Assembly (NCBI GenBank): GCA_947475095.1
Contig: CANJLG010000006.1
Span: forward strand, 1-64,000
Origin: Flavobacteriales bacterium
GTDB lineage: Bacteria > Bacteroidota > Bacteroidia > Flavobacteriales_D > Crocinitomicaceae
Direction: 5' to 3'
Length of the DNA: 64,000 bases
Under the pieces are notes generated by a model. It had not been told where the DNA came from, ran no database searches, and saw only the letters and a list, made by a program, of their open reading frames with translations. How positions within the stretch are numbered: position 1 is the stretch's first letter; every line of letters begins with the position of its first letter. This document shows, one piece after another, positions 1-64,000 of the stretch. A program made the position numbers and the translations under genes.

Positions 1-453
1 ATTAACAATTGCTGGTGTTAAACTAGCAGACCACAGGTCTGAGGAGTTTCCCGATATATTTGTTGTAAATGCTGAAGCTGAATCTCGTTTTGCCCCGCTG
101 ATGATGTTTCCATTGTATGCGAAATAAAGAGAGTCGATAGTGTAAGACCCAGCGTTACAACCTCCGTGTTTATGGGTCACTTCAACACCTGTAATAGTGG
201 CGCCAGCAGGAATGTTAAGGTCTAGATCGTAAAAATAAAGTTGATTAGAAACATTGTTTGGGTTAATTAATACAGCTACTGGCGAATTCGCAAAACCACT
301 GCCGGTATATCCTAGCGGATTTGTAATTACGTACGAAACGAGCCCATTTGGAACAGCAATATTAGTAGCACTGTCAGGAATCCCAATAGAAGATGTTTGT
401 GAAAAAGCATCTAGGCTTATCAATAAAAGAAATGCTGTTAGTGTTGTTTTCAT
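1..453 (-). CDS. Exported protein, 3' end cut by window edge
   Basis: Minus-strand reading frame open from an ATG at 451-453 to the window edge (151 codons, no stop), so the C-terminal part is missing. The start MKTTLTAFLLLISLDAFSQ is a clear signal peptide ending at an alanine/serine-rich cleavage site. The mature part is rich in Ser, Thr, Asn and Gly with alternating hydrophobic residues, which suggests an extracellular beta-sandwich domain; it contains GATITGVEVTHKHGGC around residues 77-92. Such domains are common in secreted Bacteroidota proteins that carry a T9SS sorting tail, but the tail would lie outside the window. I do not recognise the family. It is upstream of, and on the same strand as, the cassette-like genes, and its composition matches the host genes rather than the cassettes. 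Confidence 0.75.
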   Translation of the reverse strand, partial: MKTTLTAFLLLISLDAFSQTSSIGIPDSATNIAVPNGLVSYVITNPLGYTGSGFANSPVAVLINPNNVSNQLYFYDLDLNIPAGATITGVEVTHKHGGCNAGSYTIDSLYFAYNGNIISGAKRDSASAFTTNISGNSSDLWSASLTPAIVN

Positions 454-520
454 TTTTAAAATTTTAAGTTTTACTAATTCATTAGACGTCAAAAATTGTC
501 GATTGGTTCCCTCTAAACTT

Positions 521-661
521 GCCCATAACGGTTTGGGGCTTTGCGTTCGGGCGGGATAAAAAGCACTAACGCTTGGTTAATGTACAAAAGTTTTTAAAAT
601 GCACAAAGGTTGAGGCTTTCACTTCAGCCCGCCTGACGCAAAACCCTTGTTACCTGCTGGC
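521..661. repeat. attC-like imperfect inverted repeat (site A)
   Basis: Left arm at about 522-554 (CATAAC at 524-529, then CTTTGCGTTCGGGCGGG) pairs with right arm at about 628-656 (CCCGCCTGACGCAAAACCC, then GTTACC). The arms differ by a few single-base bulges and are separated by about 75 bases. The outer AAC...GTT boxes, the long bulged stem and the position directly after the stop codon of the hydrolase gene are the layout of an integron attC recombination site. The match to the strict RYYYAAC/GTTRRRY consensus is only partial. This is an inference from structure. Confidence 0.6.
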
Positions 662-662
662 G

Positions 663-1598
663 TTATTTCTGTTTCAATAACCATTTTATTAATTCGTCAT
701 TCTCCACAATGCTCCAAGAATGTGGATGTCTTCTATTGTCGGGTTTTCTGTACCCTTTATTTTGTGTCGTTACTAATTCTGCAGTTTGATTTCCGAGTCT
801 ATTCAGTTCATTAATCATTGCCGAACCTTCGGTCGAATTCATACTTGTAAAGTCAGCACTACGTTCTTTTAACCACCAATTTATGTCAGGTTCTGTATAT
901 ATTCTCAAAGGTAGATTGATTAGTTTCTTAATCGCTGTCTGTGTTGTGTCTGAAAATGAATAAGGTGAAAGACTGTAATATTCAGTAAGATTTGTTTTTG
1001 GACTTCCACCTGTTTCTTTTTCAAGTCTGTCTATCATATACACGTTTTCTTGATTGGCATCATTATTTTTTGAAAGTCTAATATCTCTTTTCGCTGAATT
1101 ATAAAATCTTTCAAAGTCGAGTGGTGGGTCAATTGTAAAAACCGCAGTTGGTTTAATTGTAGCATTTTCAGCATATTTTATCGCACAACTACCACCAATT
1201 GAAAATCCGCCAATGTAAAATTTTTGGTCAATAAGTTTGTGCTTAGAAGTTACATCTTTTAAAATTTTGTCAAAAGTTTGTTGGCTTAAACTATCCACGC
1301 CAAAAGATAATACACCATCTTGAAAAGTTGGGATAATTGTCAATATTCGATTTTGAGCTAACTTTTTTGGCAAGTCAGTCTGCTGTAAAACATTTTCTGC
1401 TGTTTCTCCAAAACCTGGAATAAGAAACAAATATCCTGTCCAAGGAAGTTTTGGTGGATATATTATTGTGTAACAGTTTTTTGTCGTGTCCGTTTTGTCA
1501 AGAAAGACTTTCTCGATTTTTGGGTTAAAAGCTTTCTGTCCATTACAGTTAATCGCAAAAAGTGAAAAAGTCAGAATTATTAAAAAAAGTCTATTCAT
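663..1598 (-). CDS. Exported alpha/beta-hydrolase (cassette-like gene 1)
   Basis: A 311-residue protein with an N-terminal signal peptide (MNRLFLIILTFSLFAINC; Cys18 could be lipidated, although the lipobox is poor). The nucleophile elbow GFSIGGS lies at 131-137 (Ser133), an oxyanion-type segment PGFGE is near 61-65, and the likely catalytic histidine is in HPHSWS near 291-296. The family is alpha/beta-hydrolase of the esterase or dienelactone-hydrolase sort; the substrate cannot be read from sequence. The gene lies on the minus strand between two attC-like repeats, with its stop codon touching site A and its start about 30 bases from site B, as in an integron cassette. Codon use (frequent GAC and ACA) appears to differ from the chromosomal genes nearby. 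No obvious promoter of its own. Confidence 0.85.
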   Translation of the reverse strand: MNRLFLIILTFSLFAINCNGQKAFNPKIEKVFLDKTDTTKNCYTIIYPPKLPWTGYLFLIPGFGETAENVLQQTDLPKKLAQNRILTIIPTFQDGVLSFGVDSLSQQTFDKILKDVTSKHKLIDQKFYIGGFSIGGSCAIKYAENATIKPTAVFTIDPPLDFERFYNSAKRDIRLSKNNDANQENVYMIDRLEKETGGSPKTNLTEYYSLSPYSFSDTTQTAIKKLINLPLRIYTEPDINWWLKERSADFTSMNSTEGSAMINELNRLGNQTAELVTTQNKGYRKPDNRRHPHSWSIVENDELIKWLLKQK

Positions 1599-1640
1599 AG
1601 ATGTCTTCTCTTTGTTTATGTTGTGTCGTCCTACGCTTGC

Positions 1641-1774
1641 TGCTAACGTTTTGCGGCTACAAGAAGTTGGCGATTTCGGAGACGAAAACTGTCTGCCACC
1701 ACTGAACTTGATACGAAGTACAAAGCTTCATTTAACCACTGAACCGCCAATTTCTTGTAGGTGCTGTTATATGC
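1641..1774. repeat. attC-like imperfect inverted repeat (site B)
   Basis: TGCTAAC at 1641-1647 and GTTATATGC at 1766-1774 form the outer boxes. Inside them, GGCTACAAGAAGTTGGCG (1655-1672) pairs with CGCCAATTTCTTGTAGGTG (1745-1763) with one mismatch and a few extra bases, around a loop of about 70 bases. This is the clearest of the three sites and separates two same-strand genes. The bulged-stem design and the 134-base length fit long integron attC sites. ORFs that run through it on either strand are probably meaningless. Confidence 0.7.
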
Positions 1775-1790
1775 TGTGCTTCTTCTCAAG

Positions 1791-2936
1791 TTAATGATTT
1801 GTCTTGCCAGGAATGAATGATGCACTTGGTTTTACTTTGTCGTTTAAGATGTCCAAGACTGCTGTCTTTAACTCGGGATATTTATAGTTGTCATTGAAAA
1901 CGTATTGCCAATATGTAAAATGAGATTCGCCTTTTACTAAACATAAAACGTATTTATTCTTTGAGCCGTTCATTCTAATTGCAACGCTTGATTCCGAGTC
2001 AATACGATAAGCGATTTTTCCATTGTCGTCCATTATATAAAAATGGTGTTTCACAAACATAAAGTCGTCTGGTTCGTCAAAGTTCTCAAATGCCATTACT
2101 CGTTTTCCGTTCCAAATAAACTGGTCAAAGCAAAACATCTCTTTCATTTCTTCTTGCAATTTTTTTGCTTTGTGAGCAGCATATAGTTTTTGTTTATATA
2201 GTAGTGCTTTGTCAAATTCGGTAAGAGAATAATACACTTGAATGAGTTTTGCCATTGCATGAAAGTCTGTCGGATAAGCAGAAATATGTTTCTCTAAAGT
2301 TTCTTTTGCTTCGGGTAACTTTCCTGTCAGTTGTTGCATTAGTCCCAAGTTGAATGAGCAGTTTTGATAACTGTCGTCACTTGGTGTTAATTGTCCCAAA
2401 GCTGTTTTATATGCAGATAAAGCATTTTCAATTTTGTTTTGCTCTTGATAGATTTCTCCCATTAAAAGCAAAACTCTGGTCTTACAATTTGGAAGTTTGG
2501 AAGCCTTTTCAAAATATACAATTGCAGAATCTTTATTTTCTAATGAATAGTAGGCTTCACCTTTCCCTGCATAAAAGTCAGGCTCATTTGGTAATAAGGC
2601 AATTGCTTTGTCAAAGTATGGCAAGGATTCGTTGAATTTGTTGGCATAAAACAAAAGCATTCCTTTGTAATAATACATATCATAGTCAACGGGTCCTTTT
2701 TCAATTGCTAAGTCAAAATATTTCATAGCGTCCTTGTCTTCGGACTTCATATAATGCGACATAGCCTTGTAATACAAAGCCTTTGCAGTCAAGTCTTCAT
2801 TTTTCATTGGCTTATACTTAATTATTTCGTCATACTTTTTCTCTTTGTAGAGTTGTTTAAAGTTGTCGGCTAAGTCAACCTGCCCGTATGAATAGGTTGC
2901 TAAAAAAATCATTGCAATTGTCAGTAGTTTTTTCAT
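1791..2936 (-). CDS. Exported TPR-repeat protein (cassette-like gene 2)
   Basis: A 381-residue protein if started at the ATG at 2934-2936, giving the signal peptide MKKLLTIAMIFLATYSYGQ. An in-frame ATG 21 bases upstream is less likely because it lies inside the attC-like repeat and precedes the signal peptide. Residues from about 20 to 270 hold consecutive tetratricopeptide repeats (for example ALYYKAMSHYMKSEDKDAMK and PDFYAGKGEAYYSLENKDSA), so the protein probably acts as a periplasmic or outer-membrane scaffold. The last 100 residues form a non-TPR domain with WNGKRVMAFENFDEPDDF that I do not recognise. It lies tightly between attC-like sites B and C and shares the codon style of gene 1, so it is probably a second integron-type cassette in the same orientation. 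Confidence 0.85.
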   Translation of the reverse strand: MKKLLTIAMIFLATYSYGQVDLADNFKQLYKEKKYDEIIKYKPMKNEDLTAKALYYKAMSHYMKSEDKDAMKYFDLAIEKGPVDYDMYYYKGMLLFYANKFNESLPYFDKAIALLPNEPDFYAGKGEAYYSLENKDSAIVYFEKASKLPNCKTRVLLLMGEIYQEQNKIENALSAYKTALGQLTPSDDSYQNCSFNLGLMQQLTGKLPEAKETLEKHISAYPTDFHAMAKLIQVYYSLTEFDKALLYKQKLYAAHKAKKLQEEMKEMFCFDQFIWNGKRVMAFENFDEPDDFMFVKHHFYIMDDNGKIAYRIDSESSVAIRMNGSKNKYVLCLVKGESHFTYWQYVFNDNYKYPELKTAVLDILNDKVKPSASFIPGKTNH

Positions 2937-2960
2937 TGTTGTGTCATTTGTTAGCATAGC

Positions 2961-3041
2961 ATATAACTTACTTATACGCGCTATAAACCTTCCTCAAGCA
3001 CACCTATTTGGTTGTATATGCGCAGGTTTATTGCGTTAGGC
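2961..3041. repeat. attC-like imperfect inverted repeat (site C)
   Basis: ATATAAC (2961-2967) and GTTAGGC (3035-3041) are the outer boxes; the second is a strict GTTRRRY-type core except at its penultimate positions, and its reverse complement GCCTAAC fits RYYYAAC. GCGCTATAAACCT (2978-2990) pairs with AGGTTTATTGC (3024-3034) around a short loop. This 81-base site bounds the cassette cluster on its promoter-proximal side. Site B carries the similar box GTTATATGC, which links the three repeats as one family. Confidence 0.6.
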
Positions 3042-3246
3042 TAAAATAGTGAGAATTTTTACTTATCACCTTAAAAATCACTTCTAAATTCCTGTTTAAT
3101 CAGAAAAATAGTTGATGCGAATGTACTGACTTAGCTTGTTACTAATTTCTTTTATTAAGACCATCAAATTAATAAAATAGCTTCTAGCGAAACAATAAAC
3201 CTTGATAATGATTATTTTCGCTTGATAAAAACGATCCTTGCCCCGA
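3042..3246. other. Intergenic gap between cassette cluster and flavin oxidase
   Basis: About 200 AT-rich bases. I see no integrase remnant, attI-like site or RNA gene here. It must carry the promoter of the flavin oxidase gene; TATTTTCG near 3211-3218 is a weak match to the Bacteroidota -7 element. Confidence 0.5.
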
Positions 3247-4632
3247 ATGATACGAACTGAAGATGTTGACTTTTTTAAATCGATTGTAGGAGACCAATTA
3301 TCGCTCCTAGATGCGGAATTAAAGCACTACGGCCACGATGAAACAGAAGATTTGTCGTTTCCACCGCATATTGTTTTAAAGCCTTCCGATCCAAATCAAA
3401 TAAGCGCGATCCTCGCCTATTGTCATTTGAATAAAATCCCTGTAACTCCCGCTGGCGCTAGAACAGGTCTCAGCGGCGGTGCGCTGCCCATTTTCGGTGG
3501 CGTGTTGCTTTCGATGGAAAAATTCAATAAAATTTTACACATTGACGAGGAGAATCACCAAGTAACGACCGAGCCTGGCGTGATTACGCAGGTTCTGCAA
3601 GATGCGGTAAAGGAAAAAGGCTTGTTTTACCCCCCAGATCCTGCTAGTAAAGGTTCCTGTTCGATCGGTGGAAATGTTGCTGAAAATTCCGGCGGACCTA
3701 AAGCGGTAAAATACGGCGTAACGAACGAATATGTACTCAATTTAGAAGTAGTACTTCCAACAGGGGAAATAATTTGGACGGGCGCCAACGTGCTAAAAAA
3801 TGCCACAGGATATAACCTTACCCAATTAATAGTAGGTTCAGAAGGAACGCTTGCCGTGGTTACCAAAATTGTACTCAAATTAATTCCGCATCCAACGCAT
3901 GATTTGTTAATGCTCGTGCCATTTTACAATGCGGAAGATGCTTGCAAGGCAGTTTCTGCCATTTTTATGGCGGGAATCATTCCAAGTGGCCTTGAGTTTA
4001 TGGAAAGAGACGCATTAATTTGGACCCAACAATTTATTGGAGAAAGCAGCATACGAGTTGCTGATAATCATGCCGCACATTTATTGATTGAAGTAGATGG
4101 ATTCGACCCTGAACTATTAATGATTGACTGTGAAAAAATAATGACCGTTTTGGAGACATTCGAACATGATGAAATTTTATTTGCAGATTCAGCGGCTCAA
4201 AAACAAACCCTTTGGACCCTACGTCGAAAAGCGGGCGAAGCGGTTAAATCGCAATCAATCTACAAAGAAGAAGATACCGTCGTGCCACGATACCAGCTTC
4301 CAGAGTTGCTGCACCATATCAAGCGAATCGGGAAGAAATATGGTTTTCAATCCGTTTGTTACGGCCATGCTGGAGATGGGAATTTACATGTGAATATCAT
4401 TAAAGGAACGCTGAGTGATGAATTTTGGGACAATGAATTATCTGTGGCTATTCGAGAATTATTCACCGAGGTGGTTCGAATGGGCGGTACGATTTCAGGC
4501 GAACATGGTATTGGATTGGTTCAAAAACCCTATATGGATATTGCCTTTCCTGCGGTAAGCCTAAACATAATGCGCGAAATAAAAAAGGTCTTTGATCCTA
4601 ATGGTATTTTAAATCCAGGAAAAATATTTTAA
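3247..4632 (+). CDS. glcD: FAD-linked oxidase, GlcD / D-lactate dehydrogenase type
   Basis: A 461-residue flavoprotein of the FAD-binding PCMH superfamily that oxidises a 2-hydroxy acid such as glycolate or D-lactate, passing electrons to an acceptor of the respiratory chain. The N-terminal FAD domain shows PVTPAGARTGLSGGALP (about 68-84), GSCSIGGNVAENSGGPKAVK and TGYNLTQLIVGSEGTLAV; the C-terminal domain shows YGHAGDGNLHVN and SGEHGIGLVQKPYM and ends PNGILNPGKIF, all standard for GlcD/DLD. I chose the ATG at 3247 over the in-frame TTG at 3238. The gene is alone and converges with the next operon, with two bases between the stop codons. Glycolate, D-lactate and D-2-hydroxyglutarate are all possible substrates. 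Confidence 0.9.
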   Translation: MIRTEDVDFFKSIVGDQLSLLDAELKHYGHDETEDLSFPPHIVLKPSDPNQISAILAYCHLNKIPVTPAGARTGLSGGALPIFGGVLLSMEKFNKILHIDEENHQVTTEPGVITQVLQDAVKEKGLFYPPDPASKGSCSIGGNVAENSGGPKAVKYGVTNEYVLNLEVVLPTGEIIWTGANVLKNATGYNLTQLIVGSEGTLAVVTKIVLKLIPHPTHDLLMLVPFYNAEDACKAVSAIFMAGIIPSGLEFMERDALIWTQQFIGESSIRVADNHAAHLLIEVDGFDPELLMIDCEKIMTVLETFEHDEILFADSAAQKQTLWTLRRKAGEAVKSQSIYKEEDTVVPRYQLPELLHHIKRIGKKYGFQSVCYGHAGDGNLHVNIIKGTLSDEFWDNELSVAIRELFTEVVRMGGTISGEHGIGLVQKPYMDIAFPAVSLNIMREIKKVFDPNGILNPGKIF

Positions 4633-4634
4633 CC

Positions 4635-5162
4635 TTATTTCGTAAGCCACTTTAGATTGCGAGAGTACAGGAACACAAACAGACCTGCAAAAATTGTATT
4701 AATCAGAATGAGTATCGATGGAACATTTACTGGAGCAACGAATGCGTAAACAGATAAAATCGATAGGAAAGAATATACGATGTAAGCATGAAAACCAAGT
4801 TTCATTCTTTTTAACATCATAAAAGCGCTTGCAGCACCAATTCCAGCGATAAAAACCGCTAAAAGGTTGAACATAATGAAATTAGCATACATGGCATCGT
4901 TTATAGCTTCCATTTTTGTAAATACATCCACAAAATAATCCATTTTAAGCTTTCTTAATTCAACAATGGATCTTGCCAATTCTACTTTTGAATCTTCAAT
5001 TTCTTTCTGTGATGGCTTTCCTGCTAAAAATGATAAAATACCACCTAATAAAGCAAGTCCTGTATTCAATAGCGTTAATATTACTAATATGAGAAGGAAT
5101 CTTGGTGCTCTCGTTGGCTGCATGTCATTCTCGATTGTTAAATCTAAATCTGTTTCTTTCAT
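4635..5162 (-). CDS. Four-helix membrane protein of unknown function
   Basis: A 175-residue protein with hydrophobic helices at about 22-46, 96-116, 123-145 and 148-166, and a hydrophilic, probably helical, segment at about 50-92 between helix 1 and helix 2. I do not recognise a family. Its ATG overlaps the TGA of hutH (ATGA), so it is almost certainly translated from the same mRNA as the last gene of the fabG-hemB-hutH unit. Nothing in the sequence links it to histidine transport. Confidence 0.75.
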   Translation of the reverse strand: MKETDLDLTIENDMQPTRAPRFLLILVILTLLNTGLALLGGILSFLAGKPSQKEIEDSKVELARSIVELRKLKMDYFVDVFTKMEAINDAMYANFIMFNLLAVFIAGIGAASAFMMLKRMKLGFHAYIVYSFLSILSVYAFVAPVNVPSILILINTIFAGLFVFLYSRNLKWLTK

Positions 5163-6649
5163 AGTTTCATAGTATTAATTACAAAATTTTTGGCCAATTG
5201 CATATCAGTAAAAAGCGCTCTATCTTCTTCTAGGCGGTCTACATCGTCCCTAAAATCAGAAACTAATTGTTCCAAAACAGGCGAAGATACTAAAGGTCTA
5301 CGGAACTCAATTGCCTGAACTGAATTTAATAATTCAATGCCCATAATGGAATAACAATTATCTATGATTCGAAATAATTTAGTAGCGGCATTCGCTCCCA
5401 TGCTAACATGATCCTCTTGTCCATTGCTTGAATCTATGGAATCAACCGAAGCAGGCGTACACAATTGCTTATTCTGGCTAACTATTGACGCACAGGCATA
5501 ATGAACAATCATTAAACCTGAATTCAAGCCTGGGTTGGCAGTTAGAAATGCAGGTAATCCCCTACTTCCTCCTATTAATTTATACGTTCTTCTCTCCGAA
5601 ATACTTCCCAATTCAGCCAAGGCAATTGCTAAAAAATCCAAGGATAACGCCAAAGGTTGACCATGGAAGTTTCCTGCTGAAACCACATCATCATCATCCG
5701 GAAAAATAGTAGGGTTGTCCGTTACAGCATTTATTTCTCGCTCAACAATTTTTGCACAATGATCAAAAACATCTTTAGAGGCTCCATGCACTTGAGGTAT
5801 ACATCTAAATGAATATGGATCTTGAACATGCGTTTTAGTTCGATTAAGCAATTCACTACCCTCCAGAATTAGACGGAAATAAGCCGCAACTTCAATTTGC
5901 CCAACCTGATTCCTAATTTCATTAACATTAGATTGAAACGGCTCTTTTCTGCCATCAAACGCATCCAATGATAAGGCCGCAATTTTATTAAATTTAAGCC
6001 ACATTTTAGAACAATGATAGACTGCATAACTAGCATAAGCACTCATAAACTGAGTCCCATTCAATAAAGCTAGTCCTTCTTTTGACTGCAAGACTAAAGG
6101 AGAAATTCCCAGTTGATGATGTAATTCTTTTGAAGGCATTTTAACTCCCTTGTAATACACTTCACCCTCGCCAATTAATCCTAAAGAAATGTGAGCTAAA
6201 GGAGCTAAATCACCAGAAGCGCCCAAACTTCCCAATTCGAAAACCAAGGGTAAAATATCATTATTATAGAAAAACAAGAGGCGCTCTACTGTTAAAACAT
6301 CAACACCTGAATTTCCATGAGCCAATCCAATTGCTTTAAGAAGTAAGATGCGTTTGATAATTTCACAAGGAATCTCAGCCCCCATTCCACATGCATGAGA
6401 AATGACAAGATTACGTTGAAGTTTCCCTAAATCAGAAGCTGAAATCGCAGTATTGCACAAGGATCCAAATCCTGTATTAATTCCATAAATTAATTGATCT
6501 GAATTTGCTATTTTTTCATCTAAATAAGAACGACACTTAATGATTGCCTCTTTCGCTGATTCACTTAACTCAACTTGACAATTAGAAGCAATAACATTTT
6601 CAAAATCATTAAGGCTTATCCATTGATTGTCAATATAGTAAATAGACAT
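5159..6649 (-). CDS. hutH: Histidine ammonia-lyase
   Basis: Converts L-histidine to trans-urocanate and ammonia, the first step of histidine degradation, in the cytoplasm. The 496 residues are the usual length. The MIO cofactor triad Ala-Ser-Gly is in GASGDLAPLAH (residues 144-146), the catalytic tyrosine is in YGINTGFG (Tyr55), and later conserved blocks NAVTDNP, SAGNFHGQP and SSNGQEDHVSMG are present. The specificity site reads LVISHACG (Ser84-His85), the form seen in histidine lyases rather than tyrosine lyases. It lies 10 bases after hemB and overlaps the membrane-protein gene downstream. The other hut genes (hutU, hutI, hutG) are not in the window, so either they lie elsewhere or the enzyme serves another purpose. 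Confidence 0.93.
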   Translation of the reverse strand: MSIYYIDNQWISLNDFENVIASNCQVELSESAKEAIIKCRSYLDEKIANSDQLIYGINTGFGSLCNTAISASDLGKLQRNLVISHACGMGAEIPCEIIKRILLLKAIGLAHGNSGVDVLTVERLLFFYNNDILPLVFELGSLGASGDLAPLAHISLGLIGEGEVYYKGVKMPSKELHHQLGISPLVLQSKEGLALLNGTQFMSAYASYAVYHCSKMWLKFNKIAALSLDAFDGRKEPFQSNVNEIRNQVGQIEVAAYFRLILEGSELLNRTKTHVQDPYSFRCIPQVHGASKDVFDHCAKIVEREINAVTDNPTIFPDDDDVVSAGNFHGQPLALSLDFLAIALAELGSISERRTYKLIGGSRGLPAFLTANPGLNSGLMIVHYACASIVSQNKQLCTPASVDSIDSSNGQEDHVSMGANAATKLFRIIDNCYSIMGIELLNSVQAIEFRRPLVSSPVLEQLVSDFRDDVDRLEEDRALFTDMQLAKNFVINTMKL

Positions 6650-6659
6650 ATGTAATGTA

Positions 6660-7631
6660 TTACTTTTTATTAAATTCAGCGAAATCTTTTGCGAAATAAG
6701 TCAAAATTCCATCAGCACCAGCACGTCGAATGCTCAATAGCATTTCATAGACAGCTAGATCATAATTCAACCAGCCATTCTGAGCAGCAGCGTGAACCAT
6801 AGCGCATTCACCACTAACGTTATACGCCGTAATTGGAATCGGAAATTGCTGTTTCAACAAATGAATAATATCTAAATAGCATAATGCAGGCTTAACCATA
6901 AGCATATCTGCTCCTTCTTCAAAGTCTAATTGGGCCTCCAAAAGTGCCTCGCGTTGATTCGCTGGATTCATTTGGTAGGATTTTTTATCGCCAGCTTTCG
7001 GAGCTGAGTTCAATGCATCGCGGAATGGACCATAAAACGCAGAGGCATATTTTGCGGTGTAGGACATAATACTAGTGTCAGTGAATCCTGCTAAATCGAG
7101 TGCTTCCCTAATGTAGCCTACTCGCCCATCCATCATATCAGAAGGTCCGATGATATCAACGCCAGCTTGTGCTTGAGCCACCGACATTTTTGCTAAAATA
7201 GGAAGTGTTTCATCATTTACAATTCTGCCATCTACAACGAGTCCATCATGTCCATCAGACGAATAAGGATCCATGGCAACATCACTCATGATGGCGATTT
7301 CAGGAAAGGTTTCTTTTAGTTTTCGAATGGCCTTGAGGTAAAAATTATCGTCCGCATAACTATACGAAGCAATGGTATCCTTAAGCGATTCATCAACAGC
7401 TGGAAATAAATCGTAGGTATAGATACCTAGGTTCATACAGGTTTCAATTTCCGGAATTAATTGATCCAGCGACCACCTGTAATTATTGGGAAGAGATGCT
7501 ATTTCTTCCTTTATATTTTTCCCATCCTTCAGAAAAATAGGATAAATTAAATGCTGAACACCCAGTTGGGTTTCTTCCACCATGTTACGTATGGCGGCTG
7601 ACTTTCGATTTCTTCTAGGGCGAATATTCAT
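6660..7631 (-). CDS. hemB: Porphobilinogen synthase (delta-aminolevulinate dehydratase)
   Basis: Condenses two 5-aminolevulinate molecules into porphobilinogen in haem synthesis. The 323 residues start at MNIRPRRNRKS; a longer frame beginning at 7661 would run into fabG and is rejected. Schiff-base lysines lie in YTAKYAS (Lys194) and MLMVKPAL (Lys247), with GPSDMMDGR before them. The metal-site loop reads DVAMDPYSSDGHDG (about 117-130), in which the three cysteines of zinc enzymes are replaced, so this is the magnesium/aspartate-rich form. It follows fabG by eight bases and precedes hutH by ten, in one operon. Confidence 0.96.
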   Translation of the reverse strand: MNIRPRRNRKSAAIRNMVEETQLGVQHLIYPIFLKDGKNIKEEIASLPNNYRWSLDQLIPEIETCMNLGIYTYDLFPAVDESLKDTIASYSYADDNFYLKAIRKLKETFPEIAIMSDVAMDPYSSDGHDGLVVDGRIVNDETLPILAKMSVAQAQAGVDIIGPSDMMDGRVGYIREALDLAGFTDTSIMSYTAKYASAFYGPFRDALNSAPKAGDKKSYQMNPANQREALLEAQLDFEEGADMLMVKPALCYLDIIHLLKQQFPIPITAYNVSGECAMVHAAAQNGWLNYDLAVYEMLLSIRRAGADGILTYFAKDFAEFNKK

Positions 7632-7639
7632 GATATAAT

Positions 7640-8386
7640 TTACATTAACATCCCACCACAAACGTGAATGGTTTGACCAGTGATGTAAGCAGACATATCT
7701 GAAGCAAGGAATACGGTAGCATTGGCGACATCAATGGGCTGTCCACCTCTTTTCAAAGGAATACTTTTTCTCCAACTTTCTACCACCGTCTGATCTAATA
7801 CTTCCGTCATTTCGGTTTCAATAAATCCTGGGGCAATGGCATTACAACGTATGTTTCTCGATCCTAATTCTGCAGCAATTGATTTAGTAAAACCAATTAA
7901 TCCAGCTTTCGAAGCAGCATAATTCGACTGACCAGCATTTCCCTTCACTCCAACAACAGAAGACATATTGATAATTGACCCTTTTCGTGCCCTCAACATT
8001 GGTTGCTGCACCGCTTTCGTTAAATTAAAAGCAGATTTAAGATTGGTATTAATCACTTCGTCCCATTGTTCTTCAGTCATCCGCATTAAGAGCGTATCAC
8101 GCGTTATCCCAGCATTATTAACGAGAACATCAATGGTTCCAAATTCAGCTACTATATCCTCCACTAATTTTTGTGCTTCATTGAAATTGGAGGCATCAGA
8201 ACGAAATCCTTTAGCAGTAACACCTGCAGCACTTAACTCCGCAGCCAATACATTCGCTTTTTCTTCTGATGATAAATAAGTAAAAAGAACCGTTGCACCT
8301 TGATTGGCACATTCTTGAGCAATCGCTTTTCCAATTCCCCTTGAGGCTCCTGTAATTAGTACAATTTTGTTTTCAAGTAATTTCAT
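7640..8386 (-). CDS. fabG: 3-oxoacyl-[acyl-carrier-protein] reductase
   Basis: NADPH-dependent reduction of 3-oxoacyl-ACP in fatty-acid elongation. A classical 248-residue short-chain dehydrogenase: cofactor motif GASRGIG (13-19), NNAG (90-93), and catalytic Ser143, Tyr156 and Lys160 in NYAASK. The C-terminus SAYITGQTIHVCGGMLM is typical of FabG. It is the first gene of a four-gene minus-strand unit with hemB, hutH and a membrane protein. On the minus strand a TATCTTTA box lies about 15-25 bases before the ATG, a reasonable -7 element. Other SDR functions are possible, but the motifs and tail support FabG. Confidence 0.93.
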   Translation of the reverse strand: MKLLENKIVLITGASRGIGKAIAQECANQGATVLFTYLSSEEKANVLAAELSAAGVTAKGFRSDASNFNEAQKLVEDIVAEFGTIDVLVNNAGITRDTLLMRMTEEQWDEVINTNLKSAFNLTKAVQQPMLRARKGSIINMSSVVGVKGNAGQSNYAASKAGLIGFTKSIAAELGSRNIRCNAIAPGFIETEMTEVLDQTVVESWRKSIPLKRGGQPIDVANATVFLASDMSAYITGQTIHVCGGMLM

Positions 8387-8443
8387 AACATTAATTTTAC
8401 GGTGTAAAGATACAGATAATGTTTTTTAGGGAACTAAATTCCT

Positions 8444-8451
8444 TATTTTTG
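8444..8451 (+). promoter_or_regulatory. TAnnTTTG -7 promoter element
   Basis: TATTTTTG ends five bases before the ATG of the YiiX-type gene. This matches the Bacteroidota primary-sigma -7 consensus; the expected start of transcription would fall at or next to the start codon. No convincing TTTG box is visible at -33. Confidence 0.55.
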
Positions 8452-8456
8452 AACAT

Positions 8457-9155
8457 ATGAATTTTAAATTAAAAAATATAAATCGCAGCATTTACAGCGT
8501 TTTTTTCTTTGCCGCTATAGTAAGTGGATTTATTTTTACTGTTTCTTTTTCACTTAAAAACCGAAAGCCAGCAAAAGAAATAGCACTTAAAAATAAACTC
8601 GCTGAAATCCAGGTTCAAGACGGAGACATCATTTTTCAATCTTCCTATTCTAAACAAAGTCAAGCGGTTGAAGTCGCAACAGATTCGAAATATTCCCATT
8701 GTGGCATTGTGTTTATCGAAAATAATGTCCCATATGTATACGAAGCTGTGCAACCAGTTGGAAAAAGAAAAATGACAGAATGGATTAGTAGTGGTGTTGA
8801 CCAAACGTATATCGTAAAGCGATTTAAAGGAATAGATACGCTAAAAAATGCATCTCTTTTAAAAATGAGGGAATATGCAGCCTTACAATTTGGAAAAAAC
8901 TATGACGCCTATTTTGCATGGTCAGATAAAGAAATGTATTGTTCAGAACTCGTCTACAAAATATACATGAACTGTATTAATTTCGAATTAGCAATACCGA
9001 AACCACTAAGAGACTTCAAAATAGATGCACCTGTTGTAAGGAAAATAATGCGCGAACGCTATGGGGATAATATTCCATACGATGAATTAATGATTTCTCC
9101 AGGTCAATTGTACGATTCCCCTTCCTTAATTACGGTGTATAGTAATGAAAAATAA
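8457..9155 (+). CDS. YiiX-type permuted papain-like protein (C92 family)
   Basis: A 232-residue protein anchored by one N-terminal helix (about 13-32). It then has the order of motifs of permuted papain-fold amidases of the YaeF/YiiX group: DGDIIFQ (55-61), ATDSKYSHCGIV with His81, YEAVQPV with Glu96, and MYCSELVYKIY with Cys162 as nucleophile. In papain itself Cys precedes His; here it follows, which is the hallmark of the family. Members are thought to act on lipids or peptide-like bonds at the envelope; the substrate is unknown here. The end of the gene overlaps cysC by 11 bases, so the two are co-transcribed. Confidence 0.85.
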   Translation: MNFKLKNINRSIYSVFFFAAIVSGFIFTVSFSLKNRKPAKEIALKNKLAEIQVQDGDIIFQSSYSKQSQAVEVATDSKYSHCGIVFIENNVPYVYEAVQPVGKRKMTEWISSGVDQTYIVKRFKGIDTLKNASLLKMREYAALQFGKNYDAYFAWSDKEMYCSELVYKIYMNCINFELAIPKPLRDFKIDAPVVRKIMRERYGDNIPYDELMISPGQLYDSPSLITVYSNEK

Positions 9156-9693
9156 AAATGCCGTTTTTACAATCTGGCTAACAGGCTTATCGGGCTCAGG
9201 CAAGACAACACTAGCAAATGCGCTTGGGGAAAAATTCAAAGAAAAAAACATTAATTATTTCTGCATTGATGGCGATATTTTAAGAGCTAGCCTTTGTAAA
9301 GACTTAGGGTTTAGCGATGAGGATCGAAAGGAAAACGTGCGACGCGCTTCTTGCCTTGCAAAAATGATGAATGACCAAGGTCAAATAGCGATTGTTTCCT
9401 TGATATCACCTTATAAAGTAGATAGAGAAACAGCAAAAGAGTACATTGGCGAAAAGAACTTCATTGAAATATTCATCGATTGTTCTTATGAAGAATGCGC
9501 TAAAAGAGATCGTAAAGGCTTATACAAAAAAGTAGAGGATGGCGTGCTTTTTCAATTCACCGGGAAAGACAGTCTATATGAAGCGCCTGAAAATCCTGCT
9601 GTACATATTAAAACAAGCGAAGTAGATGTGTCCACAAGTCTAGGAATGATAATTTCTGAAATTGATCGAAGATTTCCTCTGTTTTTATCTTAA
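9145..9693 (+). CDS. cysC: Adenylylsulfate (APS) kinase
   Basis: Phosphorylates adenosine 5'-phosphosulfate to PAPS in sulfate activation. 182 residues; the P-loop GLSGSGKT lies at 14-21, followed by the family blocks IDGDILRASLCKDLGFSDEDR, ENVRRASCLAKMM and SLISPYK, and near the end the lid segment DGVLFQFTGKDSLYEAPENP. Length and order match stand-alone bacterial CysC. No ATP sulfurylase (cysD/N or sat) or PAPS reductase is nearby, so PAPS may feed sulfation or the partner genes lie elsewhere. The start overlaps the preceding gene by 11 bases. Confidence 0.95.
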   Translation: MKNKNAVFTIWLTGLSGSGKTTLANALGEKFKEKNINYFCIDGDILRASLCKDLGFSDEDRKENVRRASCLAKMMNDQGQIAIVSLISPYKVDRETAKEYIGEKNFIEIFIDCSYEECAKRDRKGLYKKVEDGVLFQFTGKDSLYEAPENPAVHIKTSEVDVSTSLGMIISEIDRRFPLFLS

Positions 9694-9698
9694 AGTAT

Positions 9699-9706
9699 TA
9701 ACTTTG
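9699..9706 (+). promoter_or_regulatory. TAnnTTTG -7 promoter element
   Basis: TAACTTTG ends four bases before the ATG of the rhodanese gene, in the 17-base gap after cysC. It suggests an internal promoter giving a leaderless or nearly leaderless mRNA. Confidence 0.5.
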
Positions 9707-9710
9707 CTTC

Positions 9711-10034
9711 ATGTCAATTCAACAATTATCACCTCAAGACTGTAGCGATTTAATTGCTAGGAATTCTAAGATTCAATGTATTGACGTGCGAGAGCATTAT
9801 GAATATGAATTGGGCAACATTGGATTTACAAACATCCCAATGAGCGAAACGGCATCAATTAGTGAGAAATTTAATCCTGCTCAACAAACGATCATTATCT
9901 GCAGATCTGGAAAAAGAGCGGAGGCAGTTGGGAATTTATTATTGAAAGAATTTCACTTTACCGATATCATAATTGTTGATGGTGGTTTACTCGCTTGGAA
10001 AGCCTCTATTGATTCTACTATTCAACTCGATTAA
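9711..10034 (+). CDS. Single-domain rhodanese-like protein
   Basis: A 107-residue cytoplasmic protein made of one rhodanese fold. It shows CIDVREHYEYELGNI near 23-37 and the active loop CRSGKR at 64-69 with catalytic Cys64, so sulfur transfer is likely. A six-residue loop is the size used with sulfur rather than phosphate substrates. The sulfur donor and acceptor are unknown. Nearby cysC hints at sulfur metabolism, but the link is weak because many rhodaneses stand alone. The DedA gene follows one base after the stop. Confidence 0.9.
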   Translation: MSIQQLSPQDCSDLIARNSKIQCIDVREHYEYELGNIGFTNIPMSETASISEKFNPAQQTIIICRSGKRAEAVGNLLLKEFHFTDIIIVDGGLLAWKASIDSTIQLD

Positions 10035-10035
10035 C

Positions 10036-10692
10036 ATGGAATTTTTCAACGAACTTTTTGCCATATTTCAGCACATTATTAAATTAGATTTCAGTTGGTT
10101 TTTTGAAAACTATTCATCCGCCATTTACATTATTTTATTCGTTGTTATTTTTGTTGAAACTGGATTGGTAGCAATGCCTTTTCTTCCTGGCGATTCTCTT
10201 TTATTTACTGCTGGAATCTTTGCCGCTTCAGGGGAATTGAATTTATCGTACTTGCTTATATTATTACTTATTGCTGCCGTTCTAGGTGATAATTGTAATT
10301 ATTGGATTGGAAGAAAAATCGGTTTACGCGTATTTCAATTGAAATTTCGTTCCAAACAAATCGTCAATAAGAAATACCTTGATCAAACAGAATTGTTTTT
10401 TGTAAAAAATGGTGTAAAAGCAATTATCATGGCACGCTTTGTACCTTTTGTTCGCACATTCGCTCCTTTCGCAGCTGGAATAGGCAAAATGAATTATAAT
10501 CGTTTTTTCTTGTTTGATTTATTGGGCGGCTTTTTATGGATTTTCAGTCTTACGCTTGCTGGCTATCTTCTTGGAGAAGTAGAATGGATAAGAAAAAACA
10601 TAGATTTAGTATGTCTTGGAATTATTTTTATCTCTGTTTTGCCAATGCTTTACGAGTTAATAAAAGGCAAATTGCAAGCTTCGAAAAAATAA
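10036..10692 (+). CDS. DedA family membrane protein
   Basis: 218 residues from the ATG at 10036; an upstream in-frame ATG at 9973 would overlap the rhodanese gene deeply. DedA/SNARE-associated signatures are present: ETGLVAMPFLPGDSLLFTAG at 41-60, GDNCNYWIGRKIG in the middle, and MARFVPFVRTFAPFAAG with its essential arginines. About five hydrophobic segments place it in the inner membrane. Members are linked to lipid flipping and to membrane homeostasis; the Bacteroidota protein's own role is not shown by the sequence. It is probably co-transcribed with the rhodanese gene. Confidence 0.93.
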   Translation: MEFFNELFAIFQHIIKLDFSWFFENYSSAIYIILFVVIFVETGLVAMPFLPGDSLLFTAGIFAASGELNLSYLLILLLIAAVLGDNCNYWIGRKIGLRVFQLKFRSKQIVNKKYLDQTELFFVKNGVKAIIMARFVPFVRTFAPFAAGIGKMNYNRFFLFDLLGGFLWIFSLTLAGYLLGEVEWIRKNIDLVCLGIIFISVLPMLYELIKGKLQASKK

Positions 10693-10812
10693 TAATTCAT
10701 CAATAAAATAGCACCTCGACACGTAATTAATATGTAACCTTTTATTTATTTTTACTTCTGTGCAATTTTATTTAATTTTACGTCGTCTTTCGAAAGTAAA
10801 AAAATAAAAAAA

Positions 10813-13221
10813 ATGATAAGAACGTTCTATTTCCTGCTCTTTAGCATAACACTTTTTTCGGTAAACAAAGCATTTTCTCAAGTTTCGGGTTGCCCCAATG
10901 CCGATTTTTCACAAAACTCTTTTGTCAATTGGTCTGGTGCAGTAGGTAATTGTTGTGGAATCAACACGCCTACCCCAACACCTGGTGGAATTCAACCTGG
11001 TCAGCACGAAATTATGACTGGAGGTATTGATCCTGCCGTTACCTGTTTTGCATTGTCAACAGTGCCTCCAGGCGGAACTTATTCTGCTAGAGTTGGAGAT
11101 GGTCAAGGGATTGGCGCAATGGCTGCTAGATTACAATACAATTTCACGGTAACCCCACAATCCAATTTAATTATTGTTCAGTATGCGGTTGTTTTAGAAA
11201 ATCCAGGTCATAGTGTGATGCAACAACCACGTTTCGAAATTCAACTATTTGATCAAGCAGGAAATCCTATTCCCTGTACCTTCTACCAAGAGGCAGCTTC
11301 GGGAGGAAATCCGGGATGGGGATATTGTGGTGGTGGTCTTCAATATAAAGACTGGACGACTTTCGGGGTTGAAGTGACCAATTATGTTGGACAAACTGTT
11401 ACCCTAGATGTAGCAACTGGAGATTGTTCTCAATCAGGACATTATGGATACGCTTATGTTTCTGCTTCGTGTAGCTCACTTAATTTATCTGCACTCTACT
11501 GCGAAAATGGCAATAGCAACTCTGCAACCTTATCTGCACCCGCAGGATTTGCAAACTATGTTTGGACAGATGCTGCTCCACCATATACGCAATTAGGTGT
11601 TGGTCAAACCATTAATATTCCCAATATTACCCAAGATTCTGTTAATTGTGCCATTACCTCCTCGAACGGTTGTATTGCCAACTTAACCACCGAAGTATTA
11701 CCTGCAGAAGTCGTTGGTAGTATTGTAGACTCGAACGTATGTGCTGGAAATCAAACCTTACTTTACAATTTAACCTCATTTACCAACTCCGCTGTTGATA
11801 GTATTTTTTGGTCATCATCTGATGGTTATACCGACACCACCTTCAACTTCAATCACACTTTTCCTGGCCCAGGGATCTACAATGTTGACCTCATTGTTCA
11901 GAATACTGCAAATTGTATAGATACCGTTTCAACGACCGTGGAGGTTTTCGAAAACCCAATAGCTTCCTTTGGCTTTGACGACGTGTGTCTCGGGCAAACG
12001 GCCGTTTTTAATGCTAGTAGTAGCTTACTTGGAAACGATACCATTACTAATTATTGGTACGTAAATAATGATACCTTAATTGGTGACACCGTCACCGTTT
12101 ATTTTAATGGTCCAAATAATTATCAGGTAGATTTAATTGCTTTGACTGAAAATGGTTGTTCGGATACCATTTCACAGCAATTCACTGTATTTAATAATCC
12201 AACTGCCAACTTTACCATTGCAGAATCTTGTATCGATGACGCTGTTCTTTTTGACAATACGACGGCAAGTATTTCATCCTTTACCCAATTTGGTTGGTAT
12301 TACAACAATCAGTTGATCGATACCACATTAGATCTCAGTTACATTTTTAATACCCCAGGAAACAATACCATGACCTTGGTAGCAGTTGATTCCTTTTCAT
12401 CTACTGTTTTTTGTGACGACACCATCAGCATAAATTTCTTTGTGCACGATTTACCTATTACATCTTATACAGCAGATACCATTCAATGTGAAGATGTTGG
12501 TTTTGTGATTAATAACTTTTCATCGGTTTCAACAGGAGAAACTTTATCATACGAGTGGACCATCTCAGGAAACCCAATCAGTACCACGCCCAATTTAAGC
12601 ACAGTTATTAATAACGCCGGTGTTTATCCCATCAATTTAACAGTTACATCTTCCTTTGGTTGTGAAACAGATTCGACCATAGACATGTATGTGATGGCGA
12701 CACCTGTACCTCCTGTTCTCAGCTTTAATACACCTGAGTGTCCTGGAGATGACTTTTTCTTGACAGCTGTTGGCGAGCCTAATTCAACCATTTTGTGGAC
12801 TGGACCAAACAACTACACCTCTACGTTATTCAACAGTACTTTTCCTTTAGATGAAAATGAAATGGGAATTTATACGGCGTTTTTGACCTCAGAATACGGC
12901 TGTATTTCGGATACCACGCAGATTGACGCAACCATTACCTATACCATGACCTTCGATGATTTTGACTTTCCAAATGTCATCACTCCAAATTCAGATCAAG
13001 TAAACAATGAATTGGATTTAAAATCGTACTTCATGACCTGTGATGAATTTACCCTTTATATATTTAATCGCTGGGGCAACTTGGTTTGGGAACAATCCCA
13101 AGATTCTCCTTTCTTCCGAGGGGTTGATAAAGGTGGTAAAGATCTAGAAGATGGCGTTTATATTTACAAACTAGTGTTTGAAAACTTCGAAAAGCAAGGA
13201 TTTATTCACGTTGTTCGTTAA
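10813..13221 (+). CDS. Large secreted PKD-type protein with T9SS type B sorting domain
   Basis: An 802-residue extracellular protein. Signal peptide at 1-22 (ending NKAFSQ). Residues 23-220 form an N-terminal Cys-rich beta domain. From about 225 to 700 come several PKD-like beta-sandwich repeats, recognisable by repeated patterns such as NPIASFGFDDVCLGQTAVF and NPTANFTIAESCIDDAVLF. The last 85 residues, from FPNVITPNSDQVNNELDLKS to the end, are a CHU_C / gliding-motility-type C-terminal domain with LYIFNRWGNLVWE and DGVYIYKLVF, the type B signal for export through T9SS. It is probably an adhesin or a cell-surface structural protein. It stands alone and converges with the next gene, the stop codons abutting. 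Confidence 0.92.
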   Translation: MIRTFYFLLFSITLFSVNKAFSQVSGCPNADFSQNSFVNWSGAVGNCCGINTPTPTPGGIQPGQHEIMTGGIDPAVTCFALSTVPPGGTYSARVGDGQGIGAMAARLQYNFTVTPQSNLIIVQYAVVLENPGHSVMQQPRFEIQLFDQAGNPIPCTFYQEAASGGNPGWGYCGGGLQYKDWTTFGVEVTNYVGQTVTLDVATGDCSQSGHYGYAYVSASCSSLNLSALYCENGNSNSATLSAPAGFANYVWTDAAPPYTQLGVGQTINIPNITQDSVNCAITSSNGCIANLTTEVLPAEVVGSIVDSNVCAGNQTLLYNLTSFTNSAVDSIFWSSSDGYTDTTFNFNHTFPGPGIYNVDLIVQNTANCIDTVSTTVEVFENPIASFGFDDVCLGQTAVFNASSSLLGNDTITNYWYVNNDTLIGDTVTVYFNGPNNYQVDLIALTENGCSDTISQQFTVFNNPTANFTIAESCIDDAVLFDNTTASISSFTQFGWYYNNQLIDTTLDLSYIFNTPGNNTMTLVAVDSFSSTVFCDDTISINFFVHDLPITSYTADTIQCEDVGFVINNFSSVSTGETLSYEWTISGNPISTTPNLSTVINNAGVYPINLTVTSSFGCETDSTIDMYVMATPVPPVLSFNTPECPGDDFFLTAVGEPNSTILWTGPNNYTSTLFNSTFPLDENEMGIYTAFLTSEYGCISDTTQIDATITYTMTFDDFDFPNVITPNSDQVNNELDLKSYFMTCDEFTLYIFNRWGNLVWEQSQDSPFFRGVDKGGKDLEDGVYIYKLVFENFEKQGFIHVVR

Positions 13222-13743
13222 TTAAAACAAACTTTGCAGTTCTTTTTTAAGATATTCCACTGCAATATTTGTTGGCAATTCTCCAACTTCAGATGTAGAT
13301 GCTAGAATAGCTGAAGAGAGCATAATAGAATCCGTGCTTGCTCCGATTTTTCCACTTGAAATATTGATGAGTTTAATCGTTTCCTCCTTTGCATCTTGAA
13401 GGAGTTTCCAACCCAATGGTGAGATAAACAACTGTTGGGCAACATTGTGATCATATTCATCCCTGATTGTTTTTAATAATTGCGCCTGAAACATAGAGGC
13501 GGGCATCTCCGGGTTTTGCATTCTCATAACTAGACTATTAGGGTTAATTCGCTCCAAAAATAGTATAGCGCGCTGGTATGCCTCAACCCTATTTGGCAAA
13601 AAGAATTCTTGTCGCTGTTTTCTTAATTCCGTCATTAAAATAACCTGTTCAACTCCTTGATGTTTGCGAAGAAAAAATACAACAATAAATAAGATTGATC
13701 CTGTAGATACTAGCAAGGAGCAAAAAAAGATTAGTTCTGTCAT
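13222..13743 (-). CDS. Membrane-anchored protein of unknown function
   Basis: 173 residues with one N-terminal membrane helix (about 4-25) and a cytoplasmic, mostly helical domain. The stretch MTELRKQRQEFFLPNRVEAY followed by QRAILFLERINPNSLVMR and a later NVAQQLFISPLGWKLLQDAKEE is a recognisable conserved block in Bacteroidota proteins of this size, but I cannot give a function. Single-gene unit, divergent from the symporter gene downstream. Confidence 0.75.
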   Translation of the reverse strand: MTELIFFCSLLVSTGSILFIVVFFLRKHQGVEQVILMTELRKQRQEFFLPNRVEAYQRAILFLERINPNSLVMRMQNPEMPASMFQAQLLKTIRDEYDHNVAQQLFISPLGWKLLQDAKEETIKLINISSGKIGASTDSIMLSSAILASTSEVGELPTNIAVEYLKKELQSLF

Positions 13744-13846
13744 GAAAATGGTTTTGATTGCAAATATACTAGCATGTTAACAAACTTTAGTTACAATATT
13801 CTATTTTATACTTTGCTTTAATATCTTTACAACATAAAAATTAACT

Positions 13847-15307
13847 ATGGCACCCACAATAATAACTATTGTTCTATTCGCGTATTTTGGCTTACTACTC
13901 TTTATTGCCTACCTAACCTCAAGAAAAACAACGGCTAAAAGTTTCTTTACAGGAGATAAAAAAAGCCCATGGTACTTAGTTGCTTTTGGCATGATTGGCA
14001 CATCATTATCAGGCGTGACGTTTATTTCCGTTCCGGGTGGTGTTTTAGAAGGTGGCTGGTATTATTACCAAATGGTCTTGGGTTTTTTTATTGGCTACTT
14101 TGTCATTGCTTTCGTACTTCTTCCCATCTATTATAAACTGAATCTCACCTCCATTTACCGATATTTGGAACATCGCCTTGGCTTTACTGCCTATCAATGG
14201 GGTGCTGGATATTTTATATTATCTCGCACGCTCGGAGCAACCGTTCGTTTATATTTGGTAATAAATGTACTGCAACTCTTTGTTTTTGATTCATTAGGCA
14301 TTCCTTTCTGGTTCTCGAGTGTTTTAATTATCGTCATGATCATAGCATACACCTTACAAGGTGGTGTGAAGACAATTGTTTGGACCGATACCTTACAAAC
14401 GGTTTTTATGCTCTTAGCGCTAGTGGTATGCATTTTTGCCATTCAGTCTGAGCTCAATTGGAGCTGGGGTCACATTTGGGATCAATTGGAAAAAACAAAC
14501 ATGACTAAACTTTGGAGTACCGATTATTTACGGAAAGATTACTTCCTTAAACATGTTATTGGTGGCGCTTTTATTACCATCGCCATGACAGGTCTTGATC
14601 AGGAAATGATGCAAAAAAACATTAGTGTTAAATCCTTAAAGGATGCTCAAAAAAACATGGTGGTTTTTAGCGTTGTTTTATTGCTTGTAAATGCCCTATT
14701 TCTTTTCCTTGGCGGCGTGTTGTATCTGTATGCAAGTCAGCAAGGACTTAGTTTTAAACCCGACGATGTTTTTCCAACCATTGTACAGAAACACCTTCCA
14801 CTTGGCATCTTTATTATTTTTATTATCGGCTTAATTTCGGCACTATTTCCATCTGTTGATGGTGCAATTACAGCCCTCACGTCATCATTCTGTATCGATA
14901 TACTAGGCTTTGAACGAAATAAAACATTGAATGAAAAACAACAAATTAGGTTGCGGAAAATCATTCATTTGTCCTTTGCTTTGCTTTTCTTACTTCTTGT
15001 CTTTTATTTTAAATGGATGGATAATAAGAGTATAGTTGATCTCATATTCTTAATTGCTGGCTATACCTATGGTCCCTTACTTGGTTTATTTGCTTTTGGT
15101 ATTTTAACAAAACGAACACTAAGAAACGTAATGGTTCCAATTGTTTGTTTGGTATCGCCACTTATCTGTTATTTATTACAAACTAATTCAGCAGATCTTT
15201 TGAACGGATATGCATTTGGGCATGAGTTATTATTATTAAATGGAAGTATTACCTTTACCTTATTATACTTAACGAGTAAGCGTTCCGCGGAAGCAATAAA
15301 GCAATAA
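13847..15307 (+). CDS. Sodium:solute symporter (SSS family)
   Basis: A 486-residue inner-membrane transporter with about 13 hydrophobic helices. Family signs are TGDKKSPWYLVAFGMIGTSL followed by SGVTFISVPG (residues about 35-65), GYFILSRTLGATVRL and the helix with TGLDQEMMQKNIS. These place it in the SLC5-like SSS group, which couples Na+ to uptake of sugars, amino acids, vitamins or anions; the solute cannot be called from sequence. It is followed after ten bases by a GlmU-like nucleotidyltransferase gene on the same strand, so the two may be transcribed together. Confidence 0.92.
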   Translation: MAPTIITIVLFAYFGLLLFIAYLTSRKTTAKSFFTGDKKSPWYLVAFGMIGTSLSGVTFISVPGGVLEGGWYYYQMVLGFFIGYFVIAFVLLPIYYKLNLTSIYRYLEHRLGFTAYQWGAGYFILSRTLGATVRLYLVINVLQLFVFDSLGIPFWFSSVLIIVMIIAYTLQGGVKTIVWTDTLQTVFMLLALVVCIFAIQSELNWSWGHIWDQLEKTNMTKLWSTDYLRKDYFLKHVIGGAFITIAMTGLDQEMMQKNISVKSLKDAQKNMVVFSVVLLLVNALFLFLGGVLYLYASQQGLSFKPDDVFPTIVQKHLPLGIFIIFIIGLISALFPSVDGAITALTSSFCIDILGFERNKTLNEKQQIRLRKIIHLSFALLFLLLVFYFKWMDNKSIVDLIFLIAGYTYGPLLGLFAFGILTKRTLRNVMVPIVCLVSPLICYLLQTNSADLLNGYAFGHELLLLNGSITFTLLYLTSKRSAEAIKQ

Positions 15308-15317
15308 AAAATTAAGC

Positions 15318-16460
15318 ATGAAGATTATTTTATCCGACTTTGAAGCACACTTACGCTTTGCCCCTCTCTCTCTTACGCGCCCAATTGGCGATATTCGCGT
15401 AGGATTATTTACCAACCTGGAGCGATGGTCAATTTTATTACCTGATGATCATATAGGCTTTCAATCAGAAAGTTACTTGAGAGATGAATTCGAAGAGCTT
15501 AACGATGGAAAAATCGTAAACGCTTGTATTATTCCAAATGAAGATTTTGTCGCTTCCATCGTTTATCTGGAAGACAACTGTCGCTTAATGCTTGGCAATA
15601 ATACAATGGCAATCAGTGGGACTGGAAAGAATATCATTAATTATAAAGGAGAAATGCCTATTCTAATTAATAACCGCTGGGAATTACTTTCAGTAAATGC
15701 TGCGGCGATTAGCAATGATATCGATCTTATTAAAGAAAGTATATCATATCAGAAAATCCCAAAAGATGTTATTGTAATTGGGCCTAAGGATTCAATTTAT
15801 TTAGAAGAGGGAGCAATCCTTTCCGCTTGTACCTTGAACTCAAAGGAAGGTCCAATTTATATTAGCAAAGGTGCAGAAGTGATGGAGGGCGCACTTATTC
15901 GCGGTCCGTTTGCGCTGTGTGAAAATGCCGTTGTTAAAATGGGCACTAAAATTTACGGCGCAAGCACAATTGGTCCATTTTGTAAAGTAGGAGGCGAATT
16001 AAGTAATGTAATTTTTCAATCCTACTCAAACAAAGGACATGATGGATTTTTAGGAAATTCATACATTGGCGAATGGTGTAATTTAGGTGCAGATACCAAC
16101 GTTTCCAATCTAAAAAATAATTATGACTCAGTGCGTTCTTATTGCTATGAGAAGAAAGAAGAAGTCAATACAGGTTTACAATTTCTAGGTTTATTTATGG
16201 GCGATCATTCTAAAACAGGTATTAATAGCATGTTTAATACGGGCGCTGTTGTTGGTGTATCTTGTAATCTATACGGAGCTGGCTTTTTCCCTAAACACAC
16301 GCTTTCATTTTCATGGGGTGAACCCAATGCACTCGAACCATTTAGAATTGAAAAATCCTTAGAATACGCCAATAAAATGATGGAAAGAAGATCAGAGAAA
16401 TTATCGGCAGAAGAGGAAAATATATTAGTGCATCTCAAAGATGTCTATGGACTAAAATAA
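15318..16460 (+). CDS. GlmU-like putative sugar nucleotidyltransferase
   Basis: A 380-residue protein of the GlmU-like family common in Bacteroidota. The N-terminus MKIILSDFEAHLRFAPLSLT then RPIGDIRVG replaces the usual LxxGxGTRM nucleotide loop with a family-specific version. The C-terminal half (about 150-330) is a left-handed beta-helix built of hexapeptide repeats (for example GPIYISKGAEVMEGALIRGP and NSYIGEWCNLGADTNVSNLK), as in sugar-phosphate nucleotidyltransferases with an acyltransferase domain. A role in activating a sugar for envelope polysaccharide or peptidoglycan is likely but the sugar is unknown. It starts ten bases after the symporter gene. Confidence 0.88.
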   Translation: MKIILSDFEAHLRFAPLSLTRPIGDIRVGLFTNLERWSILLPDDHIGFQSESYLRDEFEELNDGKIVNACIIPNEDFVASIVYLEDNCRLMLGNNTMAISGTGKNIINYKGEMPILINNRWELLSVNAAAISNDIDLIKESISYQKIPKDVIVIGPKDSIYLEEGAILSACTLNSKEGPIYISKGAEVMEGALIRGPFALCENAVVKMGTKIYGASTIGPFCKVGGELSNVIFQSYSNKGHDGFLGNSYIGEWCNLGADTNVSNLKNNYDSVRSYCYEKKEEVNTGLQFLGLFMGDHSKTGINSMFNTGAVVGVSCNLYGAGFFPKHTLSFSWGEPNALEPFRIEKSLEYANKMMERRSEKLSAEEENILVHLKDVYGLK

Positions 16461-16463
16461 TGA

Positions 16464-18155
16464 TTAGTCGATAAAATAAACCGGTAGCCGCATATAGCTT
16501 TGTTCAAAATATGGACTATTTTGATATAAATAATGCAGTTGCATCGCTTCAGACTTCCGAAAGTCAAGGTCTTCTAATTTCCGTGTTTCAAAAGCACTTT
16601 TTAGAGCAGGATTATTTGTTAAGATCTCATCAATTTTATCTACAAAGACATAGGCAGAGAAATATTCCTTTTGCTGTAAATAAGAATCGAAGAAATTCCA
16701 AGAGAAATAACTATCCTCCATTTGAGGCTGAAGCACAGCGTGGATAAATTGACTATTAAATTGATGAGCATCAATACGGATATCTCCTTTTTCAATGATT
16801 ACCTCTTCATCAATAAATTCAACTTTCGTATTACTGTGCTTAAAATGTCCTTCCCATGGCTTGCTTAAACTCGAGAAATCGCGTACAATAGCCACTTTGC
16901 ATTTCGTTTTATAGGATGAATCTACCACTTGAAAAATCACACCATTCGCTTTAAGTCGCTCAATTATTGCTTTTTCTTTACCCGCTACACTATAAAAATG
17001 GGGAATTGAAATAGAATCGGTTGCGTGGTAATGGTTAAAATATGGAATGTATTTTTTATAAGGTTTACTTCGATCGTAATATAATCGGTTTACTTGTGTT
17101 GTCGGATGGATCGGTCTTGTTGCCTCATACCCCAAAAACTCGATTGAATCCGTTATGGCTATCAATGAATAATTAAATTTAAGATGTTCTTGTTCGACTG
17201 CCCATTCCCCTGCTTGTTTTCTAGCATTTTCAATGGCTTCCATATGTTGATTTGTCCATTGATATAACACATCGATAAATTGCTCCGTTACCTTTACTCT
17301 TTCTGGGAAAGGCTTCAACATATGCGTTTCGACTGTAAAACTAATGGCGTGAAATAAGCTAGCATATCCCATAGCATAGCGCGGCAAATCATTGAATGCT
17401 ACAATGCCACTTTCAGGAGTATCGCCTTTGAGTTCAACATAAGGAACCATTTTTAATTTCTTGTGCATGATTGGTAGCAATTCATCATACGTTAAAGAAG
17501 CTATTGAAGGCGCCAGCCTTTGTTTTAGCGATGAAATATACGTAAGTGTATATTGGTAATCCGCCCCATTTGAAACATGCGTATCAACAAACACATCCGC
17601 TTGTAAGGCCTGAAAAATCGTTGAAAAAGTAAATGAATTTTCTGTATCCATTTTGATGAAATCGCGATTAAGATCAAAATTACGTCCACTTCCTCTAAAA
17701 CCATATTCTTCAGGTCCAACTTGATTTACGCGACTTACCCCATTCCGATTCAGCATACCACCAACATTGTAAGCAGGAATTATTGCCACTACAGGGTTAT
17801 TTGGATTACTCTTAAGCTTCAGTTGTTTTTCGATCCAAATGGCACAGGCATTCACTCCATCTGGTTCTCCAGGATGAATAGCATTATTAATTAGAATTGT
17901 TGTTCCAGAACGGGCTTTTTCAAAAGTTGCAATAGAATCACCAGCACCATTCAATACACAAAGAAAAATGGGGACTCCGCAATCCGAATTACCCATGCAA
18001 TAAAGCTCAATTCGTTTGTCATTTTTTGCAAGTTGTTTGTAATAGTTAATCAATGTAAAATAGTCAGGAGATGTATTTTCAGACCAATCAATCGACTGAG
18101 CAAAAGATTGATTTAAAAGAAGCACAAGAAAAATAGGAAAAAATAAGAAACGCAT
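16464..18155 (-). CDS. Exported M14-family zinc carboxypeptidase
   Basis: A 563-residue protein with a signal peptide (1-19, ending NQSFAQ). The zinc ligands are His94 and Glu97 in NAIHPGEPDG and His193 in DTHVSNGADY; substrate-binding arginines are in SGRNFDLNRDF (158-166) and the catalytic glutamate is probably Glu276 in TVETHM. These are the M14 carboxypeptidase signatures, so it should remove C-terminal residues from peptides outside the cytoplasm. The C-terminal half (about 300-563) is a beta-rich domain without a recognised T9SS tail. Single-gene unit converging with the GlmU-like gene. Confidence 0.9.
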   Translation of the reverse strand: MRFLFFPIFLVLLLNQSFAQSIDWSENTSPDYFTLINYYKQLAKNDKRIELYCMGNSDCGVPIFLCVLNGAGDSIATFEKARSGTTILINNAIHPGEPDGVNACAIWIEKQLKLKSNPNNPVVAIIPAYNVGGMLNRNGVSRVNQVGPEEYGFRGSGRNFDLNRDFIKMDTENSFTFSTIFQALQADVFVDTHVSNGADYQYTLTYISSLKQRLAPSIASLTYDELLPIMHKKLKMVPYVELKGDTPESGIVAFNDLPRYAMGYASLFHAISFTVETHMLKPFPERVKVTEQFIDVLYQWTNQHMEAIENARKQAGEWAVEQEHLKFNYSLIAITDSIEFLGYEATRPIHPTTQVNRLYYDRSKPYKKYIPYFNHYHATDSISIPHFYSVAGKEKAIIERLKANGVIFQVVDSSYKTKCKVAIVRDFSSLSKPWEGHFKHSNTKVEFIDEEVIIEKGDIRIDAHQFNSQFIHAVLQPQMEDSYFSWNFFDSYLQQKEYFSAYVFVDKIDEILTNNPALKSAFETRKLEDLDFRKSEAMQLHYLYQNSPYFEQSYMRLPVYFID

Positions 18156-18204
18156 GATAAAGTTTTAGTGGCTTAAATCTACCAATTTTCAATTAAAATC
18201 AACG

Positions 18205-18212
18205 TATTTTTG
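18205..18212 (+). promoter_or_regulatory. TAnnTTTG -7 promoter element
   Basis: TATTTTTG ends four bases before the trmD ATG and lies between divergent genes, so it is probably the trmD promoter with the transcript starting at or beside the start codon. Confidence 0.55.
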
Positions 18213-18216
18213 CATT

Positions 18217-18906
18217 ATGCGAATCGATATTCTTACCGTATTGCCAAAACTATTGGAAAGTCCCTTTTCAATCTCAATAATGCAACGCGCTCAAGACAAA
18301 GGACATGTATCGATTCACGTTCATAATATCCGGGATTATTCGACCAACAAACATAAAAATGTAGACGATTACCAATACGGTGGTGGCGCAGGCATGGTCA
18401 TGAGCATCGAGCCTATTGCTACTATTATTGATAAATTAAAGGGAGAACGAAATTACGACGAAATCATCTACATGTCTCCTGATGGCGAATTACTCGAGCA
18501 AGGGATTGCCAATAAAATGTCATTATTGAAAAACGTGATTATCCTTTGTGGCCATTACAAAGGAGTCGACAACCGAATTAGAGAACATTACATAACGAAA
18601 GAGATTTCCATTGGATCATATGTTCTTTCAGGTGGAGAACTTGCCGCAGCTGTATTAGTTGATACGATTGTTCGCTTACTTCCTGGCGTTTTAAATGACG
18701 AAACTTCTGCCCTAACAGATTGTTTTCAAGACGATTTATTAGCACCACCTGTTTACACACGACCTGCTGAATTTAAAGGTTGGAAAGTCCCTGACGTTCT
18801 CTTATCGGGAAACGACGAATTAATAGAAAAATGGCGAGATGAACAGGCCATTTTACGCACGCAAGAACGCCGTCCGGACTTATTAAAAAAAGAAAGGAAG
18901 GATTGA
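18217..18906 (+). CDS. trmD: tRNA (guanine-N1-)-methyltransferase
   Basis: Makes m1G37 in tRNAs that read codons starting with C, which prevents +1 frameshifting. 229 residues of the SPOUT knot class: YGGGAGM at 54-60, [12 protein letters not shown] near 110-121, and [13 protein letters not shown] near 131-143, with the catalytic Asp in ALTDCFQDD. Standard length. In many bacteria trmD sits in rpsP-rimM-trmD-rplS; here it is separated from those genes. Confidence 0.97.
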
Positions 18907-18934
18907 TTATTTCTACCATTTCAATTATAATGGT

Positions 18935-18942
18935 TAAATTTG
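18935..18942 (+). promoter_or_regulatory. TAnnTTTG -7 promoter element
   Basis: TAAATTTG, 22 bases before the ATG of the aminotransferase gene and in the 58-base gap after trmD. Likely start of an aminotransferase-heptose kinase transcript. Confidence 0.5.
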
Positions 18943-18964
18943 TATCTTCTAATTTTACAAAAAA

Positions 18965-20161
18965 ATGATTAAGATTTCAGATCGACTTAATGCAATGGAA
19001 GAGTCTGCGACGCTAGCTATGTCCAGAATCAGCAGAGAGTTAAAAGCACAAGGAAAAGATATTATTTCGCTGTCGTTGGGCGAGCCCGATTTTAATACAC
19101 CTCAATTTATTAAGGATGCGGCGCTCGTTGCCATGGATAAAAATTTTACAACCTATTCACCTGTTCCAGGATATGATGATTTGAGGGAAAGTATTTCAGC
19201 AAAATTTTTGCGTGACAATAACTTAAACTATCCAAAAGAAAACATAGTTGTTTCAACTGGGGCGAAGCAATCAATTGCCAATGTTGTGTTGAGTTTAATA
19301 AATCCAGGTGATGAAGTTATTATTCCTGCTCCATACTGGGTTTCGTATATCGAAATCGTAAAAATGGCCGAGGGTGTTCCCGTTGTAATCGAAGCAAGTT
19401 TAGAAAATGACTTTAAAATAACACCGGAACAATTTTCCAACGCTATTACTCCAAAAACGAAGCTCTTTATTTTCTCTACGCCATGTAATCCAACTGGATC
19501 TGTTTATTCAAAAAGCGAATTACAAGGTCTTGCAATGGTATTAAAAGCAAATCCATCTGTTGTCGCGATGAGCGATGAAATATATGAGCACATTAATTTT
19601 CTTGGCAAGCATGAAAGTTTGGCTCAATTCAATGACATAATGAATCAAGTGGTTACTGTTAATGGTGTTTCAAAAGCATGGGCAATGACGGGTTGGCGGC
19701 TTGGATATATCGGCGCTCCTAAAATTATTGCAGATGCCTGCAATAAAATTCAAGGTCAATTTACATCTGGAACCTGTTCAATAACCCAAAAAGCAACAAT
19801 TTCAGCCATGAATGCTGACCCAAGTATCTTAAAAGAAATGGTAGAAGCATTTCATTCTAGAAGAGATTTGGTGATTTCTAAGCTCAAAGAAATGCCTGGT
19901 GTTATTTGTAATATTCCAGAAGGCGCCTTTTACGTTTTTCCTGACATATCCTTTTTCATTGGAAAACAATATAAAGAATACAAGATTAATTCAGCACAGG
20001 ACCTTTGTATGTTTTTACTAGCCGAAGGACAAATTGCTTTAGTAAGTGGTGAAGGATTTGGAAGTCCTAATTGCATACGTATTTCTTATGCTGCATCAGA
20101 AGAAACATTAAGTGAAGCGATGCGAAGAATGAAAGACGCGCTATCAAAATTAACAGTATGA
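18965..20161 (+). CDS. PLP-dependent aspartate-type aminotransferase
   Basis: A 398-residue fold-type I, class I/II aminotransferase. PLP is bound by Lys237 in NGVSKAWAMTGWRLGY; STPCNPTGSVY (171-181) and SDEIYEH (203-209) are the other cofactor contacts, and CIRISYA near the end holds the arginine that binds the substrate alpha-carboxylate. The form SLGEPDFNTP and the length match aspartate aminotransferase subgroup I-beta, so L-aspartate plus 2-oxoglutarate is the most likely reaction; aromatic or prephenate substrates cannot be excluded. Its TGA overlaps the ATG of the heptose kinase gene. Confidence 0.9.
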   Translation: MIKISDRLNAMEESATLAMSRISRELKAQGKDIISLSLGEPDFNTPQFIKDAALVAMDKNFTTYSPVPGYDDLRESISAKFLRDNNLNYPKENIVVSTGAKQSIANVVLSLINPGDEVIIPAPYWVSYIEIVKMAEGVPVVIEASLENDFKITPEQFSNAITPKTKLFIFSTPCNPTGSVYSKSELQGLAMVLKANPSVVAMSDEIYEHINFLGKHESLAQFNDIMNQVVTVNGVSKAWAMTGWRLGYIGAPKIIADACNKIQGQFTSGTCSITQKATISAMNADPSILKEMVEAFHSRRDLVISKLKEMPGVICNIPEGAFYVFPDISFFIGKQYKEYKINSAQDLCMFLLAEGQIALVSGEGFGSPNCIRISYAASEETLSEAMRRMKDALSKLTV

Positions 20162-21147
20162 ATTATAATGATGTATTTGATTCCTTTTCTAACTTTCGCG
20201 TAGTCGTTGTAGGCGATGTCATGCTTGACAATTACAAAATTGGAAAAGTACATCGAATGAGTCCTGAAGCACCTGTTCCCGTGGTGCTTTTTGAAAAAGA
20301 AGAAAATCGAATCGGTGGAGCAGGAAATGTTGCTTTAAATTTAATTGCTTTGGGCGCAAAACCCATTGTTTGTTCTGTTATTGGCGCTGATGATGCAGGA
20401 AAAATACTCGTTGATAAATTCACAGAGAATGCTATCTCAAGTGCAGGCATCGTTCAAAGTAAAAATCGTCCTACCACCGTAAAATCTAGGATTATATCCA
20501 ATAAGCAGCAGCTACTTCGGATTGACCACGAAACAACTGCCCCTATTTCAGACGAAGAATCCAATGAATTGATGAAGAAATTAAATTCCTTGCTGATTGA
20601 TGGTATTGACGCCATTATTTTTGAGGATTACAACAAAGGAGTATTAACTGAATCCTTGATCCAACAAATCATTGCTTTTGCGAAATTAAATCATATAATT
20701 ACGTGTGTCGATCCAAAGTTTGAAAATTTTCTATCGTATAAAACTGTTGATTTATTCAAGCCAAACCTAAAAGAATTAAAGGAAGGATTGAAATGTGAGT
20801 TTAATATACAAACATCAACAAACAAATTAATTGACGCTGTTTCGCAATTGGAGCAAAAATTAAACAATTTAATTTCCTTAATCACCTTATCTGAATACGG
20901 TGTTTTTGTAAAAAAAGGAGATCTCATACACACTGCAAAAGCCCATCCAAGAAACATAAGTGATGTCAGTGGAGCAGGCGATACTGTTATTGCTGTTGCT
21001 TGCCTTTGCTTACTATCGAATTTATCGTACAAAGAAATTGCTGAAATATCAAATATTGCTGGCGGTTTGGTTTGTGAACATGCGGGCGTTATAAGTATCA
21101 ATAAAGATGACTTACTCGAAGAGGTTAATAAACTATTAACTCAATAA
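20158..21147 (+). CDS. rfaE1: Heptose 7-phosphate kinase (HldE kinase half)
   Basis: A 329-residue PfkB/ribokinase-family enzyme matching the N-terminal kinase domain of HldE, which makes D-glycero-beta-D-manno-heptose 1,7-bisphosphate for lipopolysaccharide core. N-terminal VVVVGDVMLDNYKIGKVHRM with SPEAPVPVV and NRIGGAGNVALNL are diagnostic; the C-terminal DVSGAGDTVIAV contains the catalytic aspartate. The adenylyltransferase half of HldE is not attached, so the organism would need a separate rfaE2. A general PfkB sugar kinase is the alternative. Overlaps the aminotransferase gene by four bases. Confidence 0.88.
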   Translation: MNYNDVFDSFSNFRVVVVGDVMLDNYKIGKVHRMSPEAPVPVVLFEKEENRIGGAGNVALNLIALGAKPIVCSVIGADDAGKILVDKFTENAISSAGIVQSKNRPTTVKSRIISNKQQLLRIDHETTAPISDEESNELMKKLNSLLIDGIDAIIFEDYNKGVLTESLIQQIIAFAKLNHIITCVDPKFENFLSYKTVDLFKPNLKELKEGLKCEFNIQTSTNKLIDAVSQLEQKLNNLISLITLSEYGVFVKKGDLIHTAKAHPRNISDVSGAGDTVIAVACLCLLSNLSYKEIAEISNIAGGLVCEHAGVISINKDDLLEEVNKLLTQ

Positions 21148-21161
21148 ATTGTTAAATCAGT

Positions 21162-21893
21162 ATGCCGAAAATCGAAGTTAAACCTTACAACCAAGACGAT
21201 AAATCAAAAAAGCAAGAAGTAGCAGAAATGTTTGATAACATATCAGCGCGCTACGATTTTTTGAATCACTTCCTTTCGTTGGGAATTGATAAGATCTGGC
21301 GCAGAAAAGCAATCAATCAACTTCGAAGTATTCCAGTTATAAATATAATCGATATTGCTACAGGAACCGGTGACTTTGCAATTGCAGCACTCAAACTTAA
21401 TCCTGAAGAGGTAATTGGCTTAGATATTTCAGCGGGAATGTTGGCGGTTGGCGAGCAAAAAATGATAAAGAATAAAGTCGATTCTATTATAAAAATGCAA
21501 TTGGGCGACTCTGAAAATATTCCGTATGACAGCAATTACTTTGATGCATTAACCGTTGGCTTTGGCGTTCGTAATTTTGAGAATTTGGAATTAGGCTTGA
21601 CAGAAATGCTAAGGGTACTAAAGCCAGGTGGAAAAGCCGTAATCCTTGAATTCTCTAAACCAAAGCGATTTCCAATTAAGCAAATATTCGGCTTTTATTC
21701 CCGCTACTTCATTCCTTTCTTTGGAAAGAGAATATCAAAAGATGCACAAGCATATTCATATTTACCAGAAAGTGTTGCAGCCTTTCCTGAAGGGAAAGAT
21801 TTTGAAGAAATTTTACACAAAATTGGCTATAAAAATATAGAATCAACTCTTGTTAGCGGAGGTATCGCTACAATCTATGCTGGAATAAAATAA
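21162..21893 (+). CDS. ubiE: Demethylmenaquinone / 2-polyprenyl-benzoquinol methyltransferase
   Basis: SAM-dependent C-methylation that completes menaquinone. 243 residues: VAEMFDNISARYDFLNHFLS and LGIDKIWRRKAI at the start, SAM loop DIATGTGDFAIAA, then YFDALTVGFGVRNFENLELG and the C-terminal SGGIATIYAGIK, all UbiE/MenG signatures. Bacteroidota use menaquinone, so MenG activity is the expected one. It lies 14 bases after the heptose kinase and just before the porT-like gene, an arrangement often seen in this phylum. Confidence 0.96.
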   Translation: MPKIEVKPYNQDDKSKKQEVAEMFDNISARYDFLNHFLSLGIDKIWRRKAINQLRSIPVINIIDIATGTGDFAIAALKLNPEEVIGLDISAGMLAVGEQKMIKNKVDSIIKMQLGDSENIPYDSNYFDALTVGFGVRNFENLELGLTEMLRVLKPGGKAVILEFSKPKRFPIKQIFGFYSRYFIPFFGKRISKDAQAYSYLPESVAAFPEGKDFEEILHKIGYKNIESTLVSGGIATIYAGIK

Positions 21894-21910
21894 AGTTGCA
21901 ACTTTCAAGT

Positions 21911-21918
21911 TACCTTTG
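21911..21918 (+). promoter_or_regulatory. TAnnTTTG -7 promoter element
   Basis: TACCTTTG, ending six bases before the ATG at 21925 of the porT-like gene. The TTG inside it opens a longer reading frame, but it is better explained as part of the promoter. Confidence 0.55.
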
Positions 21919-21924
21919 CGTTTA

Positions 21925-22647
21925 ATGAGGCCCATGAAACTATTTCTAACACTGCTTATTTTTATTGTATTGGGATCTTCTTCCTATGCACAAAAATTCA
22001 AGCAAGAGCGTTACAAGAATTTTGATAAGCGCATGTTTCATTTCGGCTTTATGCTTGGCTTCAATTCCTCCGATTTTACTGTTTATCAAAATGTCAACGC
22101 ATATGAGCAATATGGGCTTAAATTATTAGAGAATGATGCACAACCAGGTGGACAATTAGGTATTTTAACAACGATGAAATTAGGTACGCCTGTTCTACGT
22201 TTACGCTTTATTCCTACCCTTTCATTTCAAGAAAGACTCTTGAGATATACCTTTGAAGATACCGTTTTAAATAAAGATGAAATTGGGGAAGAACGCGTAA
22301 ATTCTACCAATCTAGACTTCCCAATAATGCTGCAATTTAGAACCAAAAGGCTTAATAACTTTACCGCTTATGTGTTAGTAGGCGGTCAATACTCTATAGA
22401 TTTGCAATCACAAGAAAAAGCGTCTCAAAATTACATAGATCCCTATGTTAAAATCAAACGAAATGATGTGCAGGGACAAATTGGTGGTGGATTAGAATTT
22501 TTTGCACCATACTTCAAATTTGGAATAGAACTTAAATATTCACATGGTTTTATGAATAGCTTTATTCAAGATAATACCAATATTGCAAAACCAATCAACA
22601 AACTCTACAATAAAGTGTGGTCGCTTTCCCTTATATTTGAAGGATAA
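21925..22647 (+). CDS. porT: PorT-like outer-membrane beta-barrel protein (T9SS)
   Basis: About 240 residues with a signal peptide (MKLFLTLLIFIVLGSSSYAQ after the second in-frame ATG at 21934; 21925 is the other candidate start). The mature part alternates hydrophobic and polar residues in strands and contains FHFGFMLGFNSSDFTVY, PGGQLGILTTMKLGTPVLRL, LRFIPTLSFQERLL and a C-terminal aromatic strand. This pattern and the position directly after ubiE fit PorT, a protein needed for type IX secretion and gliding. Three cargo proteins with T9SS tails occur in this window, consistent with a working system. Confidence 0.85.
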   Translation: MRPMKLFLTLLIFIVLGSSSYAQKFKQERYKNFDKRMFHFGFMLGFNSSDFTVYQNVNAYEQYGLKLLENDAQPGGQLGILTTMKLGTPVLRLRFIPTLSFQERLLRYTFEDTVLNKDEIGEERVNSTNLDFPIMLQFRTKRLNNFTAYVLVGGQYSIDLQSQEKASQNYIDPYVKIKRNDVQGQIGGGLEFFAPYFKFGIELKYSHGFMNSFIQDNTNIAKPINKLYNKVWSLSLIFEG

Positions 22648-24197
22648 TGGAAAGCATTTCTTTTCAATGTTCACCAGAACAAGCACAAGACGAACAATTT
22701 ATTGAAAATAAATTAAGAGCGGATAGTGGTATTAAGTATCCAAAAAAGATCTTCTATCGGTGGAAAAAGAAAAGCATCGATGCTAGAGGAAGGAACATCA
22801 AAATAAACTGCACCTTCGAAGTAGCAAACAATACGCTCCCCTCCCATTTACATGATTTCAATTTTCTTTCGGTAGCAAATGCTCCTTCGATAATCATTAT
22901 TGGAGCCGGTCCCGCAGGTTTATTTGCTGCTTTGCGCTGCTTAGAGTTAAATTTAAAGCCTATTATCTATGAACGAGGCAAAGATGTTCGCGCACGACGT
23001 CACGATTTAGCAAAACTTAATAAAGAAGGAATCTTAAACCCTGAATCAAATTACTGCTTTGGTGAAGGTGGTGCCGGAACCTATTCTGATGGAAAATTAT
23101 ACACGCGATCAAAGAAACGGGGTGATGTTGAAAAAATCCTACAATTATTGGTTCATTTTGGAGCAGATGATGCCATTCTAGTTGATGCCCACCCTCATAT
23201 TGGGACCAATAAACTTCCACAAATTATTGAGGTAATTCGTGAAAAAATTATTGAATGTGGTGGTGAGATTCACTTTAATAGTCGTTTAACAGATATTAAT
23301 ATAGAACAGAAACAACTAAACGCAATTCAAATTAACAACGAAAGTTGGAAGAGTACAAAAAACATGATTTTAGCCACAGGCCACTCTGCTAGGGATATTT
23401 TTTATTTGTTACACGATCGTAAGATTCGAATTGAATCAAAACCATTCGCACTTGGAGTTAGAATTGAACACCAACAATCTTTTATTGATAAATTACAATA
23501 CCATAATCGCGAAAACGATCAATACCTTCCACCAGCATCGTATAGTTTGGTAGCTCAAATTGATGGGAAAGGTGTTTATTCTTTTTGTATGTGCCCTGGT
23601 GGAATTATTGCGCCATGTGCCACAAGCGAACAAGAAGTAGTTACCAATGGATGGTCGCCCAGTAAACGAAATAATCCCTACGCAAACTCAGGCATTGTTG
23701 TCAGTATTGACCCTTCAGATTTTAAAGAGTATAAAACCGATCCATTTGTTTGCCTAGATTTTCAAAAATCAATTGAAAAAGCATGTTGGGAAGCTGCAGG
23801 TGAAAATCAAAAAGTGCCTGCGCAAGGTTTAGCTGATTTTATTGACCGAAAAAAAACAGTCAGTTTCCCAAAAACGTCCTATTTTATTGGTGTCACTAGC
23901 GTTGAAATGGATACTATTTTCCCTGCTTTTGTGATAGAACGTATCCGAAAAGCTTGCCTCGAATTTGAAAAAAAAATGCCGGGATTTATCACTAATGATG
24001 CAGTAATTCACGCTCCGGAATCACGCACATCTTCTCCTGTCCTAATACCTAGAAACCCTGAAACCTTTGAGCATGTTGATGTAGACGGAATTTATCCTTG
24101 TGCTGAAGGCGCTGGATATGCTGGTGGAATAGTATCGGCTGCCATCGATGGGATGCGAGCTGTAAATGCTTTCTTCGCCAAAATTGAAAAAGAATGA
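22647..24197 (+). CDS. FAD-dependent dehydrogenase, uncharacterised (COG2509 type)
   Basis: 516 residues. An N-terminal domain of about 80 residues precedes the FAD-binding Rossmann motif IIIIGAGPAGLFAALRC (GAGPAG at 86-91); CFGEGGAGTYSDGKLYTR, LATGHSARDIFYLL and the C-terminal CAEGAGYAGGIVSAAIDG are characteristic of a large group of uncharacterised bacterial flavoproteins. The FAD position is secure, the substrate is unknown. Its ATG shares the final A of the porT-like stop codon (TAATG), so translation is probably coupled. Confidence 0.88.
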   Translation: MESISFQCSPEQAQDEQFIENKLRADSGIKYPKKIFYRWKKKSIDARGRNIKINCTFEVANNTLPSHLHDFNFLSVANAPSIIIIGAGPAGLFAALRCLELNLKPIIYERGKDVRARRHDLAKLNKEGILNPESNYCFGEGGAGTYSDGKLYTRSKKRGDVEKILQLLVHFGADDAILVDAHPHIGTNKLPQIIEVIREKIIECGGEIHFNSRLTDINIEQKQLNAIQINNESWKSTKNMILATGHSARDIFYLLHDRKIRIESKPFALGVRIEHQQSFIDKLQYHNRENDQYLPPASYSLVAQIDGKGVYSFCMCPGGIIAPCATSEQEVVTNGWSPSKRNNPYANSGIVVSIDPSDFKEYKTDPFVCLDFQKSIEKACWEAAGENQKVPAQGLADFIDRKKTVSFPKTSYFIGVTSVEMDTIFPAFVIERIRKACLEFEKKMPGFITNDAVIHAPESRTSSPVLIPRNPETFEHVDVDGIYPCAEGAGYAGGIVSAAIDGMRAVNAFFAKIEKE

Positions 24198-24256
24198 TCT
24201 TTTAAAGGTCTAAAAGAAAATAATGCTATTCCTCATACTTTGATTAATTTTACAAC

Positions 24257-25435
24257 ATGAAACGTGTTGTAGTAGGACTTTCTGGAGGAGTAGATTCTAG
24301 CGTTGCTGCTCACCTTTTGATTAAGGAAGGCTACGAAGTTATCGGTATGTTCATGCGAAATTGGCATGATGAAAGTGTTACGCTTTCGGATGAATGTCCT
24401 TGGATTGAAGATTCAAATGATGCGCTCTTAGTGGCTCAACAACTTGGCATACCTTTCCAAGTAATCGATTTAAGTGAAGCCTATAAATCTAGAATCGTGG
24501 ATTATATGTTTGATGAATATCAACGTGGCCGAACACCCAACCCAGATATTTTATGTAATCGAGAAATTAAATTCGACGTATTTCTTGAAGCGGCAATGAA
24601 ACTAGGCGCTGATTTTGTCGCCACTGGACATTATTGTCGTAAATCAGACAATAAAGACGGAAGCTATTCTTTATTAGCCGGTATCGATAAAACAAAAGAT
24701 CAATCATATTTCTTATGTCAAATTACACAAAATCAACTATCTAAAGCCCTTTTTCCGATTGGTCATCTTGAAAAACAAGAGGTTCGTAAAATTGCCATGG
24801 AGTTAAACCTTGTCACAGCAGAAAAAAAGGATTCTCAAGGATTATGCTTTGTTGGTAAAATAAGCTTACCCCTTTTTCTCCAGCAACAATTAAAAGCGAA
24901 AACCGGAGAAATTATAGAAATTCCACAGGAACTCCCTCAATATGAACTATATAACAACTTAAATGCTACTGCTAAAAATATTAGTGAATTGGCAGCTCCA
25001 TTCATCTATACAAAAGATATGGGAACTGTCGTTGGACAGCATCAGGGAGCATATTACTATACCATAGGACAACGTAAAGGATTACAAATTGGAGGAAAAC
25101 CACTTCCGAGTTTCATCATAGGTGTAGACACGATAAATAATCTGATTTATACTGGACAGTCTGAGTTACACAACGGGCTTAATAAATATGCATTAAAGAT
25201 TGAAATAAATAGTATTAATTGGCTGAATAACAATGTATTATTCAATAAAAATAATGAATTGTCTTGTCGTGTTAGAATACGTTATCGGCAACCTTTGCAG
25301 GACGCTATTTTACTTCGAGTAAATGGAGATGTGTTTATTCTTTTTTCAAAGAAACAAAAGGGTGTTACACCAGGTCAATTTGCCGCCTGGTATCAAGGCG
25401 ATGAATTAGTAGGTTCTGGTGTAATAGAACATTAA
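24257..25435 (+). CDS. mnmA: tRNA-uridine 2-sulfurtransferase
   Basis: Adds sulfur to U34 of Lys, Glu and Gln tRNAs using ATP and a persulfide carrier. 392 residues: PP-loop GLSGGVDSSVAA (7-18), NPDILCNREIKF with catalytic Cys100, GHYCR, DQSYFL, and GLCFVGK with the second cysteine, Cys197. The C-terminal beta domain contains YYTIGQRKGLQIGG and TPGQFAAWYQGDELVGSGVI. A normal full-length MnmA. TACTTTG at 24236-24242 is a near match to the -7 promoter box, with one base less between TA and TTTG. Confidence 0.97.
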   Translation: MKRVVVGLSGGVDSSVAAHLLIKEGYEVIGMFMRNWHDESVTLSDECPWIEDSNDALLVAQQLGIPFQVIDLSEAYKSRIVDYMFDEYQRGRTPNPDILCNREIKFDVFLEAAMKLGADFVATGHYCRKSDNKDGSYSLLAGIDKTKDQSYFLCQITQNQLSKALFPIGHLEKQEVRKIAMELNLVTAEKKDSQGLCFVGKISLPLFLQQQLKAKTGEIIEIPQELPQYELYNNLNATAKNISELAAPFIYTKDMGTVVGQHQGAYYYTIGQRKGLQIGGKPLPSFIIGVDTINNLIYTGQSELHNGLNKYALKIEINSINWLNNNVLFNKNNELSCRVRIRYRQPLQDAILLRVNGDVFILFSKKQKGVTPGQFAAWYQGDELVGSGVIEH

Positions 25436-25630
25436 TTAATTCATACCAATCGAAAAGAAGATTGAATTATCTTGCTCCGGCTCTTTTCCTGCATGGATAA
25501 TTTTATCCATTAAATCGGCGACTTGAAAGACATTCAAATGACTTTGTTCCCCTAATTCTCGGTGTTTTGACAATTTTAATTTCGCTTGGTGAAGCGACTT
25601 CGTTCTTAATGATTCTGTGTTAATGGTCAT
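25436..25630 (-). CDS. Small hypothetical protein
   Basis: A 64-residue reading frame, MTINTESLRTKSLHQAK to NSIFFSIGMN, charged and probably helical in its middle, with no signal peptide or known domain. Its stop codon abuts the mnmA stop from the other side. Support is limited to a sensible composition, an ATG start and the lack of another gene in this gap. I do not recognise it; it could be a chance ORF. Confidence 0.45.
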   Translation of the reverse strand: MTINTESLRTKSLHQAKLKLSKHRELGEQSHLNVFQVADLMDKIIHAGKEPEQDNSIFFSIGMN

Positions 25631-25766
25631 AACTACTATTTTAATACAGCATTTTGTACGCTAAGTATTAATCAATGTTTCAAACACAATGCCTAAATTT
25701 AAAAGTAGTTTAAATCAATTTGCTAAACAGCTATTTAGCAATAAGTTATCTTTATCAAATAGTTAA

Positions 25767-25774
25767 TTTAATAA
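25767..25774. repeat. Target-site duplication, left copy
   Basis: TTTAATAA directly before the left terminal inverted repeat of the MITE-like element; identical to 25945-25952. Confidence 0.75.
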
Positions 25775-25944
25775 TTGACTGGTCTTAATTATACCACAAG
25801 TATATTACATAACCCCAAAGGGGTTAAAGATTTTTAACGCTGGATGTAATCCAGTGAAAAAATATGAAACAGTTCGCTTTTTGGCATGTATTTTTAGTTA
25901 AAATCATGACAAAAAGATTTTGTGGTAAGAAAGAGATCAGTCAG
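25775..25944. mobile_element. MITE-like non-coding transposable element, 170 bp
   Basis: The ends are 25-base terminal inverted repeats, 25775-25799 (TTGACTGGTCTTAATTATAC...) and 25920-25944, identical at 18 of 25 positions including the TGACTG and ACCACAA ends. They are bounded by a perfect 8-bp direct repeat. The interior has no gene; it carries two perfect hairpins, AACCCC-AAA-GGGGTT (25811-25825) and CTGGAT-GTA-ATCCAG (25840-25854). This is the structure of a miniature inverted-repeat element moved by a transposase encoded elsewhere. I cannot assign it to an IS family; an 8-bp duplication is shared by several. A related end occurs at 59366-59416. Confidence 0.75.
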
Positions 25945-25952
25945 TTTAATAA
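25945..25952. repeat. Target-site duplication, right copy
   Basis: TTTAATAA directly after the right terminal inverted repeat; identical to the left copy. Confidence 0.75.
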
Positions 25953-25960
25953 GATATAAA

Positions 25961-26953
25961 TTAATGATGCTGATAACAAAAACCGCTAGGGTCTGAGGTC
26001 ATTCGTTTACACTGAGCACCTTTTTTTGTTATTCCACTGCATTGAACGGAGGATGACTGGCTACTCGTTTGTTCACGACCTGAAGGTTTATTCGCTTTCC
26101 ACGACCAACACGAAGTACAAATTGAACTTTCAAGTGAATTTTCTTGCTGATCAGGCAGATTTGGGAAAAAGTTCAAGCCAGTCAGTGCTTCCACTTTATC
26201 AATTGAAACGGCAAAACTACTTAAATCTGCCTTCGACCCTTGATTGGGAATGATAAAACCAATGGCTTTAAAGTCTGGTTGGCTGTAGTCTAAGAGGACT
26301 TTATAATAATAATTTGGAACCGAAACATTATTGGGTCCAATAGTAGATAATCCTGAACTTAATATTGGACCTGTAACCACGTACAAGGACTTATTTTCGA
26401 CCGCCCAAGTTCTGACAAGCTCTTCTAATTTTTTCCATATTCCCCTGTTAAAACTTGGGTCTTGAGGACTCATATTACTATAATAAAATGATTCTTGCAT
26501 GGTTTGGTTGGACCACGACATATCAGCAGCCGGTGCCAAATGCCCACGATCATATCCTGATCCTTTATAATCAGCATTGGTTGCGGAACCTGTTTTTATA
26601 GCTGGATCCACGATAAATTTATCCGAGCGGTCAAATTTCTTGTTGGTTTCCTCGCTTGTTAACTCATAAGCAATCCAGATGGCTTGCTCGTGTTCCTCAC
26701 TGTATAAAAGACTGTATGCAGTATGATGAACAATTGACTTTTCATTTTCCGTTGCCGGAATCTCCATATTTGGCGATGCAAGCACATCTAGCTCAGTAAT
26801 TACAACACTATCTTTACTAGTCCGGGGAATTGAATCCCTTGTCACATTCTCTATTGGGATTACCTCAACGGGAGTCTGTACATAATTGCAACTAGTACAT
26901 AAAGCTCCGATAAATAAGATAAAACCAAAAAATACACCCCTTTTTTTCCTCAT
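25961..26953 (-). CDS. Lipoprotein DNA/RNA non-specific endonuclease with Cys/His tail
   Basis: 330 residues. The start MRKKRGVFFGFILFIGALCT followed by SC is a probable lipoprotein signal (Cys22). Residues 75-275 are a NucA/NucG-type beta-beta-alpha-metal nuclease: YDRGHLAPAADM with DRGH at 135-138 (general-base His138), YYSNMSPQDPSFNRGIW with the metal-binding asparagine near 169. It should degrade DNA and RNA outside the cell for nutrition or biofilm control. The last 26 residues form a separate tail with Cys305, Cys315, Cys326 and His329 (CSGITKKGAQCKRM then GFCYQH), a small zinc-finger-like module found at the end of other secreted Bacteroidota nucleases. The stop lies 8 bases from the MITE duplication. 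Confidence 0.9.
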   Translation of the reverse strand: MRKKRGVFFGFILFIGALCTSCNYVQTPVEVIPIENVTRDSIPRTSKDSVVITELDVLASPNMEIPATENEKSIVHHTAYSLLYSEEHEQAIWIAYELTSEETNKKFDRSDKFIVDPAIKTGSATNADYKGSGYDRGHLAPAADMSWSNQTMQESFYYSNMSPQDPSFNRGIWKKLEELVRTWAVENKSLYVVTGPILSSGLSTIGPNNVSVPNYYYKVLLDYSQPDFKAIGFIIPNQGSKADLSSFAVSIDKVEALTGLNFFPNLPDQQENSLESSICTSCWSWKANKPSGREQTSSQSSSVQCSGITKKGAQCKRMTSDPSGFCYQHH

Positions 26954-26955
26954 AA

Positions 26956-28707
26956 TTAGTTCACTAATAAAGTAGCATGAATAGCATCAGCGTTACCAAT
27001 TTTCAAAGCACAACTATAAAAGCCACATGCCAATTGTTTTGTATTAATGGTAAGTTGACTTACCCCTATTTCAACAATACGCGCTACTTCTTTACCTGAA
27101 AAATCAACTACCGACAATTCCACCGTTTCTTTTTTATTATTATTAAAAGTAATAAAAGCATAAGTATCTGACGGATTCGGATAAATAATAAATGAATTTT
27201 CTTTATCTTGATAAAAAGGGAAAGTAACTTTCCACATATCTCCACCCCGTTCAATGACGAATAATTCATTACCCACTAGTACTGCATCCACAGGTAAATA
27301 AAAGCCACTTACTAAATCTAATGTTGTCATCACATAATTATCAATTGCTGCATCATAAACGAGTTTAAGCTGTCTTAATTCACGCGATGGATCTACAAAA
27401 GGACAAGGGATTCCCCAGGGTGAAATAGGTGAAAAACCAGTACTATCTCCGCCAGGCATAAAACTCAAAACAAAACCATCTCCTCTAAAAGGACTTGCTA
27501 ATACACTATCTTTATCGAAAACCAATCCCAATGGAGATGAATGTGGCGTAAATGTTGAAACGTATGAACCTTCTTCACTTGCTTTCATTACCATTCCTGT
27601 GCTAGCGTCACGGTAATAATCACCAGAAACGCCATAATTCCTTACCGGCTCCATAAATGTCACATTCGAAGGCAATGCCGGAAAAGTAGGATCATCCAAA
27701 AACCAACCAGCTGCCACTCCCCCACAATTTGGATTCACCAGCGGATCGGTCAAATAATTATAAGGTGAATTAACTAAGGGGTTAATGTTTCCACCCATAT
27801 TCCATGGAAACCCGTAGTTTTTGCCTTGCCGAATCCAATTCAATTCTTCAGGATCGTCTCGTTCTCCTGAATTATCAATTGCAAAAAGTGAATCATTACC
27901 ATCCCAAGCAAAATCGTATGCATTTCTTGTACCTGTAGCGTATATGAAGCCACTATTTTCCAACCACAATGAATCGTTAATCAAATGAATGGGCAAAGAA
28001 GAAATCGGGAATCGAAACATGCGGCAAGTCATTGGCGTTTCTCGGCAATTTGGCCAAGCTCCATTATTGTCATCCATTTCCCCCAAATGCGTTCTCGCGC
28101 CACTACTGACAAAAACATATTGACCACTTGGATCAAGCGAAACACCCGAAAAACCATGGTCACCTGTAGGACTAGCACTAGGATATGGATCACTTGAAAC
28201 GATTGTTTCCCATAAACGCGTTCCATTTGCTTGAGGCGTACCTTTTGAAATCATAGCAACACCAGTGGTACTTGTCCAATTATTTCCTGATAGATAAAGA
28301 ATACCTTCACGAAAATACAATCCTTGCAAGGAAGAAATTCCATGATCAACTTCTGAATATCGCAATGAATCTATTGCGCCACCAGCAGAATTAATGAACA
28401 CTTCATAAATATCCCCGCTTATCGTTGAATAAAAAAGATTTCCTGCTTTTTCATCATATGAAATTTTTGTAGCGTAGGGTTTGATTTCGAAAATTGAATC
28501 AACCGTTAGCTTATTCGTTAATGGGTAAACGCGTTGTTGGGCAATAGAATAATTATAAAAAAAGAAAAAAGAAAAAAATACGCACCACCCTACTCTTCTA
28601 TTTCTATGACTAGAAACAAACAAAATGTCGTTAAAAAAAAGTTGGAACATCACTTTATCCAGTAGTATCAAAATCGGTTTTGCTAGTATGAAAACAATAT
28701 CCATCAA
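26956..28707 (-). CDS. Glucose/sorbosone-dehydrogenase-like protein with T9SS sorting tail
   Basis: Up to 583 residues. The exact start is uncertain: the first ATG gives a 60-residue lead-in, and the export signal is the hydrophobic run VFFSFFFFYNYSIAQ near 43-57. The main part is a six-bladed beta-propeller of the PQQ-dependent sugar dehydrogenase superfamily, with DHGFSGVSLDPSGQYVFVSS and GTRNAYDFAWDGNDSLFAID then NSGERDDPEELN. The last 75 residues, from IYPNPSDTYAFITF to the end, are a type A T9SS sorting domain. It is probably an extracellular sugar oxidase, but quinone cofactor use is not proved. Two bases separate it from the nuclease gene, so the two exported enzymes are likely co-transcribed. 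Confidence 0.87.
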   Translation of the reverse strand: MMDIVFILAKPILILLDKVMFQLFFNDILFVSSHRNRRVGWCVFFSFFFFYNYSIAQQRVYPLTNKLTVDSIFEIKPYATKISYDEKAGNLFYSTISGDIYEVFINSAGGAIDSLRYSEVDHGISSLQGLYFREGILYLSGNNWTSTTGVAMISKGTPQANGTRLWETIVSSDPYPSASPTGDHGFSGVSLDPSGQYVFVSSGARTHLGEMDDNNGAWPNCRETPMTCRMFRFPISSLPIHLINDSLWLENSGFIYATGTRNAYDFAWDGNDSLFAIDNSGERDDPEELNWIRQGKNYGFPWNMGGNINPLVNSPYNYLTDPLVNPNCGGVAAGWFLDDPTFPALPSNVTFMEPVRNYGVSGDYYRDASTGMVMKASEEGSYVSTFTPHSSPLGLVFDKDSVLASPFRGDGFVLSFMPGGDSTGFSPISPWGIPCPFVDPSRELRQLKLVYDAAIDNYVMTTLDLVSGFYLPVDAVLVGNELFVIERGGDMWKVTFPFYQDKENSFIIYPNPSDTYAFITFNNNKKETVELSVVDFSGKEVARIVEIGVSQLTINTKQLACGFYSCALKIGNADAIHATLLVN

Positions 28708-28967
28708 ATGTAATAATTACTTGGTATTTTATTGCATTCATCGCCTAGGATTAAACGAGTAGACCTTGAATTAGTGAGATTTGTTTTTCAGTTCAGAATA
28801 CCATCCATATATTTCCATGGAGGTCTTTGTTTCGTTATTAATGAATTAATTCTTCTTGTGGATTTCAAATGCCTTAAGAGCCAATTAATTAAAAGACAAT
28901 CTTTTATCTAATTTGATAGAGAACACCTTACACATCCTGGATGTAAGCCTTTAAAATAACGAATACA
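28708..28967. other. Intergenic gap without recognised gene
   Basis: AT-rich, no credible ORF. It holds an imperfect dyad CTTACACATCCTGGATGTAAG at 28927-28947, and, as the 5' flank of the minus-strand sugar dehydrogenase gene, must contain that gene's promoter. No tRNA-like structure is visible. Confidence 0.5.
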
Positions 28968-29007
28968 AAAAAAGGCTGCCCTACAGATAAGGCAGCCTTT
29001 TTTTTTT
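28968..29007 (-). terminator. Rho-independent terminator
   Basis: Perfect 10-bp stem AAAGGCTGCC (28971-28980) and GGCAGCCTTT (28991-29000) with a 10-base loop, flanked by A- and T-runs on both sides. It lies 12 bases after the stop of the small lipoprotein gene on the minus strand and could work in both directions. Confidence 0.9.
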
Positions 29008-29018
29008 GCAAAGTGTAA

Positions 29019-29243
29019 TTATTTACAATCTTTAGCATCTTCTGGTTTAAAATCTTTACAAGATTCTTCCAAAGCTTTTCCTTTAGCTTCAAGATCTTTT
29101 AGTTTACCCTCATCTCCCATTGCTTTCATACCTTCAGCCATAAGTTCCGTCATTTCTTTTTTACAATCGCATGCAGACTTCTTACCACAAGAAGTCATTC
29201 CAACAGCAGCTAATAAAGCTACGCTTAAAATAATTTTTTTCAT
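29019..29243 (-). CDS. Small Cys/Lys-rich lipoprotein
   Basis: 74 residues from the ATG at 29241-29243; an upstream ATG at 29297 would put 18 extra residues before the signal. MKKIILSVALLAAVGMTSC is a lipoprotein signal with Cys19. The mature part of about 55 residues is highly charged and helical, with CDCKKEM and ESCKDF pairs that could form disulphides. No domain recognised. It has its own terminator and probably its own promoter; short, highly expressed envelope lipoproteins of this kind are common in the phylum. Confidence 0.82.
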   Translation of the reverse strand: MKKIILSVALLAAVGMTSCGKKSACDCKKEMTELMAEGMKAMGDEGKLKDLEAKGKALEESCKDFKPEDAKDCK

Positions 29244-29580
29244 ATTAATTTTATTATAGCTTATTAAGGTTAGCTTATAAACCCCACTATTTACCAATTA
29301 GAGGATGGCCGTTTTTTCAATTGGTTTCTGAACTCCAACTTGGTTCAAATATAGTAAAATATATTAACTATTTATTTTTAAAAAAAAATTATTTAAATTA
29401 ATTTCAAAAAATGAGATTGAAAAACAAAAAAAAAAAAAATGAAACCTCGATGTGTATTTTTTATGTCAATTTTGACATCATTTTTGATGATTTTTGCTAC
29501 TTTGATAATTACACTTGTAAAATTGCTTTTTTTTCGGTCGATTAAAATCTTATCTTAGTGAAAAATCTAAGTTTAAAGAA
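29244..29580. other. Divergent AT-rich promoter region
   Basis: 337 bases between divergent lipoprotein genes, with a 13-base A run near 29427-29439. ATGTCAA (29463-29469) and TTGACAT (29472-29478) form a perfect 7-bp dyad, and CATCA-TTTT-TGATG (29476-29489) a second. TACTTTG at 29498-29504 is a near match to the -7 box for the plus-strand gene. No ORF or RNA gene recognised. Confidence 0.5.
29463..29478. promoter_or_regulatory. Dyad, possible operator
   Basis: ATGTCAA-TT-TTGACAT, perfect 7-bp arms with a 2-bp spacer, 20 bases upstream of the presumed -7 box of the plus-strand lipoprotein gene. The symmetry and location suit a dimeric regulator, but no regulator can be named. Confidence 0.35.
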
Positions 29581-30717
29581 ATGAAAAGTTATATCATTAG
29601 CACGATTATTTTAGCTGTATTGGCATCATGTCAATCAAACAGCAAAAAAGAAATTACCGATAAGCCAGTTAGTATAAAAGTGGATTCTATTCCTAAAACA
29701 ATTAAAAACGAACCTGTTAATGAGGAGCTTAATTTAATCGCCTCATTTCTTTCGGGCAATGAACCTAAAAATTCCGGTGATTTTTCAACAGCGTTTAACA
29801 CAAGTGAATGGAAGAAACACCAAAGCTTTATCAATAAGGCCTGGGACGGTGTGGTTCTTAAAAGTATTAACCCAATACACGAATGGTCTAAAGCAGAAAA
29901 AATTGAAAGAAAATCAGAAACACTTTTCTATCCATTTAGCGGAGCAGATTTTCTATATGTCTATTCCGCACACCCGGATTATACATCCTATTACTTATTT
30001 GGTCTTGAACCAACAGGAGAAATTCCCAAAAAGGAGAATGTTATAAATCCTGCATTAACACCCAACATTTTAAATGCCGTTTGTAAATCTGTGGATGAAA
30101 ATATGACACATAGTTTTTTTATCACAAAATTCATGGCAAAGGAATTTAGTAATCCCGTACTGAAAGGAACCATTCCAATTTTCATGTTTTTCATGAATAG
30201 AATGGGGGTAGAATTAACGAGTATTTCACCAGTAGCATTTAATGATGAGGGGAAAATAATTGAAGCAAATAATTTCTCTGTTGGTGTTCGATTTAGATTT
30301 TTAGACAAGGGTATTTTAAAAGAATTATATTACTTTTCTCAAGATATTTCTGATGGAGGATTAAAAAGAACACCTGGTCTTAGCAAGATGTTAAACCTAG
30401 TTTCCAAAGACGCTACTACCATGATAAAATCTGCTTCATATGTTTGCCACGAAGCGAAATTCTCTGGAATTACGAACATAATAATTTCAAATTCTTTCTC
30501 CATTATGCAAGATGATACTGGTGTTCCTTTTCGCTATTTCGATGCTACTAAATGGAACATCCGCCATTACGGAAAGTACACCAAACCTATTCCCATTTTC
30601 GCGAATGCGATACAAGAAGATTTAAAGAAAGCTATTATTGGAAAAGAATTACCCCTTCCATTCAGGTATGGATATAATAACCCCGCTAATTTAATGATAT
30701 CAACTCGAAAGCAATAA
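29581..30717 (+). CDS. Lipoprotein of unknown function
   Basis: 378 residues. MKSYIISTIILAVLASC is a lipoprotein signal with lipidated Cys17, followed by a Lys/Ser-rich linker. The body is a single domain of about 330 residues with an aromatic-rich region, PIHEWSKAEKIERKSETLFY then PFSGADFLYVYSAHP. I do not recognise the family and see no catalytic signature. Single-gene unit with an AT-rich upstream region containing a perfect dyad. Confidence 0.82.
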   Translation: MKSYIISTIILAVLASCQSNSKKEITDKPVSIKVDSIPKTIKNEPVNEELNLIASFLSGNEPKNSGDFSTAFNTSEWKKHQSFINKAWDGVVLKSINPIHEWSKAEKIERKSETLFYPFSGADFLYVYSAHPDYTSYYLFGLEPTGEIPKKENVINPALTPNILNAVCKSVDENMTHSFFITKFMAKEFSNPVLKGTIPIFMFFMNRMGVELTSISPVAFNDEGKIIEANNFSVGVRFRFLDKGILKELYYFSQDISDGGLKRTPGLSKMLNLVSKDATTMIKSASYVCHEAKFSGITNIIISNSFSIMQDDTGVPFRYFDATKWNIRHYGKYTKPIPIFANAIQEDLKKAIIGKELPLPFRYGYNNPANLMISTRKQ

Positions 30718-30821
30718 TAGCTTACAGTAGCAATTGAATCTACCTTATTTAATTTGAATGACCTCACTGTGGATCTGCACTATCACACAAGGCAAATAGA
30801 ATATTGAAGGTAAGATTTAAA

Positions 30822-31262
30822 TCACCGAACTTTCTCGTCCTTCAGAATATAAATAAAATGAAATCCCTTTGGAGCAAAGCCTTCTTTATAAAAGAATTTA
30901 TGTGCTTTAAAATTTGTCGTATAGGAGTCCAATGAAAGCATCGTACAGTCATTTTCCAAAGCTTTTTTATGTAAAAAATCAAATAGTAGTTTACCAATTC
31001 CTTGACTCCTTTGTATTTTTGAAACAACAATATTATCTAACTCTAAATATTTACCGCACCACAATTTAGTTCCAATCCAAAACCCACTTAAGCCAAGGCA
31101 AATATCTCCTTCAAAAACACCGACTTGTCCGTAGTTATGAGGTAGCATTAAATCTAGTTCTGATGAATATTCACTTAAGGTAAGACTGGGATATAAGTCT
31201 TGAAGCACCGGCAAATTTTTAAGCATTTCCTCTTTATCTATTAATTCTCTGACGACTAGCAT
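30822..31262 (-). CDS. GNAT-family N-acetyltransferase
   Basis: 146 residues, one GNAT domain. The acetyl-CoA pyrophosphate loop is QRSQGIGKLLFDFLHK (about 84-99), preceded by the beta4 strand LELDNIVVSK; the following CTMLSLDSYTTNFKAHKFFY is the usual motif B. Substrate unknown: GNATs acetylate amino acids, peptides, antibiotics or polyamines. It starts four bases after the S9 peptidase stop, so it is translated from the same transcript. Confidence 0.9.
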   Translation of the reverse strand: MLVVRELIDKEEMLKNLPVLQDLYPSLTLSEYSSELDLMLPHNYGQVGVFEGDICLGLSGFWIGTKLWCGKYLELDNIVVSKIQRSQGIGKLLFDFLHKKALENDCTMLSLDSYTTNFKAHKFFYKEGFAPKGFHFIYILKDEKVR

Positions 31263-31266
31263 GGCA

Positions 31267-33600
31267 TTACTTTTTTAACTGTTTATCAAATAACTCAAAA
31301 ATCCTTCGGTACTCATCGTACCAGGAATATGCGGCTCTAAATCCATGGGCTTCTGTTGGATAAACAGCTAATTCCCAATCTTTTTTACCCAATTCTATAA
31401 AGCGTTGACTAAGACGAACGATATCTTGGAACTGCACATTGTCATCTACCATTCCGTGCAACATAAGGAGTGGTTTAACTAAATTTTCAGCGTAATATAT
31501 TGGCGAACTTTTACGATAAGCCTGAGGATCTGTTTCCGGATAATTAAGAATATTGCTCGTGTATTCATGGTTGTAATGTGCCCAATCAGTAACCGAGCGC
31601 AAGGCAGCACCGCAGGCAAATTCATTTGGTTTTGTTAATAGACCCATTAAGGTAATGAAGCCACCATAAGAACCACCATAAATCCCAATGCGATTTGAAT
31701 CAATTCCATATTGCTTCACCAAAAAATCTTTCGCGTCAAGAAAATCATCTAAATCTCGTCCACCCATGTAACGATAAACAGCAGTTCGATAATCTCGTCC
31801 ATACCCCTCGCTGGCGCGACAATCAACATCGAAAACAGTATATCCAAGATCGCATAATAAGTTATGGAACATGTATTCACGGTAATAGTTGCTCCAATAG
31901 TTGTGTGCATTTTGTAAATAACCGGCACCATGAACAAATAAGACAGCAGCACCATTTTTATTTCCTGCTTTTGGTTCATATATTCGAGCCGAAACTGGAA
32001 TGCCATCACTTGCTTTGAATTGAATTACAGGAGGCTTGCGCCAAGAATAAGATTGAAATTTTGAGGAAACAGAATGAGTTAGTTGCGTCATTTTTGCATT
32101 TGGAGTATTATTAGCAAGATATAATTCCCATGGAGTATTCGCATTAGAATACCTTACCAACAATGATTTTTCGTCGGGAGACACTTGCACATCATGATAT
32201 CCATCAGCACTTAGAATAGGCGTCCAAACTAAACTTTTACAATCTAAGTGATAAAAATCACGATTCCCAGGATGTGTTTTGTTGGCTGTTATATAAAATC
32301 GTTTTTTGTCTTTTGATAATTGGACGCCGTGTATTTCAAAATTTCCCGATGTAAGGGCTTTTGTTTGACCTGTTTCTATGTCGTAGGAATAAAGGTGCGA
32401 GTAGCCCGATTCTTCGGATTGAAAATAAAATGATTTTTCATCTTCTAACCAACCTAAGACAGCTTCTTCTTCATTCCAAGATGATATTCCAGGGCCACCT
32501 ATCCACGCATCATCATGCTGATGATTTACTTCCTTAGCAAAGCCTTTTTCTACATCAAGTAACACTATCCAACGGTCTTTATTATCAGCACTTCTAATAT
32601 CACAAAGTGCCCAGTTCTTGATCTTAGAAAATTGCAGCGGATGAATAAAAATAGATCGGTCCTTATCGTAAAGAGATGAGGCAAGTGTGTCCAGGTAATT
32701 CGGTTTTTTACGTATTTCCGAAAGCTTTGAAAAATCAAGCCATTTGATTGTGTCAGACACTAAGCTAACAATCCCCAAACGTTGACTAGGTTCATTATTA
32801 CTTACTTTAGCACGAGCAGAATTTAATTCAACGCGACCTGATTCAGTTACAAATTCTGGAAACGATGTTTCCAGTTGCATAGCCGATTTAGTCATAATAA
32901 CAGCAACATATTCTTCGGATGGATTAATTTGTACCGTTGAAACATCTCCAGTACCCAAATATATCGGCTTAGGTTTAGCAAAAAGATGATAATCTCCTTG
33001 TTTTTTTCTCCACTCTTTCTGCTTGACCTTATCTTTAAAATAAACAAAAAGTTCATCTTGTTGTGTGACTAAGTAACTGGAGTCAACTGTTGTCATTTTT
33101 TGATCACCAAGTTGAAAATTAGTTAAAGGTCTTAGCGTTGATTTTCCTTCTTTATTTTTCCATTCTAGTAAATTAATGCCTTGCTGAAGTATAATTACAT
33201 TTGGATCGACTACTCGTTGAATATTACTTATGTTTTCAAAACTTTGAAAGCACAATGAGATGTCACCATTTACTTTGTCAAGAGAAGCCAAGGCATTATC
33301 TCTTTCGAAGTACAAGACCTTAAAGTCCGCTTGATTCAAATCTTTACCAATGGCTTTTGTCTCTTCAATAGAATCAAGTTGATTAATTAATTTTGTTTTT
33401 ACATTGTAAGCATGCATAAGTGCTCCCCTATTCGAGCCAGTTTGCCAATCAAAGTAAATATTACTGCCATCGTATGACCAAAATTGATTTTCTGGCCAAT
33501 GGCCAATATAATCCTGACCAGTCATAATTTCTTTTAAATCAAGTTGACTAAAGCCTAGGAATGGGCCAAACAATAATACAAATGCGAAGCTTAATTTCAT
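31267..33600 (-). CDS. Exported S9-family prolyl oligopeptidase / dipeptidyl peptidase
   Basis: 777 residues with a signal peptide (1-18). The middle (about 60-510) is a DPP IV-type beta-propeller; the C-terminal catalytic alpha/beta-hydrolase domain carries nucleophile Ser644 in YGGSYGGF, the acid near Asp719 in HGMVDDNVQ and His752 in EAHGF. It should cleave peptides after proline or alanine near the N-terminus, in the periplasm or at the surface. S9B (DPP IV-like) is the best match; S9C is possible. It heads a two-gene unit with the GNAT gene. Confidence 0.93.
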   Translation of the reverse strand: MKLSFAFVLLFGPFLGFSQLDLKEIMTGQDYIGHWPENQFWSYDGSNIYFDWQTGSNRGALMHAYNVKTKLINQLDSIEETKAIGKDLNQADFKVLYFERDNALASLDKVNGDISLCFQSFENISNIQRVVDPNVIILQQGINLLEWKNKEGKSTLRPLTNFQLGDQKMTTVDSSYLVTQQDELFVYFKDKVKQKEWRKKQGDYHLFAKPKPIYLGTGDVSTVQINPSEEYVAVIMTKSAMQLETSFPEFVTESGRVELNSARAKVSNNEPSQRLGIVSLVSDTIKWLDFSKLSEIRKKPNYLDTLASSLYDKDRSIFIHPLQFSKIKNWALCDIRSADNKDRWIVLLDVEKGFAKEVNHQHDDAWIGGPGISSWNEEEAVLGWLEDEKSFYFQSEESGYSHLYSYDIETGQTKALTSGNFEIHGVQLSKDKKRFYITANKTHPGNRDFYHLDCKSLVWTPILSADGYHDVQVSPDEKSLLVRYSNANTPWELYLANNTPNAKMTQLTHSVSSKFQSYSWRKPPVIQFKASDGIPVSARIYEPKAGNKNGAAVLFVHGAGYLQNAHNYWSNYYREYMFHNLLCDLGYTVFDVDCRASEGYGRDYRTAVYRYMGGRDLDDFLDAKDFLVKQYGIDSNRIGIYGGSYGGFITLMGLLTKPNEFACGAALRSVTDWAHYNHEYTSNILNYPETDPQAYRKSSPIYYAENLVKPLLMLHGMVDDNVQFQDIVRLSQRFIELGKKDWELAVYPTEAHGFRAAYSWYDEYRRIFELFDKQLKK

Positions 33601-33700
33601 GATCTATTTAAGTGTAAAATTACATTTCTTAATGAAAAGTAAATCGTAAAATTCAAGAAATGATAGAGAATAAAATTCAAAAATAGTACTTTCGTAACCG

Positions 33701-34471
33701 ATGATAGGTATTATAAAGCGAATACTAACTAAAGTACTAAGTCAGCAAGGCTACCTTAAGGCCATGCATCGCGGGTTTTATTTCTTATTTGATCTTGGTT
33801 TATTAAAACGAGATCAGCGGTTTAAGTTCCACTATAAAGTAGCGTCACTTATTAAAAAAGATTTCACGATAATTGATCTCGGTGCCAATCTGGGATATTT
33901 TGCCAAGAACTTTGCTCGACTTGCGCCACAAGGAAAAGTCATTTGCATTGAACCTATCCTACCATTTTATACTATTCTACAAAAGTTTTTAGGTTCTTAC
34001 GCGCATGTCGAGTTACATAACATTGCCCTTGGGGAAGAAAATGGAAAGGTTGAAATGGTATTGCCGGAATCCAATGGTGTGATTCGTACTGGATTGCCTC
34101 ATATTATTCAAGAAAATGAAAATGTAAGCACTCAAAAAACGATAGAAGTCGACCTTAAAAAGGGAAGTGAGTTATTTAGTTCGCTTAATCGCATAGACTA
34201 TATAAAATGTGATATTGAAGGTTATGAATTGATTGTATTTAATGAAATACGGGAGATCATCGCCAAGCATCGCCCGATGATACAAATAGAAATTGCTGAA
34301 TCCAATATTATGTCATTTATGGATTACTTTGATAAATTAGACTACCTTCAATATGGAATTTGCAACTTTAATATTATTCAAGAAAAAGGCCTTCAAAAAG
34401 AAATAGGAGATTTTTTATTTGTTCCTAAAGAACAAAAAATATCATTTGAAGAAAACCATTTGACACCATAA
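33701..34471 (+). CDS. FkbM-family methyltransferase
   Basis: 256 residues. The SAM-binding domain has IIDLGANLGYFAKNFA (about 57-72), VICIEPILPFYTIL for the acidic ribose-binding position, and the FkbM block IDYIKCDIEGYELIVFNEIR. Members O-methylate small molecules and sugars of glycans; the acceptor is unknown. No glycosyltransferases are next to it. The lipoprotein gene follows after two bases. TACTTTCG at 33687-33694 is a fair -7 box. Confidence 0.9.
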   Translation: MIGIIKRILTKVLSQQGYLKAMHRGFYFLFDLGLLKRDQRFKFHYKVASLIKKDFTIIDLGANLGYFAKNFARLAPQGKVICIEPILPFYTILQKFLGSYAHVELHNIALGEENGKVEMVLPESNGVIRTGLPHIIQENENVSTQKTIEVDLKKGSELFSSLNRIDYIKCDIEGYELIVFNEIREIIAKHRPMIQIEIAESNIMSFMDYFDKLDYLQYGICNFNIIQEKGLQKEIGDFLFVPKEQKISFEENHLTP

Positions 34472-34473
34472 AT

Positions 34474-35094
34474 ATGCGCTATTTAGTTTATTTATCGATG
34501 CTACTATCCTTAGCCTCTTGTGAAAAGGGAGCGGGTGAATTCATCTTGAAAGGCACGGTGACCGACGCTAGCTTCCAAACTAATTTAGTAGGCGCAACAG
34601 TCAAGCTTTACAAGGTTCCTATTGCTACTACACAAGAGGTTTTAGTGGGCACTGTCACTATTGGTTCTGATGGCACGTACGAATTCACCTTCCCGAGAGA
34701 AAAAATGGAGCGCTATACAATTCATATTACCAAAGAAAATTATTTTAAGATTGAAGAAGATATTTTTTATTCAAGCTTAACCTTGAGCGCTGACAATATT
34801 CGAAACTATTCCACAAAAGCGGAAAGTTGGGTCGCTATACACCTAACAAATTTAAATCCTCAAACTACCGATCATTTGCAATATATAAAGCAAGATGGTT
34901 TACAAGGCTGTGCAACTTGTTGTCCCAATACAGAGCAAAATTATTATGGCGCATTGGATACTACCATTTATTGTATAAATAACGGTAACGAGGTTTATTC
35001 TCTTTATTATTGGGTATTTAATAGTTCTAATCAAGGACTTTTATCGACAGTAACAAGTCCATTCGATACAACAGAAATAGTACTTAATTATTAA
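34474..35094 (+). CDS. Lipoprotein with carboxypeptidase-regulatory-like domain
   Basis: 206 residues. MRYLVYLSMLLSLASC is a lipoprotein signal (Cys16). GTVTDASFQTNLVGATVKLY then the strand SDGTYEFTFPRE resembles the beta-sandwich CarboxypepD_reg-like domain common in Bacteroidota surface proteins. The C-terminal half has a Cys cluster, GCATCCPNTEQ. Function unknown. It starts two bases after the FkbM gene, so the pair is probably one operon. Confidence 0.8.
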   Translation: MRYLVYLSMLLSLASCEKGAGEFILKGTVTDASFQTNLVGATVKLYKVPIATTQEVLVGTVTIGSDGTYEFTFPREKMERYTIHITKENYFKIEEDIFYSSLTLSADNIRNYSTKAESWVAIHLTNLNPQTTDHLQYIKQDGLQGCATCCPNTEQNYYGALDTTIYCINNGNEVYSLYYWVFNSSNQGLLSTVTSPFDTTEIVLNY

Positions 35095-35118
35095 CTTTTC
35101 GATACAGTTTAAAAAGTG

Positions 35119-35126
35119 TAACTTTG
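35119..35126 (+). promoter_or_regulatory. TAnnTTTG -7 promoter element
   Basis: TAACTTTG 15 bases before the ATG of the CapA-family gene, with a TTTTC box about 20 bases further upstream as a weak -33 element. Confidence 0.55.
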
Positions 35127-35141
35127 ATAAAAACAAAATGA

Positions 35142-36308
35142 ATGAAAAAAAATAAAACGTATTTATTTATAGGATTACCAGTTGTTTCGATCGTAATCAC
35201 ACTATTTCTATATGGCTATTCAGATGGGTTTTCAAAATTAAATTCCTCTAAAAAGAGTACTATTGTAAAGAAGCCAATAACTCTTGAAGACACATCCCTC
35301 ACCTTTTTCTTTGGAGGAGATATTATGGGGCATATGCCAATGATAAGTGCCGCGAAAGTAAAAGACGAAGACAGGTATGAGTTTAACCAATGGTTTCAAT
35401 ATATTAAGCCTTATATCCAAAAATACGATTATGCATTCGCCAATTTAGAAGTAACCTTAGGTGGCTCGCCATATAGCGGATATCCTCAATTTTGTTCTCC
35501 AGATAGTTATGCCGAAGCGGCAAAAAATGCTGGATTTGACTTCTTGATTACTGCGAATAACCACTCTCAGGATAAAGGAAAAAAAGGATTAGAAAGAACC
35601 CTTGATGTTCTCGACCAATTAAACATTGAACATACAGGGACGTTCAAAGATGGGGCAGAAAGAGAAAAGAAATATCCTTTCATCAAAGTAATTCATGGAA
35701 AAAAAATTGCGGTCCTCAATTATACCTATGGAACCAACGGACTAAATGTTGTTGCTCCTAACATCGTGAATTTAATTGACACGATTCAAATGAAAATAGA
35801 CCTCAACAAAGCAAAAAAATTAACGGCAGACTTTATAATAGTCACCTTACATTGGGGAGCAGAATACCAAAGAAAGAACAACAAAATGCAAACTGATTTA
35901 GCTCAGTGGCTTTGCGATCAAGGAACTGATGCAATAATAGGAATGCATCCACATGTGGTTCAACCAATGGAGATTATGCACCCAAGAAACGATAAAACCA
36001 AAAATGTTCCTGTTGCCTATAGCCTCGGAAATTTCGTGAGCAACCAAAGAGAGCAATATAAAGATGGCGGCATAGCAGTTGGGATGAATCTAAAAATTGA
36101 AAATGGCAAGATCACATTCAAGGATTGGTCCTATCTACCTTTTTGGGTTCAACTTGGCGGTTCACCCCACGGATATTACATAATTCCAGTATCAGATTGG
36201 GAGAAGAATTTAGAAAAATATAAATTTAGTGACAGTGAAACACAAAAAATTAAAACATTTGCAAACGACACCAGAACCTTATTAAAGGGTATTCCAGAAA
36301 TGAAATAG
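35142..36308 (+). CDS. CapA-family metallophosphatase-like protein
   Basis: 388 residues with an N-terminal membrane anchor (about 5-27). The body is a CapA/PgsA-type calcineurin-like fold: FFFGGDIMGHMPM near 54-66, YAFANLEVTLGG, the segment ITANNHSQDKGKKGLERT, TLHWGAEYQ and GMHPHVVQPME, which supply the metal-binding Asp, Asn and His. Members take part in poly-gamma-glutamate or capsule export, although in Bacteroidota the substrate is usually unknown and no pgsB/C genes are nearby. Single-gene unit. Confidence 0.9.
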   Translation: MKKNKTYLFIGLPVVSIVITLFLYGYSDGFSKLNSSKKSTIVKKPITLEDTSLTFFFGGDIMGHMPMISAAKVKDEDRYEFNQWFQYIKPYIQKYDYAFANLEVTLGGSPYSGYPQFCSPDSYAEAAKNAGFDFLITANNHSQDKGKKGLERTLDVLDQLNIEHTGTFKDGAEREKKYPFIKVIHGKKIAVLNYTYGTNGLNVVAPNIVNLIDTIQMKIDLNKAKKLTADFIIVTLHWGAEYQRKNNKMQTDLAQWLCDQGTDAIIGMHPHVVQPMEIMHPRNDKTKNVPVAYSLGNFVSNQREQYKDGGIAVGMNLKIENGKITFKDWSYLPFWVQLGGSPHGYYIIPVSDWEKNLEKYKFSDSETQKIKTFANDTRTLLKGIPEMK

Positions 36309-36502
36309 TGTCCATATTTCTAGATTAAAAAAAGTTACTTTTTCATCATTTTTTTTGTGTGATTTTAATTTTTATTAGAAAATTTTTAATTTTGTGTTAT
36401 CGAAATTTTTCATAGAACTTTTATATGTAACATCATTTAAAGAATTTGTTTTTTATTGGAAATTAATCTCATTTATTAATCATTACTTTAAAATTTTCTA
36501 TC

Positions 36503-37978
36503 ATGAAATATATTACATTATTAAAAATATTAGGAGTCGGAATTTTAGGTGGGGCAATTCCCTTAGTTATATACCTTTCTATCTCTAATCCATATTTAAA
36601 ACTTTCAGAACAAGTAATCGATGGGAATAGACTAGCAAAAAATCAACTGGTTAATTCGAATAATCCTAGTGGCCCTGCTGATTTTACTGCTGCTGCTGAA
36701 AGTACGATTAATTCGGTGGTTCACGTTACAACAAAAGTTATTCAAACAACCTTTCAACGTGATCCATTTCAAGAATTTTTTTACGGTCCTGGAGCTGGAG
36801 GGCGCGAATTAAAACAATACGGAGCTGGAGCTGGTTCGGGTGTGATTATTTCATCCGAAGGCTATATTGTTACCAATAACCACGTGATTGCAGAAGCGAG
36901 CGAAATTGAGGTCACCTTAAATGACAACTCTAAGTATATTGCAAAAATAGTAGGCGCTGATCCTTCCACAGATATAGCAGTTCTGAAAATAGAAGGAGAA
37001 AAGCCATTTGTCCCGATTGTTTTGGGTAATAGCGATGATTTAAAAATAGGAGAATGGGTTTTGGCAGTTGGAAACCCATTTAATTTAACATCTACCGTAA
37101 CAGCAGGGATTGTTTCTGCTAAAGCCAGAAACATTAATATTTTAAATGGGCAGCAGAATAAAGACATTGTTCCTATCGAATCCTTTATTCAAACTGATGC
37201 GGCTGTTAATCCAGGAAATAGTGGTGGCGCATTGGTAAATACAAAAGGTGAATTAATTGGAATCAATACAGCCATAGCATCACAAACAGGCAGCTATGCT
37301 GGTTATTCATTTGCCATCCCTATTAATCTGGTTCAGAAAGTAATGCGAGATATTATCGATTATGGGGTAGTTCAAAGAGGATTCTTAGGAATTGAAATTA
37401 GCGATGTTACCCAAGAGATGAAAACCTCAAAAAACTTACTTGATCTAAAAGGCGTTTATGTTGAAAAGGTTCTTGAAAATGGAAGTGCAGCTGGGGCGGG
37501 TATAAAGCAAGGCGATGTGATTCTGAAAATTGGATCTAAAGAAGTTAACTCACCATCTGAGTTGCAAGAAGAAATAGGAAAGAGAAAACCAGGCGATAAG
37601 ATAATCATTACGCTCAGAAATAATAAAGGTGAGGAAACGACCAAAGAAATGATTCTTAAAAGTAAATCCGGAGAGACTGGTATTTTATCAAAGGAAGAGA
37701 TTAGCAAAAACTCCGCCTTAGGGGCAACTTTCGTGAATTTAAGCGATGAGGAGAAAAAATCCCTTAAAATTACTTATGGTGTTAAGGTTGAAACGATAAC
37801 AAGTGGTAAACTAAAATCAATTGGATTAACTGCTGGCACCATTATCACAAAAATTAACAACGAACCCATTAATAATGTCGAGGAACTTACAACTAAACTA
37901 AATAGTTCTAATCGTGGAATTCTCCTTGAAATTATGACAGAAAGCGGTATGAAAGACTATCGAGGATTTGGACTTTAA
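36503..37978 (+). CDS. degP: HtrA/DegP-type periplasmic serine protease
   Basis: 491 residues. A signal or membrane anchor (about 5-27) precedes the trypsin-like domain with the triad His127 (NNHVIA), Asp157 (STDIAVLKI) and Ser240 (NPGNSGGALV). Two PDZ domains follow, about 293-385 and 405-487. HtrA proteases degrade or refold damaged envelope proteins under stress. The start gives the natural signal peptide, MKYITLLKILGVGILGGAI. The AT-rich 190-base upstream region contains no recognised operator. Confidence 0.95.
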   Translation: MKYITLLKILGVGILGGAIPLVIYLSISNPYLKLSEQVIDGNRLAKNQLVNSNNPSGPADFTAAAESTINSVVHVTTKVIQTTFQRDPFQEFFYGPGAGGRELKQYGAGAGSGVIISSEGYIVTNNHVIAEASEIEVTLNDNSKYIAKIVGADPSTDIAVLKIEGEKPFVPIVLGNSDDLKIGEWVLAVGNPFNLTSTVTAGIVSAKARNINILNGQQNKDIVPIESFIQTDAAVNPGNSGGALVNTKGELIGINTAIASQTGSYAGYSFAIPINLVQKVMRDIIDYGVVQRGFLGIEISDVTQEMKTSKNLLDLKGVYVEKVLENGSAAGAGIKQGDVILKIGSKEVNSPSELQEEIGKRKPGDKIIITLRNNKGEETTKEMILKSKSGETGILSKEEISKNSALGATFVNLSDEEKKSLKITYGVKVETITSGKLKSIGLTAGTIITKINNEPINNVEELTTKLNSSNRGILLEIMTESGMKDYRGFGL

Positions 37979-38114
37979 CTATTTTTATCTACAATCAATG
38001 GTTGAAAAGTAGTCGAAAATGTTGAAATCTTAATTTTTCAAATCCTTTTTTTTGGTGTTACTTTGCAGTAATAGATTATTCTAATATTAATCCTTTAAAA
38101 GCGCTCTTTCATAC

Positions 38115-38981
38115 ATGAGACAACTAAAAATAACCAAATCAATCACCAATAGAGAAAGTCAATCACTTGATAAATATTTACAAGATATTGGTCGTGAAGA
38201 ATTGATAACCGCAGAACAAGAAGTTGAATTAGCCAGAAAAATTAGAGTAGGAGATCAGAAAGCATTAGAGAAATTAACTAGAGCAAATCTTCGATTCGTT
38301 GTTTCTGTTGCTAAGCAATATCAAAATCAAGGCTTAACGCTTCCAGATTTAATTAACGAAGGTAACTTAGGTTTAATAAAAGCAGCTCAAAAATTTGATG
38401 AAACACGTGGATTCAAATTTATTTCTTACGCGGTTTGGTGGATTCGCCAATCAATTTTGCAGGCATTAGCTGAGCAAGCACGAATTGTTAGATTACCTTT
38501 AAATCAGGTTGGCTCTCTAAATAAAATAAACAAAGCTTTCTCACGATTGGAGCAAGAATTTGAACGTCCACCTTCGGCTGAAGAATTAGCTGAGGCACTT
38601 GATGTTCACGAAGATAAAATCAAAGAAAGCCTTAACGTTTCAGGTAGACATGTATCGATGGATGCACCGCTTTCTACAAACGAAGATGGTGGAACCCTTA
38701 TGGATGTAATGGCGAATGCTGATGCACCCAAAACAGATCACGTTTTAATGGCAGAATCGCTTCAAAAAGAAATCGAAAGGTCATTGAGCACCCTAACTGA
38801 TAAAGAAAGAGAAATAATCCGCTTATTTTTTGGAATCGGAATGAATCATGGTCTAACCTTAGAAGAAATTGGAGCCAAATTTAGTTTGACACGTGAAAGA
38901 GTTAGACAAATAAAAGAAAAGGCTATCCGTAGATTGCGTCATGCCTCTAGAAATAAATTACTCAAGTCCTATTTAGGATAA
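38115..38981 (+). CDS. rpoD: Primary RNA polymerase sigma factor (short Bacteroidota form)
   Basis: 288 residues. It lacks region 1.1, which is normal for Bacteroidota RpoD. Region 1.2 begins at [20 protein letters not shown]; region 2 has [35 protein letters not shown] and [20 protein letters not shown]; region 4 ends with [20 protein letters not shown] and [10 protein letters not shown]. It should recognise the TTTG/TAnnTTTG promoters seen across this window. A strong terminator follows. TTACTTTG at 38058-38065 is a near match to the -7 box. Confidence 0.97.
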
Positions 38982-38992
38982 TCTATATTAGC

Positions 38993-39025
38993 AAGGCTAG
39001 CGATTAACATTGTTAGCCTTTTTTC
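38993..39025 (+). terminator. Rho-independent terminator of rpoD
   Basis: AAGGCTA (38993-38999) pairs with TAGCCTT (39014-39020); the stem can extend with G-U pairs to about 12 bp around a TAAC loop, followed by a run of Ts. It lies 12 bases after the rpoD stop. Confidence 0.85.
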
Positions 39026-39050
39026 TTCCTATGTATTTAAAATTAATAAT

Positions 39051-40502
39051 ATGAGTCAAGATGTCGGCTACGAAAAAGAATTAACAAAGCATATCGAGCA
39101 CGAAAGAGCGGCTGTAAAATTGCAAAGTTATGTTGGTGAATTACTTTATGAGAAAGGAATTGAATTAGTCATTTTCAGACACCATTTAACGGATGTGACC
39201 ATTTCTGAAATATTAAACCTTCATGACTACGCAGGAAAAGTTGTAAATAAACCAATAGATGTATTTACCACTTCGGCTTTAGCAGAAATTATTCTATCCT
39301 TAAATATCAAACCCTCAAAGTTAGATATTGGCAAATTGGCAAATGAATGGCTTTCGGAATCTAATCAATTCGATTCACAATTAGCCTTCATTCAAAAGAA
39401 ACTAATTGGCTTTGAACCATCTGATACAAATGAAATCCAACCTAGAGATGTTATTCTATATGGCTTTGGTCGAATTGGACGATTAGCAGCGAGAGAATTA
39501 ATTCGCCAAGCAGGAAAAGGACAGCAACTACGTCTTAGAGCCATAGTGACTCGAGGAGCATCTGATGCAGACATCATCAAACGAGCATCATTACTGCGAA
39601 ATGATTCCGTGCATGGCGCATTTAAAGGAACGGTTATAGAAGATTTACAAACGAAATCTTTAATTATAAATGGACAGATAGTCAGAATGATTGATGCCTC
39701 AAACCCTGAAGATATCGATTATACTAGCTATGGAATTAACAATGCCCTGGTAATTGATAACACAGGTGTTTTTACAACAAAAGAAGCCCTCACTAGACAT
39801 TTGCAAGCTCCAGGAGTTTCAAAAGTATTGCTTACTGCTCCAGGAAAAGAAATTCCAAACATTGTCTTTGGTATCAATCAGCAAAAATTAGACCTTGAAA
39901 ATGAAACAATATTTTCAGCGGCATCTTGCACAACAAATGCTATTTCACCAGTACTTAAGGTAGTAAATGACACCTATGGGATTGTTAGGGGACATATTGA
40001 AACTGTTCACGCCTATACAAATGATCAGAATTTGTTGGATAACATGCACAAAAAATCACGTCGGGGTCGTGCTGCAGCTGTAAACATGGTAATAACTTCA
40101 ACTGGAGCTGGAAATGCAGTTACTAAGGTTATTCCTGAGTTAGCCGATAAATTAACGGCTAATGCAGTTAGGGTTCCAACACCAAATGGTTCCTTAGCAA
40201 TATTGAGTTTAGAATTAGAAAAAGAAACCAGCATTGAAAGTATTAATAATGCCATTAAAAATGCTGCATTAAATGGAGATTTAGTAAACCAGATTTACTA
40301 TTCAATAGATCCTGAGTTGGTTTCCTCCGACATTATCGGAAATACCTGTTGTTCAGTGTATGATTCAAGTGCAACAATTGTAGCGAAAAATGGAAAGAAT
40401 GTTGTGCTTTATGCATGGTACGACAATGAATTTGGGTATACAAAACAAGTAATTCGCTTAGCAAAATACATTTGCAAAGTAAGAAGAGCCATTTATTATT
40501 GA
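39051..40502 (+). CDS. gap: Glyceraldehyde-3-phosphate dehydrogenase, long form
   Basis: 483 residues, about 150 longer than ordinary GAPDH. The N-terminal extension (about 1-130) is helical and ends before the NAD-binding motif YGFGRIGRLAA (137-147). The catalytic domain has Cys293 in SAASCTTNAISP and His320 in TVHAYTND, with SRRGRAAAVNMVITSTGAGN and TPNGSLAI further on. This long subtype is found across Bacteroidota alongside the normal GAPDH and may favour NADP or one direction of flux; the sequence does not settle this. It starts 70 bases after the rpoD stop. Confidence 0.93.
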   Translation: MSQDVGYEKELTKHIEHERAAVKLQSYVGELLYEKGIELVIFRHHLTDVTISEILNLHDYAGKVVNKPIDVFTTSALAEIILSLNIKPSKLDIGKLANEWLSESNQFDSQLAFIQKKLIGFEPSDTNEIQPRDVILYGFGRIGRLAARELIRQAGKGQQLRLRAIVTRGASDADIIKRASLLRNDSVHGAFKGTVIEDLQTKSLIINGQIVRMIDASNPEDIDYTSYGINNALVIDNTGVFTTKEALTRHLQAPGVSKVLLTAPGKEIPNIVFGINQQKLDLENETIFSAASCTTNAISPVLKVVNDTYGIVRGHIETVHAYTNDQNLLDNMHKKSRRGRAAAVNMVITSTGAGNAVTKVIPELADKLTANAVRVPTPNGSLAILSLELEKETSIESINNAIKNAALNGDLVNQIYYSIDPELVSSDIIGNTCCSVYDSSATIVAKNGKNVVLYAWYDNEFGYTKQVIRLAKYICKVRRAIYY

Positions 40503-40601
40503 TTTTTCTTTCATGAATATCGGTGAGCATTAATAAAACTTATTGCTTAACTACCTGTTAATAAAATACATTCTATTATAAATTTGGTTTGAAAAATAAT
40601 G

Positions 40602-40609
40602 TAATTTTG
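40602..40609 (+). promoter_or_regulatory. TAnnTTTG -7 promoter element
   Basis: TAATTTTG, 29 bases before the ATG of the alpha-oxoamine synthase gene, with two TTTG motifs at 40583-40586 and 40588-40591 upstream, although these are closer than the usual -33 spacing. Confidence 0.55.
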
Positions 40610-40638
40610 CAGAATAATACTAATTTTTAATTCGAGTT

Positions 40639-41892
40639 ATGCCAGCTGATATTTTTGAAAAATTACTTGCAAATCGAGGTCCTTTGGGACAACATGCGAA
40701 AGAATCTCACGGTTATTTTACCTTTCCTAAATTAGAGGGGGATATAGGTCCACACATGATTTTTAGAGGGAAGAAAAAATTAAATTGGTCACTCAATAAT
40801 TATCTAGGACTTGCTAATCATCCGGAAGTTAGAAAAGCTGATGCAGACGCAGCAGCTGATTACGGATTCGCAATGCCAATGGGCGCTCGCATGATGAGTG
40901 GTAATAGCAATCCACATGAACAATTAGAGAAAGAACTCTCAGAATTTGTTAATAAAGAAGATACTATCCTATGTAATTTCGGATATCAAGCCATCCTTTC
41001 TTCCATTGATTGTATTGTTGATCGCCATGATGTGATCGTTTATGATGCAGAATCGCATGCTTGTATATTGGATGGTGTTCGTTTACACATGGGGAAACGA
41101 TATGTTTTTAAACATAATGATATAGAGGATTGTGAAAAGCAATTAGAACGTGCAACAAAGTTGGCTAATGAAACAGGCGGGGCGATTTTAGTGATCACCG
41201 AAGGAGTTTTTGGCATGCGCGGAGACCAAGGGAAAATAAAAGAAATCGTTGAATTAAAGAAAAAATTTAATTTTAGATTGTTAGTGGATGATGCTCATGG
41301 AATTGGCACACTAGGAAAAACTGGTGCTGGCACCGGTGAAGAGCAAAATTGCCAAGATGGCATTGATATTTACTTTGGCACATTCGCAAAATCCTTTGCA
41401 TTAATTGGTGGATTTATTTCAAGTGATGCGCAGGTAGTAGAATATTTACGCTACAACATGCGATCACAAATATTTGCAAAAGCGTTACCAATTACCTTGG
41501 TAGTTGGATTACTGAAACGATTGGAATTAATGCGACGCACCCCTGATTTCAAAAATAAACTATGGGAAATTACTCATGCCCTTCAATCTGGATTAATGGA
41601 TGCAGGATTTAATATCGGCGATACAAATAGTTGTGTAACCCCAGTTTATTTAAATGGTTCAATTCCTGAATCGACTAATTTAATTTATGATTTACGCGAA
41701 AACTACAACGTATTTTGTTCGATGGTTGTTTATCCTGTAGTTCCGAAAGGAATGATTATATTACGCTTAATTCCAACAGCAGTGCACACCTTAGAAGATG
41801 TTCAATATACCATAGAATGTTTTTCAAAAATTGTAGGCAAGTTGAAAGCAGGAGAATACATGTCTGATCACATAGCCGAAGTTAATCAGTAG
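40639..41892 (+). CDS. Alpha-oxoamine synthase, probably serine palmitoyltransferase
   Basis: 417 residues, PLP fold-type I of the alpha-oxoamine synthase family (KBL, BioF, SPT). His140 stacks on PLP (DAESHACILDG), DDAHGIGTLGKTGAG (217-231) binds the ring nitrogen, and the Schiff-base Lys251 is in GTFAKSFALIGGFIS. SNNYLGLANHPEV and MPMGARMMSGNSNPHEQLE are also typical. The N-terminal RGPLGQHAKESHGYFTFPKL is characteristic of the Bacteroidota homologues linked to sphingolipids, in which serine is condensed with an acyl-CoA or acyl-ACP. Cysteate-using enzymes for sulfonolipids are close relatives, so the amino acid is uncertain. BioF and KBL are less likely because of this N-terminal segment. 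Confidence 0.87.
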   Translation: MPADIFEKLLANRGPLGQHAKESHGYFTFPKLEGDIGPHMIFRGKKKLNWSLNNYLGLANHPEVRKADADAAADYGFAMPMGARMMSGNSNPHEQLEKELSEFVNKEDTILCNFGYQAILSSIDCIVDRHDVIVYDAESHACILDGVRLHMGKRYVFKHNDIEDCEKQLERATKLANETGGAILVITEGVFGMRGDQGKIKEIVELKKKFNFRLLVDDAHGIGTLGKTGAGTGEEQNCQDGIDIYFGTFAKSFALIGGFISSDAQVVEYLRYNMRSQIFAKALPITLVVGLLKRLELMRRTPDFKNKLWEITHALQSGLMDAGFNIGDTNSCVTPVYLNGSIPESTNLIYDLRENYNVFCSMVVYPVVPKGMIILRLIPTAVHTLEDVQYTIECFSKIVGKLKAGEYMSDHIAEVNQ

Positions 41893-41922
41893 GTAGAAAT
41901 CGAATATAAAAAATAAGGACAT

Positions 41923-41957
41923 AAAAAAAACCAACAATTAACTTGTTGGTTTTTTTA
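41923..41957. terminator. Bidirectional Rho-independent terminator
   Basis: AAAAAAACCAACAA (41924-41937) and TTGTTGGTTTTTTT (41943-41956) form a perfect 14-bp stem with a five-base loop. It ends the alpha-oxoamine synthase transcript on the plus strand and the clpC transcript on the minus strand. Confidence 0.92.
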
Positions 41958-41971
41958 GTTATAAACAGAAG

Positions 41972-44494
41972 CTATTTGCTCTTTTTAGGTGCCTTAGGTT
42001 TTTTAACAGTTAAGGTTAATTCTTCTTTTCCGTCTTCAATTTCCAAAAGAATCGTATCTCCTTCCAAAAGAGTTGTATTAATAATTTGTTCCGCTAATGG
42101 ATCCTCAATATATTTTTGAATAGCACGCTTTAGAGGTCTAGCACCAAATTTCTCATCATACCCTTTATCAACGATAAAGTCTTTAGCCTTATCAGACATC
42201 TCTATAAAATAGCCCAAGTTTTTAATGCGGTCATATAAATGATCTAGCTCTAAATCAATAATTTTATGAATTTCAGGTCGACCAAGTGACTTGAACATAA
42301 TCATATCATCTACACGGTTCAAAAATTCAGGAGAGAAAGCTTTACGTAAAGCATTTTGAATCACTGCTTTCGAATTATCGTCTTTAGAATCAACCTGTGA
42401 ACGAGTACCAAAACCAACACCGGTTCCAAAATCCTGTAATTGTCGAGCACCAATATTAGATGTCATGATGAGAATGGTATTTTTAAAATCTATTTTTCTA
42501 CCTAATCCATCGGTCATGTGTCCATCATCAAGCACTTGCAACAACAAATTGAATACATCTGGATGTGCTTTTTCGATTTCATCAAGCAGAATGATAGAAT
42601 ATGGCTTTCTTCTTACTTTTTCAGTAAGTTGGCCACCTTCTTCGTATCCAACATATCCTGGAGGCGCTCCAACCAAACGAGAGATTGAAAACTTCTCCAT
42701 ATATTCCGTCATATCAATCCGAACGAGCGCATCTTCCGTATCAAATATATACTTTGCTAATACTTTCGCAAGTTGAGTTTTTCCTACACCAGTTGGTCCA
42801 AGAAAGAAAAATGAACCGATTGGTTTATTCGGATCTTTTAATCCTGCGCGATTTCGCTGGATAGCTTTCACCACTTTTTCTACTGCTTCCTCCTGCCCTA
42901 TCACTTTCCCTCTAATGATTTCGCCCATGTTGACCAATTTACCAGTTTCCGTTTGGGAAATCTTATTTACTGGTATTCCGCACATCATAGAGACTACCTC
43001 TGCAACATTTTCTTCAGTGACAATAATTTTATTCAATTTTGCATTTTCTTCCCAGCTTTTCTTTTCTATCGCTAATTGATCCTGCAATTTCTTTTCTGTA
43101 TCCCGAACGACTGCCGCTTTTTCATAATCCTGGGAGTTGATCACTTTCATTTTTTCAATCTTGAGATCCTCCAATTTATTCTCAATGTCTAAAATTTCTT
43201 TAGGGACATTAATATTTACAATGTGAACACGCGAGCCCACCTCATCTAAGGCGTCAATTGCCTTATCCGGCAAATGCCTATCCGTGATATAACGCTCCGT
43301 TAACTTAACACAAGCATTAATAGCCTCCGGGGTGTATTCAACAGAATGATGGTCTTCATAACGTTCTTTTATATTCTGAAGAATTTGAATTGTTTCATCA
43401 ATAGAGGTTGGTTCGATAATTACCTTTTGAAATCGACGTTCTAATGCACCATCCTTTTCAATATGCTGGCGGTATTCATCGAGTGTTGTTGCTCCAATAG
43501 CTTGAAGTTCCCCTCGAGCAAGTGCAGGTTTAAACATATTGGAAGCATCTAATGATCCACTTGCTCCTCCAGCACCAATAATGGTATGAATTTCATCAAT
43601 AAATAGAATGATGTCAGGATTTTTTTCTAATTCTTGCATCACTGCCTTCATTCTTTCTTCAAATTGCCCTCTGTATTTAGTTCCGGCAACTAAAGAAGCT
43701 AGGTCTAGCGATACGATTCGTTTTCCAAATAAAATCCTAGAAACTTTTCGCTGAATAATTCTTAAGGCCAATCCCTCTGCAATAGCACTTTTCCCAACGC
43801 CTGGTTCACCTATTAATATTGGGTTATTTTTCTTTCTTCTCGAAAGAATTTGACTTACCCGTTCGATTTCCTTTTCTCTTCCGACAATTGGATCTAATCG
43901 ACCAGCTTCAGCCATTTTTGTTAAATCTCGACCAAAATTATCCAGTACAGGAGTTTTTGATTTTGAGTCATTTGGTTTACGAGTAGTTGATGACGAAATG
44001 TTTTCATCCTCATCATCATTATTACTTGGAAACTCAGCTTTTGGAAATTTTTGTCCTTCTATCATAGCTTCATATTCATCTTTAGCATTTTCATATATTA
44101 ATCCATATTTATTCAAAATTTGACATGCGGCACAATCTTCATATCGCAATATAGTCAAAAGTATGTGCTCGGTTCCTATAACAGCAGATTTAAATTGTTT
44201 AGATTCTAAATACGACTGCTTTATTATATTTTCAGTTTGCTTTAAAAGCGGAAGAATTGCTAGTGGAGGGTTTGATGGATTAGATGTCTTTTGTAGTACA
44301 ACATGTATTTCCTTTTGCAAGACCAAAAAATCCAATTGAAATTCATTGAGTATTTGAATTGCCTTTCCCTCATTCAATTTTAACATACCTAAAAATAAAT
44401 GCTCTGGGCTTACAAAGTCATGAAATAAGTTTGTTGCTACTTCTCTACTTAATCGAATTAAATCTTTAACACGCGGTGAAAATTTTGCCTCCAT
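41972..44494 (-). CDS. clpC: ClpC-type AAA+ chaperone subunit of Clp protease
   Basis: 840 residues. An N-terminal Clp_N repeat domain (1-150) is followed by two AAA+ modules. D1 has Walker A GEPGVGKSAIAEG and GYRGQFEERMKAV-type pore region (KYRGQFEERM), Walker B IILFIDEIHTIIGAG; D2 has FFLGPTGVGKTQLAK and SIILLDEIEKAHPDV. A UVR-like coiled coil lies between them, which together with the N-domain indicates ClpC rather than ClpA or ClpB. It unfolds substrates for ClpP in the cytoplasm. Convergent with the alpha-oxoamine synthase gene and divergent from gyrA. Confidence 0.95.
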   Translation of the reverse strand: MEAKFSPRVKDLIRLSREVATNLFHDFVSPEHLFLGMLKLNEGKAIQILNEFQLDFLVLQKEIHVVLQKTSNPSNPPLAILPLLKQTENIIKQSYLESKQFKSAVIGTEHILLTILRYEDCAACQILNKYGLIYENAKDEYEAMIEGQKFPKAEFPSNNDDEDENISSSTTRKPNDSKSKTPVLDNFGRDLTKMAEAGRLDPIVGREKEIERVSQILSRRKKNNPILIGEPGVGKSAIAEGLALRIIQRKVSRILFGKRIVSLDLASLVAGTKYRGQFEERMKAVMQELEKNPDIILFIDEIHTIIGAGGASGSLDASNMFKPALARGELQAIGATTLDEYRQHIEKDGALERRFQKVIIEPTSIDETIQILQNIKERYEDHHSVEYTPEAINACVKLTERYITDRHLPDKAIDALDEVGSRVHIVNINVPKEILDIENKLEDLKIEKMKVINSQDYEKAAVVRDTEKKLQDQLAIEKKSWEENAKLNKIIVTEENVAEVVSMMCGIPVNKISQTETGKLVNMGEIIRGKVIGQEEAVEKVVKAIQRNRAGLKDPNKPIGSFFFLGPTGVGKTQLAKVLAKYIFDTEDALVRIDMTEYMEKFSISRLVGAPPGYVGYEEGGQLTEKVRRKPYSIILLDEIEKAHPDVFNLLLQVLDDGHMTDGLGRKIDFKNTILIMTSNIGARQLQDFGTGVGFGTRSQVDSKDDNSKAVIQNALRKAFSPEFLNRVDDMIMFKSLGRPEIHKIIDLELDHLYDRIKNLGYFIEMSDKAKDFIVDKGYDEKFGARPLKRAIQKYIEDPLAEQIINTTLLEGDTILLEIEDGKEELTLTVKKPKAPKKSK

Positions 44495-44625
44495 AATTAA
44501 TTGCCAATTATTTTAACAAATATAGGCAATTATCAATGGCTAGTCGCCAAAATTATTCACAATTTATCATTAAAATTTGTTAGTAATTATCCTTTATTAA
44601 AGATAATAAACCAAAGAATAATAGC

Positions 44626-44633
44626 TACTTTTG
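44626..44633 (+). promoter_or_regulatory. TAnnTTTG -7 promoter element
   Basis: TACTTTTG, 47 bases before the gyrA ATG, in the divergent clpC-gyrA gap. Confidence 0.5.
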
Positions 44634-44680
44634 ATAACCTAAAAAAAATTAATTAGGCGTAAGATATCAATACTAAAATT

Positions 44681-47305
44681 ATGGCAGAAGGAGAAAAAAT
44701 AATTCGGATAAATATTGAGGATGAAATGAAATCAGCTTACATCGATTACTCGATGTCTGTGATTGTTTCGCGTGCTTTACCGGATGTTCGGGATGGGTTT
44801 AAGCCCGTTCATAGAAGGGTTTTATACGGCATGCAGGATTTAGGTGTTTATTCCAATAAAGCACACAAGAAATCGGCAAGAATCGTTGGTGAAGTATTGG
44901 GAAAATACCATCCACATGGAGATAGTTCTGTTTATGATACGATGGTTCGAATGGCACAGCCATGGTCCTTGCGTTATCCTTTAGTTGATGGACAAGGGAA
45001 TTTCGGATCAGTGGATGGGGATAGCCCAGCCGCAATGCGATATACAGAAGCAAGATTGCGAAAAATTACAGAAGAAATGTTGGACGATCTAGAAAAAGAG
45101 ACCGTTGATTTTCGACCTAATTTTGACGATAGTTTAGAGGAACCGTCTGTTCTTCCAACAAAAATTCCAAACTTATTAATTAACGGAGCATCTGGAATTG
45201 CCGTTGGTATGGCTACGAACATGGCCCCACACAATCTAACAGAAGTAATTGATGGTATTATCGCCATGATTGACAATCAAGACATGGAAATTGAAGAGTT
45301 GCTAAACTATGTTAAAGCGCCTGATTTTCCTACCGGTGGAATAATATATGGTTACGAGGGGGTTCGAGATGCGTTTTTAACGGGTAGAGGTCGAATTGTC
45401 ATTCGTGGCAAAGCAGAAATTGAAGAGGTTAATGGAAGGGAGCAAATCATTGTAACTGAAATTCCTTATCAAGTGAACAAAGCGGAAATGATTAAAAAAA
45501 TCGCCGACTTAGTGAACGATAAAAAAATCGAAGGAATTTCAGATTTAAGAGATGAATCCGATAGAAATGGAATGCGCATTGTATTTGAAATTAAACGCGA
45601 TGCGATTGCTAATGTGGTGTTAAATAAATTATATAAGTTCACTGCCCTACAAACCTCATTTTCAGTCAATAACATTTGCTTAGTTGATGGGCGACCTCGC
45701 TTATTGAACCTAAAGCAGATCATGGAGCAATTCATTTTGTTTAGGCATGAAGTGGTGGTTCGCAGAACCAAATTTGAATTGCGAAAAGCAGAAGAAAGAG
45801 CGCATATTTTAGAGGGATTAATTATTGCTTCTGATAACATCGATGAAGTAATAGAGATCATTAAAACATCAGATAGTCCTGATCACGCGAGAGAAAGACT
45901 TTCTACTCGCTTCGGTTTATCAGAGATTCAAACACGTGCAATTGTCGACATGCGTCTTCGCCATTTAACGGGCTTAGAACAAGATAAGCTTCGAACTGAA
46001 TTCAACGAATTGATGATTTTAATCGCAGACTTAAAAGACATTTTAGCAAATGAAGAAAGACGTAAGCAAATAATTAAAGATGAATTAACCGACATGCGCA
46101 CGAAGTATGGTGATGGACGACGTTCATCCATTGAATATTCTGCTAGTGAAATGCGAATGGAGGATCTAATTGCGGATGAAGAAGTTGTTGTTACGATCTC
46201 GCATGCTGGCTATATTAAGAGAACGAATTTAGCAGAATACAAAGTTCAAAATCGTGGTGGAATGGGCTCTAAAGGCTCTACAACTCGAGACAAGGATTTC
46301 TTAGAACATTTATTCGTAGCAACAAACCATAACTACTTATTAATCTTTACAGAAAAAGGTCGTTGCTTCTGGATGCGTGTTTATGAGATTCCGGAAGGAA
46401 ATAAATTATCGAAAGGACGAGCGATTCAAAACCTGATCAATATCCCGCAAGATGATAAAGTGAAGGCCTATGTCAAAGTTTTAGATTTAACAGATAAAGA
46501 ATATACAAGCAATAATTTTATTATCATGTGCTCTAAGTTTGGTGTAATTAAAAAAACCTCATTAGATGCATATTCTCGTCCACGATCAAATGGTATCAAT
46601 GCCATTACCATTCGAGACAACGATGAATTGTTAGAGGCAAGATTAACCAATGGCGTTAATGAAATCGTTATGGCCACAAGCTCAGGTCGAGCCATTCGTT
46701 TCAATGAAGCAAAAGTTCGTCCGATGGGTAGAAATGCCGCTGGAGTTAGAGGAGTAACGCTTACACAAGCCGGAGATGAAGTGATTGGAATGATTTGCGT
46801 TGAAGATGTTTATTCGACCATTTTAGTTGTTTCTGAAAAAGGATATGGGAAACGAACCTATTTAAATGATCCAGAAGATAAAGAACCTGTTTACCGCATC
46901 ACTAACCGAGGTGGAAAAGGGGTGAAAACGATGAATATCACAGATAAAACCGGTAAATTATTATCCATTCAGAATGTAAGGGATGAAGATGATTTAATGA
47001 TTATTACGAAATCTGGGGTAACGATTCGAATGCACATTGATACCATTCGTACAATGGGAAGGGCTGCACAAGGAGTGAAATTAATCAACCTTAAAAATAA
47101 TGCTGAGATTGCTGCTATAGCTAACGTACCAAGAACGGAGGACGATGAGGAGGATGAAATTTTGGATGCTTTACCAATTCCAGATGATATGGATGAACTA
47201 GCACCTCTTGATGAATTAGATGATGAAGGAGATGGTCCTGAAGCTGACGATATGAACACAAATGATATCGAAGAGGAACTTGACGATGATGATGATGATG
47301 AATAA
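44681..47305 (+). CDS. gyrA: DNA gyrase subunit A
   Basis: 874 residues; breaks and rejoins DNA while gyrase introduces negative supercoils. The active-site Tyr121 is in [12 protein letters not shown]. The quinolone-determining region reads [12 protein letters not shown] with Ser82 and Asp86 (E. coli Ser83 and Asp87), the sensitive residues. The GyrA box is [10 protein letters not shown], at the start of the C-terminal beta-pinwheel (about 515-820). The last 60 residues are a strongly acidic tail, ending [11 protein letters not shown]; such tails are known to tune gyrase activity. TPR gene follows after 75 bases. Confidence 0.97.
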
Positions 47306-47380
47306 TTGAAAAAGCACTCTATGGCATGGTCCTTGAAAACGGGCAGCCATTTATGTAAATTATAAACTAAACCGAAACTA

Positions 47381-48514
47381 ATGAAGATTAATTTTCAACT
47401 TATTATTGCCACTATTTTTGCTACTCAAATCGGATTTGGCGCTTTCGCTCAAAAAGCAAATGTTACCGATGCCGCTTTACTCATGAAGAAGTATAATCCA
47501 ATGTCTGGATTGGATGCATCAATGAAGCTATTAATCAAAGCGAAGGGGTTTATCGATCTGGCTGCCGTAAATTCAGAAACTGCTGAATCAGCAAAAATGC
47601 ACATGTATCGAGGTGAAATTTATTTTGGCTTAATTGAAATGGCCGCAATGGAAGCAGCTAGCAATAAGACGGAGCAAGACGAAGAAAAAATAAAAGCCTA
47701 TGAATCTATTGCCAAAGCGTCCTTTAAAAAAGTATTAGATGATCCAAAAAAAGAATTTATTGAAGACGTAAAGACATTTATATCTTTTCGTTCCAATATG
47801 TATTTTAACATGGGAATTAGTGCTTATGAGACAAATAAGTTTGAGATGGCTACCCAATTTTTTATTGGAGCAGTTGAGGTTAAAAGTTTTATAAACGAAA
47901 AATACCCCGATGCTGCAATTAATGCTCAATTGAGTTTAAGCAGAACAGTGGATAGCCTTATAAAAGTGAAAAGTTTTGATAAAGCGCTTGAATTAGCAGA
48001 AGTTGTTAATGAGGCAGTTCCATCAAACATTGATATATTAATTCTTTTAGTCAATATTTACCTTCAAAAAGGCGACGCTATTGGATCAGAAAAATACTTA
48101 AATGAAGCACTAGCTATTGACCCAATGAACAAACAATTATACTACGTCCTTGGAACTGCGAGTATGGATTTAAAAGAAAATGAAAAAGCGGAAAGAGCCT
48201 TGTCTAAAGCCCTTGAAATAGATTCGAACTACAATGACGCACAATACCAATTAGGGGCGCATTTGTATAATTGGGCCGCTCAATTAAAATACGAAGCAGG
48301 TCAATTACCCGAAAATGACCCTTCATATGACCAATTTATCGAGAAAGCAACGAAAATGCAATACCGTTCTTTGGCTTTATTGGAGAAATATATAATTGTT
48401 CATCCTGACGATAAATCAGTGCTTGAAATATTACGATCTACTTATTCGAAACTTGGCGACAGTGTCAAGGCAGCTGAGTATAAAAAACGGATTGAAGCCT
48501 TAAAAAAGAATTAA
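47381..48514 (+). CDS. Exported TPR-repeat protein
   Basis: 377 residues with signal peptide (1-24, ending GFGAFAQ). Several tetratricopeptide repeats follow between about 130 and 360, clearest at YLNEALAIDPMNKQLYYVLG then SKALEIDSNYNDAQYQLGAH. A periplasmic scaffolding role is likely. It lies 75 bases downstream of gyrA on the same strand and may be co-transcribed; gyrA followed by a TPR protein is a recurrent order in Flavobacteriales, but no functional link is known to me. Confidence 0.85.
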   Translation: MKINFQLIIATIFATQIGFGAFAQKANVTDAALLMKKYNPMSGLDASMKLLIKAKGFIDLAAVNSETAESAKMHMYRGEIYFGLIEMAAMEAASNKTEQDEEKIKAYESIAKASFKKVLDDPKKEFIEDVKTFISFRSNMYFNMGISAYETNKFEMATQFFIGAVEVKSFINEKYPDAAINAQLSLSRTVDSLIKVKSFDKALELAEVVNEAVPSNIDILILLVNIYLQKGDAIGSEKYLNEALAIDPMNKQLYYVLGTASMDLKENEKAERALSKALEIDSNYNDAQYQLGAHLYNWAAQLKYEAGQLPENDPSYDQFIEKATKMQYRSLALLEKYIIVHPDDKSVLEILRSTYSKLGDSVKAAEYKKRIEALKKN

Positions 48515-48654
48515 TCTTTTTTGCTGATAAACAGCTTCTCAGAAGTTAATTAATCTCTTCTCATTCATAAAATCGAATTCCTCATTATCGAAGAGCTTTT
48601 TGATTTTTTCTTTCCAAACAAATTATTCGTGTCAAAAAAACAAAGAAAAAGCAC

Positions 48655-48662
48655 TAACTTTG
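48655..48662 (+). promoter_or_regulatory. TAnnTTTG -7 promoter element
   Basis: TAACTTTG ends four bases before the ATG of the BatA-like gene; likely gives a leaderless or nearly leaderless mRNA. Confidence 0.55.
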
Positions 48663-48666
48663 GAGC

Positions 48667-50718
48667 ATGGCATTTGTTAATCCGGGCATACTTTGGCTTT
48701 TAAGCCTGAACATTATCCCAATTATCATTCATTTATTTCATTTTCGTCGGTACAAGAAACTCTATTTTTCATCACTACAATTCATTCAGAAAATAGATCA
48801 AGAAAATAAATCTACAAAAAAGCTTAAGCACCTTCTTGTTTTACTTTCCAGAATTCTTGCACTTTCAGCCATAATAATTGCTTTTGCTCAACCCTATATT
48901 CCTGCATTAAATAATAAAACTAACGCTGGAAAAAATCTAATTGTTATTTATATCGATAATTCTTTCTCCATGACAGCTAAGGGTGTTGAAGGGGAATTAA
49001 TTTCGGAAGCTCAAGAAGTGGCTAGAAGGATAATCAAAGAAGCCCCAATAGATTGCCATATTATTTTACACACTAATCTACTAAATGGATTTGAAAAAAG
49101 AATGCTAACTAAAATTGAAGCTTTAGAACAACTTGATAAAATTAAAGAAGGTCCTATTGCTCGAAATATCGATGAAATAATTAATTGGGAAAGAGATTTC
49201 ATTAAAAATATTAATGACGAACAAGAACGAATTAACACAGTACAACATATCATTATTTCCGATTTTCAAAAGGAAACTTTTAGTGTTGCAAAACTAAAGA
49301 GTGATAAAAGTGGATTTTATTATCCAATTCAAATTAAAGCGCAGTCTTCCGCCAACCTTTATATTGATTCCATTTATTTTGCCTCTCCCCTTCAAAAGCT
49401 AGGCGATCAAAATGAAGTATTTGTGAGGGTTAAGAATGAATCAAACGAGGATGCTGCAAACATTGAAATAAAAATTGAATTGGGTACCCAAAAACGAAGT
49501 ATGTTCGCTGAAATAAAGGCCAACAGTACAATAGTAACTAGTTTTAACTATACCAACAATACCACTGGAATAGTAGAAGGAAAAGTAGAAGTTAGTGACA
49601 AACAATTATTTTGGGATGATACATACTATTTTAATTTAAATGTTGCTAAGACAAGTAATGTATTACTGATTAATGGCGCTTTAGCTACTGATGCGATAAA
49701 AAAGGTGTTTTCATTGGAGACTTTTTATAAACTAACTAGCGTTGATGAACTCTCATATACAAGTGATCTCGCTGAAGAAGCAGATTTAATTGTTATAAAT
49801 GGCATAAATGATATAAGCTCAGGACTAGCAACTAATCTAGTTGAACTTTCCGAACAAGGCCATTCCATTGCGCTATTTCCTGGAGAAAACATCAATGTGT
49901 CGTCATGGAATTCTTTACTAACTAAACTTACATTACCGCAATTAGGAAATACCATCTCAATAGGGAATAGTATTAACGAAATAGACTATAAAAACCCCTT
50001 TTTTATCGGCATGTTTGACAAAGAAAAAAAAGACTTGAGTATGCCATCGATTGCGAAATCTTATAGCTTAATTGATGCCACACAAAGTGCAGCTATTCCC
50101 CTATTAAAACAACGCAATGGCAATCCATTATTATTAAAAAGCGCTGGGAATTCGTCAAATTATTTATATACATCTTCGCTAGACCTTTCGTTTGGGAACT
50201 TTACACAAAATGCCATTTTCCCTTCCATTTTACTAAGAATGGGCGAATTAAGTAAGCGTAAGCTACCCAACTTTGTTATCATTGGACAAGATTCAAAAAT
50301 TCTTGTTTATAATACCTCAAACTCTGAGAAACCACTTAGACTTGTCAATAAGAAAGTTGACTTCATTCCGCAATATCAGCGTTTTAATTCAAAGACATCG
50401 ATTTCGATTGCAGGTACAGAAGCAATTGAAAAGTTAGTCGCTGGTTCTTATCAGATTAAGGATGAAGATGATGAAATTGATCGAATAGCGATTAATTATG
50501 ACCGTAAAGAATCGTCGAGTGAAATAATGAAAGAGAAGGATATAATTAAGTCGTTTGAAAAAGCAGGTATAAAAAATTGTACCTTTAAAGCGGCAGAAAA
50601 TGGGCAAAGTATGATGCAATTAAAATTAGATAAACCTTTTGAGTATTGGCGTTATTTTGTCATTTTAGCCCTTGTGTTTTTACTGATAGAAATGGCATTA
50701 CTTAAATTTTGGAAATAA
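48667..50718 (+). CDS. BatA-like membrane protein with vWA domain
   Basis: 683 residues. The N-terminus [20 protein letters not shown] followed by [16 protein letters not shown] is the double-transmembrane BatA-type signature (helices at about 6-25 and 56-78). A von Willebrand A-like domain follows with a MIDAS-type DNSFS at 97-101, then beta-rich domains and a C-terminal helix at about 660-681. Bat proteins are associated with oxidative-stress tolerance and MoxR ATPases in Bacteroides, but no MoxR gene is present here. The degenerate dihydroorotase gene starts seven bases downstream. Confidence 0.87.
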
Positions 50719-50725
50719 TAAACAT

Positions 50726-51982
50726 ATGGCACTATTAATCAAACAAGCTAAGGTTTTAGACTCAAGCTCCAAATTTGACAATCAATGTGTTGATATTTTA
50801 ATTATTGACGGACGGATTGAGCGTATAGAAAAAACCATTAACTACGAAGGAGCCCAAGTAATCATGAGTAAAAACCTTCACGTTTCAAAAGGATGGGTTG
50901 ATTTTAAAGCTGATTTTTGTGATCCAGGTAATGAACATAAAGAAACTATCGCTTCAGGTCTTAAAGCTGCAGCAAATGGAGGATTTACACACGTTGGCGT
51001 GGTTTCTTCCACACATCCGCCCATTGATAGTAAAGCACAAGTGGAGTATCTACTAAATCGTGCAGGAAACAATCCCGTTACCCTTCACCCTATTGGTTGC
51101 ATTACCCAAGATCGTAAAGGACTTCAGCTTGCCGAAATGTACGATATGCATCAATCTGGCGCAAATTGGTTTTCCGACGATCATCAAAGCTTAGAAGCTG
51201 GAGTTTTACACCGTGCTTTATTATACGTTAAACACTTTAATGGAAAAATCATAAGTTATTGTAGCAATCCTTCTTTAGCAGCAAATGGAATTGTAAATGA
51301 AGGAATTGCCTCCACTCGAACAGGCCTAAAAGCTGACCCATCCATTTCAGAAATAATAGCCCTTGAGCAACAAATTTCGCTATTAAGCTATACCAATGGT
51401 CAACTACATCTTAGTGGGATTTCAAGCAAAGAAAGCCTGGAGCTTATTCGTCAAGCAAAGAAACAAGGATTGCAAATTACAGCTGATGTTCACCTCATGA
51501 ACCTTTGCTTTTCTGAAGAAGAAGTGTTGGATTTTGATACTAAGTTCAAAGTTTTTCCCGTTCTTAGAACCAAAGAAGATCGTTTAGCCTTGATAGAAGG
51601 AATAAAAGATGGAACAATAGATGCCATCGTTTCTGATCACCGTCCGAGCGATCCTGAGGACAAGGAAATTGAATTTGATTTTGCCTCTTTTGGTACTATT
51701 CAACTGGAAAGTATGTATGCGGCTTTAGAAAAATACACCGATATCGGTACAGAAAAAATCATAAGCGTCCTTTCAACATCTTCAAGAACAGTTTTTGGGA
51801 TACAAAGCCAAACGATTGCTATTGGAGAAATAGCCGACCTTACCATCTTTGACCCTAGTGTTGAATGGTGCTTTGATAAAGAAGCGATTTCATCCGCATA
51901 TTCATTTAGTCCATTTATAGGAAAAAATGTAAAAGGCAAAGTGATTGGGATCGTAAATAATGGTCTAATTAGCCTAAACTAA
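50726..51982 (+). CDS. Dihydroorotase homologue with degenerate metal site
   Basis: 418 residues of the amidohydrolase fold. Overall it matches dihydroorotase, including [28 protein letters not shown] and [12 protein letters not shown], but the first zinc-binding HxH of real enzymes (DxHxH) reads Asp-Phe-Lys-Ala-Asp (about 60-64), so both histidines are missing; the last motif (TDHAPH in active enzymes) keeps Asp-His but lacks the second histidine. It may be a non-catalytic partner, like the inactive PyrC' subunits that hold aspartate carbamoyltransferase, or have another role. This is a recurrent Flavobacteriales paralogue found beside the BatA-like gene. A genuine pyrC would have to lie elsewhere. 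Confidence 0.85.
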
Positions 51983-51993
51983 GCTCTGAAACG

Positions 51994-52550
51994 ATGAAAA
52001 AGAGGCTGTTTTTAAAACAATTTTTCAAGCAAAAGAAAATGGTTGGTGCAGTTGCTCCAAGTTCGCGTTTTCTAGCACATAAAATGCTTAATCATCTGCC
52101 TTTATCCACAGTTGAAGTGATTGTAGAACTTGGACCTGGAAATGGTGTCTTTACAAGAAGAATCATTAAAGAAATGGGAGAAAACACCCAACTTATTGTT
52201 ATCGAACTTAATGATCTATTTTACGAAGAACTAAGTACTTCTATTCAGGATCCTCGGGTTCACTTCTTTCACGATTCCGCCAATAAAATTGGGGAATTTA
52301 TCCAACAAATTGGAAAAGATAAAGCAAATATTATTATCTCTTCACTACCCTTAGCGAACTTTCCGGAAGATTTAAAAACGGATCTATTGGACTCCATTCA
52401 TAAGTCTTTAGATGACAAAGGTACTTTTGTTCAGTTTCAGTACTCACTTCAGTCCAAAAAAGCCATAAAAAAGCGATTTGAAAAAACAAAAATAACCTAT
52501 ACTCCTTTTAATTTACCGCCCGCATTTGTTTATTCGTGCATGAAAACGGC

Positions 52551-52560
<10 letters not shown>
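51994..52560 (+). CDS. PmtA-like SAM-dependent methyltransferase
   Basis: 188 residues. VGAVAPSSRFLAHKML then IVELGPGNGVFTRRII (SAM loop about 45-60) and IISSLPLANFPEDLK are the motifs of the phosphatidylethanolamine N-methyltransferase (PmtA)/KsgA-like group. Methylation of phospholipid head groups is the likely role; an rRNA target is less likely because KsgA-specific regions are absent. It starts 12 bases after the dihydroorotase-like gene and ends 36 bases before the ABC-F gene. Confidence 0.8.
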
Positions 52561-54216
<1,656 letters not shown>

Positions 54217-54226
54217 TCTTCACCCT

Positions 54227-55942
54227 TTGAAAACAATTCACTATAAACTTGATGGTCAACAAAGTAGTAAAAAACTGCTTCAAATTAGCGTTGACTTTCC
54301 AGTAAATGCTGAAACAACCCTTCTACATCTGCCCTCTTGGCGACCGGGAAGGTATGAATTGGGGAATTTTGCCAAAAATGTCTTGAATTTTAGCGTATTT
54401 AATGAGCAGAAGAAAAAGTGTTCCTTTCATAAAACAAATAAGGATACTTGGTTAGTTGAAACCCCAAATACGCAAACAATAACTGTTCAATATAGCTACT
54501 ATGCCAATGAATTAAATGCTGGATCAACTTTCATTGATAAGGAATTGCGGTATGTGAATCCTGTTAATTGTTTACTCTTCGCGGATGGCTTAACAGAAAA
54601 TCCAATCACCTTACTCATAGAACATCCAAGCAATTGGCAAATTGCCACTTCCTTAACAAACGAAAACGGTTTATTGCATGCTGCTAATTATGACGAATTA
54701 ACAGATTCACCATTTATAATTTCTCCAAACCTTCAATCTGAAAGCTATTCCGTAAACAATGTCCCATTCACCATTTGGATAGTTGGCCATAAACCAATGG
54801 ATTGGGAAAGTATTATACATGATTTTCAAAAATTTACGCAGCATCAATTTGATGCTTTTGGTGAATTTCCTTTCACACGGTACGATTTTTTGATTTTTAG
54901 CTTACCAAATCAAGCCTATCATGGTGTTGAACATCTAAAAAGCACTGTGATTACCTTGGGCCCATCCCATGCGCTTTTCAATAGTTTGTACTCAGAATTA
55001 CTAGGTATTTCTTCCCATGAATTATACCACGCGTGGAACATAAAAAGTATACGCCCCAAAGCGATGCTTCCCTATGATCTAACAGGTGAGAATTATTCGC
55101 GATTAGGTTATATTTATGAAGGAGTAACAACCTATATGGGCGATCTTTTCCTCTTGAAAAGTGGCTTTTTTACGCTCAACGACTACCTAGACGAATTTAG
55201 CAATCAAGTTCAAAAACATCTTGATAATCCAGGTCGATTTAATTATTCTGTCGCTGAATCTTCTTTCGATACCTGGCTTGATGGCTATGTACCGGGTGTT
55301 CCTGGCCGAAAAGTGTCGATTTATACCGAAGGATGCCTATTAGCGTTTTGCGTAGATGTTCAAATCAGAAAAGCCACCAATAATAAAGTTGGTCTCGATG
55401 AAGTTATGAAACGACTTTACTATGATTTCGCAGTCAAAGGCATCGGTATTACAGAGAGTGATTATCAAACAACTCTTGAAAACACTTCAGGCATCTCCTT
55501 TCAAGCCTTCTTTGACGCGTACATTAATGGAACGAACCCATACGAAAGTATATTAATTGATTGTTTAGACTACTTAGGCTTATCACTTATACAAGAGCCA
55601 CTTAGATCATACAGCAAAGCGAAACTTGGGATGCGAACGACCAGATCAAACAATGGTTTTTCGATCAGTGAAATATACCCAGGAAGTCCTGCTGATATCG
55701 GTGGGCTTTGCCTTAACGACCAAATTATAGCGATAAATGACCATCATATTTCCAATGATTTGGATGAATTATTAGGGTATTTTGAATTTGATGAAAAGAA
55801 GGTACTGATCATCAGAAACCAAAAGATGATACAGCTTACACTACCGGAAGTAAACCGCTATTTCTATCAAAAACATAGTGTTACGATACAAAAAAATCCT
55901 AGTGTAAATCAAGAGAAGGCCCTTCTAAATTGGAGTAAATAG
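54227..55942 (+). CDS. M61-family metallopeptidase with PDZ domain
   Basis: 571 residues, similar to glycyl aminopeptidases of family M61. The zinc motif HELYHAWN (264-271, with Glu265 catalytic) is followed by EGVTTYMGDLFLL with the third ligand near Glu298; the N-terminal domain shows SWRPGRYELGNFAKN. A PDZ domain occupies about 470-545. There is no signal peptide, so it is probably cytoplasmic. The start is the TTG at 54227: no Met codon appears before residue 191, and the N-terminal domain needs this region. It follows the ABC-F gene after 10 bases. Confidence 0.92.
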   Translation: MKTIHYKLDGQQSSKKLLQISVDFPVNAETTLLHLPSWRPGRYELGNFAKNVLNFSVFNEQKKKCSFHKTNKDTWLVETPNTQTITVQYSYYANELNAGSTFIDKELRYVNPVNCLLFADGLTENPITLLIEHPSNWQIATSLTNENGLLHAANYDELTDSPFIISPNLQSESYSVNNVPFTIWIVGHKPMDWESIIHDFQKFTQHQFDAFGEFPFTRYDFLIFSLPNQAYHGVEHLKSTVITLGPSHALFNSLYSELLGISSHELYHAWNIKSIRPKAMLPYDLTGENYSRLGYIYEGVTTYMGDLFLLKSGFFTLNDYLDEFSNQVQKHLDNPGRFNYSVAESSFDTWLDGYVPGVPGRKVSIYTEGCLLAFCVDVQIRKATNNKVGLDEVMKRLYYDFAVKGIGITESDYQTTLENTSGISFQAFFDAYINGTNPYESILIDCLDYLGLSLIQEPLRSYSKAKLGMRTTRSNNGFSISEIYPGSPADIGGLCLNDQIIAINDHHISNDLDELLGYFEFDEKKVLIIRNQKMIQLTLPEVNRYFYQKHSVTIQKNPSVNQEKALLNWSK

Positions 55943-56040
55943 TATTCTAAAGAAGCAAATACATTTCACAAAGTTTTACTGGTCATTGCCCTTATTATTT
56001 TTTTTTGTTCTTAGGCCTTTTATGGAATCAATTCTTTTGC

Positions 56041-56048
56041 TAAATTTG
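56041..56048 (+). promoter_or_regulatory. TAnnTTTG -7 promoter element
   Basis: TAAATTTG, 15 bases before the ATG at 56064. It shows why the longer frame from 55986 is not used. Confidence 0.5.
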
Positions 56049-56063
56049 ATAAAAAAAATAATC

Positions 56064-57053
56064 ATGAAAAAAATCCATACACTGCTTTTTTTATTCCCGT
56101 TTCTATTCTCTGCTCAGTCATTTACTAGCATGAATGAGGCAAACATTGGTGACTTAGTCAATTTATACCTTTGTGATTCGAATGCGAATAATTATGCTTC
56201 CGTTGTTGGAAACAACGTAACTTGGGATTACAGTCAATTAGCGGGAGTTTTTGGAGTAACCAAAGACGTTCAAATTTTAGACGCTAGTTTAAGTTCCAAT
56301 TTCACTTCCTTTGCTGGTTCAGCGAAAGTACTGAGTGTAGGAGGCACCCTCGAAACCTTTTATGCTGGCGGAACGGGACGAACCTCTCAAGGTTTTGTTT
56401 TTAACGAAGTGAGTTTAGGTGCAGTAGTTGCGAGTTGGAACATCGATCAACAAAATCTAATGACCTACCCATTTGCACTTGGGAATATGGTAACGGATAA
56501 TTTTTCGGGCAGCATTACAAGTGGCGCAACTGGAACAGTTCCTTCATCAGGGACCTCTGTTTCTATTTATGATGGGGTTGGAACTTTACTTTTACCTGGA
56601 GGCAATACGTATACCAATGTATCGAGATACCACCTTAAAGATTCAGCTGTAGCAACTGTTTTTGGAACACCTGTAAGTTTCGTGCGCAATGTATTTGAAT
56701 ATTATGATTTGAGCACCTCTAACCTACCCATTTTCATGGTCGTTAATGTAAATGTAATTTCTGCCTTATTGAACAATTCGAGCACCTTAGTATTGAGCAA
56801 GGATGCTCCTACTACATTTGTTGGAATAGATGAGCAAACATCGAAATCCTTTACCATTCATCCGAATCCAGTAGTCGATGAAGTGCATCTTACAGGATTA
56901 TTTGATAAAAATGAAGGATATAATGTAACTGATTTAAGCGGTCGCACTTTTCTTTCTGGTTTAGCAGACGAAAAAATTAATGTTTCGACCTTGCCATCGG
57001 GAAGTTATTTAATTCGTTTAGGTTCATCAACAATGAAGTTCATCAAATTATAA
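56064..57053 (+). CDS. Secreted protein with T9SS type A sorting domain
   Basis: 329 residues from the ATG at 56064, giving the signal peptide MKKIHTLLFLFPFLFSAQ; an upstream frame start (55986) overlaps the promoter. The body is Ser/Thr/Gly-rich beta structure without a recognised enzyme domain. The last 70 residues, FTIHPNPVVDEVHLTGLF to the end (with ...STLPSGSYLIRLG), are a type A T9SS sorting domain. It is exported and probably anchored to the surface. The 759-residue exported protein gene follows after 13 bases. Confidence 0.88.
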   Translation: MKKIHTLLFLFPFLFSAQSFTSMNEANIGDLVNLYLCDSNANNYASVVGNNVTWDYSQLAGVFGVTKDVQILDASLSSNFTSFAGSAKVLSVGGTLETFYAGGTGRTSQGFVFNEVSLGAVVASWNIDQQNLMTYPFALGNMVTDNFSGSITSGATGTVPSSGTSVSIYDGVGTLLLPGGNTYTNVSRYHLKDSAVATVFGTPVSFVRNVFEYYDLSTSNLPIFMVVNVNVISALLNNSSTLVLSKDAPTTFVGIDEQTSKSFTIHPNPVVDEVHLTGLFDKNEGYNVTDLSGRTFLSGLADEKINVSTLPSGSYLIRLGSSTMKFIKL

Positions 57054-57066
57054 TTTAACTATTACG

Positions 57067-59346
57067 ATGCTGAAATTTCGGCTCTATTTTGCTGTTTTCA
57101 TCATCTCAAGCTTTTGGATATGTTATAGTCAGAACGAAGATGGCCTTTCAATAGAAACCCGCGCCTATTTATTTCATATCGTAAAAAAAAGCCCAATACT
57201 TGAGCGGAATATTGGAAAAGCATTTGACTACACTGGACCAATTATAAAATTGCCTGATGGGAAATTAAATTATGATTCCATCGAGTTAATTATCGTAAAC
57301 GAACCATCTTTACTTATAATACGCAATAATTTAATTGCTACCTCACCGAAAGGATTAATTGCGGAGGCGAGCAACAAAACCGCTATTTGGGAATTATGCA
57401 AGCAAATTCAACTCGTTCTTGATAAAAAAAACAAAGAAAATACCCCCCTCATCGATGCCTATTTGAGTCACTTTTTTGATTCAATTCCAAAAAATATAAT
57501 TAGAGGAAAAATTTACGATGAGCTTTTAAATCCAAGCACAAGTCCAATTTTACAAACAAGTCTTTCCTTAAATGATCGTATAATAATATTGGATCTAATT
57601 GGGATAAAAGACAAATTAGAACAGAAACAAGTATTAGATGCACAGAATTACGCGATAAATAAAACCATAAAAGATCGTTCATTTTATATTTATAATTTAC
57701 TAGGAGGTCAAGCAACCGATTTTGAAAACATATTGTTTGCCAGCGGTGACGGTTCATACACAACAGGTCTTTTAGAAGAACGAGACAAAGATGAATATGG
57801 CGAATGGAATAAAGGACTCCCAAAAGCGATCGGATTGTTTCCTTACGACATAGACCTAGTTGGCGGTAAAAAAAAAGAATTAGAAGCTAAACGAATCTGT
57901 TCAAGAATCCTAACTACCGTTGGAAACAATAAACTAACTCAATTACACTTTGATGTCTGGGGCTACAACACTTCAAAACAAACCACTGTTGTTATCGAGC
58001 GAAATAACCAACAATACCATTTATTTGGCTCAGAAAAAACTCGTTTCTTATCGCCAGATTCAACCTTTTCAAAAGGCATCACCTTTCAACGCGTAATAAA
58101 CGACTTAGATAATTTCACTTTTAAATCGTTAAAAAATAGCATTGAAGGCAAGGGAGGATATGATGAACAGATTAAAAACACCCAAAAATACATAGCCGAG
58201 ACATTACGAATGATAAGCGAGCAAGAATCAAAATATTCAAATCTTGAGAGTTTTGATTATGTCACAAAAAAGAAACCGTCAAGGAGCAATCGTAAACTTA
58301 GAAAAAAGAATAATAATGGTGGTCCAATATCTATACAGCCCACTACAAAATCAAGACGCACAGCAAAAACAAAAAAACAAACTGAATTAATTGATCTTTA
58401 TGGTCAATACGATGAATTAAAAGCGCTTGAAGAAGAACTAATAGGAGATCGAATCCCTGTTTTAGAAGAATACACCTTAAAAAAGAAAGTTCTTGATAGC
58501 TATCGAAAAAAGATGGGCGAGAATTGGATAAGCTACACTGAAAAAGATGGACTATACACCTACTCAGATGGCGCCACATTCGATATATACACTCAAGAAT
58601 TCAGCATACCACCTGCGAAAGAAAAAGAAGAACTGATCATTAGATTAATTGCAATACCGGAAGACTTTGAGGGAGAATCATCTGATGAAGTAATGCTACA
58701 CATAAGTAAAACCGATGCTCAGCCATACTATGATTCGGATTTTCAACTAAAATTTGAGGATCGCTTTGATTCTGATAAATATAATTTCTCACAAACTATT
58801 TTTACTCCTTCAGATACCAGCATATTAAAACTAATCTTTCAAGAATTCAATAAAAAAGTTTTTCCTTGTCAAATACAGCTTCAAGCCAACGGCGTTGGTA
58901 TTTGGAACGGTGAAGCGATCATCCGCGATGAAAAACAAACAGAATTAAATGGATACCCAGGTGTAACAGCAGAAGAAAAGATGAAATCTAGGCAATCAAT
59001 GGAGTTTAAGCAACTTAGAAGTTCAAATTTATTTATTAAAATAGACCGTGCCTTAACGATAAAAGTAAATTCCTTCACAGACCCTGTAATTTCAAGTATT
59101 AATTTGGAAGAACTTAAACTGAATGATATTGAAGAGCAATATAAATTGTCAAAAAACGAACTTCTTTCTGCCCTGCGATGCATAGCATTAATCTATAAGC
59201 TGAAAGAAGAATTGGCCATTCAAGCCACAAAGTATTTAACTCAAACAGATTCAAAAAAATTTATTGATAAACTAGACGGTGCCATACAAAAATCAAAGAT
59301 TCAAATTGGAAATGTATACATCCGATTGAAAGACATTCAGCTTTAG
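57067..59346 (+). CDS. Large exported protein of unknown family
   Basis: 759 residues with a signal peptide (1-21, ending WICYSQ). No T9SS tail or known domain can be seen. The region about 400-455 is basic and probably disordered (KKPSRSNRKLRKKNNNGG then TKSRRTAKTKKQ), followed by a likely coiled coil (DELKALEEELIGDR). The first 380 residues contain an alpha/beta-looking stretch with QLHFDVWGYNTSKQTTVVIE. The C-terminus carries predicted helices. It shares its strand and a short gap with the T9SS protein before it, and a solitary MITE-like end begins 20 bases after its stop. I do not assign a function. Confidence 0.75.
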   Translation: MLKFRLYFAVFIISSFWICYSQNEDGLSIETRAYLFHIVKKSPILERNIGKAFDYTGPIIKLPDGKLNYDSIELIIVNEPSLLIIRNNLIATSPKGLIAEASNKTAIWELCKQIQLVLDKKNKENTPLIDAYLSHFFDSIPKNIIRGKIYDELLNPSTSPILQTSLSLNDRIIILDLIGIKDKLEQKQVLDAQNYAINKTIKDRSFYIYNLLGGQATDFENILFASGDGSYTTGLLEERDKDEYGEWNKGLPKAIGLFPYDIDLVGGKKKELEAKRICSRILTTVGNNKLTQLHFDVWGYNTSKQTTVVIERNNQQYHLFGSEKTRFLSPDSTFSKGITFQRVINDLDNFTFKSLKNSIEGKGGYDEQIKNTQKYIAETLRMISEQESKYSNLESFDYVTKKKPSRSNRKLRKKNNNGGPISIQPTTKSRRTAKTKKQTELIDLYGQYDELKALEEELIGDRIPVLEEYTLKKKVLDSYRKKMGENWISYTEKDGLYTYSDGATFDIYTQEFSIPPAKEKEELIIRLIAIPEDFEGESSDEVMLHISKTDAQPYYDSDFQLKFEDRFDSDKYNFSQTIFTPSDTSILKLIFQEFNKKVFPCQIQLQANGVGIWNGEAIIRDEKQTELNGYPGVTAEEKMKSRQSMEFKQLRSSNLFIKIDRALTIKVNSFTDPVISSINLEELKLNDIEEQYKLSKNELLSALRCIALIYKLKEELAIQATKYLTQTDSKKFIDKLDGAIQKSKIQIGNVYIRLKDIQL

Positions 59347-59365
59347 GACAATATAATTAGAAATA

Positions 59366-59416
59366 AGCCCAAAGGGGTTTATGTAATAGTCTAGTGGTAC
59401 AATTAAGACCAGTCAA
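59366..59416 (-). mobile_element. Solitary end of the MITE-like element family
   Basis: 59392-59416 is 23 of 25 identical to the left terminal repeat of the element at 25775-25944 in the opposite orientation, and the similarity continues inward to about 59366 including the CCCAAAGGGG hairpin core and TTATGTAATA. No partner inverted repeat and no 8-bp duplication of the flank are visible upstream, so this is a partial or decayed copy. Confidence 0.65.
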
Positions 59417-59466
59417 AAATTCTGGAACATTTCGTTTCAATTTGTGTTTCAATAAAAAATCAATCT

Positions 59467-60051
59467 ATGAAAATCATATTAGTAATCATCTTTATTTCCA
59501 CTCAATACGTATTTGCACAAATCCCTACTGACTTTAATAAGCAGAGAAACGAAATCGACAAAAAACTTATGCTTACCCTAACAACTTGGTCTTCGGCAAA
59601 TATAATTGCAAGTAGTATTGGTTGGGCAAGCGCTGGAAATGGGGAGGCCAAGTATTTTCATCAAATGAATGTAATGTGGAGTGCTATAAATATAGGTTTA
59701 GCCCTACCGGGTTATTTTAAGGCTAGAAATTCAAATTCTCAAATTTCCCTTGGAAATACATTTAGAAAACAATCAGAAACCGAACAAGCATTTTTATTCA
59801 ACACCGGTTTAGATATTGCCTATCTGACGGCAGGTTTTTTATTAAAAAGTGAGGGGAAACATAACATTCCAAAGCAAGCCCAATTTAATGGATTTGGAAA
59901 CGGACTTTTGCTTCAAGGAGGGTTTTTATTTTTATTTGATCTAAGCGCTTACATTATTCACCGCCATCACGCTACACTTTTAAATCCAACGCTTGACCGA
60001 TTAACAATGAGTTCGTCAGGAATAGGTCTTAAGTGGAGAATTGGGAAGTAA
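59467..60051 (+). CDS. Exported or membrane protein of unknown function
   Basis: 194 residues. Signal peptide 1-18 (ending QYVFAQ), then hydrophobic stretches at about 42-58, 75-88, 112-130 and 145-165, so a small membrane protein. Contains MLTLTTWSSANIIASSIGWA and WSAINIGLALPGYF. I recognise it only as a conserved hypothetical type in this phylum. It converges with the helicase gene. Confidence 0.75.
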   Translation: MKIILVIIFISTQYVFAQIPTDFNKQRNEIDKKLMLTLTTWSSANIIASSIGWASAGNGEAKYFHQMNVMWSAINIGLALPGYFKARNSNSQISLGNTFRKQSETEQAFLFNTGLDIAYLTAGFLLKSEGKHNIPKQAQFNGFGNGLLLQGGFLFLFDLSAYIIHRHHATLLNPTLDRLTMSSSGIGLKWRIGK

Positions 60052-60068
60052 ATTCATTTTTAACGGGA

Positions 60069-61472
60069 TTACACCTTAAAAAAATCAGCAGGAAAATTGA
60101 GCAAGTAAACTTTTTCCTTTGAACGGGTAATACACGTATATAACCAACGATTATAATTTTCATTTCGCATCTGCTCAGGTAAATAACCGAAATCGATCAC
60201 CACATTTTTCCATTGTCCACCCTGCGCTTTGTGGGCAGTAATCGCGTTGGAATATTTTACCTGCAGCGCATTAAAATAGCGGTTTTTCAGAATAAGTTGG
60301 TACCGTTTTTTCTTGTTTTTTTCATAACTATAATCCTTTTCTACTTCAAAAAACAATTCTTTCATACGATCACGTGACAAACTAGGAGCTTCGACATTTA
60401 ACGCTTCTAAATTCAATAGAATTTCCATTTCTTCTTCATCTGGATAATCCACAAATTCAATGCATACTTTTGCAAATTCAAATCCATATAAAGAAGATCG
60501 CTCAAGAACCTTTGTGATTCGAATCGTTTCACCATTCGCAATAAAACCAATTAGAGATTCAGGTTTTAGCCAAAAATAATTATTCTTAACCACCATTAGC
60601 ACGTCATTTTTCTGCACATTTTCTTCATGAAATAAAATTCTTGACCTAATTTCATTATTCCATTGATTGGCTCGCTTATTCGACATCGTTAATAAAACTG
60701 TCTCCTCCATTCCATTTTTATCATAAGACGACTCTAATAATTCACTTAAAATGGAACCATCAATTCGTTGAACCTCCTTCCCATTGGAAATAATAAGAGG
60801 CAGAGTAAAGGAGTGTTGATTCCGAATATACGTTGCGACCTCCGTGATCTCAGAACTTGATGCTTGACGCACAATCTCTTTTAATACCGCATCATAAACC
60901 GTTAAAGAAGGATATAAATTCGATAAATATTGTCTGTCAAGCGCGGGAGAATCCGTTTGTCCAACAGGTGGTAATTGTCCTGGATCGCCAACTACCATCA
61001 ACTTACAAGCCTCTCCACTGTAAACAAAAGTGAGCAAATCTTCCAACAAACTATTAGATTGCTTGGCGTCATCAATGCCAACCATAGATGCTTCATCGAC
61101 AATAAAAAGCGTATTCGTAAATAAATTCTTTGCTTTTACCAAGCTTGAAGCGCCACTAAACTCACCACCAACAAAATAAATTTGCTTATGGATGGTATAA
61201 GCCGGTTGCTTGGCATAATTAGCGATTACTTTCGCCGCTTTTCCAGTAGGTGCAAGAATGCGTACTTTCTTTCGACGCGCCAATATCTCATTAACTAAAT
61301 AAGCGATGAGCGTTGATTTGCCAGTTCCAGCATAGCCCTTTAATATAAAAAGTGGCTGCTTGGCGTCGGACACATAGAATTTATTAAACTCATTTAAGGC
61401 TGTATTTTGATCATCGGTAAATATTAATTTAGCTTGATTTGATGAAGGAGTATTGTTAGTAGCTTTATCCAT
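60069..61472 (-). CDS. RecD-like/Dda-like superfamily I DNA helicase
   Basis: 467 residues. Walker A GYAGTGKST (46-54), Walker B IVDEASM, motif III GDPGQLPPVG, motif IV-V region IVRQASSSEI and the C-terminal UvrD_C_2 block NAITAHKAQGGQWKNVVIDF followed by YTCITRSKEKVYLL. The arrangement resembles the single-subunit RecD2/Dda helicases: 5'-to-3' DNA unwinding, possibly in repair or replication restart. No RecB/C partner is nearby, so it is not the RecBCD subunit. Confidence 0.9.
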   Translation of the reverse strand: MDKATNNTPSSNQAKLIFTDDQNTALNEFNKFYVSDAKQPLFILKGYAGTGKSTLIAYLVNEILARRKKVRILAPTGKAAKVIANYAKQPAYTIHKQIYFVGGEFSGASSLVKAKNLFTNTLFIVDEASMVGIDDAKQSNSLLEDLLTFVYSGEACKLMVVGDPGQLPPVGQTDSPALDRQYLSNLYPSLTVYDAVLKEIVRQASSSEITEVATYIRNQHSFTLPLIISNGKEVQRIDGSILSELLESSYDKNGMEETVLLTMSNKRANQWNNEIRSRILFHEENVQKNDVLMVVKNNYFWLKPESLIGFIANGETIRITKVLERSSLYGFEFAKVCIEFVDYPDEEEMEILLNLEALNVEAPSLSRDRMKELFFEVEKDYSYEKNKKKRYQLILKNRYFNALQVKYSNAITAHKAQGGQWKNVVIDFGYLPEQMRNENYNRWLYTCITRSKEKVYLLNFPADFFKV

Positions 61473-61584
61473 TATGTAATTAAAAACCTTTTTAAAGTAA
61501 AGGTATTGTCGTAAATTTGTAATGAACTAAAAATACTAAAAAAAAGTAAGCTTAGTAACTCCATTTAGGAACTAAAAAATAAAA

Positions 61585-62337
61585 ATGCGCTATCAAATCG
61601 AATTTTCCGAATTTGCGCTTCAAATCACCTCTCTAGAAGACGATTTGTTAGTAGATACTGCATATCATTTGATCAGCTCAATAGGCGATGAATTAAAAGT
61701 AGCCGAGGCAAAATCCTTTATTAAAGAATTTAGTAAATCCTCCTTTCTTCACGCAAATGATTACACGTGTTTTTTCAGAACAACAAATTTTGTCCTGATT
61801 CCGAATACTATTTTCGATGACAATGAACGTGTGAACTATTATGAATTAGCTTTCGGACATCCTAATGATTCAAATCAACTATTCACCAGCCAAAACGTGT
61901 CATTAGGCGTAACAAGTATTTATGAGATAGTGCCATGGGTCTCAAAATTCTGCGCAGCCTTTTTTCCTAGCAATCCAATTACTGCAACCCACACCACCTA
62001 TTTAAATCAAGGTAAAAGTATTGAAAACAATGATCTCGAAGGAAGTATATTTTTCGATGAATCGTCTTTTTATTTACAGCTTTTCCAACGCGGCAAATTA
62101 ATTTATAGTCAAGAAACAGCCATCAATTCCACCGATGACGTCATTTATTTTACTACAGCAGCATTATTAAAACTTCCGATTGACAATTTCCAAGGAGAAA
62201 TTAAAATTTACCCGAGAAAACAAGAAGATGATGCAGCATCGATTACAACTCTATTTGAACGCATAAAGGAGTTATCTGACCTTAAATTCTCTTCCTTTAA
62301 TTATGATAACTATCAAACTCAGATACTTTGCGAATAA
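61585..62337 (+). CDS. DUF3822 family protein
   Basis: 250 residues with no signal peptide. It has the sequence pattern and position (directly before rsmD and coaD) of the DUF3822 family of Bacteroidota, an actin-like/ASKHA-type fold of unknown function. I see no catalytic motif. It overlaps rsmD by 10 bases, so the two are translated in a coupled manner. Confidence 0.85.
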   Translation: MRYQIEFSEFALQITSLEDDLLVDTAYHLISSIGDELKVAEAKSFIKEFSKSSFLHANDYTCFFRTTNFVLIPNTIFDDNERVNYYELAFGHPNDSNQLFTSQNVSLGVTSIYEIVPWVSKFCAAFFPSNPITATHTTYLNQGKSIENNDLEGSIFFDESSFYLQLFQRGKLIYSQETAINSTDDVIYFTTAALLKLPIDNFQGEIKIYPRKQEDDAASITTLFERIKELSDLKFSSFNYDNYQTQILCE

Positions 62338-62864
62338 TTAGCGGCTCCTTAAAAAGCAGACGATTTTCGGTACCACCTGGATTTCCTTCGCGGCCCACAA
62401 CCAATTTTGCAAAGGAGGGCTTGTTCAATATTTTACAACATAGCATTGATTTTAATTCATTAAAAGTATTGGACTTATGCGCTGGCACAGGCAACTTATC
62501 ATTTGAATTCATTTCCCGCGGTGCACAATCTGTTGTTGCCGTCGACGAGAATTTTACTTGCGCAAAATTTTTAAAAGCCAATGCAAATAATCTTGGGATT
62601 ACCTCTCAATTTGATGTACAACGAGCAGATTGCATAAAATTCCTTACCAATTGCCATACAAATTTTGATATTATTATTGCCGACCCTCCTTACGAAGCAA
62701 AATTTCATGAAGCCATTATTGAATTGGTACAAGAAAAAAAACTCTTATTACCGAATGGACTATTAATTATAGAACATGGGAGGCATTCTGATTTTAGCAA
62801 GATAACCAGCTTCAGTTTTTGCCGTATATTTGGGAACGTATACTTTAGTTTTTTCAATGCATAA
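62328..62864 (+). CDS. rsmD: 16S rRNA (guanine966-N2)-methyltransferase
   Basis: 178 residues. N-terminal MRIISGSLKSRRF is the RsmD start; SAM loop VLDLCAGTGNLSFEFISRGA; catalytic DPPY at 119-122 (IIIADPPYEA). The start codon is TTG at 62328: the preceding ATG candidates are absent and the MRIISG block begins here. It overlaps DUF3822 by 10 bases and ends two bases before the coaD ATG. Methylates G966 in 16S rRNA during 30S assembly. Confidence 0.94.
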   Translation: MRIISGSLKSRRFSVPPGFPSRPTTNFAKEGLFNILQHSIDFNSLKVLDLCAGTGNLSFEFISRGAQSVVAVDENFTCAKFLKANANNLGITSQFDVQRADCIKFLTNCHTNFDIIIADPPYEAKFHEAIIELVQEKKLLLPNGLLIIEHGRHSDFSKITSFSFCRIFGNVYFSFFNA

Positions 62865-62865
62865 A

Positions 62866-63324
62866 ATGAAAAATACAGCAATTTTTCCAGGTACCTTTGA
62901 TCCTTTTACAAAAGGTCATGAAGCCATTGTAAAAAAAGCCCTTAGCGTATTTGACCATATTGTAATCGGTATTGGTGAGAACACTTCAAAACAAACACTC
63001 TTTTCAATTGAGAAACGAATGGCGCATATACTTTCTCTATACGATAATCATGAGACAGTGAGCGTTAAAAAATATACAGGTTTGACCGTTAATTTTTGCC
63101 ACGAAAACAACATAAAACACATCATTAGAGGATTGCGAAATACGAAAGACTTCGAATATGAAAGTTCAATAGCTCATATGAACCATGAATTGAAACAAAT
63201 AGAAACAGTCTTCTTTCTAACAGACCTTCCCTTAAGTGCTATTAACTCATCAATTGTCCGAGAAATATATAAAGGAAATGGTGCCATTAGCCAATTTGTA
63301 ACAAGCCCCCAACTACTCGTTTAA
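62866..63324 (+). CDS. coaD: Phosphopantetheine adenylyltransferase
   Basis: Converts 4'-phosphopantetheine and ATP to dephospho-CoA, the penultimate step of CoA synthesis. 152 residues from the ATG at 62866 (an in-frame ATG at 62857 lies within rsmD). Nucleotidyltransferase motif FPGTFDPFTKGH (7-18) and RGLRNTKDFEYE, which binds the pantetheine part; the ISSTxxR motif is replaced by INSSIVREI near 128-136. Normal length. Confidence 0.96.
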   Translation: MKNTAIFPGTFDPFTKGHEAIVKKALSVFDHIVIGIGENTSKQTLFSIEKRMAHILSLYDNHETVSVKKYTGLTVNFCHENNIKHIIRGLRNTKDFEYESSIAHMNHELKQIETVFFLTDLPLSAINSSIVREIYKGNGAISQFVTSPQLLV

Positions 63325-63329
63325 GTAAA

Positions 63330-64000
63330 ATGAAAAAAACTAGACTCCTTTTTTTTCTTCTTATTTTACAAGTTCCTGTATTTACTCAAGTAATAATTCA
63401 AGGCTCAGCCATTGGCTATGAGAAGAAAAAAATAGCACTTTACAAAATAGATGACTACATCTCGAATCACGAAACATTAATAAAAGAAGGATTAATAGAC
63501 GAACGAGGATATTTTAAAATTTCAGCAGAAATTCCAAGCATCGAAAAATATATCATTCGAGTACAAAATTGCTACGCATATCTTTATTTACAAAAAAATT
63601 CAACCTACACGATTGAAATACCAAAAAATGAAGATTTCAATAAAGTAAGTCTAAACAAGAAAGAAGTAGAAATTACTTTATTTGATTTAGACAGCAATGA
63701 TATAAACTACAAGATATTAGGATTTCAAGCATGGATGGACAGCTATTTATCCAATATTTATTTTTCAAAAGAAGCTGATGAAAATAATTTCATCAAGCAG
63801 ATTAATGCTTTTAAAAATGAGGTGGAAACTGTTTATGCTAATGACACATCGACTTTTTTCATAGATTTTCTAAAGTATTCCATTGGTCAAAACATAGAAA
63901 ACTTAAAGTTTAGAGGATCATCGACAAACGATGACAAGAATTTATTCTATTTCGAAGGACAAGACATATTGTATAAGAATGATGCGTACATGGAATACCT
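63330..64000 (+). CDS. Exported protein, C-terminus cut by window edge
   Basis: Open reading frame from the ATG at 63330 to the window edge (223 codons, no stop). Signal peptide MKKTRLLFFLLILQVPVFTQ, then a beta-rich domain, IALYKIDDYISNHETLIKEG and GYFKISAEIPSIEKYIIRVQ, resembling the N-terminal DUF4369-type domain of exported thiol-disulfide oxidoreductases (TlpA-like). Its thioredoxin domain, if any, would lie outside the window. It starts five bases after coaD. Confidence 0.72.
   Translation, partial: MKKTRLLFFLLILQVPVFTQVIIQGSAIGYEKKKIALYKIDDYISNHETLIKEGLIDERGYFKISAEIPSIEKYIIRVQNCYAYLYLQKNSTYTIEIPKNEDFNKVSLNKKEVEITLFDLDSNDINYKILGFQAWMDSYLSNIYFSKEADENNFIKQINAFKNEVETVYANDTSTFFIDFLKYSIGQNIENLKFRGSSTNDDKNLFYFEGQDILYKNDAYMEY

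Follow-up and report, generated by a model that had tools for sequence, protein, structure and literature searches.

MITEs are short (about 50-600 bp) and carry no transposase gene. The closest described systems come from Acinetobacter and from Bacteroidota. MITEAba12 of Acinetobacter is 111-114 bp long, and a co-resident IS, ISAba12, has been proposed as its parent (PMC6382973). In Porphyromonas gingivalis, the ends of the BrickBuilt MITE resemble those of an IS of the same genome, and its interior is a 23-nt minisatellite (PMC4596501). The Cardinium MITE derives from an element of the IS982 family, and intact parents are present (PMC9769881). No paper on a MITE of Crocinitomicaceae was found in our literature searches.

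Here, we analysed a 170-bp element in a window of 64,000 nucleotides (the whole stretch of DNA under study) that is very probably a copy of a MITE family, i.e. a small DNA transposon that has no gene of its own and depends on a transposase supplied in trans; its size and its lack of a transposase gene agree with such an assignment. Like MITEAba12, it is short, AT-rich and devoid of genes, has terminal inverted repeats, occurs across related species and comes with target duplications, which in MITEAba12 are 9 bp long and mostly AT-rich; MITEAba12 differs, however, in its length, in its ends and in having a proposed parent, whereas none was found for the 170-bp family (PMC6382973). BrickBuilt is likewise a MITE of Bacteroidota and is regarded as an old resident of its species, and its internal tandem repeats recall an array that we describe below, but its ends are unlike those of the 170-bp family and its interior is the minisatellite (PMC4596501). 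The Cardinium MITE is also lineage-specific within Bacteroidota, but its intact parents set it apart from the 170-bp family, for which no parent was found and of which many copies are old (PMC9769881).

The element and its family

The element occupies 25775-25944 on the plus strand, starts with TTGACTGGTC, finishes with GATCAGTCAG and sits between two directly read copies of TTTAATAA, at 25767-25774 and 25945-25952, exactly as the preliminary description had reported. The left (LE, 25775-25799, plus strand) and right (RE, 25920-25944, minus strand) terminal inverted repeats are conserved in the family alignments. Realignment of the ends reproduced the earlier figure of 18 identical positions out of 25 between TTGACTGGTCTTAATTATACCACAA and the reverse complement of 25920-25944, and the same arms were also detected as a 27-nt pair (25773-25799 and 25920-25946) with 74% complementarity. 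Instead of the two internal hairpins first described we found three, all given on the plus strand: hairpin 1 at 25810-25826 (TAACCCC-AAA-GGGGTTA), hairpin 2 at 25838-25856 (CGCTGGAT-GTA-ATCCAGTG) and hairpin 3 at 25877-25916, an imperfect palindrome with a conserved mismatch and a bulge that is well conserved in the family. Over 24 aligned copies, 95.8%, 97.9% and 98.2% of the cells of the three hairpins are paired; the terminal inverted repeats are kept in the same copies, with the terminal stem 82.7% paired. The 170-bp strand folds into a closed multi-branched structure (z of -9.0 as DNA and -8.5 as RNA), and none of 200 shuffles folded as well. The list of open reading frames holds none of 60 aa or more inside the element, in agreement with the earlier statement that it contains no gene. 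Rfam gave no match at E <= 1 over 24800-27200, by which measure the element is not a known structured RNA.

The neighbouring ORFs, of 64 aa (25436-25630) and 330 aa (25961-26953), both lie on the minus strand; from the text of the preliminary description and from motifs we take them to be the small neighbour of mnmA and a nuclease, respectively. The stop codon of the 330-aa ORF begins eight bases beyond the right duplication, the distance given before. A second copy in the window, at 59332-59416 on the minus strand, was found by BLASTN and is truncated to the side of LE and hairpin 1.

Is the element part of a dispersed family? In its own genome, where the preliminary description had suggested looking for further copies, BLASTN found 11 copies or fragments at E <= 1.7e-8 (out of 28 rows, with 17 at E >= 0.38 dropped). 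Within a set of 86 genomes of the genus, one per species, strong matches (E < 1e-10) occur in at least 11 (G000, G006, G014, G021, G062, G066, G068, G072, G073, G093 and G108; G numbers denote genomes and L numbers loci). Any match at all was seen in 17, and six of these (G007, G018, G076, G079, G080 and G088; best E 6.7e-4 to 0.0085) were taken as chance. A covariance model built from 16 copies, run with stricter filters and with reverse-strand echoes of palindromic copies left out of the copy count, matched in at least 10 of 61 genus genomes, one of them, G005, only at 8.7e-4. Among the matches listed, none fell in the 23 genomes searched from other families of the order; the counts from all three multi-genome searches are lower bounds. 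The phage and plasmid collections gave no match to the element, and an IMG/VR scan with one 31-base pattern returned none. The relatives carrying the family are MAGs. The core of hairpin 2, CTGGATNNNATCCAG, occurs 4-15 times in seven of nine scanned carriers, is absent from the carriers G014 and G068 and occurs 0-1 times in 52 other genomes. The copies are mostly intergenic: 48 have a gene called on both sides, and three were flagged as overlapping an ORF.

The duplication at this one site is weak evidence, since TTTAATAA is common in the AT-rich window (27 occurrences on both strands against 15.8 expected); it is now secure because of a family-wide test and an empty site in a relative. For the test, 51 copies scoring >= 100 in eight genomes (G014, G093 and G108 excluded) were reduced to 34 sites, 23 of them with both ends intact. 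The direct repeats at these 23 junctions had a mean score of 4.46, compared to -2.49 +/- 0.76 with the right flanks re-paired at random, and none of 2000 re-pairings scored as high. Perfect duplications of 8-10 bp were present at eight of the 23 sites, as against a mean of 0.4 and a maximum of 3 for re-paired flanks; duplications were imperfect at 15, with none recognisable at two (L146 and L162). A G073 copy (L156) is bounded by AAAATTAT at either end; at the orthologous site in G062 (L202), AAAATTAT occurs once and the element is absent. Such duplications are left by a transposase whose cuts in the two strands are staggered by 8-10 bases.

An empty site had also been proposed as a check for the locus studied here. 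In four relatives (G006, G073, G062 and G068) the orthologous locus lacks the element between the nuclease stop and the small gene; the intergenic DNA of these four is too diverged for a base-by-base reading of the uninserted target. G066 and G021, which have another gene at this locus, were left out of this comparison. Dispersed copies and relatives without the insert are thus both present, and it is because of the copies, the matched ends, the family-wide duplications and the relatives without the element that the identification as a MITE, already made in the preliminary description, is upheld. As a side observation, TTGACTGGTTCAATTA, which resembles the left end of the element, follows the nuclease stop at two of the sites without the element, L101 (G006) and L102 (G073). 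Its distance to the insertion point is some tens of bases, and it is due either to chance or to an old remnant.

Decay of the copies and possible selection on the fold

Many copies are truncated, and some are rearranged. A 55-bp form in G072 (L201:1535-1589, G072:C5) retains both ends but has lost nearly its whole interior; its flanks match those of a complete copy in G062. In G062, a tandem array (L140:1722-2275, G062:C17) consists of 5.5 copies of a 100-bp unit that comprises the internal hairpins without the terminal repeats. Hairpin 2 is replaced by another palindrome at L008:297-442 and L149:8390-8536, with the hairpin kept, and at L147:1538-1708 the tip of hairpin 3 is replaced by a GC-rich palindrome. 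A 58-bp right-end remnant occupies one orthologous intergenic site in G000, G062, G068, G072 and G073. G066 has a fuller copy that adjoins the same right-hand DNA; its left flank does not align, so this copy may or may not be the insertion that gave the remnant.

Two further observations concern these loci. The 58-bp remnant (L180:1569-1627, G000:C44, with orthologues L141, L149, L159 and L174 and a related copy, L165) is possibly a domesticated fragment. A second dispersed repeat, rich in CTCGA/TCGAG, lies near truncated copies of the element at L177:7860-7905, L140:1601-1700 and L138:2010-2110, and two of these three loci contain TCCGCC/GGCGGA motifs.

Could the copies, though of MITE origin, now be kept by selection as structured RNA or DNA, for instance as a terminator, an mRNA end or a promoter? 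We consider this unlikely. The internal hairpins are 96-98% paired over the 24 copies compared to 83% for the terminal repeats, swapped arms leave a hairpin in place (L008/L149 and L147), and the 58-bp remnant was kept at one site in five species. Moreover, in 11 of 16 orthologous pairs identity is higher within the element than on average across its two 60-bp flanks; this hints weakly at constraint, as the pairs are not independent and the flanks are partly coding. However, covariation is weak in the alignment used for the pairing statistics (24 of the 34 site representatives; the 10 with a lost or doubtful end were omitted). Changes on both sides affect 7 pairs, compared to a mean of 4.2 in shuffled alignments, and 39 of 500 shuffles reached this value; 91.4% of cells are paired against 90.8% in shuffled alignments (9 of 500 as high), the covariation score was reached by 21 of 500, and further pair types are not above chance (324 of 500). 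The 48 copies with a gene on each side also lack a clear bias in their orientation to these genes (17, 11, 10 and 10), and the many truncations likewise argue against selection. At 25775-25944, the copy has just one terminator-like hairpin, and because it points against both neighbouring genes we rejected a terminator role at this site.

A still bolder reading, which we regard as very unlikely, would combine loss and use: an orphan MITE family would have outlived its transposase across the clade, and its arms would have been replaced by unrelated palindromes while the multi-branched fold persisted because it is used, as RNA or as extruded DNA, by the host or by the transposition reaction.

Age of the insertion

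Returning to the MITE family itself, 12 of the 34 distinct sites (51 well-scoring copies, eight genomes) are occupied in two to four species, which means that the family predates several speciations in the clade. At the locus studied here, the element of G072 occupies the same site, again between perfect copies of TTTAATAA; 159 of 169 positions are identical in the two elements. The DNA around this locus is 91.6-91.7% identical between both genomes, and at five other shared loci the figure is 94.9-97.1%. The insertion thus predates the split of this species from its sister G072 and is not recent. The preliminary description had concluded from the perfect duplication that the insertion was fairly recent, a dating that does not stand: the duplication is perfect in both species, so an unaltered 8-bp repeat is a poor guide to age here. 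We therefore regard a recent insertion by a still-active element as extremely unlikely, even though the perfect duplication and 93% identity to the query, a high-scoring copy from G062, speak for it. A recent exchange of the locus between both genomes could be invoked to rescue it, but the divergence of the flanks speaks against this.

The simplest view is that the element was inserted at this site in an ancestor shared by this genome and G072, once their line had parted from that of G006, G073 and G062, because precise loss in these three genomes would be less likely. Since then it would have been passed on by vertical descent, probably as a harmless spacer that separates the nuclease gene from the small gene.

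The mover and the meaning of the family

Which enzyme moved the family? The preliminary description had proposed searching for a full-length element with the same ends and a transposase. No such element was found with the pattern of the terminal inverted repeats in nine carriers, with PF01609 in 86 genomes or with PF12762 in nine. With up to three mismatches, the pattern gave 104 hits in nine of the 11 carriers (all but G093 and G108), and none of these hits formed an inward-facing pair spanning an unknown element. Of the inward-facing pairs, 20 have their ends less than 200 bp apart and correspond to MITE copies or to the deletion form; the single wider one (6.7 kb, G072:C19) has its two ends in different MITE copies. 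Eight loci with unpaired or odd hits are mostly truncated ends beside ordinary genes. The DDE_Tnp_1 domain (PF01609) was found in none of nine carriers in a first search and is absent from 10 of the 11; it matches in 11 of the 86 genus genomes, of which G093 alone carries the element. At the 14 PF01609 loci, that of G093 included, no transposase is framed by a pair of element-like ends, and the best single end match is 18 of 25 (L253, in the non-carrier G090); long flanking inverted repeats were sought at six of these loci, and contig ends interrupt several of the 14. PF12762, for IS1595-type transposases, gave no match in nine carriers. Most of the assemblies searched for the parent are drafts, and IS copies readily drop out of such assemblies.

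The ends of Tn5/IS50 start with CTGACT and its target duplications are about 9 bp long. The 170-bp family shares this start and about this duplication length with IS50/IS10-type ends of the IS4 family, but the remaining end sequence cannot be aligned without gaps, DDE_Tnp_1 is missing from 10 of 11 carriers, and there are no matching ends at the locus of G093. An origin from an IS4-family (IS50-like) element is not supported, as the search with PF01609, which served as the transposase test, found no IS4-type transposase with the same ends in a carrier.

Spread as REP/BIME-type palindromes by a RAYT (a Y1 tyrosine transposase), i.e. without an element defined by terminal repeats and target duplications, is hardly credible: GC-rich hairpins, the 100-bp tandem array of internal hairpins in G062 and the presence of Y1_Tnp genes in seven of nine scanned carriers (with only a weak partial match in G014) against 13 of 52 other genomes would suit it, but G000 and G006, both with many copies, have no Y1_Tnp match, the target duplications are present family-wide and at L156/L202, whereas RAYT spread is not known to leave any, and the element does not flank RAYT genes. 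At 20 such loci the best match was weak (E 0.0047) and fell in the non-carrier G002, and the six carrier loci divide into four with other hairpins and two without any of at least 8 pairs; with no Y1 transposase gene flanked by the repeat, REP/RAYT repeats were rejected.

For the MITE family, the mover is probably a DDE-type transposase acting in trans. Since no autonomous relative was found, we infer the mechanism from its footprints: a transposase supplied in trans would have recognised the two inverted ends of the element and would have cut its targets, AT-rich and mostly intergenic DNA, with a stagger of 8-10 bases.

In summary, the element is a MITE of an ordinary kind, and its family is, in its details and as far as our searches show, a new one. 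A freshwater clade of Flavobacteriales thereby gains a well-delimited MITE family, which also shows by example that the age of an insertion does not follow from a perfect 8-bp target duplication, the duplication being intact in two species that differ by about 8% at this locus and by 3-5% at five other shared loci. The shared insertions are usable as presence/absence markers for the clade.
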